A stretch of DNA of 64,000 nucleotides, taken from positions 1 through 64,000 of the forward strand of contig CANFKE010000008.1 in NCBI GenBank assembly GCA_947447465.1, read 5' to 3'. Both the position numbers and the translations under genes were made by a program. Of the stretch, positions 1-64,000 are shown in pieces. The first letter of the stretch is position 1. Each line of letters opens with the position of its first letter. Under the pieces are notes generated by a model. It did not search any database. It was not told the origin of the DNA and saw only the letters and a list, made by a program, of their open reading frames with translations. Source of the stretch: Chitinophagaceae bacterium. Lineage in GTDB: Bacteria > Bacteroidota > Bacteroidia > Chitinophagales > Chitinophagaceae.

Positions 1-83
1 AAAGCTTTGTACCTACGGATCTTGCCAGTACCGGTAACTCTGAATGTCTTTTTCGCACGTGAGTGCGTTTTCATCTTAGGCAT
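1..83 (-). CDS. rpmI: 50S ribosomal protein bL35, partial (runs off the window start)
   Basis: Reverse complement of 1-83 translates to [27 protein letters not shown], the classic bL35 N-terminus; not in the supplied ORF track because it is truncated. Confidence 0.93.
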
Positions 84-289
84 GGAAATCAAATTTGGGA
101 CTGCAAAGGTAAGTAATTTTTGTTTTCAATATTTATTTTTTTGAACACATTTCATATATTTATTTTAGTAAATCAAATCAAGCCCTTTGCGTACCTGATT
201 CTTCACTTGTTATGTGTTCAAAAATTTCTGCAATATTAATCTACTATCGGGACTAATCATTTATTATTTTTACATCGTAAATACAAACA

Positions 290-865
290 ATGGCCATACT
301 TCGATTCAGAATATATTGGGAAGACGACGACCTTACCTATCGCGACATAGAAATACAGGGTACACAGACCTTTTTAGATTTCCATAAAGGCATAGTTCAG
401 GCATATGAGTTTGATGGCAAGCATCCGGCTTCATTTTTTGAGAGTAATGACAAGTGGGCATACGGAAGGGAATTCAGTTCGGAGATTCTGGTCAATAAAA
501 AAGACGCTCCGGTTCTGTCTATGACCAGAACTCCGGTTGCAGCTCTTGTGGCCACTCCGTCTCAGAAGTTTGTTTATGTATATGACCCTGCTGGTAAGAA
601 ATGGACGTTTCTTGTAGAGTTGCTGAATGTGAGCAAGGACGAGACGTACAGAAGAGTATATCCATTTGTATTGCGTAAAGAAGGTGTAGCCCCTGCTCAA
701 TATGGCATCAAGGGTGTAAATCCAAGTAAGTTGATGGAGATAGAAGAAAAGTATGATCTTGGTGCAGACGACATGGCAGAGGGTTATGGTAATGAAGGCG
801 AGGGTGGAAGTGATGAAGGAGGAGCAGATGAAGGGCATGCAGAAGATAATAGTCAGGATTTTTAA
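290..865 (+). CDS. pRiA4b ORF-3 / IS1096 ORF3-like fold protein with acidic C-terminal tail
   Basis: ORF 191 aa; N-terminal pattern (RFRIYWEDDDLTYRDIEI...FLDFHKGIVQAYEFDGKHPASFF) resembles this family; Gly/Glu/Asp-rich tail. Confidence 0.6.
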   Translation: MAILRFRIYWEDDDLTYRDIEIQGTQTFLDFHKGIVQAYEFDGKHPASFFESNDKWAYGREFSSEILVNKKDAPVLSMTRTPVAALVATPSQKFVYVYDPAGKKWTFLVELLNVSKDETYRRVYPFVLRKEGVAPAQYGIKGVNPSKLMEIEEKYDLGADDMAEGYGNEGEGGSDEGGADEGHAEDNSQDF

Positions 866-889
866 TAAGAGGATATAGAAATGTTATAG

Positions 890-917
890 AAAGGCGGTCA
901 TTGGTCGCCTTTTTGTT
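890..917 (+). terminator. Rho-independent terminator
   Basis: AAAGGCG-gtcattggt-CGCCTTTTT hairpin with T-tract after the 290-865 ORF. Confidence 0.7.
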
Positions 918-950
918 TTAGTTCATTCTGTATAACCGGATATAGATACT

Positions 951-1862
951 TTGAAGCAACTAATAGTGATACAAGGGCCCACCGCAGTGGGCAAAACTGC
1001 AATAGCTGTGGAGGTCGCTTCGCGGTTAGGTACGTCAGTAGTATCGGCCGATAGCCGGCAGTGCTATATCGAGATGAGTATCGGTACGGCTAAACCTACT
1101 GTAGAGGAGCAACGAGGTGTACAACATTATTTTATTGACGAATTTCCGATATCTACAGCATTGACTGCCGCCGATTATGAGCGACTTGCCTTGCAATATC
1201 TGGCGGAAATATTCTCAACACATGATACTGCTGTGGTATGCGGAGGTACAGGGTTGTATGTGAAAGCCCTCTGTGAAGGCATTGACCCTATGCCTCCTGT
1301 TGATGAGACCATCAATAAAGAGATCAACGACCGATATGAAGCGGAAGGGATAGGCTGGCTGCAGGATATGCTCAGCAAGGAAGATCCCGTCTATTATAAA
1401 GAGATGGAGTCTGCCAATCCTGCGAGGCTAATAAGAGCGTTGGTGTTTATCAGATCTACGGGTAAAAGCATTGCTGCATTCAGAACAAATACGAAAAAGG
1501 AACGCCCGTTCCGGATCATAAAGGTAGGATTAGAGTTGCCCCGGCAGCAATTGTATGACCGCATCAACCAACGTGTAGCTATCATGATGGCTAATGGATT
1601 GGAGCAGGAAGCCAGGAGCTTATATCCTCATCGCCATTTGAAGAATCTACAGACAGTTGGTTATGCCGAACTGTTCGAATATTTTGATGGTAAATGCAGT
1701 CTTTCCTATGCTGTTGATAAGATAAAGCAAAATTCCAGAAACTACGCCAAGCGGCAACTTACCTGGTTTAAAAGAGATGAGGCAACCATCTGGTTGGCCG
1801 CAGATGGTAAGGATGTGGTCTTGGATATCATTCAATTGTTGAATAACGATATTACAAGCTGA
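951..1862 (+). CDS. miaA: tRNA dimethylallyltransferase
   Basis: IQGPTAVGKTAIAVEVA P-loop, SADSRQCY, GGTGLYVKAL, QTVGYAELFEYF, RNYAKRQLTWF motifs; TTG start. Confidence 0.95.
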   Translation: MKQLIVIQGPTAVGKTAIAVEVASRLGTSVVSADSRQCYIEMSIGTAKPTVEEQRGVQHYFIDEFPISTALTAADYERLALQYLAEIFSTHDTAVVCGGTGLYVKALCEGIDPMPPVDETINKEINDRYEAEGIGWLQDMLSKEDPVYYKEMESANPARLIRALVFIRSTGKSIAAFRTNTKKERPFRIIKVGLELPRQQLYDRINQRVAIMMANGLEQEARSLYPHRHLKNLQTVGYAELFEYFDGKCSLSYAVDKIKQNSRNYAKRQLTWFKRDEATIWLAADGKDVVLDIIQLLNNDITS

Positions 1863-1866
1863 GCAT

Positions 1867-2112
1867 ATGGACGATAAAGAAGTATTACGCCCGGGAGAGA
1901 TATTGGTGTATGAATTGGATGCCAGAGCTGAGGACCCTACAGCTTTTGCTATAAAGATAGGGATGTTCCCCAGCGATCTTATAGATCTGCTTAATGGGAA
2001 ATTGCCTGTTTCAGAGCGCATTGCTCAGAGTCTTGAAAGAGAATTGAATATGCCTGCTGCTTTTTGGCTGGAACTACAGGCAGAATACGATAATAGGCTA
2101 AACAATAAGTAA
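1867..2112 (+). CDS. HigA-like XRE-family transcriptional regulator / antitoxin-like protein
   Basis: LRPGEILVYELDARAEDPTAFAIKIGMFPSDLIDLLNGKLPVSERIAQSLERELNMPAAFWLELQAEYD matches the HigA layout. Confidence 0.75.
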   Translation: MDDKEVLRPGEILVYELDARAEDPTAFAIKIGMFPSDLIDLLNGKLPVSERIAQSLERELNMPAAFWLELQAEYDNRLNNK

Positions 2113-2188
2113 GCTCCGTCAGGAATATTATTATATGCCTTATTCGCTTCAATTAGTATAAATTTGCTATGCGAATTAAATTTCATCT

Positions 2189-4129
2189 ATGACTTTACGA
2201 TCACTCTATACTTCTGTTCTCATTTTACTATCCTTCAGCACTTTGCATGCAGGAGCGGGTTATAATGCACCGGGCAGAAATAAGCATGCTGCTAAAACAA
2301 CTATTGCCAGCCCTGCCGAAGATCATTACGACATCAAACATCTTAAATTCAATATTAATCTTACGGATACCTCTGTCTATGTGAGCGGAAATGTCATTAC
2401 TAATGCGGTAGTAACTGCACCTTCGATGTCGGTTTACACATTCGAGCTGGATTCATCATTTACTATAGATTCTGCATTTGTAAACGGAGTATTGTTGCCT
2501 GTGTCCTCAACTAGTTGGGTCCGTACTATGACCCTGCCTGCAGGGCTCTCTGCGGGAACTGCATTCAGCGCACAGGTGTATTATCATGGGTTACCTCCGG
2601 GAGGTACGGGTGGATTTTTTAATGGTATCACTCATTCTGTAAGTTCAGCCGGAACACATATGGTATTTACGGTCAGCGACCCTTATGTTGCAAAGAACTG
2701 GTGGCCTTGCAAACAATCCATTCAGGATAAAATTGATTCTGTAGATATGTTCGTTACTGTGCCTGCACATGTTATGGATGGCAGTAATGGTCTGCTATTG
2801 TCTGTTGATTCTACAAGTAATCCCGGATCATGGACATTTCATTGGCAAACTCATTATCCTATAGACTATTATCTGATCTCAGTTGCTGTAGCCAAATACA
2901 AAGAATACCGCTCCTATTGGCATTTTAGTTCTTCGACAGATTCAGTATTGGTGCAAAACTTTTTTATCGATACGCCTACATTCAATCCGACATACAAGGC
3001 GAATTTTGACAGTATCGGCAGATTCCTGGATTATTTTTCAACGTTATACGGACGTTATCCGTTCTGGAAGGAGAAGTACGGTGTTTGCTATACCACCTTA
3101 CCGGGAGGTATGGAGCATCAGACAATGACTACCATAGGAGTGCCTAATACTTACATCATTGCGCATGAATTATGTCATCAGTGGTTTGGAGATAATGTTA
3201 CCTATCAGGATTGGCGGGATGTTTGGTTGAGCGAGGGCTTTGCTACTTTTTCTGAAGGTGTGTTCTTAGAGCACTTTTGGTCGCCTGCTGCAGCAAAGGC
3301 GCACAGACAGGGGCTTTTGTATTCCGCACTTGGCGATCTTTGTGGCAGGGTAGCGGTAACAGATACAAGCAATAGTGACAGTTTGTTCAATCAGCAAACA
3401 GTTTATAACAAGGCTCAGGCAGTAGTACGAATGCTGCAATACCTTGCTCCCAATGATAGTGTGTTTTTTAGTGTCTTGAAAACATTTCAGCAGAACTATG
3501 GATTAGGTCATGCTACAACAGCAAATCTTAAATCAATAGCAGAGGTTGCTTACGGAGTGCCGCTGGATACTTTCTTTAATCAGTGGATATACGGACGTGG
3601 TTACCCCATTTATAAAGTGTCATGGAATCAATCGGGATCTACGGTATTTGTAAAACTGATACAGACACGTTCATGCCCATCTTACACTAATCACTTCAGT
3701 ACTCCGGTGGAGATTCAATTGCATGGTCTTACAGCAGATACATTTATCAAGGTATATAATACGCTCGATACACAGATATATACATTTGACTGGGCGCCCG
3801 CAATGACCAATTTATATGTTAATCCGAACGTATGGACCATACTCAAAGTGAACGGAGCGATACTACATGATACTCATTTGAGTGTAGGAATGATTGAACC
3901 CCAAAATTTCAAAGTATATCCTAATCCGACCCGAAATTTTTGGCAGTTGCAGGATGTCAATGAGGGATTATCATTATCATTGACCGATGTGGCTGGCCGT
4001 GTATTGTGGGAGAGTGTGAGTGTGAAGGGAGATAACATTATTCCCGGTAACAAATTACCTGCCGGTAATTATGTGCTCAGAATTTCGGGCGTATCTGTGG
4101 ATGGAAGTGTTAAGCTGGTTCATTGGTAA
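2189..4129 (+). CDS. M1-family (gluzincin) aminopeptidase with T9SS type A sorting domain
   Basis: [12 protein letters not shown] and [27 protein letters not shown] (HExxH-x18-E); C-terminal [10 protein letters not shown]...[10 protein letters not shown] sorting domain. Confidence 0.92.
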
Positions 4130-4243
4130 TAATAAACTGTTGGGTTTTTGATAGTCTTACAGACAATCAATCTGTAACATCTGGTGGAATAATAACTAGC
4201 AATTAATTTTTTATATTTTTACAGCATACTAAAATAAATAAAA

Positions 4244-6175
4244 ATGAAGAGAATATTTCTACTCGCATCAATGTGCGCTATTGGTTGTGCGGCCAATGCG
4301 CAGTTTGTGTCGCGCCACTCAGCCAGTCCTGTTTTACCGATCACCAAAAAGACAGTTGACGTTTCCGGTCCGGTAGCAGCAGGTCATGTAAAACATGCGG
4401 CAGCTAAGACCACAGCAACTGCATTCTACACTCAGGATTTTAACGGAGGTTTACCTTCAGGTTGGACAACAGGTGTTATTACAGGTCCAGGTACATGGCA
4501 TCACACCACAGTAGCATCAACTTCTTCATATCATTTGGCAGCGTTGGCTTCTACTACTGCAGCTAATGGTTGGATGATCTTTGACTCTGACTCATTGGGA
4601 GCAGCTTGTGGTACTTGTGCACCTGCAGGATGGATGCAGACAGATGCAATTAATTGCGCATCTCATACAACTGTGCGTCTTAATTTTGAAGAATACTACA
4701 GAAAGTATAATGACTCTTGTATCATTTGGGTGAGCAATTCTCCAACATTTGCAACATATACAAGGTTCCCGGTTAGTTTCAATAACAATTTGGCTACCAA
4801 CGTAACTACTGTCAATCCAAAGACGATCCATATCAACATCTCATCTGCTGCCGCAGGTGTATCTACTGTTTACATTCGCTTCATACATTATGGCTACCCT
4901 GCAGGTTCTTATTCATGGTCTGTAGATGATATGACACTGTCAGAAGTTGATCCTCATGATGTTGACGCACATGGCTCATTCCTGTACAATCCACAGGCTA
5001 CAGCTTACAATTCGTCAATGTTCACAACTCCATTGCAGTTCGTAGATTCTATCTACCCTGTTATTTTGTTATCTAATCAGGGTGCCAACATAGAAAACCC
5101 AATGGTCGGCGCACAGATCTACAATGGTACAACAGCGGTATATACACAGACCTTGCCTTACACAGGTCTTGTTGTCGGTGCTGAAGATTCTATCGTTCAG
5201 TTCCCTGGTTTCAAGCCTACAGTTATGGGTAACTATTCTGTACCAATGGGTGCAAATATTACAGGCGATGCTGATCCTTCAAACAATGTGGATAGCTCAT
5301 TCTTTACCGTTTCTGATACTACATGGATGGTGAATTCAGGTAAGATAAGCGGTAGCTACTACCTGCACAGGGTAAGTCCTGCTGTTTCTTATTTGCAAGG
5401 TGCTCGTTTTGATGTGCCAACTACAGCTGCCGGAGATACTGTTTCCGGTTTTGGTGTAGCGTTTTCATCTACAAGTGTGCCAACTACAGGTTCTGCATCT
5501 GTATCAGTACAATTATATTCTGTGCAGCAGGGTGGTGCTAACTGGAACTTCGTAGCTACATCTGTAAGCAAGCCGATCGTTGCATCTGATATCTCTACAT
5601 CTACTTCAACCGTATGGGCTTACTTTGCAATCGATCCGGTAGCGTCAGGAGGTATCGGTCAATTCGTGCTTCAGCCAGGTACTACATATGCTGCAGTTGC
5701 TCAGATCAATGGAGTTACTACTGATCTGGCAGTATTGTCCAGCGTATCACCAAATGCAACTGGTTTTGCAGGCTACTTTGGTCAGTCAGACTCATCACTA
5801 AATGATGGTGGTAATGCTTCTTTCGGAGCTACTAACGTTGCAACCGGTCTTACAAGTGTTCCATTGGTACGTATGTATTTTGGAAATATAGGCACTGTAG
5901 GTATCAATGATATCAACAAAGTAGCTATTGTTACTAAGGCTACACCAAATCCTGCTACATCAGATTTCACTGTAACCTTTACTCAGGCAGTACCTGCGGC
6001 TGCAGTAGTAAACATAACTAACACTGTAGGTCAGGTGGTTGCAACACAGAATGTTGCGGCTACTGCAAGCGGTTCAGCTACATTCAGTACTGCAAACCTG
6101 CCTTCAGGTGTTTATTTCTATAGCGTTCATTCAAACGGTGGCCGTTCTACAGGTCGTATAGTGGTTGCTCAATAA
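4244..6175 (+). CDS. secreted protein with cleaved-adhesin/MAM-like region and T9SS type A sorting domain
   Basis: Signal peptide MKRIFLLASMCAIGCAANAQ; FYTQDFNGGLPSGWTT; C-terminal ATPNPATSDFTVTF...LPSGVYFYSVHSNGGRSTGRIVV. Confidence 0.85.
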   Translation: MKRIFLLASMCAIGCAANAQFVSRHSASPVLPITKKTVDVSGPVAAGHVKHAAAKTTATAFYTQDFNGGLPSGWTTGVITGPGTWHHTTVASTSSYHLAALASTTAANGWMIFDSDSLGAACGTCAPAGWMQTDAINCASHTTVRLNFEEYYRKYNDSCIIWVSNSPTFATYTRFPVSFNNNLATNVTTVNPKTIHINISSAAAGVSTVYIRFIHYGYPAGSYSWSVDDMTLSEVDPHDVDAHGSFLYNPQATAYNSSMFTTPLQFVDSIYPVILLSNQGANIENPMVGAQIYNGTTAVYTQTLPYTGLVVGAEDSIVQFPGFKPTVMGNYSVPMGANITGDADPSNNVDSSFFTVSDTTWMVNSGKISGSYYLHRVSPAVSYLQGARFDVPTTAAGDTVSGFGVAFSSTSVPTTGSASVSVQLYSVQQGGANWNFVATSVSKPIVASDISTSTSTVWAYFAIDPVASGGIGQFVLQPGTTYAAVAQINGVTTDLAVLSSVSPNATGFAGYFGQSDSSLNDGGNASFGATNVATGLTSVPLVRMYFGNIGTVGINDINKVAIVTKATPNPATSDFTVTFTQAVPAAAVVNITNTVGQVVATQNVAATASGSATFSTANLPSGVYFYSVHSNGGRSTGRIVVAQ

Positions 6176-6198
6176 TCGTTTAATTTCATTAGATACAG

Positions 6199-6226
6199 AA
6201 AGGATGCCCCGTCGGGCATCCTTTCT
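6199..6226 (+). terminator. Rho-independent terminator
   Basis: AAAGGATGCCC-cgtc-GGGCATCCTTT hairpin. Confidence 0.75.
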
Positions 6227-6497
6227 TCATTTGCAGCAGATATCTTGGTCAGTTGCTTTTCAAATTGTGCACAGATCGCTCATCCACCGGATATTTTTGG
6301 AGATCATAGTTAAGTACACCAGTGATAAGTACTTATTTGTTCATGATTTTTTAATGATTTCTTGATAATGGAAATGCACTTTTTTTGATTTTACACCACA
6401 AATGACAGAAACTAAATTTGTTTTTGTGAAAAACTCCTTATCTTTACATCCTTACATTAAGTACGTTTATTATCTCCTTTTTAAAAAAAAGAAACAA

Positions 6498-7865
6498 ATG
6501 AAAAAAGTATTTTTACTCTTAACCATTGGCTCTATCGGCCTTACTGCTACTGCGCAGGAAAGCAGGAAAAGTGTAGTTTTCTCAACTAACAGAGTTGAAG
6601 AATCAGGTGCTACAGTGAAAATTTCTGAAGCTCGTAAAAATGATCTGTTGAATCATTCAGCAGCAAAATCAAGAGCGGCTAACAAAACAACTGCAGGTAC
6701 AACTTCACGTTGGTACACCTACGGAGATTATTTCGATCAGACTATCGTAGATGGTGGTAACACTACAGGTCTTGACGGAGTTATCATCTGGAATGATACA
6801 TTGGGAGAGATCAACTATACTTCAGGTTTGGCTAATGGTAACATGGTTTCTGTAGGTTCAGTTTTGCACCCACAGATCGCAGGTTTCAACGATCCTACTT
6901 ATTACAATGGTAGCATGTTGTTGGATAACACTAAGGCGTTCACTTGCGATTCAGTTCGTTTGTTCTTCTTGCACAACATCAATCCAGCTAAAACTTCTGT
7001 AGTAGATACTATCATTCTTACTACTGTTCATGGTACTCCTGACGTTATGGCTTCTGGCTATATCGGTATGTTGGCTAACTACGGTATGGATACACTTCGT
7101 TGCGCTACATTGGGCCACGATAGCGTAACTAATACTGCTACAGGTACTACAGCATCTACTATCAAGGTTCCGATCCGCTCTTCAATGTGGGGTGATACTA
7201 CAGCTAATGGTATCTTCGTATTGAACGTTCCGGTTTCTATCAGCGCTGCTGCTGGTGACAAGCTTGCTTGCTCTATTACTTTCAAGAGCGGTGATGCTTC
7301 TTTCCCTACAACTTTGCCTGGTGGTGTTATCGAAATGTTCGATGGTACTTACACATACAACAGCATGTATCCATTGTCTGCTTACAAATTGGTAGGTACT
7401 ACAACTGCATTTGCTCCATATGTAACTACTCCACAGATCGATTACAACGAAGGTCTTTACAAGACTTTGCCTAGCTATTTGAATGGCTACAGCGGTGAGT
7501 ACGTACCAATGTGGGCTTGGAGCTCAGCTGGTGGCGCATCTTACCTTCAGCACATCTACATGTCTTGGAAGTTGAATTGCCCTACTTGCAGCACAGTTGG
7601 TTTCAACGAAGTTGTTAAGAATGTAACTCACACTCAGGCTTTCCCTAACCCAGCTTCAGCTCAGGTTACTGTTTCTTTCGACATGACTACTCCTGCTGAT
7701 GCAACTGTAACTTTGACTAACACTGTTGGTCAGGTTGTTGCTACTCAGGTTGCTAACAATAACAAGGCTACTTTCAATACTGCTGCTTTACCAGCTGGTA
7801 TCTACATGTACACTATTACAGCTAATGGCGAGCAGACTACAGGTCGCGTTGCTATCGCTCACTAA
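6498..7865 (+). CDS. secreted protein with T9SS type A sorting domain (paralog A); supplied ORF starts at 6402 but 6498 gives a clean signal peptide
   Basis: MKKVFLLLTIGSIGLTATAQE signal peptide; C-terminal AFPNPASAQVTVSFDM...LPAGIYMYTITANGEQTTGRVAIAH. Confidence 0.85.
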   Translation: MKKVFLLLTIGSIGLTATAQESRKSVVFSTNRVEESGATVKISEARKNDLLNHSAAKSRAANKTTAGTTSRWYTYGDYFDQTIVDGGNTTGLDGVIIWNDTLGEINYTSGLANGNMVSVGSVLHPQIAGFNDPTYYNGSMLLDNTKAFTCDSVRLFFLHNINPAKTSVVDTIILTTVHGTPDVMASGYIGMLANYGMDTLRCATLGHDSVTNTATGTTASTIKVPIRSSMWGDTTANGIFVLNVPVSISAAAGDKLACSITFKSGDASFPTTLPGGVIEMFDGTYTYNSMYPLSAYKLVGTTTAFAPYVTTPQIDYNEGLYKTLPSYLNGYSGEYVPMWAWSSAGGASYLQHIYMSWKLNCPTCSTVGFNEVVKNVTHTQAFPNPASAQVTVSFDMTTPADATVTLTNTVGQVVATQVANNNKATFNTAALPAGIYMYTITANGEQTTGRVAIAH

Positions 7866-7884
7866 TATTTACATTATCTTTTTA

Positions 7885-7918
7885 AAAGGGCGTTCCGATA
7901 TTCGGAACGCCCTTTTTG
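7885..7918 (+). terminator. Rho-independent terminator
   Basis: AAAAGGGCGTTCCGA-ta-TTCGGAACGCCCTTTTT. Confidence 0.8.
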
Positions 7919-8024
7919 TTTCAATAAAATAATTTAGAGTGCGGATACTTTAACAAAAATGATATTGCTTTTTATGGTAAAATATGTAACTTTATTTCAT
8001 TAGTTTATTTTTTACCCTTAATCA

Positions 8025-9413
8025 ATGTATATGAAAAAGCTATTACTTCTTTTGTCTATCGGCTCTATCAGCCTAGCAACTACCGCTCAGGAAAGTACCA
8101 AGAGCGTAGTATTTACAACAAATCAGGTCGATGAAGCTATGCAGAAACTTACCTACGATCAGTCGCGGGTAAAGCAGCTATTATCCTACACTCGAGGAGT
8201 AAATGCTCCGGATAAAAATGTAGCGCATAAAACAACCAGTGTACAAACTCAGCGTTGGTACAATTATGGAGATTATTTCGACACTACACTTATAGATGGC
8301 GGAAATTCAGCTTCGATCAGTGGAGTGATCATTTGGAATGATACTTTGGGTGAAGCATTATATACATCGGGTCTTGCGCATAACAGGCAGGTTTCTGTAG
8401 GCTCTGTTTTTCAACCTCAGGCTGCTGGATTCAATGATATTAATTACTATGCCGGTAAGATGCATCTGGACAGTACCAATTCATATTCTGTTGACTCTAT
8501 AAGAATATATGGTAATCACAATATTAATCCTGCAAAAACGAGTGTGGTAGATACACTTATTATCACTACACTAAAAGGAGCTAATATTTTTGGCATTCGC
8601 TATACAGGTATGATGGCGAGATATGGTGTAGATACCTTGACCTGTTCTAACATCAGATATGATAGTATAGCTAATACTGGGTCTTTGGGTCTGGGCTCAC
8701 CGGTAACAACTACAAAATTCCCTATTACAGCTGCTATGTGGGGAGACACATTGGCTGATGGAACATTTGTATTGAAATTGCCTGTATCCATCACTGCAGC
8801 AGCAGGTGAAATGTCTGCTATGTCATTGACGTTCAAATCGGGAGATCCAACTTTCCCTACATCAGTACCGGGTGATACAATTGATGCCTTCACCAATGTT
8901 TACAAATACAATAGTTTTTATCCCCTGTCAATTTTTAAATTGGTAGGTACCTCACCTGCATTCGCACCTTACAGTGCTGCTGATCGCAATGAAGGGCTTT
9001 ATAAAACATTGCCTAGTTATTTAAACGGATATGCGACACAGTATGTGCCAATGTGGGCATGGAGTACATCTGGTGGAACGGCTGCATCTTATTTACAGCA
9101 CATTTATATGGATTGGCATGTTAACTGCACTAATTGTACAACAATTGGTGTCAATGAGATAGTGAAGAATATCACTAACGACAGAGCATATCCTAATCCT
9201 GCAGCTAATCAGGTCAATGTTGTTTTCAATATGGCCAATGCTACAACTGCTAACGTTTCAATGATCAATACACTTGGTCAGGTAGTAGCTACTCAGCAGG
9301 TAACTAATGGAAAGGCTTCATTTAATACTACATCAGTGCCTTCAGGTATTTATATATATACCATCAGTGCTAACGGCGAGCAAACTACCGGACGCATTGC
9401 TATTGCGCACTAA
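8025..9413 (+). CDS. secreted protein with T9SS type A sorting domain (paralog B of 6498-7865)
   Basis: Parallel sequence along its length (RWYNYGDYFDTTLIDGGN..., GLYKTLPSYLNGY..YVPMWAWS.., YPNPAANQVNV..GEQTTGRIAIAH). Confidence 0.85.
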   Translation: MYMKKLLLLLSIGSISLATTAQESTKSVVFTTNQVDEAMQKLTYDQSRVKQLLSYTRGVNAPDKNVAHKTTSVQTQRWYNYGDYFDTTLIDGGNSASISGVIIWNDTLGEALYTSGLAHNRQVSVGSVFQPQAAGFNDINYYAGKMHLDSTNSYSVDSIRIYGNHNINPAKTSVVDTLIITTLKGANIFGIRYTGMMARYGVDTLTCSNIRYDSIANTGSLGLGSPVTTTKFPITAAMWGDTLADGTFVLKLPVSITAAAGEMSAMSLTFKSGDPTFPTSVPGDTIDAFTNVYKYNSFYPLSIFKLVGTSPAFAPYSAADRNEGLYKTLPSYLNGYATQYVPMWAWSTSGGTAASYLQHIYMDWHVNCTNCTTIGVNEIVKNITNDRAYPNPAANQVNVVFNMANATTANVSMINTLGQVVATQQVTNGKASFNTTSVPSGIYIYTISANGEQTTGRIAIAH

Positions 9414-9434
9414 TATTAAATAACTTTTTTATTG

Positions 9435-9466
9435 AAAAGGGTGACGAATTTCGTTGCCCTTTTTTC
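9435..9466 (+). terminator. Rho-independent terminator
   Basis: AAAAGGGTGACGAA-TTTCGTTGCCCTTTTTTC hairpin with T-tract. Confidence 0.7.
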
Positions 9467-9537
9467 TTTTTGGAAACAATATTCTATTATTGCAAAAGCA
9501 TGCCCCTGCTTAGGGGCCGCAAAATGATATATTAATA

Positions 9538-11898
9538 ATGGCAAAAAACCTGTTGATAGTTGAGTCTCCTGCTAAGGCAAAGACGATAGAGAAGATTTTG
9601 GGTAGCGACTTCGAGGTGAAGTCTTGCTATGGGCATATCCGTGATCTGGGTAAGGATAATATGGGTATCGATATCAAGAATGGGTATAAACCTACTTATA
9701 TTGTTTCCGAAGATAAAGAGAAGGTTGTAAAAGAACTTAGGTCACTGGCAAAGAAATCCGGAGAGGTTTGGTTGGCAACGGATGAGGACCGTGAGGGTGA
9801 AGCCATATCCTGGCATTTGTGCGAAGTATTGAATCTTGATCCTGCTACAACAAAGCGAATTGTATTTCATGAAATTACCAAGCCGGCCATTCTTAAAGCA
9901 GTAGGTAATCCGCGTACTGTCAATATGGATCTGGTGAATGCACAGCAGGCTCGTCGTATTCTTGATCGCATCGTTGGTTTCGAATTGTCGCCTGTTCTTT
10001 GGCGTAAAATGAGCATGCGCAATAACTTGTCTGCAGGTAGAGTTCAGTCTGTTGCTGTTCGTATCATTGTAGAGCGCGAAAGAGAGATCACAAAATTCCA
10101 GTCGCAGAGCAGTTTCAAAGTCGAAGCTATTTTCAGTGCGCCGGATATCAATAAAAAGAAGGTCAACTTTAAAGCAGATGGCCCTGACAAACTAAAGGTG
10201 GCGAGTGATGCAAGAGCATATCTTGAAAAATGTAAGGGCGCGACCTACACAGTAAAAGATGTACAGGTAAAGCCCGGTAAAAAATCTCCGTCAGCGCCAT
10301 TTACAACATCAACATTGCAACAGGAGGCCAGTCGTAAGCTTGGGTATTCAGTATCTAAGACTATGTTACTCGCTCAGAAGTTGTATGAAAATGGACATAT
10401 CACCTATATGCGTACGGACTCAGTGAACTTATCTGAGACTGCAATAGATGCGGCACGTCTTGCCATCAATGCACAGTATGGTGAAAAATATTTCCAGCAG
10501 CGTGTATTTAAAAATAAAAATGAATCTGCTCAGGAAGCACACGAAGCCATCCGTCCTACTGACATGATGGTAACGACTGTTGGTGATGCAGATACACATA
10601 GGTTGTATGAGTTGATATGGAAGCGCACAATGGCAAGCCAGATGGCAGATGCTGTGTTGGAGCGTACGATAGCTAAGATCGCTATCTCTACTCATGCTGA
10701 CCCGCTTACTGCTACAGGTGAAGTAATTCGCTTTGACGGATTCCTTAAGGTATATACAGAGAGTAAAGATGAAGAAGATGGCGAGGAAGAAACAGAAGGA
10801 CTGTTACCTCCTTTGCAATCCGGTCAGGTATTGGACATGCAACGTCTGGTAGCTACTGAGCGTTTCACTCGTCCGCTGCCAAGATATACAGAAGCTTCTT
10901 TAGTAAAAAAGCTGGAAGAGTTGGGAATTGGTCGTCCATCCACTTATGCGCCTACTATCAGTACTATTCTTACGCGAGGTTATACCGAGAAAAGAGATAA
11001 AGAAGGCACCAGACGTAATTTCCAGATACTTACACTTCAGTCAGATACGATCACAGAAAAGTCTGATAGTGAGAATGTGGGAGCTGAAAAAAGTAAGCTA
11101 TTCCCTACCGACCTCGGTATGGTGGTGAGTGACTTCCTTAAAGAGCACTTTGAGCGGGTAATGGACTATGATTTTACCGCTAAGATCGAAGCTGAATTTG
11201 ATGGTATAGCCCAGGGCAAGCAGAAGTGGAATATCATGTTAGATGAGTTCTATCATCCGTTCCACGAAAATGTAGAACATACTATAGAAACTGCCGGAAG
11301 AGCAAAAGGAGAAAGGGAGTTGGGTATGGATCCGCAAAGCGGGAAACCGGTATTCGCGAGGTTAGGTCGTTTCGGCCCTATGGTGCAGATCGGAGTGTCG
11401 GCTCCGGCAGGTGCTCCCGAAACAGAAGAAAAGCCAAGGTTTGCCAAATTAAGGACCAATCAGAGCATTGAGACCATAACCCTGGAGGAGGCTATGGAGC
11501 TGTTCAGGCTACCCCGTAATCTTGGTCAGTTCGAAAACGATGATATTACGATCAATATAGGTCGTTTCGGACCATATGCACAGCATGCCGGCCAATTCTA
11601 TTCGCTTAAAAAAGAAATGGACCCTTATACTGTTGATTCCAGAGAAGTGGTGCCATTGATAGAAGAGAAGCGTAAGGCGAAGGCAGAAAGTGAGATAAAG
11701 GTGTTTGAAAAAGAAAAGATCCGAATTCTCAAAGGCCCTTATGGCCCTTATATCAAACAGGGATTGCGCAATTTTAAAATTCCTAAAGAAAGAGCTGAGG
11801 ATGCTGCTAATTTTACAATAGAAGAGGTAAAGGCAATTATAGAAGATGTAAAAGCTAACCCTCCTAAGAAAGTAGCTGCACGTAAAAAAGCTAAATAA
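9538..11898 (+). CDS. topA: DNA topoisomerase I
   Basis: KNLLIVESPAKAKTIEKILG, ATDEDREGEAISWHL, LSAGRVQSVAVRIIVEREREI, ITYMRTDSVNLS; C-terminal repeats (GRFGPY..., KGPYGPYIKQG). Confidence 0.96.
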   Translation: MAKNLLIVESPAKAKTIEKILGSDFEVKSCYGHIRDLGKDNMGIDIKNGYKPTYIVSEDKEKVVKELRSLAKKSGEVWLATDEDREGEAISWHLCEVLNLDPATTKRIVFHEITKPAILKAVGNPRTVNMDLVNAQQARRILDRIVGFELSPVLWRKMSMRNNLSAGRVQSVAVRIIVEREREITKFQSQSSFKVEAIFSAPDINKKKVNFKADGPDKLKVASDARAYLEKCKGATYTVKDVQVKPGKKSPSAPFTTSTLQQEASRKLGYSVSKTMLLAQKLYENGHITYMRTDSVNLSETAIDAARLAINAQYGEKYFQQRVFKNKNESAQEAHEAIRPTDMMVTTVGDADTHRLYELIWKRTMASQMADAVLERTIAKIAISTHADPLTATGEVIRFDGFLKVYTESKDEEDGEEETEGLLPPLQSGQVLDMQRLVATERFTRPLPRYTEASLVKKLEELGIGRPSTYAPTISTILTRGYTEKRDKEGTRRNFQILTLQSDTITEKSDSENVGAEKSKLFPTDLGMVVSDFLKEHFERVMDYDFTAKIEAEFDGIAQGKQKWNIMLDEFYHPFHENVEHTIETAGRAKGERELGMDPQSGKPVFARLGRFGPMVQIGVSAPAGAPETEEKPRFAKLRTNQSIETITLEEAMELFRLPRNLGQFENDDITINIGRFGPYAQHAGQFYSLKKEMDPYTVDSREVVPLIEEKRKAKAESEIKVFEKEKIRILKGPYGPYIKQGLRNFKIPKERAEDAANFTIEEVKAIIEDVKANPPKKVAARKKAK

Positions 11899-11926
11899 CA
11901 TCAGGTAGGTATTCGCATCTATGTCA

Positions 11927-11966
11927 TAAAATCCCTTTTGCACATCATGTGCAAAAGGGATTTTTC
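11927..11966 (+). terminator. strong Rho-independent terminator
   Basis: AAAATCCCTTTTGCACA-tca-TGTGCAAAAGGGATTTTT near-perfect hairpin. Confidence 0.85.
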
Positions 11967-12089
11967 GTAAACCGCAATGTTTTTGTAACATTGACGAAAC
12001 GTTGTTGATGAGGGATATATAATCAATCGACAATAGCGCATGGAAACTTCTGTTTCCGCCATACAAATAAAACACAGCGAAGAGATCAC

Positions 12090-13007
12090 GTGGCTATACA
12101 AGTAAATAAAGAAGTAAAGGCGCTGCTGGCGCTTATAGATGACCCGGACGATGAGGTCTATACTACTGTGGTCTCTAAGTTGATGAACTATGGCACAGAG
12201 ATCATACCTTCTTTAGAGCAATTATGGGAAGTTACCGTTGATGAAACGATTCAGCAGCGTATTGAAGATCTGATACATGAGGTACAGTTTCAGGATCTGC
12301 AGCAGGATTTTTCTGAGTGGAGCAGGGCAGAGCAACCCGAATTGATGAAGGGTGCTATTCTGATCGCACGTTATCAATATCCCCAACTAAATGCATCAGC
12401 CATTCTTGCACAGTTCGATAAGATCAGAAAGAATGTATGGCTGGAGTTGAATAATTATCTGGCACCATTAGAACAGGTCAATGTATTCAATAGTATCCTT
12501 TATAGTTTCTATAAGCTGCAAGGGCATGAGTTATCTGAGAGAGACCCCAATCACTTTTTTATAAATAAAGTAATGGAGAGCAGGCAAGGGAATAGCTACT
12601 CAATAGGTATTCTATATCTTGCTTTGTGCGAATTGTTAGATATACCCGTTTTTGCGGTTGATATTCCCCGTCAATTCATCTTCGCATATATATACATGCA
12701 CCCCGATCTGTTTGCGGCAGATGAAGATGATGTTTTTCCTCATCAGAAGGTACAATTCTTCGTTGATCCTATAGGAGGGGCCATCTATTCTCAGGGAGAT
12801 GTAGATACCTATCTCCGCAAGATAAATGCAACAGACAGGGAGTTGTATATGAATCCTATAATGAACAAAAGGATCATTTGGAAAATGCTCGAAGAGTTAT
12901 GCCTCTGCTATCGTTATCGCAAAGAAGATGATAAGGCTCGTGATATACAACAACTGATGCAGTTGCTCAATGATGACTTGTTCGATGATAAGCCTAAGGA
13001 GCCATGA
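12090..13007 (+). CDS. transglutaminase-like (SirB1/transglut_core2) family protein
   Basis: 305 aa, GTG start; NHFFINKVMESRQGNSYSIGILYLALCELLDIPVFAVDIPRQFIFAYI resembles this family. Confidence 0.75.
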   Translation: MAIQVNKEVKALLALIDDPDDEVYTTVVSKLMNYGTEIIPSLEQLWEVTVDETIQQRIEDLIHEVQFQDLQQDFSEWSRAEQPELMKGAILIARYQYPQLNASAILAQFDKIRKNVWLELNNYLAPLEQVNVFNSILYSFYKLQGHELSERDPNHFFINKVMESRQGNSYSIGILYLALCELLDIPVFAVDIPRQFIFAYIYMHPDLFAADEDDVFPHQKVQFFVDPIGGAIYSQGDVDTYLRKINATDRELYMNPIMNKRIIWKMLEELCLCYRYRKEDDKARDIQQLMQLLNDDLFDDKPKEP

Positions 13008-13022
13008 TCAGATCAGGACTCG

Positions 13023-14144
13023 TTATTTATCCTCTTCATTTGATTTTTCTTCCGCCTGCATTTTTAATTTCACTTTCTTTTTAGGACGTTGCACGCCTTC
13101 ATCAACACCTATCAAGATAGCCCATGCCTCCATACCTTCTACTCGTTCGCATATAAGTTTTATTATGCCTACTATGGGAATGAATAAGAACATACCTGAA
13201 ATTCCCCAAACATACTCTCCTACTATAACAGCCAATATGGTTACGAAAGGGTTCATTTTAACTCGCGCGCCAACTATCCTTGGCATCAACATGTTTGAGT
13301 CGATCATGTGGAGGATAAGCATACCTATACCGGCTTCAATAGCAAGGTTGAGCCCACTGTTGGCAAATGTGACCAGAGTTATGAATGCGGTTGCTGAGTA
13401 TATACCAATGTAAGGAATGATGTTGAGCACTGCCGCCATTACGCCTAAAAGCACAGCATATTCAACACCCATAATCAACAGTAATACGGAATTGGCTATG
13501 CTCATGATCACCATTTCTAATAGCAGTCCTGCAACATAACTGTTGATCATGGTCTTGGTCTCAAATATTACTTCAGTGACCTTACTTTTATGCTGATCGC
13601 TGAAGAGTCTTATCGTGAAATTCATCAGCAGCCTGCGATGAAAGAGCATAAAAAAGGTAAATATAAATGTAAATATAGCTAACAGAAATATACTGCTGAT
13701 GGATAGGAATACATTGCTTACCGAATGTGCCGCATTTTCCATGATACTTGCTGCCGATCGGTTGATGTAATCATTTTGTGCAGCTCTTGTTATGTGCATT
13801 TTAAACGATAGCCAGTGATGCAGATCGTTGAATATAGCTTGAAACCTGCTTTTCATTACCGGGAAATTATCTGCGAAACTGGCCATCTGAATGGAAAGGA
13901 AATAAATGAAGGAGGTGAGTATGGTCACAAACAGGACCAGGCTGAGCATAGCCGCCACCCCTCTGCCCATTCGTAATTTTTGTTCCAGAAATCTGTTGAA
14001 CGGATACAGCAATATGGAGATAAGCAAAGCAAACACCAGAGGTATAAATATACCGCTTCCTTGTTCCAGCAATAGAATGGTAAGCACAAAAGAGATCAAT
14101 ATATATGCAAGCCTTGCATAAAACGGCGCTTTCTGGGAATTCAT
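13023..14144 (-). CDS. AI-2E family transporter (PerM/YdiK-like)
   Basis: Multiple TM segments; IFIPLVFALLISILLYPFNRFLEQ, VLNIIPYIGIYSA, MLMPRIVGARVKMNPFVTILAVIVGEYVWGISGMFLFIPI. Confidence 0.85.
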   Translation of the reverse strand: MNSQKAPFYARLAYILISFVLTILLLEQGSGIFIPLVFALLISILLYPFNRFLEQKLRMGRGVAAMLSLVLFVTILTSFIYFLSIQMASFADNFPVMKSRFQAIFNDLHHWLSFKMHITRAAQNDYINRSAASIMENAAHSVSNVFLSISSIFLLAIFTFIFTFFMLFHRRLLMNFTIRLFSDQHKSKVTEVIFETKTMINSYVAGLLLEMVIMSIANSVLLLIMGVEYAVLLGVMAAVLNIIPYIGIYSATAFITLVTFANSGLNLAIEAGIGMLILHMIDSNMLMPRIVGARVKMNPFVTILAVIVGEYVWGISGMFLFIPIVGIIKLICERVEGMEAWAILIGVDEGVQRPKKKVKLKMQAEEKSNEEDK

Positions 14145-14308
14145 ATAATTAGTTATGTATCAAATTTAGAAATTCCATGCCATATCAGCCACAAACATTC
14201 AAATAAGTCATTTTTGGTACAACATTGTTATTGTATAGTTGCTTCCGCTACCATACTTCATGTTCGATTCAGATGTGACATTATGGGTTTATTATTACTT
14301 TTGTTATA

Positions 14309-14914
14309 ATGCTGGAAAAGTATTTTAGTAAAACATTGGTAGAAGCCGGATGCGATGAAGCGGGTAGAGGTTGTCTTGCCGGACCTGTCTTTGCCGCTGC
14401 AGTAATATTACCCAAAGACTTTTATCATCCGCTCCTTAATGACAGCAAACAAGTATCTGAAGCGGATAGAAATAAATTGAGACCAATCATAGAACAAGAA
14501 GCTATTTCATGGGCGGTAGCTATGTTGGATCACGAAGAGATCGATAAGATCAATATATTGAAAGCATCATTCAAAGCTATGCATCTGGCTATAGATCAGT
14601 TGCAATGTCGCCCGGAACTACTATTAATAGACGGTCACATGTTTACTCCTTATTTGGGTATGGTGCATGAATGTGTGGTAGGTGGCGATGCTAAGTATGC
14701 TGCGATTGCCGCGGCAAGTATTCTGGCAAAGACCAATAGGGATGAGTATATGCTCAAACTTCATGAACAATACCCCGACTATGGTTGGAATGACAATAAG
14801 GGGTATGGAACTGTTGCACATAGAGCAGGAATCAGAGCTCACGGGTTATCTCCCTATCATCGAAAGACATTTGGTATCTGTAAGCAGATAACTGAATCGC
14901 TGACGACTAGGTGA
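14309..14914 (+). CDS. rnhB: ribonuclease HII
   Basis: [70 protein letters not shown]. Confidence 0.96.
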
Positions 14915-14972
14915 CAGTCGTTTGCAGATAATGTATGCGCTTTCGGACAGTTGCTCCTTTCGTTATGAAAAA

Positions 14973-15001
14973 AAGAGCCTCGCATTTTCAGCGAAGCTCT
15001 C
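14973..15001. terminator. terminator hairpin between convergent rnhB and DUF1573 genes
   Basis: GAGCcTCGC-attttca-GCGAaGCTC with flanking A/T. Confidence 0.55.
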
Positions 15002-15025
15002 AATATGGATCATATTTTATGAATG

Positions 15026-15493
15026 CTATTCTACTATTACAGACCCTTTCACATCAATAGTATATACTTTCTGTCCGGGTTGTAATGTAGCGTTAGAATA
15101 AACATACACTTCTTTGTTGAACGGACCTGTCTTACCTGTATGATAGTTGACTTTAATAGTGCCTTTAGCTCCCGGTGATATGGGTTGCTTAGGCCAATCA
15201 ACACTGATGCAAGTGCAACCTGATTTTACGTCATGAATGATCAATGGAAGATCTCCTGTATTCACAAAAGAAAATTCATGATGAACATCAGGACCTGATT
15301 TTACCTTGCCGAAATTAAAGGTATCTCCATCTTTAAACCTGAATTGCGCTCCGCTCGATGGCTTGTCGCTTTGAGCAGTTTTGTTTGCGCTCTTCTTAGT
15401 TCCGCTTTTTTTTCCTCCTTTTCTATGCTGTGCTTCGGCTGTAAGACCCTGGCACATTATGAAACAAAGGAGTAAGATGGATATTCTCTTCAT
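15026..15493 (-). CDS. DUF1573 domain protein (exported)
   Basis: FKDGDTFNFGKVKSGPDVHHEFSFVNTGDLPLIIHDVKSGCTCISVDWPKQPISPGAKGTIKVNYHT. Confidence 0.88.
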   Translation of the reverse strand: MKRISILLLCFIMCQGLTAEAQHRKGGKKSGTKKSANKTAQSDKPSSGAQFRFKDGDTFNFGKVKSGPDVHHEFSFVNTGDLPLIIHDVKSGCTCISVDWPKQPISPGAKGTIKVNYHTGKTGPFNKEVYVYSNATLQPGQKVYTIDVKGSVIVE

Positions 15494-15540
15494 ATTTATC
15501 GATGTATGGTAAGATCAGTTTGTTCAACTCAGCTACACAA

Positions 15541-16020
15541 TTAGTGAGTAGCTGGTGCTGGTGGAGTAGTTGGAGCTGCTTCTACCGGCTTTGGCTTTAC
15601 AGTACCTCTGATGTGAAGGATTGTTGATTTTTCCTGAGCATCAGATGTGATTGTAACCTCCTTGCTGATCATACCCGGACGGTGGTCTGTGTTGTAAGTA
15701 ACATGTATAACACCTTTCTTACCCGGAAGGATCGGCTCATGTGGCCATTTTGGAACAGTACATCCGCATGAACCATGAGCTTCAGTAATGATGATAGGCT
15801 TCTTACCAACATTCTTAAATTCGAAGTCATATTCAGCTGTAGGACCTTCCGGAACTTCACCATAATCGTGTGTATTGTCCTTGTCCTTAAATTTGAATAT
15901 ACCTGCGTCAGCATCAACAGCTGGTGCAGCAGCAGGTGCCGGAGTTGCTTTCTTGTCTTGTGCGTTTACTGCGATCGTGCTTAATGAAAGGCAGCAAAGG
16001 GTAATGAAAACTTTTTTCAT
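15541..16020 (-). CDS. DUF1573 domain protein (exported)
   Basis: HDYGEVPEGPTAEYDFEFKNVGKKPIIITEAHGSCGCTVPKWPHEPILPGKKGVIHVTYNT; signal peptide. Confidence 0.9.
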   Translation of the reverse strand: MKKVFITLCCLSLSTIAVNAQDKKATPAPAAAPAVDADAGIFKFKDKDNTHDYGEVPEGPTAEYDFEFKNVGKKPIIITEAHGSCGCTVPKWPHEPILPGKKGVIHVTYNTDHRPGMISKEVTITSDAQEKSTILHIRGTVKPKPVEAAPTTPPAPATH

Positions 16021-16052
16021 TTGTTTTGTTTGAGTGGTTTGGAATGTATTAC

Positions 16053-16598
16053 TTAGTTTGTTTTGATCATTGAATTGTTCTCAGGAACAGATGTTGTAGG
16101 TGCTTTTTCTACACTACCCTTGATGGTGAGTATCTGAACTCCGGCATTGGTGGTAACGGTAACAGTTTTCTGAAAGCCACCTGCAGGTTTGCCTAATGTG
16201 TGAAAAGCTACATCTATAACGCCTTGTGCTCCGGGAGCAATTGGTTCTTTAGAGTAAGTAGGAACAGTACATCCGCAAGATGCCTGAGCTTTTTGTATCA
16301 CTATAGCTTCTGTACCCTTGTTGATGAAGGTAAATTTTGTAGTCGCATCCGGACCTTCCTGTACAGTGCCAAAATCATGGCTCACATCTGCGAACGCCAT
16401 ATCGCTGGCTTTTAGTGTTGATGCAGGGCCTGTTTTTTCAGGTGCAGCGGTAGATAATGCAGTACTGCTGTTCATTTCAAGAGGTGTGGCAGATTGAGTT
16501 GTTGCCTCAGCAGACTTTTTCTTATTCTTTTTATCCTTTGCCTCCGCTACATTTCCTACCATCACCGCAAGGGCGAATAACAAAATTATCTTTTTCAT
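16053..16598 (-). CDS. DUF1573 domain protein (exported)
   Basis: HDFGTVQEGPDATTKFTFINKGTEAIVIQKAQASCGCTVPTYSKEPIAPGAQGVIDVAFHT; signal peptide. Confidence 0.9.
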   Translation of the reverse strand: MKKIILLFALAVMVGNVAEAKDKKNKKKSAEATTQSATPLEMNSSTALSTAAPEKTGPASTLKASDMAFADVSHDFGTVQEGPDATTKFTFINKGTEAIVIQKAQASCGCTVPTYSKEPIAPGAQGVIDVAFHTLGKPAGGFQKTVTVTTNAGVQILTIKGSVEKAPTTSVPENNSMIKTN

Positions 16599-16718
16599 TT
16601 TTTATTGTTTAATTATTGAATACATGGTCTAAAACAAATTTAGTACCAAATTTTCAAAAATGCTTTTTTTTATTGTTAAAACCTTCAGAAACCGCTTTCA
16701 TTCGTAATTTCGCAGATA

Positions 16719-17729
16719 ATGTATAAATTTTTGGTTATACAAACCGCTTTCACCGGCGATGTAGTATTGGCGACCGCTATTCTTGAAAAGATCCATCAGT
16801 TTTACCCTGATGCACAGATCGATTTTCTGCTCAGGAAAGGCAATGAAGGATTGCTCCGTGATCATCCCTTCATTACTAACCTTTTGATATGGGATAAGCG
16901 AAAGCAAAAGAAGCGCAATCTCTTGAAGATGGCTATGCGGGTACGCAAAGAGCATTATACTCATATTATCAATCCGCATCGTTTTCCTACGTCAGGGTTT
17001 ATGATGTTCTTCTCCGGAGCTCAATATACTGCCGGGTTTGATAAAAATCCTTTTGCCTTCTCTTTCACCAAAAAAGCTCCTCATGAAATTGCAGCGCCTC
17101 ATGCCAAAGAGTATATAATGGAGGTGGAGCGGTATCAATTGCTCATTAAAGACATAACAGATAAAGTAGCGGCTCAGCCCAAGCTTTACCCCACAGTAGC
17201 AGATTATGAAACTGCTAAGCAATATCAGGCTGAACCATATATCTGTATTGCGCCTTCATCGGTTTGGTTTACTAAGCGCTATCCTGCTGAGCGATGGGCA
17301 ACCCTTATAAAATTACTACCGGCACATTATAAGATCTACTTGTTGGGAGGCCCTGACGATAGGGATCTGTCGCAGTCAATAATTGATATGTCCGGAAACA
17401 AAAATGCACTCAACTTATCCGGTAAGTTGAATTATCTGGAATCCTGCGCTTTGATGCAGTATGCTGCTATGAATTATACCAATGATTCTGCTCCGCTGCA
17501 TTTTGCTGTTGCTATGGATGCCCCCGTTACCGGTGTATTTTGTTCCACTATTTCCTCATTCGGTTTTGGGCCTACTCATAAAAAAGGAAGAATAGTGGAG
17601 ATCGACTATCCGCTCAACTGCAGGCCTTGTGGCTTGCATGGCCGTAAAAAGTGCCCCGAAGGGCATTTTAAATGTGCAATGGATATTAAAGACGAACAAC
17701 TCTTATGGTGGATTTCGAAAACGATATAA
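16719..17729 (+). CDS. glycosyltransferase family 9 (heptosyltransferase-like)
   Basis: KFLVIQTAFTGDVVLATAILEKIHQFYPDAQIDFLLRKGN; NYTNDSAPLHFAVAMDAPVTGVF. Confidence 0.88.
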   Translation: MYKFLVIQTAFTGDVVLATAILEKIHQFYPDAQIDFLLRKGNEGLLRDHPFITNLLIWDKRKQKKRNLLKMAMRVRKEHYTHIINPHRFPTSGFMMFFSGAQYTAGFDKNPFAFSFTKKAPHEIAAPHAKEYIMEVERYQLLIKDITDKVAAQPKLYPTVADYETAKQYQAEPYICIAPSSVWFTKRYPAERWATLIKLLPAHYKIYLLGGPDDRDLSQSIIDMSGNKNALNLSGKLNYLESCALMQYAAMNYTNDSAPLHFAVAMDAPVTGVFCSTISSFGFGPTHKKGRIVEIDYPLNCRPCGLHGRKKCPEGHFKCAMDIKDEQLLWWISKTI

Positions 17730-18277
17730 AGGCATGTATGCATGCTTTGGTAAATGACGGAGTGATATTGTACCCGACAGATACGGTATGGGGATTGGGC
17801 TGCGATGCGCTGAGTGAAGCCGCTGTTGAAAAGGTATTTGCAGTAAAGCAGCGACCAAAAGAAAAAAGCATGATCATATTGCTGGCCGATGCCCGAGATA
17901 TTTTACAGTATGTTGCGGCTCCGCCACCTGATATTATTGCAATGGTCGAGGCATTTGAAAAGCCAACAACGGTCATCTACAACAATGCTTTGGGGTTTCC
18001 GGCAAATGTGGTGAATAAAGATGGGTCCATTGCTATTCGGGTCACTACAGATCCGTTTTGTAAAGCATTGATCAAAAGGTTCAGAAAGCCTATTGTTTCT
18101 ACCTCTGCTAATATAAGCGGGGAGCCTACTCCGGCTATTTATGCAGAAGTTGCTCCGACAATTATAGCTGGGGTTGATTATGTGGTCGATTATCGGAGAG
18201 AGGATAGTACAATTACTCCTCCTTCAAGGCTGATATCGATGGATGATGAGGGGAATGTAGTTGTTTTGAGGGATTGA
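17705..18277 (+). CDS. tsaC: L-threonylcarbamoyladenylate synthase (Sua5/YciO/YrdC family)
   Basis: LVNDGVILYPTDTVWGLGCDALSEAAVEKVFAVKQRPKEKSMIILLAD; STSANISGEPTP. Overlaps the upstream GT9 gene. Confidence 0.92.
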   Translation: MVDFENDIKACMHALVNDGVILYPTDTVWGLGCDALSEAAVEKVFAVKQRPKEKSMIILLADARDILQYVAAPPPDIIAMVEAFEKPTTVIYNNALGFPANVVNKDGSIAIRVTTDPFCKALIKRFRKPIVSTSANISGEPTPAIYAEVAPTIIAGVDYVVDYRREDSTITPPSRLISMDDEGNVVVLRD

Positions 18278-18301
18278 TGTGATAGTTCAACAACCGGAAA
18301 A

Positions 18302-18586
18302 CTATTTCAGCACCTTATCTATTTTTTCGGTCAACTTATTGAGCTCGCTCTGTACCAGCGGATTCCCAAATGATTCAACTGCTGTGTCAGCGGCGTAAGA
18401 TAATAAGGTCATGGCCATAAAGTCCAGTTCATCTTTCCCTGCATAATGGGCGCGCATTTCAGCGATCTTTTCATCAGCTATTTTTATTGCTTTACGTACA
18501 GCAGATTCTTCCTCAGCCTTTATGCGAAGTCTGTAATTACGGCCTGCAAGCCATACATTTATCGGCATTAATTCTTCCTGGCTCAT
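18302..18586 (-). CDS. zapA: cell division protein ZapA
   Basis: INVWLAGRNYRLRIKAEEESAVRKAIKIADEKIAEMRAHYAGKDELDFMAMTLLSYA. Confidence 0.82.
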   Translation of the reverse strand: MSQEELMPINVWLAGRNYRLRIKAEEESAVRKAIKIADEKIAEMRAHYAGKDELDFMAMTLLSYAADTAVESFGNPLVQSELNKLTEKIDKVLK

Positions 18587-19287
18587 ATTTCTTCACTTAA
18601 GGTAGTTACAGGTGTAACCGGTTCTGTTTTCGTAAGCATACTTTTCTGGAAAAGTACCAGAGTGACCACACCCACAGATATAGCCGCATCGGCAATATTG
18701 AATACCGGTTCAAAAAATACAAAATTCCTGCCGCCTATAAAAGGTACCCAATTAGGCATATTCATATCTACCATTGGGAAGTAGAGCATATCTACTACTT
18801 TGCCCTGTAAAAATTTGCCATACCCATGCCCGAATTGTGTAAAGTGTGCCACATATTCCTTATTGTGATTGGCCAACATACTACTTATATTCTCATAATA
18901 ACCCGCAAAACATGAGTATGGGCTATCGCTGAATATCAATCCGTAAAATAAGCTGTCAAGTAGATTGCCTAGTGCGCCTGCAAGTATCAGAGAACCACAA
19001 ATGATAACGCCTTTCTTGTACCCCTTAACTATCAGTTTCTTAAGTAAGTAAAAACCAAATATAACAGCAATTAACCTGAAAGATGACAATAGTAGCTTGC
19101 CAATTACAGATTCACTGATCTTCATACCATAGGCCATACCTTCATTTTCAATGAAGTGCAGCCTGCACCAGCTACCCAGTATCTTTACATCATCTCCATT
19201 ACAAAAATGGGTTTTAATATAGATCTTCGACAACTGATCTGCTAATATGATCAGCATGACTAAAATTATGGCGTTACGATACTTCAA
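18583..19287 (-). CDS. lspA: lipoprotein signal peptidase (signal peptidase II)
   Basis: VMLIILADQLSKIYIKTHF; LAGALGNLLDSLFYG; VVDMLYFPM; FNIADAAISVGV. Confidence 0.93.
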   Translation of the reverse strand: MKYRNAIILVMLIILADQLSKIYIKTHFCNGDDVKILGSWCRLHFIENEGMAYGMKISESVIGKLLLSSFRLIAVIFGFYLLKKLIVKGYKKGVIICGSLILAGALGNLLDSLFYGLIFSDSPYSCFAGYYENISSMLANHNKEYVAHFTQFGHGYGKFLQGKVVDMLYFPMVDMNMPNWVPFIGGRNFVFFEPVFNIADAAISVGVVTLVLFQKSMLTKTEPVTPVTTLSEEI

Positions 19288-19473
19288 AATTATGGACTGT
19301 TAGTTTTCGGGCGCAAATATAGCATAATCTGCACTTGCCATTTTATGCCCGTAGTTACATAAATAGTTAAATAATTTTCATTTGAATAAGAGGCAGTCGT
19401 CAGATACGTACATCCATATCAAAAGTGTGCTGTTTTTTGTTTCAGAGATAGATTTTATTTGTAAATCGGTCAA

Positions 19474-19926
19474 TCAGCGGCTTCTTAGGGTCATTCGCCT
19501 CTCAGTCTCGCTCAAGTTTTCAATACTTACCCATAGATAAGGCGTAGTGAGCAGGTTCATAGCCTTTTCAGGCCATTCAATGAAGCAATAGTCTTTCTTG
19601 CGTGTCGCCTGCAGTAAACAATCTTCTATTCCTGCCGATACGGCTTCTTCTTCACTTTTTAACCTATACCAGTCCATATGATAGATAACAGCGCTATTTC
19701 CTCCTTTAGAGAAATGATATTCATTGATCAAAGAGAACGTAGGGCTGCTCACCGTGTCTTCAACTGCTAGTAGCTCGCAAAGTCGAGATATGAATGTTGT
19801 TTTGCCGGCTCCCATATCGCCAGAAAATGCGATCGTTGAATAATTGCCCGCAATATTCCAGAAGTCTTGTAATACCTCATCTATATCTTTCAACGAATAG
19901 CGTCGCTCCAATAACGTTTGTTCCAT
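19474..19926 (-). CDS. tsaE: tRNA threonylcarbamoyladenosine biosynthesis ATPase TsaE
   Basis: AFSGDMGAGKTTFISRLCELLAVEDTVSSPTFSLINEYH; HMDWYRL; FIEWPEKA. Confidence 0.93.
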   Translation of the reverse strand: MEQTLLERRYSLKDIDEVLQDFWNIAGNYSTIAFSGDMGAGKTTFISRLCELLAVEDTVSSPTFSLINEYHFSKGGNSAVIYHMDWYRLKSEEEAVSAGIEDCLLQATRKKDYCFIEWPEKAMNLLTTPYLWVSIENLSETERRMTLRSR

Positions 19927-20092
19927 GCACTTGCAAGTTACATTTTTAATTTATCCGCTCTTAAAACGTAAACTTATATGTAACAGAAATTTTTATTTTT
20001 CTAAAACTTAAGTAATTTGCGTTGCCCATCATCTAGAAATAATTTAATTCAAACTTATTTTTAACCAAAGTTTAATTGCTTAAACAAAAAAA

Positions 20093-22426
20093 ATGAAAAA
20101 ATTATTTACCTATTCGGCTTTTATAGCTGTTCTTTTGGGGGTGGGGAAGAGTTTCGCAGGAAGCATCTGGAACAAAGTACCATTGGCCAATGCGCCATCT
20201 CAGAAAGTTCAGGTATTCCATCCTGAACATTACATGGTCTATACATTCAACGAAGATCTGCTCAGATTACAGATGTTCTCATTGAGTACTGATCCTAATG
20301 AAGGTATGGTGGTAGAATTACCAATGCCTGACGGATCATTGAGGAGTTTTAAAGTTTGGCAGGATCCGATGATGAACGGTAAACTTGCTGAAAAATATTC
20401 AGACATCAAGACATTTACAGGTGTTCTTGTTGGTGACCAAAGAGTTACTGCAAAGCTTGATTTTACAGTATATGGTTTCCACGCCATGGTATTCGATGGT
20501 GAGAATACTTCTTTCATCGATCCTTATGATAATTTCCATGATGGTTATTACATGGTTCATTACAAGAGAGATGAAGTTCGTGCTGTTGAGAACAGAATGA
20601 GGTGTGAGCAGAAGAATGGTGATGAGAATGGTCCTGCCGGTGAGTCTATGGCTACTCAATACACAGGCCTTCCTAAGCTTGCTGCTCGTACTGCGAATGG
20701 CTGGACACGCAAGAACTATGATCTGGCTCTTTGCGCAGACCATTTCTACTGTCAGGCTGCTACCGGTTTGGCATCTCCTACAGTTGCACAGGCATTCAGT
20801 AAAATGACCACTTCTATGAACCGCATTAACGGTGTTTATGAGCGTGAATTTTCAGTGCACATGAACTTTGTTGCAAATGAGGATACATTGATATGGCCTA
20901 CTGCTACCGGCAGCGTAAATGGTTCTGATCCTTTCAGTGCTATTGATGCTAACGCAAGTGCTTGTCTTACTCAGTGCCAGACCAGCTGCGACGGACGTAT
21001 AGGTAGTGCTAACTATGACCTGGGACACGTATTCACTACCGGTGGTGGTGGTCTTTCATCATTAGGTGTTGTTTGTGCTAGCGGTACTAAGGCAAAAAGT
21101 GTTACCGGTTCTCCTACCCCTGTAGGTGATGGTTATGACATTGATTATGTTGCTCATGAAATGGGTCACGAGTTTGGCGCTAACCACACTTTCGCAAATG
21201 GTAACGACGGTAGCTGCGGTGGTGGTAACGTTTCTACCTCACACGCTTATGAGCCGGGAAGTGGTACTACTATTATGGCTTACGCTGGTATCTGTAACCC
21301 TGATGATCTGGCTATGCATAGTGAAGCGTATTTCCATGCATCAAGTCTTTTGGAGATCACTGCTAAATTGGTAGGTTCTGAAAATGCTTGTGCGTCTGCA
21401 GTAAGTACAGGTAATAAGCTGGTTTCTTTGGCTGCTTTCACCAACACTTATTCTATTCCTTACAAGACACCTTTCGAATTGATCTCTCCTACAGCAGTTG
21501 ACTCAGTAGCGGATACTGCCACTATGTATTGCTGGGAACAGTGGAATCTGGGTGCAGGTTCTGCTTCTTCAGCTTCAAGGTTCGTCAATACTTTTGTAAA
21601 GGGCCCGATCTTCAGATCATGGTTCCCGGTAAAAACAGAGACAAGAGTATTTCCAAGAATGAGCAAAGTATTATTAGGTACACTCAGCGATGCAGGTACA
21701 GAAGGAGCTCAGGGAGAAAAAGCTCCGGATACTGCTCGTTTCCTCACTTTCAAATTAACTGTAAGAAATATTCTGTTAGGTAATGGTTGCTTCGTATTCC
21801 CTGATGATACAATTCACCTTAATGCAGTACAGACCACTACAAAAGCAGGTTTCAAGGTTACCAGTCAGGGTACAACCGGTTTGACTTACACAGGTGGTAG
21901 CTCACAGACAATAACATGGGATGTTGTTGGTACCAATGCAGCTCCTGTCAGCGCAGCTAATGTGATCATCTACATGTCTGTTGACGGTGGTAACACATGG
22001 CCTTACACAGTTGCTACTGTACCAAATACAGGTACTGCAACGGTAACCTTGCCCAACCCTGCTACAACTTCAACAACTTGCCGCTTCAAGGTCAAGGGTA
22101 GTGGTAATGTATTCTTCAATGTAAATTTGAAGAACTTTACTGTTTCTCATAGTGGTGCTGTTTCAGGTATTAGCCGGCCAAATGCACTTGCTGAACTCTG
22201 CAAGGTTTATCCTGTACCAACTACAGATGTATTGCACATCACTACAGGTATCAACAATAACGTAAACGCTGTTATCTACAATGCTATCGGTCAGACTATC
22301 TGGAGCGGTACTGTAAATAACCAGACTGAAGTTTCTGTTGCATCTTGGGCTAAGGGTGTTTACCACATTCAGTTAGCCAACACTGAGAACGGAGATATGA
22401 CTGTGAAGTCTTTCATCGTTGACTAA
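20093..22426 (+). CDS. reprolysin-like (M12B/M72) zinc metalloprotease with T9SS type A sorting domain
   Basis: HEMGHEFGANH (HExxHxxGxxH) followed by TTIMAYAGIC Met-turn-like; C-terminal KVYPVPTTDVLHI...KGVYHIQLANTENG. Confidence 0.92.
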   Translation: MKKLFTYSAFIAVLLGVGKSFAGSIWNKVPLANAPSQKVQVFHPEHYMVYTFNEDLLRLQMFSLSTDPNEGMVVELPMPDGSLRSFKVWQDPMMNGKLAEKYSDIKTFTGVLVGDQRVTAKLDFTVYGFHAMVFDGENTSFIDPYDNFHDGYYMVHYKRDEVRAVENRMRCEQKNGDENGPAGESMATQYTGLPKLAARTANGWTRKNYDLALCADHFYCQAATGLASPTVAQAFSKMTTSMNRINGVYEREFSVHMNFVANEDTLIWPTATGSVNGSDPFSAIDANASACLTQCQTSCDGRIGSANYDLGHVFTTGGGGLSSLGVVCASGTKAKSVTGSPTPVGDGYDIDYVAHEMGHEFGANHTFANGNDGSCGGGNVSTSHAYEPGSGTTIMAYAGICNPDDLAMHSEAYFHASSLLEITAKLVGSENACASAVSTGNKLVSLAAFTNTYSIPYKTPFELISPTAVDSVADTATMYCWEQWNLGAGSASSASRFVNTFVKGPIFRSWFPVKTETRVFPRMSKVLLGTLSDAGTEGAQGEKAPDTARFLTFKLTVRNILLGNGCFVFPDDTIHLNAVQTTTKAGFKVTSQGTTGLTYTGGSSQTITWDVVGTNAAPVSAANVIIYMSVDGGNTWPYTVATVPNTGTATVTLPNPATTSTTCRFKVKGSGNVFFNVNLKNFTVSHSGAVSGISRPNALAELCKVYPVPTTDVLHITTGINNNVNAVIYNAIGQTIWSGTVNNQTEVSVASWAKGVYHIQLANTENGDMTVKSFIVD

Positions 22427-22451
22427 TGATCAAACTTTAATAAGCATACGT

Positions 22452-22484
22452 ACAACGCCCCAAAGGAATTTGGGGCGTTGTTGT
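22452..22484 (+). terminator. Rho-independent terminator
   Basis: CAACGCCCCAAA-gga-ATTTGGGGCGTTG then T-rich. Confidence 0.75.
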
Positions 22485-22559
22485 TTTTTGCTTGTTGTTG
22501 TTGCCTGTAGGTTTGTTTATAAAGCATAGAATTGATGCTGAAGCAGATCAGGTAGTCAA

Positions 22560-23267
22560 TCATTTCTTCTTACGTGCATCTGGGCCAAACTTATACTTTA
22601 CGCCAACGGCCACAGGAAATGCCACATACGAGTAATGATATTTTATGACAGGCATTGTAGATACTTTTGCCAGATAATTGTTCTCTGCTTTTATCGAGGT
22701 GTAATATCCCGCCATTTCCAGATTAAGATCTATTCTTCTCGATAGGTTGTAATTGCAGCCCGCCTGAATGCCCGCCACCAGCCCATTACCGCTTGATGTA
22801 GCGAATTCAGAGGTAGGGTATAAGTTGGCCAATGATGCGGCTCCCGGGTTTTTATAGATCATCATGCCAATGGCCAGTCCGCTATATACATCAAACCGTA
22901 CTATAGGGTAGTGTTTATTTCCAAGCAGCATTATTTCAAACGGGTTTTGAGCATATACCATATTGTTGAGAAAATAATTATGGTAAACACCCTCCACTGG
23001 GTTCGCTGCCAAGCGCAGTGCTAATTCATAAGGACCTGTAGTAAACGATAGGGTAAGAGCGGAGTAAGGCTCTGTTTTAAGTGGTCGAGTATAATAGCTC
23101 CTATCCGCATGCATGCCTGCAAAAAATGCTGCGCCACCATTCACTCCTACAGATAGTTGCTGACCGTTGCAGATCATCGGGAATAGGATCGTCAGTAATG
23201 TTGATGTTAATACCCGTGAGTTATATCGTGCAGTCATGCGATTGTTTATTGTAGTTTTGTATGTCAA
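22560..23267 (-). CDS. outer-membrane beta-barrel protein (PorT-like architecture)
   Basis: Signal sequence, alternating beta-barrel-like segments, C-terminal FPVAVGVKYKFGPDARKKK. Confidence 0.6.
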   Translation of the reverse strand: MTYKTTINNRMTARYNSRVLTSTLLTILFPMICNGQQLSVGVNGGAAFFAGMHADRSYYTRPLKTEPYSALTLSFTTGPYELALRLAANPVEGVYHNYFLNNMVYAQNPFEIMLLGNKHYPIVRFDVYSGLAIGMMIYKNPGAASLANLYPTSEFATSSGNGLVAGIQAGCNYNLSRRIDLNLEMAGYYTSIKAENNYLAKVSTMPVIKYHYSYVAFPVAVGVKYKFGPDARKKK

Positions 23268-23380
23268 ATGCCGTTTGCCGGAATCGTAAGGTAATATTAC
23301 TTATTCCTATTTGGCTATCAGCTAATTGGGGATAATAGCTTTTGTCGTTTTTCTAATTTTGATTCATAAAAATTTATTCA

Positions 23381-23872
23381 ATGGATACCTCTGCAAACTT
23401 AATGGTAAAACTAGTACTGGACAATTGGTTCGGTGCTATCAAAAGAACAGATACTTTAATTCATTCGCTCACAGATGAACAGCTTCTGCAAGAGACTGCA
23501 CCCGGCAGAAATCGAGGGTCATATTTGTTAGGACATCTGACTGCTGTACATGATGCAATGTTGCCTTTGTTGGGGTTGGGTGATACGCTTCACCCTGAGT
23601 TGTTAGAGCAATACATCAAAAATGCGGATAGCAAAACAGATCACCACACACCTGCGCAACTGAGGCAATATTGGTCGGAGGTCAATGAGGTCATAACCGC
23701 AAAATTCAATGCTTTGACTGCTGATGAGTGGCTGCAAAAACATACCTCGGTATCTGCCGAGGATTTTGCGAAAGAGCCACATCGCAATCGCCTCAATGTC
23801 CTGCTTAGCCGATTCGGTCATCTGGAATACCATCGTGGCCAGATAGCTTATTTGAAAGGAAAAGCTGACTAA
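23381..23872 (+). CDS. DinB-like domain protein
   Basis: HSLTDEQLLQETAPGRNRGSYLLGHLTAVHDAMLPLLGLG...FGHLEYHRGQIAYLKGKAD. Confidence 0.82.
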   Translation: MDTSANLMVKLVLDNWFGAIKRTDTLIHSLTDEQLLQETAPGRNRGSYLLGHLTAVHDAMLPLLGLGDTLHPELLEQYIKNADSKTDHHTPAQLRQYWSEVNEVITAKFNALTADEWLQKHTSVSAEDFAKEPHRNRLNVLLSRFGHLEYHRGQIAYLKGKAD

Positions 23873-24164
23873 TAGTCCAATATTATAAGGCAAGGCAATC
23901 GAATTCGGTTGCCTTGTCTTATAAGGCTCACAGCATTGTAGGCGATACTCTTTCACATTAATTCACTTCGTCCGGTCAACCTTGCTAGCTGTAGTCTTCC
24001 CCAAAAATGTATCATAAGCGCAGTCTATTGGTACTTTTTTTGATCCTACTCAGGTAAGACAGGACTGTTGTAAGATCACATGCAAGGGTTGGCACCAGGG
24101 ATATAAACAAAAAGAGCGAAAGCCACATCGCTCTACGCTCTGTTTCTTTCGCTCTCTTATTGTG

Positions 24165-24249
24165 TGCGGCAAAGGAGATTCGAACTCCCATGCCCGTTAC
24201 AGGCGCTACCACCTCAAAGTAGTGCGTCTACCAGTTTCGCCATCGCCGC
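24165..24249 (-). tRNA. tRNA-Leu (anticodon GAG)
   Basis: Reverse complement GCGGCGATGGCGAAACTGGTAGACGCACTACTTTGAGGTGGTAGCGCC...GGGAGTTCGAATCTCCTTTGCCGCA; 7-bp acceptor stem, loop TTGAGGT, long variable arm; no encoded CCA. Confidence 0.95.
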
Positions 24250-24390
24250 ATCTTTATTACTGAGGTAATCCCTTTCGGGAGCGCAAATATACGCACCTGA
24301 TCTCAAAAAAGAAAAACTAACTTAAATTTCACCAATTCCATCTCATTTCTTCCACATTGCCACATTCACACCTGGTAATTGTACCATTTG

Positions 24391-25041
24391 TTATCCCGGT
24401 ATCCTTGCTATATATGTAGCAAGTTCTTTCATTTGCTCTACTACCTGTGGGTTCTTAGACTTGCAGTTCTTTGCCTTATTAAAATATACTTTGGCATTAC
24501 GGAAATCTCTGCGCTGAATGCATATGCTCGATAACTGCATGTATGCTGTCGCCTCGTTATCCTTATCCGGCAGTCCTATAGCTACTGATTTCTTCAGATT
24601 GTCGAAAGCCTCCTTGGTATTGCCTTTTCTCATGGCTATGGCACCAAGCTGCAGATAGGCAGTGCCTTCATACTCTTTTTCAGGCAATCCGGTTTCCAGT
24701 CCCTTGCGCAATTGCGCTTCAGCAAGGTCCAGATCATCTCCCATGGTCGCAAAGTTGCTCTGCAGCATATAAAAGCTACTGCGTACAGGCTTGTAGAGCA
24801 GGTTAGGGTACTTAACTTGTTTCAGCAGTTTTTGTGCACCTTCCATATCTCCGCTCTCCATATAACTTTGCAGCAAGGTCATAGGTCCTATCATGAAATG
24901 GGCAACTACCATGATGATGGCCACTAAAAACGGGATCCAGGCTATCCACCAGGTAACTTTAAATCCAACTAAAAAGCCAAGTGCTAAAAGCGCTACAGCG
25001 ATCGGAAGACGATAACTAACTATAAAGTGTCTGAAATTCAT
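24391..25041 (-). CDS. membrane-anchored TPR protein (start trimmed to MNFRHFIVSYRLP)
   Basis: Two N-terminal TM segments, then TPR-like helices; the N-terminal extension of the longer ORF (to 25206) looks non-coding. Confidence 0.78.
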   Translation of the reverse strand: MNFRHFIVSYRLPIAVALLALGFLVGFKVTWWIAWIPFLVAIIMVVAHFMIGPMTLLQSYMESGDMEGAQKLLKQVKYPNLLYKPVRSSFYMLQSNFATMGDDLDLAEAQLRKGLETGLPEKEYEGTAYLQLGAIAMRKGNTKEAFDNLKKSVAIGLPDKDNEATAYMQLSSICIQRRDFRNAKVYFNKAKNCKSKNPQVVEQMKELATYIARIPG

Positions 25042-25244
25042 AATATCTATTGGGCGGCAAATATACCGTAATTTTGATTGCAAGAAGAAGAGCCTCGTCA
25101 GTAATGATAAAAAATTAGCATGGCAGAATACTGTTAAACAGGTGGTTTGTACTAAGTTTGCTTTTCGTTTTATAAAATAATGGTAGGTACATGTATTTTC
25201 TGTCATGTTATTTGCCCTCTTGATAAATTGTAATTACTTATATA

Positions 25245-25973
25245 ATGGATTGGTTCGAAAATTGGTTTGGCTCCCCCTTCTACAAGATATTGTACCAAAA
25301 CAGGGACGAATGTGAAGCGCGTGATTTTACCGACGAACTGATCAGGCATATTCGACCTGCTGCAGGTAGCTCTATGCTCGACATTGCCTGTGGTGAGGGA
25401 CGTTTTGCCATTCATCTGGCCGAAATGGGGTATGATGTTACAGGTATAGATATTTCTCCATCCAGTATAGAACATGCAAAAGCACACGAATCTGAAAACC
25501 TCCATTTCTATGTACAGGACATGCGTTTTCCTTTCTACATCAATTATTTCGATTTTGCATTCAACTTTTTCACAAGCTTCGGTTACTTTAAGTACGACAG
25601 AGATAATCGAATGGCGGCGCGTGCTTTTGCCGGTGCATTGAAAAAAGGCGGTACATTGGTCATTGACTATTTTAATTACCGCAAGGTGTTGAAGGGGATG
25701 GTTACAGAGGCCTATCTGGAGCGCAGCGGTATCAACTTCCATATCAAAAAGCGTTTCGATAATAAGCACATCATTAAAGACATTGAGTTTACCGATCTGG
25801 AAGGGTTTCCTCGTCATTACACAGAAAAAGTAGCTGCGTTCTCTAAAGAAGATTTTAAGACCATGTTTGCAGATGCTGGCTTATCAATGGTAGAAACCTT
25901 TGGTGATTATAACCTTTGCCCTTATGATGCGGAAGAGTCTCCTCGTATGATCATGATATTTAAAAAGGACTAA
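25245..25973 (+). CDS. class I SAM-dependent methyltransferase
   Basis: SSMLDIACGEGRFAIHLAEMGYDVTGIDISPSSIEHAKA (motif I). Confidence 0.92.
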   Translation: MDWFENWFGSPFYKILYQNRDECEARDFTDELIRHIRPAAGSSMLDIACGEGRFAIHLAEMGYDVTGIDISPSSIEHAKAHESENLHFYVQDMRFPFYINYFDFAFNFFTSFGYFKYDRDNRMAARAFAGALKKGGTLVIDYFNYRKVLKGMVTEAYLERSGINFHIKKRFDNKHIIKDIEFTDLEGFPRHYTEKVAAFSKEDFKTMFADAGLSMVETFGDYNLCPYDAEESPRMIMIFKKD

Positions 25974-26566
25974 TGCCCGGAAGCGTTCAGGATACTATTC
26001 TTTATTGGGATCACATAGCATGGTACTATGTAAACATACAATGGCGCAGTCCGTTGCTGGATTTTATTATGCCATTTCTCCGGAATCAATGGTTCTGGGT
26101 GCCGTTATACTTTTTTCTGGCCATATTCATGCCTTACAGATTTGGTAGGAAGGGGGCAATGTGGTGCCTGCTCTTCTTTATCTCATTTGTTATATCAGAT
26201 CAGGTAAGCGCTACGTTGCTCAAACCTTATTTTCATAGATTACGACCTTGCAACAACCTTGCTTTGGCCGACATCATACATATCATTGTGCCTTGCGGAT
26301 CTGGGTACAGCTTTCCCTCATCTCATGCTGCTAATCATTTTTCTATCAGTCTGTTCAGTGCGGTAACAATGGGACGATATTACAAATGGGTGTGGCCTGT
26401 AGCTATTTTATGGGCTATGTCGGTATGTTATGCTCAGGTCTATGTAGGCGTTCACTATCCGCTCGATGTTACTGTAGGAGCTTGTATTGGTGTTCTGGCG
26501 GGTGTTTTTACCGGTAAGATATACAATCGTTACTTCAAGCTAAATGAGCTCACAAAAGGGGAATGA
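25973..26566 (+). CDS. PAP2-superfamily phosphatase
   Basis: KPYFHRLRPC, SYSFPSSHAANHFSISLF, QVYVGVHYPLDVTVGACIG (tripartite PAP2 motif). Confidence 0.93.
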   Translation: MPGSVQDTILYWDHIAWYYVNIQWRSPLLDFIMPFLRNQWFWVPLYFFLAIFMPYRFGRKGAMWCLLFFISFVISDQVSATLLKPYFHRLRPCNNLALADIIHIIVPCGSGYSFPSSHAANHFSISLFSAVTMGRYYKWVWPVAILWAMSVCYAQVYVGVHYPLDVTVGACIGVLAGVFTGKIYNRYFKLNELTKGE

Positions 26567-26672
26567 TCCGTTGGTCCAATATTCTTTTGATCACTTTTAT
26601 TTCCATGTGTCCATAATACAGTCAAGGGGTTGATAAGCCATTGAGCCATTTTTAAACTACCTTTGTACCCTC

Positions 26673-27560
26673 ATGGACGGAAAATTTCAATCAGGATTTG
26701 TAAACATATTCGGAGCGCCTAATGCCGGTAAATCTACTTTGCTCAATCTCTTATTGGGTGAAAGACTGGTGATCACTTCTTCAAAAGTGCAGACCACCAG
26801 ACATCGTATATTAGGCATTCTTACCGAAGACAATTACCAGATAGTATTCTCTGACACCCCGGGCATCATTGAGGCAAAATATAAGCTGCATGAAAAAATG
26901 ATGGCGCAGGTGAAAAGTGCCCTCGAAGATGCTGATATTGCTATCATCGTTCATGATATTACCAAGCCAATGGAGGAGTTGAATGACCTCATGGCGCTGA
27001 TAAAGTTGAAATCTCCGGCTATATTATTGCTCAATAAGACAGACAGGTATAGTGGAGATGTGCCATTAGCAGATCTTTTGGCACAGTACAAGGCTGCTTA
27101 TCCTAAATGGGACATTCAACCTATTTCGGCAAAAACAAAACATAATACAGATAAGATACTGCCGCTGATCCTCGAAAAATTACCTGAAGGCCCTCCATAT
27201 TACACCGATGACAATATCTCTGATCGTAATGAACGTTTCTTTGTAAGTGAATTGATCCGCGAGCAGATATATACCTTATACGAAGACGAGATCCCATATC
27301 ATGCTGCTGTGAACATACAGGCATTCGAAGAAAAAAGTACACTCACTGTTATTAAAGCAGATATTGTAGTGAGTAGCGAAACGCAGAAGATGATATTATT
27401 GGGTAAAGGCGGGTCGATGATCAAGCAATTAGGTATCAATTCACGCATGTCCATACAAGAGTTCATAGGCCGCAAGGTGCATCTGGAACTGTTTGTAAAG
27501 GTTCGTCCTCATTGGCGCGACAATGAAAATCACCTTCGTGAATATGGATATAACGCATGA
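26673..27560 (+). CDS. era: GTPase Era
   Basis: SGFVNIFGAPNAGKSTLLNLLLGERLVITSSKVQTTRHRILGI; DTPGI; NKTD; KH-type C-terminus. Confidence 0.96.
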   Translation: MDGKFQSGFVNIFGAPNAGKSTLLNLLLGERLVITSSKVQTTRHRILGILTEDNYQIVFSDTPGIIEAKYKLHEKMMAQVKSALEDADIAIIVHDITKPMEELNDLMALIKLKSPAILLLNKTDRYSGDVPLADLLAQYKAAYPKWDIQPISAKTKHNTDKILPLILEKLPEGPPYYTDDNISDRNERFFVSELIREQIYTLYEDEIPYHAAVNIQAFEEKSTLTVIKADIVVSSETQKMILLGKGGSMIKQLGINSRMSIQEFIGRKVHLELFVKVRPHWRDNENHLREYGYNA

Positions 27561-28446
27561 GGATAGGGTAGTCATTCAGTCATTATCACCTTACTGGCAC
27601 GAGCAAAGGGTAACCGCATTAGATATGCTGCGCCTTGATCTGGTTCACCCTGTTGTTAGCGGTAATAAATGGTATAAGCTTCGGCTCAATATCATGTATG
27701 CACAAGATCATGGCTTTAAAACACTGCTCACATTTGGTGGCGGATTCTCTAATCATCTTATAGCAACAGCATATACTGCACGCAAAGCAGGATTAGCTTG
27801 TGTAGGGGTAGTACGTGGAAAATACCCCGTGCTTACGCCAACATTACAACATTGTGTAGATGAAGGTATGCAACTCATCTTTGTGACCAAAGAGGATTAT
27901 GAACGTCAGGGAGAGCCGGAATGGGAACAGCAATTGGCTGCTCAATTCGACGAATTGTACATTATACCTGAAGGTGGAGACAATGAATGGGGACGAAAAG
28001 GTGCCGGGCTCATCAGTAAGTTCATAAAACAAGACTATACTCATATTGCACTGTCAGTAGGTTCCGGTACTACTCTTGCCGGTATTCGTAATAAGATAAA
28101 TGCTCAGCAAAATGTAATGGGCTTTGTGCCAATGAAAGGAGGCACTTACCTTACTGAGCATATTGCATCGCATCTTGTCCCTGCTCAAAACTGTAATTGG
28201 CAATTATTTGACAACTGGCATTTTGGTGGTTTCGGTAAGCGAACAGACGAATTATTGTCGTTCATGAACGATTTCTATACTATCAATAATATTCCTTTAG
28301 ACATCATCTATACTTCGAAAATGATGTATGGGCTTCGCGCATTATTGACAGACGACCATTTCCGATCGACTGATAGAATTTTATGTATCCACACAGGTGG
28401 ATTGCAGGGTAATGTAAGTGTGCAGGATAAACTGGTGTACAGATAG
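27523..28446 (+). CDS. PLP-dependent ACC deaminase / D-cysteine desulfhydrase family; exact start uncertain (27523 or 27544, both inside era)
   Basis: RLDLVHPVVSGNKWYKLRLNI; LTFGGGFSNHLIATAYTARKAG; SVGSGTTLAGI. Confidence 0.88.
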   Translation: MKITFVNMDITHEDRVVIQSLSPYWHEQRVTALDMLRLDLVHPVVSGNKWYKLRLNIMYAQDHGFKTLLTFGGGFSNHLIATAYTARKAGLACVGVVRGKYPVLTPTLQHCVDEGMQLIFVTKEDYERQGEPEWEQQLAAQFDELYIIPEGGDNEWGRKGAGLISKFIKQDYTHIALSVGSGTTLAGIRNKINAQQNVMGFVPMKGGTYLTEHIASHLVPAQNCNWQLFDNWHFGGFGKRTDELLSFMNDFYTINNIPLDIIYTSKMMYGLRALLTDDHFRSTDRILCIHTGGLQGNVSVQDKLVYR

Positions 28447-28484
28447 GTCGTCTTTTCTACTAGCGTTTCCTGACAAATATTATG

Positions 28485-29216
28485 CTAATACTCTGCACCG
28501 ATAAGATCCCTAATTACCACTGATGCCAGTACGGCCCCAAATGTGGCAGGTAGATAAGACATTGTACCATATGCCGACTTTTTAAAGTTGGATCCGTCAG
28601 TTAAAATAAGGGAGTCTTTATTGTTTTCTTCTGCTGAAAAGACAGTTTTAATACCTTTGTATATACCCACCTTTTTTAAGTTCTTACGTACCTGCTGAGC
28701 AAACGGACAATTATAGGTCTTGCCAATGTCGGCCACCCTGACCTGGGTCGGGTCCATTTTACCTCCTGCTCCCATTGAACTGACCAATTTGAGGCCTGAT
28801 CTGTAAGCGGCGATCAGAAATGTTTGCTTAGGGGTGATGCTATCTATTGCGTCCACTACATAATTCAGGTTTTCGTGCAATAATGATGCTACAATTTCGG
28901 GCTGTATGAATTCTTTTATGATGTGCAGTTTCAGTTCAGGATTGATATCCATAAGTCTGGCGCCCATTACATCAGCTTTACTCTGTCCATGAGTAGAGGT
29001 GAGTGCGGGTAACTGTCTGTTACGGTTGGTAGGGTCAACAATATCACCATCTACAACGGTCATTTCACCCACGCCCGATCTGCATAAGAATTCAGCTACA
29101 AAAGAGCCTACACCACCCATGCCTACAACCAATACATGAGCATTATGTAGTTTGATCAGGTTTTCATTGCCGATGAGTAGTTCGGTGCGGGATAGCCATT
29201 TGGTGTCGGTCATCAT
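28485..29216 (-). CDS. tcdA: ThiF/E1-like, tRNA threonylcarbamoyladenosine dehydratase-like
   Basis: AHVLVVGMGGVGSFVAEFLCRSGVGEMTVVDGDIVDPTNRNRQLPA; MGAGGKMDPTQVRVADIGKT. Confidence 0.85.
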   Translation of the reverse strand: MMTDTKWLSRTELLIGNENLIKLHNAHVLVVGMGGVGSFVAEFLCRSGVGEMTVVDGDIVDPTNRNRQLPALTSTHGQSKADVMGARLMDINPELKLHIIKEFIQPEIVASLLHENLNYVVDAIDSITPKQTFLIAAYRSGLKLVSSMGAGGKMDPTQVRVADIGKTYNCPFAQQVRKNLKKVGIYKGIKTVFSAEENNKDSLILTDGSNFKKSAYGTMSYLPATFGAVLASVVIRDLIGAEY

Positions 29217-29866
29217 GGGTTAAATACTTCTTTATAATTATGTTCTAATTGCAAAATAAGGGATTCCAAAGGAGTATCCCGAATTTCTGAGGCCCGGGAA
29301 TATACAGTATCAATGCTTACATCTGCATCGTCGGTCTCTAAAAAGAAACGATCATTTTTGATATGCTTTAATACATCAGTTGCAGGAGATACTATGTTTA
29401 AAATCGCCACCCCGAATGATAAGTAAAAGCCCTGAGCAAGAAATTTTTCGGCAATAGAATTACGTTTATTAAAGCCATGAATGATCACAGGTACTTTGGC
29501 GGGATGATTCCTGAACACCTGAAGCAGTTCTTCATGTGCCTGTACACAGTGAATGATCAGCGGCTTCCCCAATGTATTGGCCAGTTGAATATGTTGGATA
29601 AATACTGCTGTTTGTTTGGACATAGAGGTGCTCACCAATTTATCTAATCCACACTCACCAATAGCCACTACTTCGTCTTTTCCTGCTAATTGCTGTACCG
29701 TCTGAAAATGCATTTCATGATCCTGCAGGTGTGCGGGATGTAAGCCTATACTATATTGACGGCCGTCTTGCATATACTCAAACTGCTCATATAAACTATG
29801 TATCGAGAGTATGTCGTCAGAATGCTCCGGCGGCCTGTGCGTATGTATGTTGTAGCGTGTTGGCAT
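29213..29866 (-). CDS. TatD-family hydrolase
   Basis: YNIHTHRPP; AIGECGLDK; PLIIHCVQAHEE; FFLETDDADVSIDTVY. Confidence 0.85.
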   Translation of the reverse strand: MPTRYNIHTHRPPEHSDDILSIHSLYEQFEYMQDGRQYSIGLHPAHLQDHEMHFQTVQQLAGKDEVVAIGECGLDKLVSTSMSKQTAVFIQHIQLANTLGKPLIIHCVQAHEELLQVFRNHPAKVPVIIHGFNKRNSIAEKFLAQGFYLSFGVAILNIVSPATDVLKHIKNDRFFLETDDADVSIDTVYSRASEIRDTPLESLILQLEHNYKEVFNP

Positions 29867-29997
29867 ATGCTTGGTAAAGGTATTTTGTTTGTTGCAATCA
29901 TGATGAAACTCATCTTACTATCTGTTCATTACTTTACATTTTTATTACTGAGTAATACAATGGGTGCCGTACCTTTGCGCCATACCACTCAATACAA

Positions 29998-31098
29998 ATG
30001 GCAACATACAGTAACATGCGCGCAATGCGTGCATTGATAAAGGCGAGTTTGCAGGCAATGCTCAAAAGTCCGTCGGCTATTATCTTTACCATTGCCTTTC
30101 CGCTTACACTCATCATCGTTTTTGGTTTTCTGGGTAATGGTTCCGGTTTTAGTGTCAAGGTAGCATCTGCTCCCGGCAGCGATACCACAAGTCCCTTATA
30201 TAGTATTTTGCGCCATGTTGCTGTGTTGAAGTGGGTAGATACACATGATACCGGCGGAGTAAATAAGTTATTGCAGCAAGGAGATATTGTTGCTACTATA
30301 GGTATCACTAAGAATCCTGAAGGTGTTAAACCCGAATACATACTTACGTATAAAGAATCATCTAGCGAACTGAACAAAGCAAAGCAAATGGAGGCTGTTC
30401 TGGCTACCATCATACAACAGTCCGATCCGGAGCTACGTAAACGAATGGATGACATAGTGCAGGTAAAAACAGAGGTGGCTACGATCAGGGAGTATAAGCA
30501 GATAGATTTTATACTGCCGGGACAGCTTAGTTTCTCATTGCTTGCGTCAGGTGTATTCGGTACTGCATTCGTTTTCTTCAATCTCCGCCAAACACTGGTG
30601 TTAAAGCGGTTCTTTGCAACACCAGTTCGCAGAGAGGTCATTGTTGTAAGTGAAGGGATAGCCAGAGTGGTATTCCAGATCATGGGGTCTATTATTATTA
30701 TCACTATCGGTCATTTGTTCTTTGGTTTTACGTTGGCTCATGGTGTGTTCACATTTATCAATATGCTGGTGATGTGTGCGCTGGGCTTGCTGGTGTTCAT
30801 GGGTTTTGGTTTTATTGTAAGTGCTGTTGCCAAGAGCGAATCTACCATACCTCCATTTTCTAATCTGGTTACCTTACCTCAGTTTTTATTGGCAGGTACC
30901 TTCTTCTCTATCGATAATTTTCCTGTCTGGCTCCGTCCGTTCTGTAAGGCCTTACCACTCACCTACATGAACGAAGCGCTCCGTAAGATATCTTTCGATG
31001 GTGCCAATCTATGGGATGTGCGCATGGATGTTGTAGTGCTCATGCTCTGGGGTATTGGTGTATATCTTGTTGCCGGTAAGCTGTTCAAGTGGGAATAG
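29998..31098 (+). CDS. ABC-2 type transporter permease
   Basis: N-terminal TM (AIIFTIAFPLTLIIVFGFLG), extracytoplasmic domain, then five C-terminal TM segments. Confidence 0.85.
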   Translation: MATYSNMRAMRALIKASLQAMLKSPSAIIFTIAFPLTLIIVFGFLGNGSGFSVKVASAPGSDTTSPLYSILRHVAVLKWVDTHDTGGVNKLLQQGDIVATIGITKNPEGVKPEYILTYKESSSELNKAKQMEAVLATIIQQSDPELRKRMDDIVQVKTEVATIREYKQIDFILPGQLSFSLLASGVFGTAFVFFNLRQTLVLKRFFATPVRREVIVVSEGIARVVFQIMGSIIIITIGHLFFGFTLAHGVFTFINMLVMCALGLLVFMGFGFIVSAVAKSESTIPPFSNLVTLPQFLLAGTFFSIDNFPVWLRPFCKALPLTYMNEALRKISFDGANLWDVRMDVVVLMLWGIGVYLVAGKLFKWE

Positions 31099-31222
31099 TT
31101 CTAAATTCCGGGATTGCACAATAGAAAGCCGGAAGGCCTATCGCTGAACATACAGAGCTGACGGATGTTCTGATCAGCAATTACTGTTAGTATTTTCAGG
31201 TCGCATCTCTACGTGTAATTTC

Positions 31223-32230
31223 TTACCCGCCTATCATGGCCATGCTTTGGTGCGCGCCACTGCTATAGGTGGTTCGTTCCGCCTCATGGCCATCTATAGC
31301 TTTTGCAGAGAGTGCAGTAACAATAGCCGATGATAAGATCGCATCATCTGCTCCGGAGCGTATGATATGTTTAAAGTCTGTGCCGCCATTATCATAGAGA
31401 CAGGTTTTGAGTATGCCCTGAGGGGTGAGTCTTATTCGGTTGCAGGTGCCACAGAATGAACGCGTGTAGGCGGCAATAATGCCTACATCGCCTTTATGTC
31501 CGGGTATCTTATAATTGTAGGAGGTGGAGTATAGCGGATCGGGTATTTTAGCGATCTCAGGATAGCTCTCTTTTATGGTCTGCAGTATTTGCATATGGTC
31601 CCACACTAGCGTTTGGTAGTGCTGCCCGCCACCATTAAAAGGCATCTCCTCTATAAAGCGAACACTTACAGGTAATTCTTTGGTAAGTGCTACCAGTGCC
31701 GGTATATCCTGTGTATTCTTACCATCCATCACCACAGCATTGATCTTTACATCTATACCATTGCTTATCAGCGCATGCATAGTTTCGATCACCTTGTCGA
31801 ATTCATCTCTATGGGTGATGGCCTGAAATCTGGCTCTATCAAGAGTATCTAAGCTGAGATTGACCGCTTTGATGCCAATTTTCTTTAATTCAGGTACAAG
31901 CGGTGCTGTAACTACGCCATTGGTAGTGATGGTCAGATTATCTAATCCTTTTATACCGGAGAGGTCAGACAAAAATGGCATGATGCCCTTGCGCACAAAA
32001 GGCTCTCCACCGGTGATGCGAATCTTATTCACTCCCATGCCTATCGTCAGTCTGCATAATCTCAGCATTTCTTCCCACGACAATAGTTCGGTACGGGCCA
32101 GCCAATTATTCCCTTTTTCGGGCATACAGTAAAAGCAGCGCAGGTTACACCTGTCTGTTACTGCCAGCCTTAGATAATTGACTATTCTTCCGTGATTGTC
32201 TTTCAGCACCCCGCAAAGGTAATTCGGCAA
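31223..32230 (-). CDS. moaA: GTP 3',8-cyclase MoaA (true start may be downstream of 32230)
   Basis: LRLAVTDRCNLRCFYCMPEKG; CGTCNRIRLTPQGILKTCLY; C-terminal Gly-Gly. Confidence 0.96.
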   Translation of the reverse strand: MPNYLCGVLKDNHGRIVNYLRLAVTDRCNLRCFYCMPEKGNNWLARTELLSWEEMLRLCRLTIGMGVNKIRITGGEPFVRKGIMPFLSDLSGIKGLDNLTITTNGVVTAPLVPELKKIGIKAVNLSLDTLDRARFQAITHRDEFDKVIETMHALISNGIDVKINAVVMDGKNTQDIPALVALTKELPVSVRFIEEMPFNGGGQHYQTLVWDHMQILQTIKESYPEIAKIPDPLYSTSYNYKIPGHKGDVGIIAAYTRSFCGTCNRIRLTPQGILKTCLYDNGGTDFKHIIRSGADDAILSSAIVTALSAKAIDGHEAERTTYSSGAHQSMAMIGG

Positions 32231-32349
32231 TTCGACAATTTGACGATTCTGCTATCCTATTGAAGTTGGTGAATTATGAGATCCGATAATGTGCATATCT
32301 CCGGAAGATAGTATTTGGTAAAGGATAAAATAGGTACTATTTTTATATT

Positions 32350-32997
32350 ATGTACAGTGTTGCAAAATATTGTCTTTTACTGTTTACGATAATGTCATCT
32401 ATTTATGCCAATGGGCAGTGCTGTCCATCATATAAACGGCAACCTGAATTTATTGTCAGCTATGGGCAGCTAACAGGATCTGACTTTTTCGGTAGCTGGA
32501 AGACCATGTCCAATGATAGTAGGAAGGTATCTACCGAAACATCTAATACCGGAGCTGATTTCTTTACCGCAAGATATTTCCTCTATAGTTGCCTTTCTCT
32601 AGGTATTGCCGGAGGGTATATTGATCAAAAGGGTAATATAAGCGAGCGGTCGGGGGCGAAATATTATATTACCAGTACTTACGAACATAAAGCGGCTACC
32701 ATTGCGTTTGAATTGAATTATATCTATCGGATAAGACGGCACGTAGATATTTATACGTATGCAGGTGCGGGGCCAAGTTTTAAAACGGTCATAACTAATT
32801 ATGTGGCTTCGTCGATAAGTAACGAGGCTCCTGCAAAAACCACACGCAGCAGTGATTTTATCTTCCATTATTGTCCGGTGGGGGTAAGAGTTGGTGGCAG
32901 GATCGGCGCGTTTGGTGAACTCGGATTTGGCTATAAAGGCTTGGTGAGCGGTGGCCTATCTTTACGGCTTGGCAGGCGCTGGTGTAGCCGTAGATAA
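32350..32997 (+). CDS. hypothetical outer-membrane beta-barrel protein
   Basis: Signal peptide-like N-terminus, beta-rich segments, C-terminal GLSLRLGRRW. Confidence 0.55.
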   Translation: MYSVAKYCLLLFTIMSSIYANGQCCPSYKRQPEFIVSYGQLTGSDFFGSWKTMSNDSRKVSTETSNTGADFFTARYFLYSCLSLGIAGGYIDQKGNISERSGAKYYITSTYEHKAATIAFELNYIYRIRRHVDIYTYAGAGPSFKTVITNYVASSISNEAPAKTTRSSDFIFHYCPVGVRVGGRIGAFGELGFGYKGLVSGGLSLRLGRRWCSRR

Positions 32998-33101
32998 TGC
33001 CATGCAGTGCTTTTCAAGAGCGGTCTATACCTGTTATTATACATTCAATTATTTTTTTCGGCTGAAACAAATTATTTTCGGGGTCAAATTCACCTTACAG
33101 G

Positions 33102-34421
33102 ATGCATTTAGTTCAACAGATATTATTCATATTGCTGATGGCCGCGGCTATCTTCTTATTTGTAAAAAAGGCAAAAGAGATAGCCCGAAACATCAATCTG
33201 GGTCGTGATGAAGATATTTCGGATAACAAGGACCAGCGTTGGAAAAACATGGTATTACTGGCACTCGGACAAAAGAAAATGTTCAAGAGGCCAATACCTG
33301 CCTTTCTGCATCTGGCTGTATATGCCGGATTCATTATTATCAATGTAGAGATATTGGAGATCATACTTGATGGTATTTTAGGTACGCACAGATTATTCTT
33401 GCCATTCCTGGGAAGCGTTTACTCATTTTTGATCGGCTTTTTTGAGGTGTTGGCAGCCCTAGTGTTGGTGGGTTGCGTCATCTTCTTTGCCCGCAGAAAC
33501 ATTTTACATATCCGCCGCCTGAGCATGAAGGAATTGAACGGCTGGCCTAAGGGAGATGCTAATGCAATATTGATCACAGAGGTAGTATTGATGAGCCTTT
33601 TGCTGTGTATGAACAGTGCTGATCTGGTGTTGCAAACACGCCCTGAGATGGCCGAACATTACCATACTACATCTTCATTCCTGGTGTCTTCTCATCTTAC
33701 CGGTCTATTCTCAGGTATGTCCAGCGGTGCTTTAATGGCATTTGAGCGTATCTGTTGGTGGTTGCATATTATAGGTATTCTGGCGTTCCTTAATTATCTG
33801 CCTTACTCTAAGCATTTACATATCATTTTAGCTTTTCCCAATGCCTATTTTTCTAAGCTTACCAATAATGGTGAGATGAAGAATATGAAGGAGATACAGA
33901 ATGAGGTACTGTATATGATGGAGCCTGATAAAGCGCCTGCTGCCACTGAAGCTACTGCACCTATGCGTTTCGGAGCTAAAGATGTACAAGACCTCAGCTG
34001 GAAGAATCTTCTTGATGCGTACTCGTGTACAGAGTGCGGAAGGTGCACTGATAGCTGCCCGGCTAATATGACAGGCAAAAAGTTATCTCCTCGTAAGATA
34101 ATGATGGATACCCGCGATCGTGCTGAAGAGGTTGGTAAGAACATCAATCTGAATGGTGAGTTCAAAGATGACGGCAAAACATTGCTGAATGACTATATTT
34201 CGATAGAAGAGTTAAGAGCATGTACTACTTGCCAGGCTTGTGTTGATGCATGTCCCGTAATGATCGATCCGTTGTCTATCATCATGCAGTTGCGCCGTAA
34301 TCTGGTAATGGAAGAAAGTAACGCTCCACAGGAGTGGAATATGATGTTCGGTAATATTGAGAATAACATGGCTCCGTGGAAATTCAGTCCGGATGACAGG
34401 GATGCATGGATCAATGAATAA
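33102..34421 (+). CDS. membrane-bound (Fe-S)-binding protein with two 4Fe-4S motifs (HdrC/glycolate oxidase iron-sulfur subunit-like)
   Basis: N-terminal TM helices; CTECGRCTDSCPA and CTTCQACVDACPV ferredoxin motifs. Confidence 0.88.
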   Translation: MHLVQQILFILLMAAAIFLFVKKAKEIARNINLGRDEDISDNKDQRWKNMVLLALGQKKMFKRPIPAFLHLAVYAGFIIINVEILEIILDGILGTHRLFLPFLGSVYSFLIGFFEVLAALVLVGCVIFFARRNILHIRRLSMKELNGWPKGDANAILITEVVLMSLLLCMNSADLVLQTRPEMAEHYHTTSSFLVSSHLTGLFSGMSSGALMAFERICWWLHIIGILAFLNYLPYSKHLHIILAFPNAYFSKLTNNGEMKNMKEIQNEVLYMMEPDKAPAATEATAPMRFGAKDVQDLSWKNLLDAYSCTECGRCTDSCPANMTGKKLSPRKIMMDTRDRAEEVGKNINLNGEFKDDGKTLLNDYISIEELRACTTCQACVDACPVMIDPLSIIMQLRRNLVMEESNAPQEWNMMFGNIENNMAPWKFSPDDRDAWINE

Positions 34422-34443
34422 CATTGGAAATGATCTTTGAATA

Positions 34444-34475
34444 TAAAGGTGAGCGAGTATCGTTCACCTTTTTTG
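34444..34475 (+). terminator. Rho-independent terminator
   Basis: AAAGGTGAgCGA-gta-TCGtTCACCTTTTTTG. Confidence 0.7.
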
Positions 34476-34535
34476 TACACCAAACTATTTGCTACTTTGG
34501 AGATCTTTTCCCATAAAATACTAACTATAGTAGTT

Positions 34536-35360
34536 CTACTTTTTTATAGGGGCATTCCAACTATTATAGATCCCACCATGTTTCTTTATTTCGTTTCTCA
34601 AATCCTGAGTGATCACATTGATGGAATCTACTTTTATTGATTCGGTTTTTGAGAACAATAAACAAAGTGGAGCATCAGAAGTTTTTACAGACGGGCTTTT
34701 GTCGATGCTATAACCTTTACCTGTTACGAAAGTAGAGAAAGCATCTCTTGCGGTGTCTGATCTGAAACAAGCGGCAAACGTAATGGGCCTTACTTTTTTC
34801 AGGCTATCACCTTGTTGCAGCATTGATGTGATAATGTGGTTGTTCTCCATCCAGTTCTGTGTTTCGTCATTGGGGTAGAGGAAGGTTCTGTAAGACAGCC
34901 ATTGCGGGTCGTGCCTGATGATGATGGAATATTTATAGTCTTTGAAATTTCGGTTGTACATGCGCATTATAGCATTGCGTACGCCTGTTGTGTCTCTTAC
35001 ATAATAATAGTTATTGCGCTGACAATTATACATAACGGTACCGGCAAGAATTTTGGGTGTGAGGCCCGTCAAGAAGTTGCCGGTGGCATCCAATATGTTT
35101 TCTAAAGCCTCTATTTCAATAGCCGCCGGGATGCCTGTTTTGCCGCAATTGTGTGCCTGCGGCCCTGTAATGACCACATAAGGATAACGTTTGTCGGGTG
35201 CTGCAAGAATAAGATCCATATCGAGCAATATTGTAGCCGGCTGGTCGCCGATCCTCGATAGGTAAGTGTCCCACATTTCGGTTTGTGCGAGGGCGGTGCT
35301 TCCCCTGTTTATAAAGCACAACACTAATATGAGGATATATATAATTTTTCTGGCAGCCAT
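34536..35360 (-). CDS. exported DUF695-like protein with C-terminal RraB-like region
   Basis: Signal peptide (to ALAQ); EMWDTYLSRIGDQPATILLDMDL... (DUF695-like); PITFAACFRSDTARDAFSTFVTGKGYSID...LRNEIKKHGGIYNSWNAPI (RraB-like). Confidence 0.6.
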   Translation of the reverse strand: MAARKIIYILILVLCFINRGSTALAQTEMWDTYLSRIGDQPATILLDMDLILAAPDKRYPYVVITGPQAHNCGKTGIPAAIEIEALENILDATGNFLTGLTPKILAGTVMYNCQRNNYYYVRDTTGVRNAIMRMYNRNFKDYKYSIIIRHDPQWLSYRTFLYPNDETQNWMENNHIITSMLQQGDSLKKVRPITFAACFRSDTARDAFSTFVTGKGYSIDKSPSVKTSDAPLCLLFSKTESIKVDSINVITQDLRNEIKKHGGIYNSWNAPIKK

Positions 35361-35555
35361 ATTAACAGGTATGAGTTTGCAAACATAGATAAGATAAGAC
35401 GCTAATGGTCTGTACTCAATGTTAAAGTTCGTTTCATCCTAGCTGTCTATATGTGTATAAAAAGATAAAAATACTAAGATTAGTAAATTTACTTTGTGAA
35501 ACAGGAAAATAATTCCTGCAATTTTATAACTTTATACCACAAAAAATAAAACAAT

Positions 35556-35852
35556 ATGAAGAAGTTAATTTGTATGTTGGTTGCCCTGTTCATTATGGGT
35601 CAGGTATCAATGGCACAGGAGAAGAAAGCGCCAAAGAAGGAAGCAGCAAAAACAGAATCTAAGGCAACTGAAAAGAAAGCCGGCAAGATGAAAAAAGACG
35701 GTACTCCTGATATGCGCTACAAGGAGAATAAGGAAGCTGCAAAACCAGCAGGCCCAATGAAGAAAGATGGTACACCAGATATGCGTCATAAAGCTAATAA
35801 AGATGCAGCTAAGAAGGATGCAGCCAAGAAAGATGCACCTAAGCAGAAATAA
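35556..35852 (+). CDS. small exported Lys/Ala-rich protein with duplicated MKKDGTPDMR motif
   Basis: Signal peptide MKKLICMLVALFIMGQVSMAQ; MKKDGTPDMRYKENKEA and MKKDGTPDMRHKANKDA. Confidence 0.65.
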   Translation: MKKLICMLVALFIMGQVSMAQEKKAPKKEAAKTESKATEKKAGKMKKDGTPDMRYKENKEAAKPAGPMKKDGTPDMRHKANKDAAKKDAAKKDAPKQK

Positions 35853-35951
35853 TTATTACCGAAATAACTTTTAATACTTCATGCTCCGGTTGATATAGCT
35901 TGTCGGCCGGAGTACTTTTCACGTACCATTACCATCAGCAAAACAGAATAT

Positions 35952-36494
35952 ATGCGTTCAATAATCAGGATATCAGTTTTAGTATTATCTATTTCATTTT
36001 TTGCTTCCTGCGGAGGCAATGATGGTAAATGGGCAGAATACACGTCGGGAGAGGGCGGGTTTTCAATAAATATGCCTGCTAAAACTATGAAGACCGAAAA
36101 GGTAGAAGTGACACCATTTGGCAAACAAAAGGTACATTTCATTACCTGGAAGCCTTCCACCTTTGCCATTGATAAGTTCAAGTTGTTTCAGGTGAGTTAT
36201 ACTGATTGTCCTCCACGCTTCACTTCTGATTCTGTATTGACAGATTTTATGCTGGATAGTTCTATCAGGATGAGGATCAAAGATTTTACTGAAAAGACAT
36301 ATCCTGCAGAAACAATAGAGCTGAATGGCTATCCCGGAAAATCTTTTATCATGGATAATGGCGGCAATACAGTTATTGTAAAGCAGTGCATCACCAATGG
36401 CAGAAGATATGACCTGGTAGTGGTTGCCAAGAACGGACAGGGAACGAATCCGGAGATCGGTGAGTTCTTTAATTCGTTCAAAGTACTTAAATAG
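35952..36494 (+). CDS. hypothetical lipoprotein
   Basis: Signal peptide with lipobox SISFFASCGGN. Confidence 0.65.
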   Translation: MRSIIRISVLVLSISFFASCGGNDGKWAEYTSGEGGFSINMPAKTMKTEKVEVTPFGKQKVHFITWKPSTFAIDKFKLFQVSYTDCPPRFTSDSVLTDFMLDSSIRMRIKDFTEKTYPAETIELNGYPGKSFIMDNGGNTVIVKQCITNGRRYDLVVVAKNGQGTNPEIGEFFNSFKVLK

Positions 36495-36519
36495 TATCTT
36501 TTATAATTCAGACAGATAT

Positions 36520-36553
36520 TGAAGCTCCGTGATAATATTACGGGGCTTTTTTT
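36520..36553 (+). terminator. Rho-independent terminator
   Basis: AAGCtCCGT-gataatatt-ACGGgGCTTTTTTT. Confidence 0.7.
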
Positions 36554-36732
36554 GTGTCGTGGGGTGTACCTGTTTTGATCACTGCGCTTCACGGCTCTCC
36601 GGATTTCGCAGAGTGTCTCGTCTTTAATCCCTTGTCGCAAAATAGGATTACATTTTGGTTGGCAATTCCCCGGGTTAAAACTCCCGGCTAATATTATTAG
36701 TCACTACCGGGCTAAGGTTGAAGTGAGTTTTG

Positions 36733-36891
36733 GAAAGTGGCAGTTTTTATTTTTTTTCGGCAGTTTTTTGATGGGTGTTTGGCTGTAGTGCGCTACAGGT
36801 AAGGGTTTTGGGCATTTTAACAAATTGCCACTTTCTGCCACTTTCTGCTACTTTTTGCCACATTCTTCCACTTTTTTAAAAAAAGTGGAAG
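36733..36891. repeat. non-coding repeat cluster: five degenerate 10-bp tandem units, an inverted distal copy and a 13-bp-arm palindrome
   Basis: TGCCACTTTC|TGCCACTTTC|TGCTACTTTT|TGCCACATTC|TTCCACTTTT at 36826-36875; GAAAGTGGCA (inverse) at 36733-36742; CTTCCACTTTTTT-A-AAAAAAGTGGAAG at 36865-36891. Confidence 0.85.
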
Positions 36892-37271
36892 AGAATTATT
36901 GATTTCCCGGCTCACATCATGTAGGGATCTTTATTTGATAAGGGTTCATATGTCAAAGATCTTGCCGTCAATCAAGGGGTCGAGACGGAAGAATATAAAT
37001 CGGGTGTAAATTAGTATGGGGAAATGAATTTGTAAAATAAAGATATTCACAAAATTTGCAAATAAATCGGCCGGAAGACGCTGTGGGTAAGGGTTTGAGC
37101 GGTGTGATCTTGTGTGGATATGTTTTTTCGCAAGCGGGATGGTCGTATGTGTGGGGAGTCAGAAATAATCGGGATACTCACTTGGGGGCAGCATTAGTAT
37201 TGTGTTGGATCGTATTGATGCGGGAGGTCCTTAAAGCTATAGAAGTAAAACGGATAATATTAAAAATAAGA

Positions 37272-37310
37272 TAGCCGCCCGGTGGGGGCGGCTATCTTAT
37301 TTTATTTCTT
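37272..37310. terminator. bidirectional terminator hairpin
   Basis: GATAGCCGCCC-ggtgg-GGGCGGCTATC with flanking A- and T-tracts. Confidence 0.75.
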
Positions 37311-37330
37311 TTTTGTTGTAGGCTTAGCCG

Positions 37331-38962
37331 TTACTTTTTTTTTACGGGTGCCTTAGGGGCAGCGGTGGCCTTCTTAGGTGCGCCACCGCCTTTTTCCATT
37401 TCTTCAATTTGCTTGATCAGACCGTCATTTGCATCCACTGCACGCAGCTTATCCATATAGATCTTTGTCTTTTCTTTGTTCTTCGCATTATAGTTGTAGA
37501 ACAGCAGGTATTGATAAGCTCTTACTACGTCGCCTTTCTTCTCCGGCTTAGCAATGTCCGGACCTAATTTATCCAGCCATTTTTCGAATGATGGAGCTGC
37601 AAGTCCGGTGGTCGCTTCAGAGTCGATAGCAGACTGTACACGTGCGTGCCAGTATGTAGAAGATGCCTGATCAGCATATTTATCTTCAAACTTTACAGCC
37701 AGATCATTTGCTTTTTTCCAGTCTTTGCAATAGTAGTACATAACAGTTCCCCAGAAATAGTCGAGCGCCTGAGTAGAAGGATTGCTCTTGATGAGGTTAT
37801 TGTACCAGTCGCCGGCATTGCAGTATTCTTTCTTGAACCTGTAAGCCTCAGCGATCTGACGGTAGATGTCGGTCTTGTTCTGAGATGTATCAGAAGCGAT
37901 ACCCTTGTTGTAGTAGAAGCTTGCAGAGTCAACATTGTTGAGTTTCAACCATAGTTTGCCGTACTCTACATAAGCAGCAGGTAAGATGTTCTTTGGTTTC
38001 TGCATAAGGAAGTATTTACGCAGGTTCTTTACCGCTTCAATAGAATCGCCACACTCTGCCTGTGAGAAACCGAGAATACCTGTCAATTCTACTTTCTTTT
38101 CTTCCGGTGGATTTTGTTTCATCAGCTCATCGGCCAATTTCGCTGCTTCGCAATAAGCCTTTGCCTGATAGAGGATACCGGCGAAAGTGATCTGATCAGT
38201 TACGGTGTTGTCTGACAGAGATATATACTTTCTGATGTTGGTCAGAGAGAGGTCGTAGCTGCCGGTGCGCTGATAAGCCAATGCCAACTGCTGGTAAGGC
38301 ATTGGGTTGGTGTTATCGGCATCTTTAGCCTTATTGTAAAATTCGAGTGCGCTCTTATAGTTACGTGCATCGTACCAAAGATCACCGATACGAGTAAGTA
38401 CCAGAGAGTTGTTAGGATTCTTCTCTGTAATAGATTCGTAGTTGTTCATGGCTTCACCACCACCGCCTGTCATTTTGCGGTAAGCATCGCCAAGGCCCAA
38501 ATGCACTTCCGCATCATTAGGGTTAGCCGCCAGTGCTTTTTTGTACCATTCGATAGCTAGTTGCAAATCGGCACCTTCTGAGTAAGTGAGTGCATTGGCA
38601 GCATACAGCCAAGGCATATATTCTTTTTTCTTTCCCTTCAATGCCAGATCTCTTGCTATCTGCATACCCTTTGCCGCGTCTTTCTGAGCAAAAGCTACAC
38701 GGGCAGTACCTGAAATGTTAGCTGCATCATCAGGGTATTTTTCGAACTGGTACTTTGCCTTATTGATATTTCCGGCATCGAGGTAAGACAGGCCGAGATA
38801 GTAGTTGGCCAGCGCGTCTTTTACAGACAGCGGTGTAAGCACCTTCTGTGCGCTCACGTAGTTTTTATAATCATACAGCTTCTTACCCGCTTCTGTGGTT
38901 TGCTGTGCGCTTGCAGAGAAAGCTATTGCTAAAGCTGCAGTGATCGTGATCAATTTTCTCAT
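37331..38962 (-). CDS. exported TPR-repeat protein
   Basis: Signal peptide MRKLITITAALAIAFSASAQ and many TPR-like repeats; Lys/Ala/Pro-rich C-terminus. Confidence 0.88.
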   Translation of the reverse strand: MRKLITITAALAIAFSASAQQTTEAGKKLYDYKNYVSAQKVLTPLSVKDALANYYLGLSYLDAGNINKAKYQFEKYPDDAANISGTARVAFAQKDAAKGMQIARDLALKGKKKEYMPWLYAANALTYSEGADLQLAIEWYKKALAANPNDAEVHLGLGDAYRKMTGGGGEAMNNYESITEKNPNNSLVLTRIGDLWYDARNYKSALEFYNKAKDADNTNPMPYQQLALAYQRTGSYDLSLTNIRKYISLSDNTVTDQITFAGILYQAKAYCEAAKLADELMKQNPPEEKKVELTGILGFSQAECGDSIEAVKNLRKYFLMQKPKNILPAAYVEYGKLWLKLNNVDSASFYYNKGIASDTSQNKTDIYRQIAEAYRFKKEYCNAGDWYNNLIKSNPSTQALDYFWGTVMYYYCKDWKKANDLAVKFEDKYADQASSTYWHARVQSAIDSEATTGLAAPSFEKWLDKLGPDIAKPEKKGDVVRAYQYLLFYNYNAKNKEKTKIYMDKLRAVDANDGLIKQIEEMEKGGGAPKKATAAPKAPVKKK

Positions 38963-38994
38963 GTTATTACTACTGTATTATTTACTGTTTTATA

Positions 38995-39924
38995 TTATTT
39001 ACTGTTTTGTTGTTGGCCTGAATGGTTGATCTCTACATCTCTTATAGATACTTCCATGCGCAGCGGATAGAGGTGTGCGTAAGCAAATATGAGCTGACCG
39101 CGTCCTCCCATTAAGAAGTTTGCAAATCCTGTGCCAAGTCCGGGATAACTTTCGCGGCTCACATAATAGAGCTTGCGAACGAACGGATATTCTTTGAGCC
39201 CTATGTAGGCAAGGTAAGGTTTTAAATATTGCCTGAGCGAGTCATTGAAAACAGAAACAACCCGAACGTTTTTAATGAAAGTGCCTGTATTACCCGGGTC
39301 TGAAGAATCGCAGACATCGGCAAGACCTGCAAAACCGATCGCATCAGGGTTCTTCATAACGTAGTCCACCACAGCTTTATTACCTTTTGCAGCATATACA
39401 TTCTTCCCCAGTTTCTGACCCTTTAGCAGAGAGTCGGTAATGTATCTTACCAAGCTTGATGACTGATCATCGAATACTACGGTGTATTTCTTTTTGGTGT
39501 ATTCACCTGTAAGGATGCCTTTGATTTGAGGGACATCCATGATACTGTCGGGATTCTCATTATTGACAATGAGTGCTACGGCATCTTTGGCCAGAGCTAC
39601 AGATGTAGGATAGAAAGATCTTTGTTCAGCGATCTTCTTTTCATCGGCTGTAAGTTCGCGGGTAACAAGAATAAGGCGTGCTTTGTTTTCAAAGTAATCT
39701 TTGAAGCACTCAGCCTCTGTTTTGTAATGGATGGTGACTTTAGCATTGGGGAAACTGCTGTCAAAAACCTTAGATTGTTCTTCTATAACAGCCCTGTACG
39801 TCTCATCTGCTGAGATGTCAATAGCTCCCGAAGACAAGGTGTCGGGGTGCTTGGGCGTATCATCGCAAGACAAGCTTAGTACGGAAAAAGAAACGAGAAG
39901 AATAGCAATTGCCCAACCACGCAT
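38995..39924 (-). CDS. PstS-like substrate-binding lipoprotein
   Basis: Lipobox LSLSCDD; GAIDISADETYRAVIEEQSKVFDSSFPNAKVTIHYKTEAECFKDYFENKARLILVTRELTADEKK. Confidence 0.8.
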   Translation of the reverse strand: MRGWAIAILLVSFSVLSLSCDDTPKHPDTLSSGAIDISADETYRAVIEEQSKVFDSSFPNAKVTIHYKTEAECFKDYFENKARLILVTRELTADEKKIAEQRSFYPTSVALAKDAVALIVNNENPDSIMDVPQIKGILTGEYTKKKYTVVFDDQSSSLVRYITDSLLKGQKLGKNVYAAKGNKAVVDYVMKNPDAIGFAGLADVCDSSDPGNTGTFIKNVRVVSVFNDSLRQYLKPYLAYIGLKEYPFVRKLYYVSRESYPGLGTGFANFLMGGRGQLIFAYAHLYPLRMEVSIRDVEINHSGQQQNSK

Positions 39925-40072
39925 AAATCACAATTTTACAAATAATTCAAAAAGATAGTGTTGTTGCTTTAAAGTTTGTAACAATTATTTAACAGCGCAA
40001 GATACCACCTGAAATGGAAAAAGAAACCATGCCAAGCATGTTGGTATCTGTGTTTACTTACTGATAAAATGG

Positions 40073-40306
40073 TCACATGCCATTTTTATACCTTCCGATA
40101 CCCAGGTAAATGCGGAAGCCACCATATACAGTGAGTAGGCCTGCCATGCCAAATACCAGACCAGTAGATAGTTCTATAGTACCAAAATGCCTGCTGTATA
40201 TTACAAATCCTGCCAGTCCCAGATATACTGTTCCCATCACGAAATCTAGTATCGCTCTGAAATTAGTACCTGTTTTATTGGCCTTCTGATTGTCTGCTGC
40301 GCTCAT
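40073..40306 (-). CDS. small membrane protein, hypothetical
   Basis: 77 aa with two predicted TM segments; same strand as the downstream PstS-like gene. Confidence 0.6.
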   Translation of the reverse strand: MSAADNQKANKTGTNFRAILDFVMGTVYLGLAGFVIYSRHFGTIELSTGLVFGMAGLLTVYGGFRIYLGIGRYKNGM

Positions 40307-40409
40307 GTTATTTTATTCTGTTGCAAATGTACTATTAGAGATGCAGAAATTCCCCAATTCCATAATTATGAACGGCTCAATTGCTGAATGTGTAATAATT
40401 GCCTATATG

Positions 40410-40868
40410 TTATACGGATTCTACAAGGGCTTTTATCTGAACGAGGATAGGGTTCCAGCCTTCGCCGTTGTTTCGGGCATCATTATACCTCTTTTCGCTA
40501 TTGGCTACGGTAGAAAAGTCGCCTTGATTCACATCGAGTCTGGTCTGGCCATTTTCTTCTGTAAGTGTATAGGTGACAGTAAGGTAATTTGCCGGAATAT
40601 CTTCAATTGCCGGATCGTTCGGATCGAAGGTGGTGTAGATAAGTTGTTTATTGGGCACGATGGCCACAATATGACCTACTACAGCAATAAATAATTGACC
40701 ATCGAAGATACCTTCCCATGTGAGGGGGCTTCCTACATTATAATCTGAAGTGGCTGCGCAACCAAACATATATTTTTTGGTCTGTTCGGGATCGGTCAAA
40801 GCATCCCAAACCTTGTCTGCAGGGGCATTTATGGTAATAGTGCTGTTAACGAACAGAGGGGTGTTCAT
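40410..40868 (-). CDS. SRPBCC / AHSA1-like domain protein
   Basis: STITINAPADKVWDALTDPEQTKKYMFGCAATSDYNVGSPLTWEG. Confidence 0.88.
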   Translation of the reverse strand: MNTPLFVNSTITINAPADKVWDALTDPEQTKKYMFGCAATSDYNVGSPLTWEGIFDGQLFIAVVGHIVAIVPNKQLIYTTFDPNDPAIEDIPANYLTVTYTLTEENGQTRLDVNQGDFSTVANSEKRYNDARNNGEGWNPILVQIKALVESV

Positions 40869-40918
40869 GGTAGTTGGTTTTGACTCAAATATAAATAAGA
40901 ATTGCTGATGAGATGCAG

Positions 40919-41758
40919 TTAAAACAGGCTTATCTGTACCGGTTTTGGTGGAGCAGGTCTGTGTATTGCCGGTTTGCGGAATGGATGTTCGGTATCAGTG
41001 ATGTGATATACTGACGATTCTTCATAGCGCGATGCAACGGAGATATGTGTATTACGGGCATGAGTATTGAACAGGCGTAATGCCAGATCTGGGTCATTAT
41101 TGTCTTTGGATAGATGTGAGAGCAATAAATGACTGAGGAAGCGGGAGCGGTGGGCCATGAATAATTCTAATGCCTGAACATTGGACAGGTGACCATGACC
41201 ACTGCGGATACGGTTTTTGAGATGGTGAGGATATCTGCCATTCTCCAGCATATCCGCGTCATAATTGGCTTCGAGAAATACCGCATTACAATCGGTGAAA
41301 TTGTCGATGACATTGCTGCAAACAGCACCTATATCTGTGAATACGCCTATTTTGACCCCATTGCCCGAAATGACAAAGCTGTGCGGGTCTATGGCATCAT
41401 GAAATTTAGGGAATGCCATTACCGACAGGTTACCGATGTTGACCGGAGTATAGGCTGTAAATGAGAATACCTGTGCCGGGTCAACCCTTAATCTGCTCTG
41501 TCTGAATGTTTCGGCAGTGATATAAACGGGTAATTTATGTTTGGATGCAATACTTTCTACCCCTTTAATATGGTCGCCATGCTCGTGAGAGATGAACAGC
41601 GCCTTGACCTTATCCATTGAAAGGTCGAGCCGTTTCATGCGTTTTTCGGTCTCTCTGCAAGACAGACCGGCATCTACCAGCACGGCTTCATTGTCATTAG
41701 CTATGTAATAACAGTTGCCATTGCTGCCCGAATTGAGGGATGTGATGTAGAGCGACAT
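40919..41758 (-). CDS. MBL-fold metallohydrolase (YycJ/WalJ-like)
   Basis: SLYITSLNSGSNGNCYYIANDNEAVLVDAGLSCRETEKRM; FISHEHGDHIKGVE; GHLSNVQALEL. Confidence 0.88.
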   Translation of the reverse strand: MSLYITSLNSGSNGNCYYIANDNEAVLVDAGLSCRETEKRMKRLDLSMDKVKALFISHEHGDHIKGVESIASKHKLPVYITAETFRQSRLRVDPAQVFSFTAYTPVNIGNLSVMAFPKFHDAIDPHSFVISGNGVKIGVFTDIGAVCSNVIDNFTDCNAVFLEANYDADMLENGRYPHHLKNRIRSGHGHLSNVQALELFMAHRSRFLSHLLLSHLSKDNNDPDLALRLFNTHARNTHISVASRYEESSVYHITDTEHPFRKPAIHRPAPPKPVQISLF

Positions 41759-41805
41759 AGCGCAAAAATAGGCTGATTTACTGCCGCTTACAAAACAATA
41801 TTGTT

Positions 41806-42087
41806 TCAGGCCAATACGTCGGCCAGTTCGGGTGATTTACCGAACACTGCTTTGGCATAAGGACAGAGCGGGATGATCTTCAATTCTTTTTCCCGGGCAA
41901 ATTTTACCACTGCATTGATTAATTGCTTACCTAATCCGCGGCCTTCAAATGCTTCGGCCACTTCGGTATGGTCTATGATAAATTGTTTTTCTCCTGAATA
42001 GACATAATGCATCGCTGCTATTTCGTGACCATCAACTTCGATGAAGAATCTGCCTTTTTTACCATTGTCGGCTTGTTGTATGTTCAT
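41806..42087 (-). CDS. small GNAT-family N-acetyltransferase (YjdJ-like)
   Basis: FIIDHTEVAEAFEGRGLGKQLINAVVKFAREKELKIIPLCPYAKAVF. Confidence 0.88.
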   Translation of the reverse strand: MNIQQADNGKKGRFFIEVDGHEIAAMHYVYSGEKQFIIDHTEVAEAFEGRGLGKQLINAVVKFAREKELKIIPLCPYAKAVFGKSPELADVLA

Positions 42088-42125
42088 GATGTTATAAATA
42101 TTAAGAGGTGCTCATGTATAAAAAA

Positions 42126-42156
42126 TGCGGGTTGCTATCTGCATAGCAACCCGCTG
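42126..42156 (-). terminator. terminator-like hairpin downstream of YceI
   Basis: GCGGGTTGCTAt-ctgc-ATAGCAACCCGC flanked by A-tract (T-tract on minus strand). Confidence 0.65.
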
Positions 42157-42162
42157 TGTATA

Positions 42163-42690
42163 TTATTGCTGAACCAACTGAATGTTAGCGTGTAGTTTTA
42201 CTTCTTCGCTTACCAGTGCACCACCAGCTTCAGTAAGAGCGTTCCAGTTAAGGCCGAAGTCTTTACGGTTGATCTTGCCGTTCACTTCAAAACCTGCTTT
42301 TACATTGCCCCAAGGATCTTTAGCGATACCATTGTACTCTACAGCCAAAGTAACCGGTCTAGTTACATCTTTGATGGTAAGGTCGCCATGGAGTTCATAT
42401 GCTTCATCGCTCTTTTTGGTGAACCCTGTAGAGGAGAAAGTAAGCTTTGGATATTTTTCTGTTTCAAAGAAATCACCGCTTTTCAGGTGGCCATCGCGTT
42501 GATCGCTATTTGTGTTGATAGAATCGACATTGGCTTCAAAGTTGATTTTAGCGTTCTCGAAAGTATCGCCTGCAACTACAGTGCCTGAGAATTCCTTAAA
42601 ATTACCTGTAACGGTAGTGATCACGAGGTGTTTTACCTTGAATTGCATTTCTGAATGTGATGCGTCGATCGCCCAATTTGTTGTGCTCAT
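42163..42690 (-). CDS. YceI-family protein
   Basis: WAIDASHSEMQFKVKHLVITTVTGNFKEFSGTV...GLNWNALTEAGGALVSEEVKLHANIQL; no signal peptide apparent. Confidence 0.93.
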   Translation of the reverse strand: MSTTNWAIDASHSEMQFKVKHLVITTVTGNFKEFSGTVVAGDTFENAKINFEANVDSINTNSDQRDGHLKSGDFFETEKYPKLTFSSTGFTKKSDEAYELHGDLTIKDVTRPVTLAVEYNGIAKDPWGNVKAGFEVNGKINRKDFGLNWNALTEAGGALVSEEVKLHANIQLVQQ

Positions 42691-42749
42691 TTTGTTTGTT
42701 TTTTTAAGTTTTGAAATTGTTTGTTTTGTTATGAAAATGTATTGAATTC

Positions 42750-43619
42750 TTAATATCTGATCTCTCCGTATTTGCCATCAAAGAAGTCGCCATAAGCGGC
42801 AGCTATTTCTTTGCTTGAGTTCATTACAAATGGACCTTCCGCAACAATAGGTTCGGAGTAGTGGCTGCCTCCAAACAATATTACATGTGCCTGAGTAATA
42901 CCGTTGTTGCTGAATGTTAGATCTCCGTTATCTTGCTCGAAAGCCACTACTTCACTTTTGCTAAATACCGTGCCATTTATTTTTATCTCTTCAGATGGTA
43001 TGAAAGCCGCGTATTCCAAGGTGTCTTTTGTAGGGTAGGTAAAAGATGCTTTAGGGTTGAGGGTGATATGGTACATGAACTCGTTGAGGAATGTAGTGAC
43101 AGGAGATGCGTTAACGCCACAGGTGCCTATCAGTACTTTTATTGTGCCTGCATCGTCCGGTAATTCGGTGATAGGCATGTCTGCAGGCTGTACCGCAAGG
43201 TAGTCGGGTAATTCTGCTTTATTCTTAGCAGGCAGATTGATCCAAAACTGGAGCCCGTGCAATATACCTCCTTGTTGTACAAAATCGGGTGCGGGGTTTT
43301 CGTCGTGGATCACACCATTGCCGGCTTTCATCCACTGAGCCCCTCCGGCGGTAACAATGCCATGATGTCCTCTGCTGTCGTAGTGTTGCAATGCACCACT
43401 GAAGAGATAGCTAAAGGTAGCTATACCTCTGTGCGGGTGAGCAGCCTCTCCTGTGGGTGGCTTGGGTATGCCAGCCTTTTGTTCGGTAGGGTAGAGGTGA
43501 TCTAAAAATACGAACGGGCCGACCGCGTGAAGATGATGATTGGGGATAAGTCTGTTGACCAGCAGATGTCCTACTCTTGCATTCATACCCCCGCTGCTGA
43601 TCTTTATTTTCTTTTCCAT
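42750..43619 (-). CDS. pirin-family protein (start trimmed to MEKKIKISSGG)
   Basis: HLHAVGPFVFLDHLYP, HPHRGIATFSYLFSGALQHYDSRGHHGIVTAGGAQWMKAGNGVIHDE. Confidence 0.93.
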   Translation of the reverse strand: MEKKIKISSGGMNARVGHLLVNRLIPNHHLHAVGPFVFLDHLYPTEQKAGIPKPPTGEAAHPHRGIATFSYLFSGALQHYDSRGHHGIVTAGGAQWMKAGNGVIHDENPAPDFVQQGGILHGLQFWINLPAKNKAELPDYLAVQPADMPITELPDDAGTIKVLIGTCGVNASPVTTFLNEFMYHITLNPKASFTYPTKDTLEYAAFIPSEEIKINGTVFSKSEVVAFEQDNGDLTFSNNGITQAHVILFGGSHYSEPIVAEGPFVMNSSKEIAAAYGDFFDGKYGEIRY

Positions 43620-43746
43620 TTTTTGTTGTTTTCGTTTGTCATAGCTTATCGCTTTTGACAACACAAAGGTGCAACAAAGGGAAGGTCGTTTCCAATGACA
43701 TTTGACAAGAAAGAGACTTGACATTTGTCAAGTTTTTTGTGTGGAT

Positions 43747-44355
43747 CTATTTCTGTAACGCTTTCTTTCTGATGCGGGACAGGGTCTCGGGGGAGATGCC
43801 CAGATAAGAAGCGATCATATTTTGCGGAAAGCGCTGCAGGAAAGTCGGGTTGTTTTGCAGCAGGTCCAGAAAACGGTCTTCTGCAGTCATACTGATGGAA
43901 GCATGGATACGTTTCTGCGTAGCAATGGAATGTCGCTGATCGAGCAATGCTATTGTTTTGCGGAATGCCGGTGAATTGCTGACCAAATGCTGCATTTGCT
44001 CTGAAGTAGCTACCAACAATTCACAATCTTCGATCGCATCAATGTTGAACCGGGAAGGGGTAAGCATGGTAAAACTTTCTCTATCTGATACCCACCAATT
44101 CTCAATGCCAAAGAAGATAATGTGCTCCAAGCCTTTATCATCTACCGAGTATTGGCGCAGGGCACCTTTCACTATAAAGGCTATATACTTACATACATCA
44201 CCTGCCTGCAGAAAGTATTGTTTCTTTCTGATCTTTCTGGAAGTGAATGCGACCTTGATCAGTTCAAATTCTTCATCAGTTACCGGTGCGCCGGAATATT
44301 CGCTTACATATTTTCTGAGCGCATCGTACATGTTTACCTCTTGCTGATTGGACAA
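43747..44355 (-). CDS. Crp/Fnr-family transcriptional regulator
   Basis: cNMP-binding-like N-terminus; RFPQNMIASYLGISPETLSRIRKKAL HTH. Confidence 0.88.
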   Translation of the reverse strand: MSNQQEVNMYDALRKYVSEYSGAPVTDEEFELIKVAFTSRKIRKKQYFLQAGDVCKYIAFIVKGALRQYSVDDKGLEHIIFFGIENWWVSDRESFTMLTPSRFNIDAIEDCELLVATSEQMQHLVSNSPAFRKTIALLDQRHSIATQKRIHASISMTAEDRFLDLLQNNPTFLQRFPQNMIASYLGISPETLSRIRKKALQK

Positions 44356-44392
44356 TCAAAAATAAGGCATTTCATACTAAAATGAGTAGTTG

Positions 44393-44758
44393 TTATTTTT
44401 CGTCAGGTATGAATTTCATTGATATGGAGTTGACGCAATGGCGGGTATTTTTGGCAGTAAAACGCTCGCCGGTAAACACATGTCCGAGATGACCATTGCA
44501 ATTGGCACAAATGATCTCTACACGATGACCGTCTGCATCAGGTACTCTTATTACAGCACCTTTTATTTCATCGTCAAAAGATGGCCATCCGCAGTGTGAA
44601 TCGAATTTACTTTCTGAGCGGTAAAGCGGTGTGTCGCAGCGACGGCAGATATAGGTGCCTTTTTGTTTGTTGTCGGTATATTCACCGGTGAATGCACGTT
44701 CGGTGCCTTTGTGCAATATCACTCTTGCTTCTTCCGGTGTCAGTTCGTTCAGTTTCAT
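44393..44758 (-). CDS. msrB: peptide-methionine (R)-S-oxide reductase MsrB (start trimmed to [10 protein letters not shown])
   Basis: [47 protein letters not shown]...[15 protein letters not shown]...[11 protein letters not shown]. Confidence 0.94.
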
Positions 44759-44903
44759 GTAGTCGTATTGTGGTATAAAGTTACGTGGAATGCGAGAATC
44801 GGGCAATCGGAGCATGCCGCATTTTGTCAATGGTAGTATAGGTAGATCAATGAAGGGTGATCTCAAAGAGCAGGGAGCTGCCTGCTGTGCATTTTTTGCT
44901 GAT

Positions 44904-46811
44904 TTATACATCCATAAATTCCCATGCGCTCTGGTATGCGTTCAGTGATTCGGCATAGGCAATGAAGTCAGAGTAGAAAGGCAGACGAGATAGGGTGCCG
45001 CTGTCGCCAATGATGACCAGTTTTTTACGGGCCCGGGTCATGGCTACATTCATACGCCTGATATCGGATAGAAACCCGATGATATTGTCGGTATTGCTGC
45101 GGACCATACTTATGTACATGATGTCGCGTTCCTGCCCCTGAAAGCTGTCTATAGTATTGATGGTGATCTTACTTCGATAAGGTTGTAAGTATGCAGCGTG
45201 CTGGTATTGCTCCTGCAAAACCAGTATCTGTTGTCTGTAGGGAGATATGATCCCTATAGTGGGGAAATTTTCAGGCGTATAATGTGACTGTAATGCAGTG
45301 ATGAGCTGCTCCATGTGTTTGAAGAGCAGTATTGCCTCCTCGGGGTTGCTGGTACTTGTGCCTTCTGTTTTTTCATCGAATCCGCAGCCTGCGGTATCAA
45401 CAAAAGCCAGTGGTGCATCGTTGTCATGCAGTAGATGCTGTGCTACAGAGCCATGCGCTATAAGTTTGTCGTCATAAAATACTTTTGATGAATAACCCAT
45501 TATCTGTTCATTCATGCGGTACTGTTCCTGCAGCAAGACAACACTTTCGGGATGGAGAGCAACGCATTTCTCGAGGAGTGTGTGAGACAGACCTTGTTTT
45601 GCGGCTTCATTACTTTTGATGGTGGGCGGCAACTGGCAGTGGTCGCCGGCAAGTACTACTTTCTTCGCTTTGAGTATGGGTATCCAGCAGGCAGGTTCCA
45701 GAGCTTGCCCGGCTTCGTCTATAACAAGCGTATGATATTTTATATCGCGTACCGTATAATGGTTGGCCCCAACCAGCGTGGCAGTGATGACCTGAGCTTT
45801 GGCAACAATATCATCAATGATATATTGTTCTGTGTTGCCCACGTCTTTCATTATTTTTCTGGCTTCGTCGAAGAGGGCCTTTCTTTGCTCCCGTTCGGCT
45901 TTGCCAAAGCTGCGTTTATATTTATGCGCCATGTTCTTAAATTCTGACGCACGTTGCTTCAACTTCTTTATTTCTTTATTCGCGCTATGTTCGCCCATCT
46001 TACTATCGAGCGTAAGTGCCATTAAATGATCAGATACACGGGCGGGGTTGCCTACGCGTAATACATTCAACCCTTCTTCAGATAACTTTTCGCTGAGCAG
46101 GTCAACAGCCGCATTGCTGGGAGCTACTACCAGTATCTGTTGATGATCGTGCCGGATCAATGCCTTTATTGCCTGAACCAGAGTGGTGGTCTTGCCCGTG
46201 CCGGGAGGGCCATGTACTATTGCCAGTTCATTGGCCTGAATGATCCTGTTAACGGCCTCTTGCTGCATTGCATTGAGTCTGGCGTTGACTATTGTATCAA
46301 GAGAAGTGTCGAATGCCGGTTTGGTCTGCCCAGTCAATATATTGATCAGCCGGCTTTCATCCTTCTTCTCTGCCATTGAAGTAGCGAGTTTCAAGGCACT
46401 GTTCATTTCTTCGTAGCTATTATCGTCGAAGAGGAGATCTATACCCAGTTTGCCATCGTCGGCCCAATCGGGTAGTTCGTCAGTACGAAGACTTATCTTT
46501 AGTTTGTTACCTCCCTGGTAAGTGATAGTACCTTCAATTCTATGTTCTTTAGGTTCGTGGTTGGAGAATAGTACTGCTGATGCCCCAAATCTTAATTGAT
46601 GATTTACATCGTGGTGAGTGGTGCGTTCTACTTCAACAGTGAGATAATCGCCCCTGCCCAGTTCTGTACCTCTGATGGCTATAGGATACCAGCTTAGTCC
46701 ATTGGCTCTGCGTTCTGCTACAGATGAACGTTCTGTAAGTTGTATATATGCATTCCTGTCTTCTTCCCGTTCTAATTTCAGCAGGTCGAGCAGGCTCTTA
46801 AAGTATTCCAT
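44904..46811 (-). CDS. IGHMBP2/SMUBP-2-like SF1 DNA/RNA helicase
   Basis: [19 protein letters not shown] Walker [58 protein letters not shown]. Confidence 0.93.
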
Positions 46812-46953
46812 TGTGGTGCAAAGGTAATACTAGTAATGGCTTTGTGATGGAATAGGGAATATGACGAGCTTTGTATTGTGGGAGATCGTGTGTATTTTGT
46901 TAAGTCCCAAGATGTTTTAGCAATATTACGTCTATATAAGTAAGCGTATCATT

Positions 46954-47688
46954 ATGAAGAAGCAACTTCCTATTCAAATAGACATTCCTCGACCCTGTAG
47001 CCAGGACTGGGATGAAATGACGCCACAGGGACAGGGGAGGCATTGCGATAGTTGCAATAAGACAGTCATTGACTTTTCTTCATGGAGCGATACTGAGTTG
47101 TTTAGCTTTTTTAATAAAAATACAGCACCTGTCTGCGGCAGGTATCTTGAATCTCAATTGAGGAGACCAATAGTTATTCCTTATCAACCACACAGTCGAT
47201 TATACAGGATGGCTGTTGCTATGGGGCTCACATTACTATTTGTACATGGGCCTGAGGTAAGGGCACAAAGCAGACCGCCGATAGTTGCCACCGATTCTCT
47301 GATCTCTGAATTGAAGGGAAATAAAACAGATTCATCAACCTCTGAGATACGAGGAACAGTTACAGACGATAAGAAGGAGCCTCTTGTGAATGCGACTGTG
47401 CAAATATTGCAAAATAGGGTATTGAAAGGAGCAACTCTTACAGATTTTGACGGTAGATATTCAATCAAAGGATTGGATAGTGGTAGCTATGATATACAGG
47501 TGAGTTATGTAGGGTATAAAACGGCAATAGTAACTAAAGTCTCTATTGCGTCATCATTCATTGTGCTGGATTTTAAATTAGATATGTCGAGAAAATATGT
47601 CATGGGTGAACGAGTGGTCATCATACAACGTGATTACCCATTGATAGATAAATTTAAAGATTCTTACAAAATTCGCCCGAAGTGGTAG
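46954..47688 (+). CDS. transmembrane protein with N-terminal Cys-rich motif and C-terminal CarboxypepD_reg-like domain
   Basis: CSQDWDEMTPQGQGRHCDSCNKTVIDFS; TM; EIRGTVTDDKKEPLVNATVQI...TDFDGRYSIKGLDSGSYDIQVSYVGYKT. Confidence 0.78.
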   Translation: MKKQLPIQIDIPRPCSQDWDEMTPQGQGRHCDSCNKTVIDFSSWSDTELFSFFNKNTAPVCGRYLESQLRRPIVIPYQPHSRLYRMAVAMGLTLLFVHGPEVRAQSRPPIVATDSLISELKGNKTDSSTSEIRGTVTDDKKEPLVNATVQILQNRVLKGATLTDFDGRYSIKGLDSGSYDIQVSYVGYKTAIVTKVSIASSFIVLDFKLDMSRKYVMGERVVIIQRDYPLIDKFKDSYKIRPKW

Positions 47689-47691
47689 CAG

Positions 47692-47991
47692 TTATTGTAT
47701 GATATTAAATACCACAAATACCGTTGTAATGAACAATGTGAGCAGACCGGTAAGAAATACATAATCTGCTATGCTTTCGAAGAGTGCAGACCGGCTGGTC
47801 TTGCTTCTGATTGATAAGAATGACAGCAGACAACTGGATATGAACAAAAACATGGAAAGAGCGGTACACTCATCTATGAACGATCGTTCACTCAGTTTCA
47901 GTGCTTTTAAAGAAATGAATACCACAAAGCATAATCCAAAGAGGTTTGAAGAGGTATTCAGGATGTGGGGTGATTTGTTGTCTTTTGACAT
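47692..47991 (-). CDS. small hypothetical membrane protein
   Basis: 99 aa with three to four hydrophobic segments. Confidence 0.5.
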   Translation of the reverse strand: MSKDNKSPHILNTSSNLFGLCFVVFISLKALKLSERSFIDECTALSMFLFISSCLLSFLSIRSKTSRSALFESIADYVFLTGLLTLFITTVFVVFNIIQ

Positions 47992-48126
47992 TTTTTGATA
48001 TTGTTCTATAAAGTTAGTGACCCCCTTTTTGTTCCGGTGTTAAAATAGTCTTATAGTATAACCTCAGTTATAATTGACCATGCTCCAATTCAAGGCTAAC
48101 TATTTGTAAAAAATAATATTCATTTC

Positions 48127-48165
48127 GGGTTACCTTTTTAAATGGCAGGTATCAATATTCGAACC
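48127..48165 (+). promoter_or_regulatory. conserved upstream element of mini-lipoprotein family (copy 1)
   Basis: GGGTTACCTTTTTAAATGGCAGGTATCAATATTCGAAC aligns with copies at 48539 and 62880(-). Confidence 0.7.
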
Positions 48166-48183
48166 ATTTAAAACACATAAATT

Positions 48184-48423
48184 ATGAAATTAGTTAAACT
48201 AAGCGTTCTTGCACTTGCAATGGGACTTTTTGTAGCTTCTTGCGGCAACGGAAATGGTGATGCACCTAAAACAGATACTGCAACACCACCTCCAGCTGCT
48301 CCGCCAGCAACACCACCACCGGCTGATACGACAGCAAAACCTGCGGACACTACAAAGCCGGCTGATGCTGCTAAGCCTGCTGATGTTAAAATGGAAGAAA
48401 AGAAAGAAGAAAAGAAGAAATAG
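48184..48423 (+). CDS. small Ala/Pro/Thr/Lys-rich lipoprotein (paralog 1)
   Basis: MKLVKLSVLALAMGLFVASCGNG lipobox; low-complexity tail ending EEKKEEKKK. Confidence 0.75.
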   Translation: MKLVKLSVLALAMGLFVASCGNGNGDAPKTDTATPPPAAPPATPPPADTTAKPADTTKPADAAKPADVKMEEKKEEKKK

Positions 48424-48444
48424 TAGATTTTTGCTACATATTTA

Positions 48445-48480
48445 AATGGAAAGTCATCCATGCTTATGGGTGACTTTTTC
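48445..48480 (+). terminator. Rho-independent terminator
   Basis: AAAGTCAtCC-atgcttat-GGgTGACTTTTT. Confidence 0.65.
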
Positions 48481-48538
48481 ATTGGATAACCTGCCTTTTA
48501 AGCGATTTCAAATATTTTTAAAAATATACGAAAAATTT

Positions 48539-48577
48539 GGGTTACCTTTTTTCAAATGCGGTATAAACATGCATAAC
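48539..48577 (+). promoter_or_regulatory. conserved upstream element of mini-lipoprotein family (copy 2)
   Basis: GGGTTACCTTTTTTCAAATGCGGTATAAACATGCATAAC. Confidence 0.7.
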
Positions 48578-48593
48578 GTTTAAAAACAAAATT

Positions 48594-48851
48594 ATGAAAT
48601 TAGTAAAATTGAGCGTATTCGCTCTTACAATGGGTCTTTTCCTTGCATCTTGCGGTGGTGCTAAAACTGAAGAAGCTAAGACTGATTCAGCTATGGCAAC
48701 TACAGCTCCAGTTGAAGCTGCTCCAGCTCCAGCTGCTGACACAACTGCTAAGCCAGCTGCTGATACAGCTAAGCCAGCTGCTGCTGCAACTGAAGTTAAG
48801 AAGGAAGAGCCAAAGAAGGCTGAAACTAAGACTGACGCTAAGAAGAAGTAA
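48594..48851 (+). CDS. small Ala/Pro/Lys-rich lipoprotein (paralog 2)
   Basis: MKLVKLSVFALTMGLFLASCGGAKTEEAKTDSAMATTAPVEAAPAPAADTT...KKK. Confidence 0.78.
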   Translation: MKLVKLSVFALTMGLFLASCGGAKTEEAKTDSAMATTAPVEAAPAPAADTTAKPAADTAKPAAAATEVKKEEPKKAETKTDAKKK

Positions 48852-48869
48852 TTCTTACTTATCAAGTTA

Positions 48870-48906
48870 TAAAAAACCATTCCGATCATTCGGAATGGTT
48901 TTTTTG
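48870..48906 (+). terminator. Rho-independent terminator
   Basis: AAAAAACCATTCCGA-tca-TTCGGAATGGTTTTTTT. Confidence 0.8.
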
Positions 48907-49052
48907 TTTTGTGTATGTGTTCGTCTGAATTTTCGAGCGGTAATTTGGAGTCAGGGCTTAGAGATGTGCAAAATATCTGTAGGTGTATTTCAAAGAAAGA
49001 TGCCCGGGGGTTACTGCTGCGGACAGAGGTATTATTGAGTATTTATATATGT

Positions 49053-49085
49053 AGAAAAGCCATTCCCTTTCAGGAATGGCTTTTA
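49053..49085 (-). terminator. terminator hairpin downstream of the M1 metalloprotease
   Basis: AAAAGCCATTCC-cttt-caGGAATGGCTTTT. Confidence 0.65.
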
Positions 49086-49104
49086 GATGATATCGGATAA
49101 TAGA

Positions 49105-52100
49105 TTAAAATGCCCTGTTGATGCCTATCACGTATCTGTAAGCAAAATATTGCGGATTGCTGTAAGGCGTACGGTTGACAAAGAATGGCAGATCTACACG
49201 GATGGTAAGTGGTTTTGCTTTTTCAAAAACACCCCAGTTCTTGACCGTAAAAGCAAATCCCAGACCTGCGTCCATGCGCACGTCGCTCCACATATTAGAA
49301 GGTACTATGTTGTAAACATTAGATGCAGAGAAATAGCTCAATTGCATAATGCCTGCGTCTGCAAATGCATAAGCATTGATGTGCAGCCAGTTGCGGAACA
49401 GGCGTGGACGGTAAGGGAAGTAGTTCTCAAAGCCTATTTCCATATTTACAGCGGCACCACTTCTTCCTTTATAGCTTTCCATTACTGTGCCATTGCGTTC
49501 GTCGGGTGTATTGTAGCCGGCATAACCGCGAAGGTTCAATCCTCCACCTTGTTGGAAATGATTCATATCGTAGCGGGAGATGCCACCCCAATCATCAGGC
49601 ACGAATCCTTTGCTGCGGGTGTATTTATTTTCCAGCAGATCTTCAGGACTTCCGCCTGCCAGGTAGAGCAAACTTTCGCCAGGAAATCTGTTGCCCATAC
49701 CATAGCGCCCGAAAACACGCGTGCGTACCTCCAACTTCTTTATATAATTTGTGTTGATAGACTCTAACTGAGCATAAGAATAGTTAGAAGGCGTGCTGTT
49801 GCCATTGAGTATAGGTGCTCTCAGACTGAGCGTATATCGGCCTGCACCGTGCATGTAGTTGTAACTATGTGTCCATGCCAGATTGATTGATGTGTTAGGT
49901 CTTGACCAAGTGCTGGTAAAGTCGAGCGGGGTAATGAGGTAATTAGTATCCTGTGCATCCTGCATCCACATGCTCTGTACATATCCCTGTATGAGGTTCT
50001 TGTCGCTTTGCATCCAGTTAAAGCCACCTCTCTGATACCAGATGCCATCAATGAAACGGCTGTTGATCTGCATAGCCAGCTTAGGGTAGTTGCGGCTGAC
50101 CGGAGAAATATAATTGAACGAGTAATGAACCGGAGCGTAGGTTCTGTAAGGTCCGTCGCCCTTGTAAGACAGATAGGCATCTTCCTGCAATACGTGTGTG
50201 TTCCACCAGATGCTTGCATCCAGTTTGTATAGGGTAAACATATAGTCGCCTTCTACATGAGCGCCTGCTTTTATTCCATCTATAGGGTTCCACCAAACGT
50301 CAGGGCGAACATATAGCCTATATTTTCGTCTGTCATATTGTTCATTGAGACCGCCATCTAATGTGGCTCTCACTGCACCTTTGCAACCCAACAGTCCTTT
50401 GCGGCGGTAATTGTCCACCTCATTTCTGTCCGTGAGTCTGAAGGATGTATCTATCTGAACACTCCTGACTCCTCCTGGCACTGCTACTCTGGCGGTATAA
50501 CCGGCGTTCATCTTACCCCAGCCATACCACTTAGGCAGACTTGTTGCATTGGTCTGCTTATAAAACCAGGTGTTAGGGATGTAGAAATTAAACTTATTGC
50601 CATCTTTAGAAGTAACAGTAAAGTCAATCGGCATCTGCATGTCTCCTTTACGTTTGAAGCGAATGGCAACGCTGTCAGTGCCCTTTATCTTGCTTATCCT
50701 ACCTACGTGATAATCGAGTGTTTTGGTGGTTTCAAACCATTGGTCAAAGAACCATGACAGGTCAACATGGGTATATTGTATCATTGACGCTCTGAAATCC
50801 TCATAATAGGGATGAGCGAATTTCCACTGTTCGAAGTAGTGTTTCAGGGCATTCTGGAACAAGGAGTCGCCCAGCACATACTGCAGATTATAGAGCATAT
50901 TGGCCGTCTTATAATATACGGTACCATATCCGCCGCCATGATTCAGTGCATTGTGGAAATCATCGGAATGGGTATTGAGCGGCAGTTCATTCTGATTGAG
51001 GGCTACATAGGTATAAGGATTAGATATGTTCTTATCCAACACCAATCCCGGATCGGTAAAGTGTTTTTTATATCCCTTAGTAGGTTTTGACCCAAGAATG
51101 GTATCGCCATCGATACGCCTTAAACCCCATGCTGTAAGAAATTGAGTAAAGCCCTCGTCCATAGCAGCTCTGTAGGTCTCATTGCTGCCTACCTGTCCGT
51201 AGAACCAGTTATGGCCTATCTCGTGCACCAGCAGTCCGCGGTAACCTGGCTCTGCACCTCCGTCCATGGTTATCATAGGGTATTCCATACCGTCAGCGGC
51301 ATCTGCCGCCACGATCTTGGGGTAGCGATAGCGTCCTATATCCTGCGAAAAGGTTTTGATGATGCTGGTAATATAGTCGGGTGCATTCTGCCAGCGTGCG
51401 GCATGAGGCTCCTGTACAATGGCCACACACTCGATCCCGTTCCAGTAGGCAGTACCTATGCGGTATGAAGGGTCGCCGGTAAAGGCAAAGTCATGTACAT
51501 TATTCGCTATAAAATGCCATTTTTTACGTTCACCTTTTATATAAGGAGTAATAACAGAGGGTGCTTCATCCCATTTCTTATCTTTAAAATTTTTGATGTC
51601 CAGTTTTGCTCGCAGGTCGGCAGGTAATACCTCATTTCTGTTCTGTAATTCTCCCGATGCTTCTACTACATAGTTAGAGGGGAAATCGAGTGTTACATCA
51701 TACACGCCGTAGTCGCCATAGAACTCCTTGTTGAGGTGCTGATAGGTGTCCCAGCCATGCATGCGGTCATATACCGATACTTTAGGAAACCACTGACAAC
51801 CATTATAATGTTTGAATCCCCAGGCATCATACATCTTCATGCGGCGACGTGTCTGTCCTTTATCATAATAAGTATTGAATCCCATTTTGATAGTGATCTT
51901 TCCTCCCGGTCTCAGAGGTTCGCTCAGATATACTTTCATTATGGTATTGTCCAGTTCGGTCTTTGCTGCCGAGCCATTTACCAGTACATTTTCTATGACA
52001 ATACCCAATCCCGCAGCTTCTTTTTCGCCATAACCGGGGTCGCTTTTGTTGAGTTTTTCCAGTTTGCCCAAATAAGAACCTTTGATAAAGGCATTCTGAT

Positions 52101-52365
52101 ACAAATGGAAATAAACATATTGTAAGGTGTCGGGAGAATTATTCCAGTAGGTAAGCTCCTCCTGTCCTTCTACTCTGTCATCTTCTTCATGAATAGTAGC
52201 ATTGATATTATAGGCTACATCCTGCTGCCAATAAGCTTTATCGGGCATCCGGTTTTGCCAGTAATGTTCATTTGCTGAATTTCTATAAACATTGTCGTGC
52301 CATTGCGCCGACGCCGACAATACAGACAGGATACAGGTGAAGGAAAACAAAGTAAACAACCTCAT
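49105..52365 (-). CDS. M1-family metallopeptidase, large (start trimmed to MRLFTLFSFTCILSVLSASAQW)
   Basis: GMEYPMITMDGG; HEIGHNWFYGQVGSNETYRAAMDEGF (HExxH-x18-E); signal peptide; beta-rich C-terminal half. Confidence 0.92.
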   Translation of the reverse strand: MRLFTLFSFTCILSVLSASAQWHDNVYRNSANEHYWQNRMPDKAYWQQDVAYNINATIHEEDDRVEGQEELTYWNNSPDTLQYVYFHLYQNAFIKGSYLGKLEKLNKSDPGYGEKEAAGLGIVIENVLVNGSAAKTELDNTIMKVYLSEPLRPGGKITIKMGFNTYYDKGQTRRRMKMYDAWGFKHYNGCQWFPKVSVYDRMHGWDTYQHLNKEFYGDYGVYDVTLDFPSNYVVEASGELQNRNEVLPADLRAKLDIKNFKDKKWDEAPSVITPYIKGERKKWHFIANNVHDFAFTGDPSYRIGTAYWNGIECVAIVQEPHAARWQNAPDYITSIIKTFSQDIGRYRYPKIVAADAADGMEYPMITMDGGAEPGYRGLLVHEIGHNWFYGQVGSNETYRAAMDEGFTQFLTAWGLRRIDGDTILGSKPTKGYKKHFTDPGLVLDKNISNPYTYVALNQNELPLNTHSDDFHNALNHGGGYGTVYYKTANMLYNLQYVLGDSLFQNALKHYFEQWKFAHPYYEDFRASMIQYTHVDLSWFFDQWFETTKTLDYHVGRISKIKGTDSVAIRFKRKGDMQMPIDFTVTSKDGNKFNFYIPNTWFYKQTNATSLPKWYGWGKMNAGYTARVAVPGGVRSVQIDTSFRLTDRNEVDNYRRKGLLGCKGAVRATLDGGLNEQYDRRKYRLYVRPDVWWNPIDGIKAGAHVEGDYMFTLYKLDASIWWNTHVLQEDAYLSYKGDGPYRTYAPVHYSFNYISPVSRNYPKLAMQINSRFIDGIWYQRGGFNWMQSDKNLIQGYVQSMWMQDAQDTNYLITPLDFTSTWSRPNTSINLAWTHSYNYMHGAGRYTLSLRAPILNGNSTPSNYSYAQLESINTNYIKKLEVRTRVFGRYGMGNRFPGESLLYLAGGSPEDLLENKYTRSKGFVPDDWGGISRYDMNHFQQGGGLNLRGYAGYNTPDERNGTVMESYKGRSGAAVNMEIGFENYFPYRPRLFRNWLHINAYAFADAGIMQLSYFSASNVYNIVPSNMWSDVRMDAGLGFAFTVKNWGVFEKAKPLTIRVDLPFFVNRTPYSNPQYFAYRYVIGINRAF

Positions 52366-52471
52366 AATTAAAATTTGGGTTAAAAATAGAATATTATCGG
52401 GTAACCCCACATCACCCAATAGCGCTATCTTATTTATGGCATATCTAAGTATATTTGGTAAAACCATTTTT

Positions 52472-52804
52472 ATGATCGACGCACAGCTCATCACCACATC
52501 AACTTCCCTTGAAGGGTACCGTATTGTTAGCCACCATGGAGTGGTAAGAGGTATTACGGTTCGCTCGCGCAGCATCTTTGGTAATTTTGCCGGTGGACTA
52601 CAAGCTATTGTTGGCGGAAAGCTATCGATATATGTAAAGTTGTGTGAAGATACCCGTCAGGAGGCGTTTGCATTAATGGTAGAACATGCCGAAGAAGCCG
52701 GGGCCAATGCCATCATTAATATGCGCTATGATGCCAATGAAGTAATGACCGGGATTACAGAAGTGCTGGCCTATGGTACTGCTGTGAGGGTGGAGAAGAT
52801 TTGA
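52472..52804 (+). CDS. YbjQ/DUF74-family protein (start trimmed to MIDAQLITTS)
   Basis: LITTSTSLEGYRIVSHHGVVRGITVRSRSIFGNFAGGLQAIVGG...REEAFALM-type repeats..AIINMRYD. Confidence 0.9.
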   Translation: MIDAQLITTSTSLEGYRIVSHHGVVRGITVRSRSIFGNFAGGLQAIVGGKLSIYVKLCEDTRQEAFALMVEHAEEAGANAIINMRYDANEVMTGITEVLAYGTAVRVEKI

Positions 52805-52811
52805 CCAGTAT

Positions 52812-53291
52812 TTATTTAGTATACCCTAATGTCTCATACCACGCCTTCGAAGGCCTGTTAGTCGGATAACCATGTTCTGCCCTAAATGCTTTTCGTTCGG
52901 CCGTAAAATCCCACCAATTCTTGCTTGTATCTCTGTGGTTGGCATAGTGCACTACCAGTCGGCATTGGTCTTCAACGCAGGGATCTATCCAATAGCCGCA
53001 ATGGGTTTCTAATTCATCTATCAGTGTGGGGCCATCTTTGTGCTTCAATGAGTCAATTGTATAGTACCCTATTGAAATAAGGTCTTCAGCAAATTTGATA
53101 CCGACAGAAGGTATGGATTGGAATACAATGAGTGCATTGATCTCCATAGCCCGATGTTGAGGTACATTTAGTATGGCGCATATTTCAGTCGTGCTCAACA
53201 TCGATAGGTCGCTCATCCTAATTTTTGCAGCCCTAAGTTGAGCTTTTTCTTCAACGGTAAGCGGTGTTTTGATGGTCTTTTTAGTTGCCAT
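52812..53291 (-). CDS. helix-hairpin-helix / Cdd1-like (pathogenicity-locus family) protein
   Basis: VFQSIPSVGIKFAEDLISIGYYTIDSLKHKDGPTLIDELETHCGYWIDPCVEDQCRLVVHYANHRDTSKNWWDFTAERKAFRAEHGYP. Confidence 0.78.
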   Translation of the reverse strand: MATKKTIKTPLTVEEKAQLRAAKIRMSDLSMLSTTEICAILNVPQHRAMEINALIVFQSIPSVGIKFAEDLISIGYYTIDSLKHKDGPTLIDELETHCGYWIDPCVEDQCRLVVHYANHRDTSKNWWDFTAERKAFRAEHGYPTNRPSKAWYETLGYTK

Positions 53292-53489
53292 ATCAGTTAA
53301 TTATTGCAAATATCCTGAAGTTTGCGATGCGGAAGAAAATATAGTCAGGTAAAATAGCTGAAGCCCTTATTTTTCGGGTAGTACAGCAAAAATAACATGG
53401 CTACGACCCAACTAAAAAAAATCTCATTTTTCTTTTGACCTTCAAATGATTATTTTTGCAGCGTTTTATATCAAATAACAAAAAAAATT

Positions 53490-54800
53490 ATGGCAATCGT
53501 TGACCTGGTAATGCCTAAGATGGGCGAAAGTATAATGGAAGCTACAGTGCTTAAATGGCACAAGAAAGTAGGTGACGTTATTAAAATGGACGAAACCCTG
53601 CTGGATATAGCTACCGACAAGGTAGATAGTGAAGTTCCTTCAACAGCTGCCGGTACCATCACAGAATTGCTGTTCAAAGAAAATGACGTAGTGCCGGTTG
53701 GTGCCGTTATTGCACGTATAGATGCCGGTGGCGCTGCCGCTGCACCTGCGCCGGCTGCACCTCAGGCTGCTGCTGCGCCAGCCCCTGCTGCTGTTACGGT
53801 TCATAATGCCGCGCCTGCTGCCCCTGTAGCCGCGCCTGCTGCAAGCGGTTCACGTTTCTACTCTCCGTTGGTATTGAATATTGCCGGCAAGGAAGGTATT
53901 GGCATGGCTGAATTGGAAAATGTACCCGGTACCGGCAATGAAGGCCGTGTGACCAAGAAAGATATATTGGATTATGTAGCTAACAGAGGCAATATGCCTG
54001 CCCCTGCTGCTGCGCCTGCAGTTGTTGCAGCACCTGCGGCTCCGGTTGCTGCAGCGCCTGCTGCCGCTCCGTCAGCATCTGTTCCTTCGGGTAATGTGGA
54101 GATCATAGAGATGGACCGTATGCGTAAGCTGATAGCTGATCATATGGTGCGTAGCAAGGCTACTTCTCCGCATGTCACCAGCTTTACAGAAGCTGATGTT
54201 ACCAATCTGGTTAAATGGCGTGATAAGGTGAAGGGTCCTTTCGAAAAGAAGTATGGCGAAAAGATCACGTTCACTCCAATATTCATCGAAGCTGTTGCGA
54301 GTTGCATCCGTAAGTTCCCTATGATCAATGTTAGTGTTGAGGGCGATCGCATCATCGTTAAGAAAGATGTGAACATTGGTATGGCTACCGCACTACCAAG
54401 CGGCAACCTAATCGTTCCGGTCATTAAGAACGCGGATACTAAGAATCTGATCGGTCTTTCTAAGGATGTGAATTCATTGGCCAATGCGGCACGTAACAAT
54501 AAGCTGAAGGTAGATGATACGCAGGGTGGTACATTCACACTGACTAACGTAGGTACTTTTGGTAGCCTTATGGGCACGCCTATCATCAATCAGCCACAGG
54601 TTGCTATACTTGCGGTCGGCTCTATAAAAAAGAGACCAATGGTATTGGAAACTGCTGATGGTGATGTGATCGCTGTTCGCCACATGATGTATCTGTCATT
54701 GAGCTATGATCACCGTGTTGTTGATGGTTCATTGGGTGCCAGCTTCCTTACAGCGGTGGCCAATGCATTGGAAGCATTCGATCCGAAAAGAGATATCTAA
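53490..54800 (+). CDS. 2-oxo acid dehydrogenase dihydrolipoyl acyltransferase (E2)
   Basis: Lipoyl domain ETLLDIATDKVDSEVPS; Ala/Pro linkers; E3-binding domain; catalytic SLSYDHRVVDGSLGASFL. Confidence 0.95.
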   Translation: MAIVDLVMPKMGESIMEATVLKWHKKVGDVIKMDETLLDIATDKVDSEVPSTAAGTITELLFKENDVVPVGAVIARIDAGGAAAAPAPAAPQAAAAPAPAAVTVHNAAPAAPVAAPAASGSRFYSPLVLNIAGKEGIGMAELENVPGTGNEGRVTKKDILDYVANRGNMPAPAAAPAVVAAPAAPVAAAPAAAPSASVPSGNVEIIEMDRMRKLIADHMVRSKATSPHVTSFTEADVTNLVKWRDKVKGPFEKKYGEKITFTPIFIEAVASCIRKFPMINVSVEGDRIIVKKDVNIGMATALPSGNLIVPVIKNADTKNLIGLSKDVNSLANAARNNKLKVDDTQGGTFTLTNVGTFGSLMGTPIINQPQVAILAVGSIKKRPMVLETADGDVIAVRHMMYLSLSYDHRVVDGSLGASFLTAVANALEAFDPKRDI

Positions 54801-54822
54801 GCAATATCATTCATTCTTATAA

Positions 54823-54857
54823 ATAAGGCCCGTGTTGTATAACACGGGCCTTATTAT
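54823..54857 (+). terminator. Rho-independent terminator
   Basis: AATAAGGCCCGTGTT-gtat-AACACGGGCCTTATT perfect hairpin. Confidence 0.85.
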
Positions 54858-55586
54858 TTTATGGATCACCACCTCAATTTTTCAATCATTTCAGGTAGCA
54901 TTGGTGTGTATTTGACTGATACTTTTTTATGAACAATACCGGGCAGGTTCTACTGTCTTTTTTGCCTGTTTTTTTACGCTAATTTGAGTAGCTTTTCGTA
55001 AGGTGCTCTCAGTTAACTTTAGCGCATAATTTACTGTATTTATTATTGATGTAACAAAAAATATTTTTACAGCAGCAATACAGATGCAACATTCTTTTCT
55101 GTGAAAAAATGAGTAAATTTACAATAGGTCTTTTACAGGTGGTCTTATTTTGGTGCTTTATATGTATGATGTGCTGAAATGCTTTCCTGTAAAGGGTTTC
55201 AGCAGTTGCTCCTATATACGGAGATGATAAAAATGAGGTTGAACTTTTTAAATTAAAGCAGGTAGTTGTTAATCAATTGTCACAGTAAGTGGAAAGGAGA
55301 AAAAAGCGATTATCAGCGCAAAGTCCACACTGTAGTTCAAACTAAACTAACAATAGCTGTTCAATTTTTTTTTTCAACAAAATGTTAGCAATTTCGTTCT
55401 CCCGAAAAAGAAACGGATGTTAACTTGAAAGGTGGCGGGAATTCGTACAGAGAATAAAAAATAAAACAGATTAAGAAGGGCCGTAAAAAGTGGCTGAAAA
55501 CAATGGATCATTTTCAGATAGTTTTCTTGTCGCTGCTACTGCCGGGTAACAAATTCAATTAACTTTGTTGAGCGTTGTTAACAAAT

Positions 55587-57065
55587 ATGAATAAAGACAT
55601 TTACAATACCGACATTAACTCTCAAAATGATATTGAGCAACTTTGGGAAAAGTGCCTTGCTATCATAAAAGATAATGTCAACTGGCGTACCTACCAGACT
55701 TGGTTTGAACCGATCAAAGCCGTTAGCCTGAATGATAATATCGTTACCCTTCAGGTACCGAGCCAGTTTTTTTATGAGTGGCTTGAAGAACATTATGTAG
55801 AACTACTGGGTAAGACCATCAAGCGTGTACTGGGTAAAGCAGCTCGCCTTGAATACCGTATTATGATGGAAGGCAGCAGCGCACAGCGCAATCCTGCATC
55901 TATCAATATGCCGGGTAGTACACATACACGCCCGCCTAAAGAGAATAACTTCATAGACATGCCGCTGAAGTGGGATGATCCGCACAATATAAAAACGCCT
56001 TATGCCATCCCCGGTCTGAAGCGTATGCAGATCGATCCGCAGCTGAATGCTAACTATGTGTTCGATAATTATGTTGAAGGTGATTGTAACCGCGTAGCTC
56101 GTTCTGCGGGTTTGCATATCGCTCAGAAGCCAGGTGCTACTTCATTCAATCCTTTGGTAGTGTTTGGTGGCGTTGGTTGGGGTAAGACCCATCTTGTACA
56201 GGCTATAGGTAATGAAGTACGCAGATTGCATCCTAACAAGGCAGTACTCTATGTTAGTGCGGAAAAGTTCATCAACCAGTTCATAGATCACGCCAAGAAT
56301 AATGAGATCAATGATTTTATACACTTCTATCAGTTGATAGATGTATTGATCATGGACGATATCCATCTTTTTGTTCCTGCTGTTAAAACACAGGATGTGT
56401 TCTTTGCTATCTTCAATCACCTGCACCAGAGTGGTAAGCAGATCATCCTTACCAGCGATACCGCACCACGCGATATGGAAGGTATGCAGGAGCGCTTATT
56501 GAGCCGCTTCCGTTGGGGATTGAATGCCGATATACAGGCGCCTGATTTCGAAACGCGCCAGGCTATACTCCGAGTAAAAATGCGTCATGAAGGTTTGGAA
56601 ATACCTGATGATGTAGTGAAGTATATGGCTTACAATATCCAGAGCAATGTACGTGAGCTGGAAGGTGCACTGATAGCATTGTTCGCACAGGCTACGCTGA
56701 ACAAGAAAGAAATAGACATGGATCTGGCCAAGCGCGTCATGAAGAACTTCGTGAAGACCGCTGCCCGTGAAATGACCATAGAGAACATACAGAAACTGGT
56801 ATGCGATTACTACCATGTGCCGTATGAGAAGTTGCTTACCAAGACACGTAAACGTGAAGTGGTACTGGCTCGCCAGATAACCATGTACTTTGCGAAGAAG
56901 TTTACCAAGCAGTCTTTAAAGACCATTGGCGACCACTTCGGCGGCTTCGACCATACTACTGTTATTCACTCTTGCCAGACGGTTGAAAACCTGATGGAAA
57001 CAGATACTGAATACAAGGAAAATCTGATGGAACTGCTACAGAAAGTGCAGTTGGCCAGCATCTGA
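55587..57065 (+). CDS. dnaA: chromosomal replication initiator protein DnaA (start at 55587 preferred over 55575)
   Basis: NPLVVFGGVGWGKTHLVQAIGNEV Walker A; VLIMDDIHLF; C-terminal REVVLARQITMYFAKKFTKQSLKTIGDHFGGFDHTTVIHSCQTVENL. Confidence 0.96.
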   Translation: MNKDIYNTDINSQNDIEQLWEKCLAIIKDNVNWRTYQTWFEPIKAVSLNDNIVTLQVPSQFFYEWLEEHYVELLGKTIKRVLGKAARLEYRIMMEGSSAQRNPASINMPGSTHTRPPKENNFIDMPLKWDDPHNIKTPYAIPGLKRMQIDPQLNANYVFDNYVEGDCNRVARSAGLHIAQKPGATSFNPLVVFGGVGWGKTHLVQAIGNEVRRLHPNKAVLYVSAEKFINQFIDHAKNNEINDFIHFYQLIDVLIMDDIHLFVPAVKTQDVFFAIFNHLHQSGKQIILTSDTAPRDMEGMQERLLSRFRWGLNADIQAPDFETRQAILRVKMRHEGLEIPDDVVKYMAYNIQSNVRELEGALIALFAQATLNKKEIDMDLAKRVMKNFVKTAAREMTIENIQKLVCDYYHVPYEKLLTKTRKREVVLARQITMYFAKKFTKQSLKTIGDHFGGFDHTTVIHSCQTVENLMETDTEYKENLMELLQKVQLASI

Positions 57066-57129
57066 TAAGTACTCATAACAGTGCCAAGATATTAGAAAAT
57101 AAAAAAGAAGTAAAATTTTGAAAATTTCT

Positions 57130-57159
57130 TTTGTTTTATTCTCAGAACTCTTATCTTTG
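57130..57159 (+). promoter_or_regulatory. Bacteroidetes-type promoter for the tRNA-Ser/tRNA-Pro pair
   Basis: TTTG - 18 bp - TATCTTTG (TAnnTTTG consensus) about 54 bp upstream of tRNA-Ser. Confidence 0.7.
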
Positions 57160-57212
57160 CACTCCCTTAACGAAAGCGGAAAGGGAATTATCCGGTACTA
57201 ATAAAATACTGA

Positions 57213-57302
57213 GGTGAGGTGGGAGAGAGGCCGAATCCACTAGTTTGCTAAACTGGCGTGCGTCGTTAAGATGTACCGAGGGTTCGAATCCCTCCTTCAC
57301 CG
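57213..57302 (+). tRNA. tRNA-Ser (anticodon GCT)
   Basis: GGTGAGG...CTTCACC acceptor stem, CTAG-TTTGCTAAA-CTGG anticodon arm (loop with GCT), long variable arm, GGTTCGAATCC T-arm. Confidence 0.93.
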
Positions 57303-57353
57303 CTGATTACTATTAATAATCGGCTGCTAACAGAAATGTTGGCGAACATTGTC

Positions 57354-57427
57354 CGGGAAGTAGCGCAGGCCGGTAGCGCACCTGGTTTGGGACCAGGGGG
57401 TCGCAGGTTCGAATCCTGTCTTCCCGA
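57354..57427 (+). tRNA. tRNA-Pro (anticodon TGG)
   Basis: CGGGAAG...CTTCCCG acceptor, CCTGG-TTTGGGA-CCAGG anticodon arm, GCAGGTTCGAATCCTGT T-arm. Confidence 0.95.
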
Positions 57428-57428
57428 C
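57398..57428 (+). repeat. tRNA-Pro 3'-end direct repeat, copy 1 (att-like)
   Basis: GGGTCGCAGGTTCGAATCCTGTCTTCCCGAC; identical to 57504-57534. Confidence 0.9.
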
Positions 57429-57437
57429 TCTTATAAT

Positions 57438-57468
57438 AAGCCTCACAGCAATGTGAGGCTTTTTTGTT
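57438..57468 (+). terminator. terminator of tRNA-Pro (T1)
   Basis: AAGCCTCACA-gcaa-TGTGAGGCTTTTTTG. Confidence 0.85.
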
Positions 57469-57478
57469 TTTATTCCTG

Positions 57479-57534
57479 CAGCGCATCCCGACTCTGGTCG
57501 GGAGGGTCGCAGGTTCGAATCCTGTCTTCCCGAC
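57479..57534 (+). pseudogene. partial tRNA-like copy carrying the tRNA-Pro 3' end (direct repeat copy 2, att-like); no 5' acceptor strand
   Basis: CAGCGCA-TCCCGACTCTGGTCGGGA-GGGTCGCAGGTTCGAATCCTGTCTTCCCGAC; the last 31 nt are identical to tRNA-Pro. Confidence 0.8.
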
Positions 57535-57542
57535 ATAATACA

Positions 57543-57578
57543 CACACAATGGACTGATTTTCAGTCCATTGTGTTTTT
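57543..57578 (+). terminator. second terminator (T2) after the tRNA-like copy
   Basis: ACACAATGGACTGA-tt-TTCAGTCCATTGTGTTTTT. Confidence 0.8.
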
Positions 57579-57804
57579 AGGGAACAACATAAGAACAAAA
57601 TACGTTCTTACCCCCCTATCCTTTTAGTTCTGTTACACAGAATTACACAATCTTTAAAAAATCTCCTCTTCTATTGATAAAATTCCAATAGTTCTCCCCC
57701 TTTCTATAAATAATCCATTCTCCCACAAAACAAAATCCAATCTGGGATATATAACATTACACCAAGACCGAAACGGTTCATGGATAAAAAACCACCCCTA
57801 CAAA

Positions 57805-58047
57805 ATGAAGAAAAGATATGTAGATGTATCGTTCCAAAGTTTTCTGAGACACCGATTGAATGAAGGAGTAAAATTGAAAACCAAAGAAGAGGAAGAACCA
57901 ATTGAAAACGAAGAGGAGGAAGGTGAAGAACCTACCCCAGAACCAATTGAAAAAAAGAACTCAAAAAAGAAAGTTGATACCATTGATGAGATTGTAAACG
58001 ACTATAAAAAACTAAGAGAGGAGTTTGATAAGATTTTTGAGGACTGA
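57805..58047 (+). CDS. island ORF A: small highly charged (Glu/Lys-rich) protein of unknown function
   Basis: 80-aa ORF with ATG start: MKKRYVDVSFQSFLRHRLNEGVKLKTKEEEEPIENEEEEGEEPTPEPIEKKNSKKKVDTIDEIVNDYKKLREEFDKIFED. Confidence 0.55.
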   Translation: MKKRYVDVSFQSFLRHRLNEGVKLKTKEEEEPIENEEEEGEEPTPEPIEKKNSKKKVDTIDEIVNDYKKLREEFDKIFED

Positions 58048-58060
58048 TACGGGAGAAACG

Positions 58061-58300
58061 ATGTATGATACTAACATGATGAGAGAAACCCTCAAAGTAT
58101 CGAAGTCTTTCCTGATAAGGGAAATGAAGAAATACAACTTTCTGGAAACTGATTATATCCGATATAAAAACCAAATCCTTTACACGGAAACCTCATTTTT
58201 TGAGTTCATTGAGTATCTGGTAAAGAACCGATTGATAAGGGATATAGACGAGTTAAGACGGGAGGTTGATAAAATGATTATAAACACCGATGGACTATGA
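58061..58300 (+). CDS. island ORF B: small HTH/excisionase-like DNA-binding protein candidate (start trimmed from 58025)
   Basis: MYDTNMMRETLKVSKSFLIREMKKYNFLETDYIRYKNQILYTETSFFEFIEYL resembles a winged-HTH excisionase layout. Confidence 0.5.
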   Translation: MYDTNMMRETLKVSKSFLIREMKKYNFLETDYIRYKNQILYTETSFFEFIEYLVKNRLIRDIDELRREVDKMIINTDGL

Positions 58301-58439
58301 AAAATTGAGGTGTCTCAATAAGAGTATGACCGAAAAAAAACTAAAACTCTCAAAGGAAAAAGACCCAAAGAAGAAACAGAAACTAGATTTACAAATTAAG
58401 ATTTTGGATTTGAGAATAAGATTAGAAAAATTGAAATAA
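58290..58439 (+). CDS. island ORF C: 49-aa Lys-rich coiled-coil-like protein, overlaps ORF B (absent from supplied ORF track)
   Basis: ATG at 58290 inside the end of ORF B; MDYEKLRCLNKSMTEKKLKLSKEKDPKKKQKLDLQIKILDLRIRLEKLK*. Confidence 0.45.
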   Translation: MDYEKLRCLNKSMTEKKLKLSKEKDPKKKQKLDLQIKILDLRIRLEKLK

Positions 58440-58522
58440 ACTATAAAGAAAATCAACGGACAATTAGTTATTCACTTCTGTAAAAAGTGAGAAAAATAAA
58501 GGGGTTAGAACAATAGTTTACA

Positions 58523-59101
58523 GTGAAATCACTTTATCTCGTGTTGCCTGTTATCATAGGTTTTGTATCGTGTTCGGAGAATGGTGCCGATAAAACTCAA
58601 CCAGCAAGCGAAAGACACTCAAAGCTTAATGCCTTTCTTGAAAAGATTCCATCTATTACATTACCTATTGAAATACGAGGATGTTCTATCAATACACAGA
58701 GTCTGACAAGAGTTGATAACAACAAATTTATATCGGCGAACGTAAACTATGGGTATGGAAAGCTAGAGCCGAATAGCAAATTTACAGCTGTAGTCTTTCT
58801 TGCAAGTGCCGATTGTGAAATACCTGTTTTGGCAACCTATGATAAGTCCGGCAACAAAATAGACGAAAAGGAGATCAACATTGGTTATTGCGGTTCCGAT
58901 TGCGGATATACTTGTAACGAGATAATGAGCATAGACAACAACAAGAATATTTTTACTGCTGATACGATTTCATCTTACGACTGTGACAGTTTAGGTAATG
59001 CTATACCTGGAACTGAGCAACATTACGTAATCTATAAACAAGGGAGAATATTAGAAACGGGAAAAATTGAATTGTCTAAGGAGATAAAAAAACAACTATA
59101 A
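58523..59101 (+). CDS. island lipoprotein of unknown function (GTG start)
   Basis: Lipobox PVIIGFVSCSEN; 192 aa; stop codon sits 3 bp before the third tRNA-Pro-like repeat. Confidence 0.65.
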   Translation: MKSLYLVLPVIIGFVSCSENGADKTQPASERHSKLNAFLEKIPSITLPIEIRGCSINTQSLTRVDNNKFISANVNYGYGKLEPNSKFTAVVFLASADCEIPVLATYDKSGNKIDEKEINIGYCGSDCGYTCNEIMSIDNNKNIFTADTISSYDCDSLGNAIPGTEQHYVIYKQGRILETGKIELSKEIKKQL

Positions 59102-59104
59102 AGC

Positions 59105-59171
59105 GGTTCGAAAGTTATCCTGTCTTCCCGACTCTAACATAAAGCCTCACAGCAATGTGAAGCTTTTTTGT
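59105..59171 (+). repeat. degenerate tRNA-Pro 3' end plus T1-like terminator, direct repeat copy 3 (att-like)
   Basis: GGTTCGAA[AGTTA]TCCTGTCTTCCCGACTCT...AAGCCTCACAGCAATGTGAAGCTTTTTTGT; 1 mismatch in 30 nt to terminator T1. Confidence 0.88.
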
Positions 59172-59226
59172 TGTTGTATCAATTTTGGACTTGTTTGGCA
59201 TAAAATAGACTGCCTGTTAACTATTC

Positions 59227-59826
59227 TCAGTGTTCGGCATATTCTATCTCCACTATCACCTCATTTTCTCTGCCCACCACATCCCATGGCGCATTATATC
59301 CAAGATAACTATAAGCACCTTTTACTTTATAGCCGCCGGCAATCAGCATATCTTTCAGTTGGCCTATCTTACGCTGTATCTTTTGTTCATTGGCATATCC
59401 TCCAAACTTCAAAACAGCAAAATATCCTTCTTTTGAATAGTGGAGATCTACTTTGCTGTCATTGGGTGCCGGCAGTTTATCAAGTGTATAATCTGAAGGC
59501 ATCACAAAGCTCATTTTACTTTCGCTATTGCTCTTTTCAATGTGCACCGGTGCTGTCATAGCGATCTTTTCAGATGATCGATTACCGCCGAATATATAGC
59601 CTGCAAGAGTACGGAAATTAGAACTGCTGCCGCCCATATAGCTATCACCTTTTGTGGTGATAGTTGCCATGATGGCTTTGGGGTAATATCTTATCTCAAA
59701 TCCATTGGCCGATTTTATCACTTTGTATGGCTGGCGTTCCACTCTTTTGTTTGCTGCGTAGGTCATAGCGGTGTAGCTGATAAGTAATACTAGAATAATT
59801 GCGGTCAATACTTTATACCAAGGCAT
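59227..59826 (-). CDS. SOUL/HBP heme-binding family protein
   Basis: PYKVIKSANGFEIRYYPKAIMATITTKGDSYMGGSSSNFRTLAGYIFGGNRSSEKIAMTAPVHIE. Confidence 0.92.
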   Translation of the reverse strand: MPWYKVLTAIILVLLISYTAMTYAANKRVERQPYKVIKSANGFEIRYYPKAIMATITTKGDSYMGGSSSNFRTLAGYIFGGNRSSEKIAMTAPVHIEKSNSESKMSFVMPSDYTLDKLPAPNDSKVDLHYSKEGYFAVLKFGGYANEQKIQRKIGQLKDMLIAGGYKVKGAYSYLGYNAPWDVVGRENEVIVEIEYAEH

Positions 59827-59992
59827 ATTTGATGATTATTGTTTGTTCCGTTGTTGTAAGACAAATATACCCAATCACACAGTTAATGGTTATTGTATAT
59901 TTCAACACGGGTATATACATCTATGGCACATGTAAATAGTGTGCCATAGAATAGCTATCGCTTACTACTACGCTTTATTGTGCGTATGTTGA

Positions 59993-62428
59993 TTAGAACT
60001 GTAGTCTGTAAATAAAATTAGGGAAGAAACCCAGTTGATAAGTGGTAGATATGGATCTGCTACCATTGTCGTAGGACTGAGAAAATACATTCTGATGGTT
60101 GGTCACGTTCTGAAGGTCCAATGAGAATGTTTGAGACAATTTGTGTGCTTTACTGTTGAGTACAAATCCCATTTTAAAGTCCAATCTGAAGTAATTGTCA
60201 TAACGACTGGTGTAGGCATAGGTATCGCTTTTCAGTACAGTATTGCCTGCAAGTTGAGAGGTCGCAAGGTCTATAGGGGTATGATAACGTCCGCCGGCAT
60301 TGGTGAATTTCAGGTCCATAGAAAGTTTATTTCGTTTGCCTGCCCCTACTTTAAATTCTTTACCAGCAAGTATATTATACACATATTTACCATTGAAGGC
60401 AGTGTTATGCTCCACACCATCACTGCCTTTGTATTTAGACTCGTACAATGAAGAGGTGAACAATCCATAATATCCTTTGCTGAAGAATTTTTCAATGGTC
60501 AGTTCTGCGCCATAATTGGTGCCTGTGCCATTATTTTTAAGATTCAACGAAAGGTCTGGTTTAAAGCTTGCACCTGTATTGAGCATAGAATAGCTGCTGG
60601 CAAAAGAATCAACGGGAACGTCATAGAGGTATTGATAATACACTTCAGCTTTTACGCGCCAATCCTTAAATGGTTGCCAGTCATAGCCCAGCACATAATG
60701 CTGACTCTTGGTAAAACCCAGTTCTTTGTTGGTGCTAGTTGTCGCATTTGGTAGCTCATTGTAATAAATGTTAGCAGGTTGCATTTGCGCATGTAGCCCG
60801 AATCCGGCGCTTAAACTGCTGTTGCTGCTTATCTCGTACTTCAATGCCATTCTAGGCTCTAATGACACTGATCTTGTATTCAGGAATAGCTTTTGGCTAT
60901 GCAAGCCTATATTGGCGGTCAGTTGCTTGTTGATATTGTACTTCACATGTGCATATGCCTGTGCCAGATGGGTAGTGTTGTTGTTGTCCCATATCTGCAT
61001 CCAGTCGGGCATATTACGACGGGTACGATAATAGAGATCCATATTGATCAGTTGATCTTGCAGACCAACTTTCAGGAAAAGCCTGGAACTGAGTTTTGAA
61101 TTGTAGGCAACTGAAGCAGTATAATTGGTTTGGGTCACTTGCTCATCTTCTATACTCTTGCTGCTTCTGCCGGTATCTGCGGTAGATTGAGCCTGTGTAT
61201 TTTTGGCATAATTGAAGCCCAATGAAGAGGTGATATAAGAACGGCTATTGAGTATCTTAACATGTTTCAGACCTATGATACCAATAGCACTGTAAAGGTC
61301 TGTATTGTCAGGCGGAGCGTACAGGCTTCCTGTTTTACCTCCGGTTATACCTATGCTGCTGTTCGCCAGAATCCCAAACAAGCTGAAGGTTCCAAGTGGG
61401 GTATTGCCACTCGTGATTTTGAATGAAAGGTCTTTATAAGACGGTGTTGCTGCGGTGCCTATATTTATGCCCAGTGTGGATGCCAGAAATGCTACCGATT
61501 GTCGATAAGCAACAAGATAAGATGCTCCGCTGCCTTTGGATATCGGTCCTTCGGTCATTCCCTCCAGCCCTGTTACCAGCCCCATCTGAAAGGTATGCTC
61601 TCTCTTTTCGGTATTTCCGCTTCTGAAGCCCAGGTCGAATACGCCGGCAATAGCATTGCCATATTCAGCCGGGAATGCAGAGGTAAAGAAATCCGAATTC
61701 TTCAGCATATTGGTGTTCAGTGCGCTCACTGCTCCACCTGTGGTGCCTACGGTAGCAAAATGGTTAGGGTTGGTAACATTCATGCCATCTATACGCCATA
61801 ATACTCCTACCGGCGAATTACCCCTGATCACTATATCGTTTCTGGAATCATCCGGTGCGCTTACCCCTGCAAAATTAGCCGCCAGGCGGGCAGGGTCACT
61901 TCTGCCTCCCGCATATCGGTTCACCTCTTCCATTGAGAACGTTCTTGCGCTTACCGTGGCAAGTTTATTGATAGCAACACTTTTGTCTGCGCCATTGATA
62001 ACAACCTCTTTGAGCCTCTTAAAGCTTTCCTCCATACTGATGTCCAGAATGGTCTCTTTCCCCGATGTAACAACTATGTTGGGCAGATAGACGTCTTTAT
62101 ATCCATCATAGTTTATTCTCAATTCATACCTGCCCGGTGCAATATTGCCTAGAACGAATTTGCCTGAAGAATCAGAAAAAACAGTTTGCTTCTCTGTATC
62201 ATTGACTATAAAACGCACTGATGCCCCTCGAATGGATACCAATGAGAGTTTATCTACAATATTGCCACGTATATTCTGATAGTTACTTTGTGCGGAAAGA
62301 CAAAAGGGTAGGAACGTAAAAATTAAGATAAAGCAGGTGCGGAATCTTACTGATGATTTTGGTGAGTGGATTGGTATAATATACTTGCGTTCATTAAGTA
62401 ACGCCCTCATGGTATTATGCATATACAT
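59993..62428 (-). CDS. TonB-dependent receptor-like outer membrane protein with N-terminal CarboxypepD_reg domain
   Basis: NIRGNIVDKLSLVSIRGASVRFIVNDTEKQTVFSDSSGKFVLGNIAPGRYELRINYDGYKD; plug-like NDIVIRGNSPVGVLWRIDGMNV; beta-barrel C-terminus. Confidence 0.88.
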   Translation of the reverse strand: MYMHNTMRALLNERKYIIPIHSPKSSVRFRTCFILIFTFLPFCLSAQSNYQNIRGNIVDKLSLVSIRGASVRFIVNDTEKQTVFSDSSGKFVLGNIAPGRYELRINYDGYKDVYLPNIVVTSGKETILDISMEESFKRLKEVVINGADKSVAINKLATVSARTFSMEEVNRYAGGRSDPARLAANFAGVSAPDDSRNDIVIRGNSPVGVLWRIDGMNVTNPNHFATVGTTGGAVSALNTNMLKNSDFFTSAFPAEYGNAIAGVFDLGFRSGNTEKREHTFQMGLVTGLEGMTEGPISKGSGASYLVAYRQSVAFLASTLGINIGTAATPSYKDLSFKITSGNTPLGTFSLFGILANSSIGITGGKTGSLYAPPDNTDLYSAIGIIGLKHVKILNSRSYITSSLGFNYAKNTQAQSTADTGRSSKSIEDEQVTQTNYTASVAYNSKLSSRLFLKVGLQDQLINMDLYYRTRRNMPDWMQIWDNNNTTHLAQAYAHVKYNINKQLTANIGLHSQKLFLNTRSVSLEPRMALKYEISSNSSLSAGFGLHAQMQPANIYYNELPNATTSTNKELGFTKSQHYVLGYDWQPFKDWRVKAEVYYQYLYDVPVDSFASSYSMLNTGASFKPDLSLNLKNNGTGTNYGAELTIEKFFSKGYYGLFTSSLYESKYKGSDGVEHNTAFNGKYVYNILAGKEFKVGAGKRNKLSMDLKFTNAGGRYHTPIDLATSQLAGNTVLKSDTYAYTSRYDNYFRLDFKMGFVLNSKAHKLSQTFSLDLQNVTNHQNVFSQSYDNGSRSISTTYQLGFFPNFIYRLQF

Positions 62429-62553
62429 CGTTAGACGATGATGGATGCATATTCCTTTTAAAAGGAGTAATTTATTTTGTAAATAAAATTGATTATCAGT
62501 GATCGATATGTTATTGAGTAATTTATTTTATGATCTTCACAAACCTATAAAAC

Positions 62554-62590
62554 AAAAGCTGCCCTGTTGTGCAGGGCAGCTTTAAAAAAA
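62554..62590 (-). terminator. Rho-independent terminator of mini-lipoprotein paralog 3
   Basis: AAAGCTGCCCTG-ttgt-gCAGGGCAGCTTT. Confidence 0.75.
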
Positions 62591-62605
62591 ATATATCTTA
62601 AAGAA

Positions 62606-62824
62606 TTACTTCTTCTTAGCTTCAGTAGCTTCAGCTGGCTTAGCCGGCTGAGCAGTCATTGTGTCAACGTGCTTAGTTGTATCAGCAGGAGCTGGAGCAG
62701 CTTCAACCGGAGCTGTAGTAGCCATTGCAGAATCAGCCTTTTTTTCTTCAGTTTTTGCACCACCGCAAGAAGCAAGGAAAAGACCCATTGTAAGAGCGAA
62801 AACGCTTAATTTTACTAATTTCAT
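62606..62824 (-). CDS. small Ala/Pro/Lys-rich lipoprotein (paralog 3)
   Basis: MKLVKLSVFALTMGLFLASCGGAKTEEKKADSAMATTAPVEAAPAPADTTKHVDTMTAQPAKPAEATEAKKK, nearly identical N-terminus to paralog 2. Confidence 0.78.
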   Translation of the reverse strand: MKLVKLSVFALTMGLFLASCGGAKTEEKKADSAMATTAPVEAAPAPADTTKHVDTMTAQPAKPAEATEAKKK

Positions 62825-62841
62825 AATTTCTTTTTTAGATT

Positions 62842-62880
62842 GTTATGAATGTTAATACCCAAATGAAGAAAAGGTAACCC
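62842..62880 (-). promoter_or_regulatory. conserved upstream element of mini-lipoprotein family (copy 3)
   Basis: Reverse complement GGGTTACCTTTTCTTCATTTGGGTATTAACATTCATAAC. Confidence 0.7.
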
Positions 62881-62927
62881 AATAATTGAAAATATTTTTG
62901 AAATCGTTTTCCGGGTCAAGATTTTTT

Positions 62928-64000
62928 ATGCGTAAATACCTTGGTAGTTCAATGCAGTTTAGATGTATCATTCCGTTACAGCGTTTATTTAATTTAGTTC
63001 TTGTATGTATTGCAGTTGCAATCCCACAGCAGCTACTAGCCGCCAATAAGGTCAAGTTCAGCGGTAAGGTGGCCAATCCTACTGCCGATACCATAGAGGT
63101 CAGCTATAATGATAACAATCTGGCTTATTACCCTAAAAAGTTCACTGCCCATCTCGATAAGAAGGGAAATTTCGATCTCACTTTTCCACTACCGGATAAC
63201 GAATATGTATTGGTGCAGCTGGCCTATGCCAATAGTTTGGCTGATATTATCCTGCAACATGGGGATAGTATTTTCATGACAGTAGATGCTCGCCGTTTTG
63301 ACAGTACGGTCAATTATAAGGGGCGAGGTGCTGCAGTGCAGAACTTTATAGCTGCGCATACCATTAAAAGGGGGCGTATCAATCAATATCCCAATAATGT
63401 AAAGTCGCAACTGCACAAAGATCCTGCTGATTTCATAAAGGCCATTGATATTGAATATAATATTGAAGCTGCAATGGCCGATAAATGGACACCGGCACTA
63501 TCTCCGTCATTCATCGCTTATTGGAGGGCATTTCACAGGTATTACAACTACTTTTTCATTCAGCAATATCCCCAGGCGCATCAGATCATCAAGGTGCGCA
63601 GATTTACAGACACCATACCCAATGCCTATTATAGTGTGGTGAGGTCAATGCCACGCGCATTTAATGATTCCTTACTTATGCTCCCTCCATATCTGCTCTA
63701 CCTTACTGGGGTATTTGAAGCAAGTATGAAAGCCGATAGTTTTATAGCAATGGGAAAAGATACTACAATGGCCTATCGCATAGAGGATAGTGTATATAAG
63801 CTGGCATTCAAACTATTGCCGGACAAGAGTCTGGAATATTTTATTGCACAGAACTTATACGGCAGGGCTAAGAACCAGCGGCTTGCCCGCACTGAGGCAC
63901 TATTATCCACTTTTAAGCACCGATGGCCTAATAGCACCTATATGCCCTTGCTGGATAAGCAGGTGACACTGGCACGTCGTTTAGCTCCCGGACAACCGGC
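62928..64000 (+). CDS. TlpA/thioredoxin-like family protein N-terminal region, partial (runs off window end)
   Basis: Open frame from ATG 62928 (MRKYLGSSMQFRCIIPLQRLFNLVLVCIAVAIPQQLLAANKVKFSGKVANPTADTIEVSYNDNN...) to the window end; DUF4369-like N-terminus. Confidence 0.65.
   Translation, partial: MRKYLGSSMQFRCIIPLQRLFNLVLVCIAVAIPQQLLAANKVKFSGKVANPTADTIEVSYNDNNLAYYPKKFTAHLDKKGNFDLTFPLPDNEYVLVQLAYANSLADIILQHGDSIFMTVDARRFDSTVNYKGRGAAVQNFIAAHTIKRGRINQYPNNVKSQLHKDPADFIKAIDIEYNIEAAMADKWTPALSPSFIAYWRAFHRYYNYFFIQQYPQAHQIIKVRRFTDTIPNAYYSVVRSMPRAFNDSLLMLPPYLLYLTGVFEASMKADSFIAMGKDTTMAYRIEDSVYKLAFKLLPDKSLEYFIAQNLYGRAKNQRLARTEALLSTFKHRWPNSTYMPLLDKQVTLARRLAPGQP

Follow-up and report, generated by a model that had tools for sequence, protein, structure and literature searches.

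A recombinase-less insertion at the 3′ end of tRNA-Pro(TGG) in a Chitinophagaceae bacterium, probably one of many cassettes of a large serine recombinase/tRNA system

Organization of the tRNA-Pro(TGG) locus

The stretch of DNA analysed here (the window) is 64,000 nucleotides long and comes from contig CANFKE010000008.1 of the Chitinophagaceae bacterium assembly GCA_947447465.1. In this window, a tRNA-Pro(TGG) gene was called by ARAGORN at 57354–57428, which is the integration target of the segment described below and whose last 31 nt (57398–57428, copy 1) recur exactly at 57504–57534 (copy 2, a second att remnant), just as a sequence-only reading of the window had claimed. An exact 31-nt repeat at a spacing of 106 bp far exceeds chance occurrence. 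The tRNA gene is followed by its terminator (terminator A, 57429–57471, a GCCTCACAGCAATGTGAGGC hairpin with a T run), which is the last stretch common to the congeners, and then by the hairpin TCCCGACTCTGGTCGGGA (57486–57503), which lies immediately 5′ of copy 2 in an arrangement otherwise found in congener G003 only. Moreover, copy 2 has a separate downstream terminator (terminator B, 57544–57579, ACAATGGACTGATTTTCAGTCCATTGT with a T run). The right-end att core (copy 3, 59105–59132) consists of two parts, the element-specific GGTTCGAAAGTT (59105–59116) and an exact 16-nt tRNA tail ATCCTGTCTTCCCGAC (59117–59132), and leads into terminator A′ (59133–59175), the displaced original tRNA terminator. 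The tail of copy 3 and this terminator form a 56-nt direct repeat with the end of the tRNA gene (57413–57468 versus 59117–59172, 51/56 identical), and the terminator copy shows one mismatch over ~30 nt, which agrees with the earlier reading. The third copy noted there is also real, but more than a degenerate repeat, since the sequence of its left half recurs at element ends.

Four small ORFs lie between the repeats, on the plus strand like all the features above. Three of them are the genes of a module, namely an 80-aa ORF (57805–58047, 33% identity to a 57-aa ORF in locus L068), a 79-aa ORF (58061–58300, 62% identity to its homologue in L084) and a 49-aa ORF (58290–58439, 43% identity to a 51-aa ORF in L068), and the fourth encodes a 192-aa putative lipoprotein (58523–59101), which is cargo. 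None of the four gave a significant Pfam or PHROG match, and no recombinase was found among the ORFs of the segment in the ORF list or with Pfam and PHROG. The inter-repeat segment has 34% GC and 40% A, compared with 42% GC for the window, so that the atypical, A-rich content of small ORFs noted before is confirmed. A phage or viral origin was considered and rejected, because there were no matches in viral_contigs or in the phage records.

Evidence for an insertion from the congeners

In the 10 congeners searched, the similarity along dnaA, tRNA-Ser, tRNA-Pro and the terminator ends at or near the terminator, and the onward sequence differs in each. The site is uninterrupted in G010, the closest congener over the dnaA–tRNA segment, and copy 3, terminator A′ and the next nucleotides match this empty site in an alignment of 84 nt, which continues past the terminator with GTTGTTG(T/G)ATCAA and covers the attR side alone. 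This match indicates that copy 3 is the displaced original end. The dnaA/tRNA block (48168–57471 in the window versus G004:C21) is inverted relative to its flanks with one breakpoint just behind tRNA-Pro, and the comparison farther to the right is therefore blurred. We conclude that this 1.7-kb segment was inserted at the tRNA-Pro 3′ end and has no recombinase gene. The integrase-less insertion with att-like repeats that had been proposed from the sequence is borne out by the different downstream content in all congeners and by the 84-nt match to the site in G010, which is the kind of empty site in a sister genome that the proposal had pointed to; the opposite outcome, the same segment in all close relatives, was not found, as the content past the terminator varies by congener.

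The further idea of a tandem accretion is likely correct, considering that copy 2 has its own terminator and that a parallel copy-2 arrangement is present in one congener. Copy 2 and terminator B would then mark where one event joined, and copy 1/copy 3 where another did, in either order; the similar arrangement in G003 speaks for a process that has occurred repeatedly. Among 61 genomes, a copy-2-like unit was found only in the window genome (G000) and G003, and it was thus rejected as a common feature of the family (2/61).

The three-gene module and its relatives

The three ORFs of the module are found in the same order, with 33–43% identity, in G009, where they adjoin a tRNA-Lys gene, a tyrosine integrase and an excisionase-like gene, and further homologues exist in 11 of the 399 family genomes. 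In other genera, the module occurs in integrative elements of ~9–11 kb, there ahead of Rep-like genes. For example, in a closed genome of another genus (L084), a 9.2-kb element at tRNA-Ala has the module next to the tRNA gene, followed by a protein that has the HUH-like motif FHFHLFIS and matches nothing in Pfam, by an Eco57I-type enzyme and by a tyrosine integrase, and ends in a 13-nt tRNA repeat. In L091, an 11.3-kb element lies between 50-nt tRNA-Asn repeats; tyrosine integrases flank the module in this locus and in L067, L068, L088 and L090. The module of L085 and L089 goes together with serine recombinases inside comM, and the Rep-like protein of L085 has a weak match to REP_ORF2-G2P. All these loci have the module before Rep-like genes in common, and their recombinases and targets differ. 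The Rep-like genes behind the module encode either proteins with HUH-like motifs or a 325–327-aa protein without Pfam match, and the targets of these small elements are tRNA genes or comM.

The window DNA shares 68% identity with L084 over 476 nt, and this similarity ends at 58518, five nt before the start of the lipoprotein gene (junction 58519–58522), where L084 runs on towards its HUH-Rep-like gene. Behind the window module, the Rep-like gene and the integrase are absent and the lipoprotein gene is found instead, a homologue of which (51% identical) is located in an ordinary chromosomal setting in G124. Since the L084 similarity stops at 58518 and a lipoprotein gene comes next, Rep and integrase are gone from the segment. 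The earlier suggestion of a remnant element is therefore likely to be right, in that the segment holds a module found in larger elements and has neither the Rep nor the integrase of these; the support does not extend to the mobilisation in trans that was suggested along with it.

The right-end signature in the family

Outside the window, GGTTCGAAAGTT was found only in recurrent units of G003, which are arranged in tandem and are ~119 bp each. Right-end units of this signature are also located behind tRNA-Pro(GGG) or tRNA-Pro(TGG) in G004, G005 and other congeners, and a similar right end lies behind tRNA-Ser in G006. A model built from sequence only (R1) matched in 97 of 399 genomes and 42 of 104 genera, a count of genomes that includes many weaker solitary matches, taken as scored, and the matches are clustered as arrays in G315, G343, G409 and G238. 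In the window, no more than the final ~36 nt of the unit are left; they match R1 at E=0.0014, and their tRNA-tail half is of host type. In 20 sampled loci, all 19 occurrences of the 28-nt core were on the predicted strand, with none on the other strand or in shuffled sequence, and a tRNA-Pro gene was present upstream on the same strand within ~16 kb in 8 of 16 core-bearing loci.

The cassettes in the 17 tRNA-Pro islands inspected are ~0.7–12 kb long, and their cargo includes, among others, genes for regulators, for short-chain dehydrogenases and for SIR2-like proteins. For 51 cargo proteins of these islands, 25 of 53 families were listed, none of them a recombinase family; an IS transposase was seen once. 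The window genome has a second island at tRNA-Pro(GGG) (G000:C47, L121 8238–10822), which is recombinase-less and has a clear right-end unit; it contains ORFs of 124, 288 and 241 aa, including a DpnII/MboI-type nuclease, with a weak HNH match, and its terminator is duplicated (86/87 nt). As G000 is an incomplete assembly of 70 contigs and some of the other genomes are metagenome-assembled, the arrays in fragmented assemblies, above all that of G003, may contain joins. A co-located tyrosine integrase (P0001 of G367) was considered as the recombinase of the arrays and rejected, since its relatives are present in only 9 of 279 genomes. In addition, a left hairpin CTTCAAGTCNTTGGATTTGAAG followed by GTTCGAA was seen in the recombinase-less cassettes of family members with large genomes (G238, G343, G114, L192 and L194). 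In L201, a duplication of tRNA-Pro(TGG) takes in 300 nt of the DNA behind it (8353–8780), and the duplicated stretch is found again, as a 375-nt repeat, where the island ends on the right (16009). The tRNA-Pro(GGG) gene of G004 (L114 6866–6940) ends in CCCTAC, not CCCGAC, possibly as an acceptor-end mutation.

On the minus strand, the core can be read as V-G-x-[TA]-G-Q-[ILM]-S-N-x-[FL]-[IL]-x-D-L, which is open for ~17–32 codons, and the consensus of the tail is xTGQ[IL]SNxFIxDLxxIxxF-stop. In 63 distinct copies, which are not independent, so that the figures are descriptive only, stops at nt 30–60 from the core (outside the tRNA-like part) occur in 6 copies in frame 0 versus 56 and 36 in the other frames, the differences by codon position are 5252/3530/7090 with third positions most variable, and the BLOSUM value is 1.12 in minus-strand frame 0 versus −0.85 and −0.37. 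Judged from these sequences, the right end seems to encode the C terminus of a protein.

Large serine recombinases at tRNA genes

In G009, tRNA-Pro(TGG) is faced by a minus-strand gene for a large serine recombinase (LSR) with Resolvase and Recombinase domains, the frame of which passes through the terminator into the antisense tRNA (VGETGFEPATP...). Relatives of this LSR are present in 126 of 299 family genomes. In 24 of the 30 loci listed, a tRNA gene on the opposite strand overlaps the end of the LSR frame, and the tRNAs overlapped in this way are those for Pro, Ser, Leu, Arg, Met, Phe, Gln, Val and Glu. Furthermore, G202 and G012 have elements that start at tRNA-Pro with an LSR and whose far end, at a distance of 9–20 kb, is the right-end core. 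Because of these overlaps with the tRNA 3′ end, and because LSR elements carry the same right end, the right-end signature is probably the displaced 3′ end of an LSR gene. Two recombinase-less cassettes follow the LSR element in G202, an array lies behind an LSR in G238, and a second LSR in G092 reads through the core of the preceding element, thereby gaining a TGQMSN tail. The left arm ACWRGACAAGG is located just after CCCGAC in LSR elements and is absent after copies 1 and 2 of the window and in the other recombinase-less cassettes listed.

An LSR is likely to be the mobiliser, rather than a typical tyrosine integrase. In the window genome (92% complete assembly), no LSR was found at E<=1e-20, which makes present mobility doubtful, and the window cassette is probably immobile now. 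As for its tyrosine recombinases, two look like XerC/XerD. Another one (L099, G000:C44) is surrounded by type I restriction genes and several HsdS-like fragments in what is probably a phase-variable shufflon, and a mobile-type tyrosine integrase with an excisionase-like gene near a contig end (L098 9272–11894, G000:C4) belongs to another integrated element, which is without the module.

Proposed origin of the segment and alternatives

Considering all these results, we assume, with a probability of about 0.6, that 57429–59135 is a remnant-like recombinase-less cassette at tRNA-Pro(TGG), one of many in Chitinophagaceae, which belongs to an LSR/tRNA system. The segment is att-bounded and is without integrase and transfer genes, and its best reading is that of a CIME-like cassette of this system. 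In such a system, attP would lie within the 3′ end of the LSR gene, and integration would exchange the C-terminal tail of the LSR for antisense-tRNA codons, leaving the true tail at attR. In the circle, the left arm ACWRGACAAGG would join the right-end TTGTCCAGT to give an attP with dyad symmetry, predicted for an LSR element like that of G202 to be TTTGTCCAGTC-NCCCGAC-TNNACTGGACAA, with the LSR frame continuing into xTGQ[IL]SN...stop. The recombinase-less cassettes, whose LSR was lost or never present, would keep the shared ends and could be moved in trans by such LSRs.

Several points count against the LSR reading: most recombinase-less cassettes do not have the left arm of LSR elements, the window genome gave no LSR match at E<=1e-20, the window has just a short piece of the right-end unit, and the closest relative of the module, L084, lies in a tyrosine-integrase element. 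The segment could also be a deletion derivative of a tyrosine-integrase mobilisable element, with copy 2 as attL and copy 3 as attR, and its likeness to LSR ends a coincidence or a later overlay. The layout of L084 is indeed alike, with tRNA-Ala, terminator, module (62% for the 79-aa protein), Rep-like gene, tyrosine integrase and a 13-nt attR before a terminator, and L067, L068, L088, L090 and L091 have tyrosine integrases beside the module as well. However, the module is also present in elements with serine recombinases only (L085 and L089 in comM), GGTTCGAAAGTT of copy 3 was found again only in the units of G003, and the second tRNA-Pro island of the same genome has a clear unit, so we consider this derivation rather unlikely.

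Duplications of the host terminator, 49–375 nt long and starting exactly at CCCGAC, were found in 7 of 20 comparisons of recombinase-less cassettes. They are not predicted by canonical LSR integration and suggest homologous recombination or a non-canonical reaction. It is possible in principle that cassettes move through duplicated tRNA terminators by homologous recombination (natural transformation or looping out), with recombinases acting in the founding events only. Consistent with this, the duplications are present at both ends of several recombinase-less islands, these islands lack the LSR left arm, and G004 and G010 differ by a 4.2-kb cargo segment that is flanked by terminator copies alone. 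Such a route is nevertheless improbable, since recombinase-less cassettes of many genera show strong conservation of their right-end core and many islands have no terminator duplication, a sharp common border that homology alone fails to explain. A decayed duplicated tRNA array with vertically inherited genes between and no insertion is hardly credible: copy 2 alone, with its hairpin and terminator, could resemble a decayed tRNA, but the content behind the terminator is different in every congener, the window ORFs are a mobile-element module of other genera, and copy 3 is an element-specific end joined to the original terminator.

Returning to the LSR/tRNA system, a wider view may be put forward tentatively, as possible though doubtful: tRNA-Pro genes might serve as anchors of cassette capture in Chitinophagaceae, where LSRs with attP in their own 3′ end would insert elements, recombinase-less cassettes of one gene or an operon that share the right end would build up in tandem, recombinase 3′ pieces at the cassette ends would complete the LSR frame of the next element or of the circle, and the tail of the LSR would report its integration state.

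Comparison with known systems

No report of this tRNA/LSR cassette system in Chitinophagaceae was found in the open-licence literature. If our reading is true, the segment gives a glimpse of cassette traffic at tRNA genes that is widespread in an environmental family and has apparently gone undescribed, with a cargo of regulators, enzymes and a few genes that resemble defence genes (SIR2/ThsA-like and a DpnII-type nuclease). In integron arrays, most cassettes hold cargo and no recombinase, and each ends on one side in a recombination site that recurs from cassette to cassette. The Chitinophagaceae arrays resemble them in the recombinase-less cargo and in the recurrent site at one cassette end, whereas the site here is a tRNA-tail mimic and also recombinase coding sequence, and the cassettes are ~0.7–12 kb, several with more than one gene.

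The CIMEs (cis-mobilizable elements) of streptococcal ICE/IME families, as named in PMC7563491 and PMC5704250, are att-bounded and recombinase-less, and are mobilisable after accretion. The difference is that the probable recombinase here, as far as the sequences indicate, is a tRNA-targeting LSR. The cassette chromosome elements of staphylococci (SCC) and enterococci (ECC) are driven by LSRs at the 3′ end of a protein gene, rlmH, and have multiple attR sites, dyad-symmetric att and remnants, with a CcrAB pair as recombinases (PMC6222049). They are similar to the Chitinophagaceae system in the target at the 3′ end of a conserved gene, the multiple attR, the dyad-symmetric att (predicted here) and the remnants, while a single LSR gene, convergent with the tRNA gene, is found here in place of the CcrAB pair.

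The ssrA islands of Dehalococcoides, which together with SCC are the nearest known parallel, have nearly every structural feature in common with the Chitinophagaceae system. They are in tandem behind one RNA gene and are bounded by short 3′-end repeats; the LSR gene dsiB is located at the left edge, where its 3′ end overlaps attL and its stop codon is unclear, and 15 islands have no integration module and were suggested by the authors to be cis-mobilizable (PMC3146451). The same authors speculated that only circularization, or a 3′ fragment in the adjacent island, makes the DsiB gene complete (PMC3146451). In the Chitinophagaceae, which belong to the phylum Bacteroidota, the targets are tRNA-Pro and many other tRNA genes, not ssrA, and the 3′ recombinase fragment at the right ends is seen at the protein level. 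If true, the system described here would thus offer a testable answer to the DsiB question, that is, where the 3′ end of a recombinase gene overlapping attL is kept.
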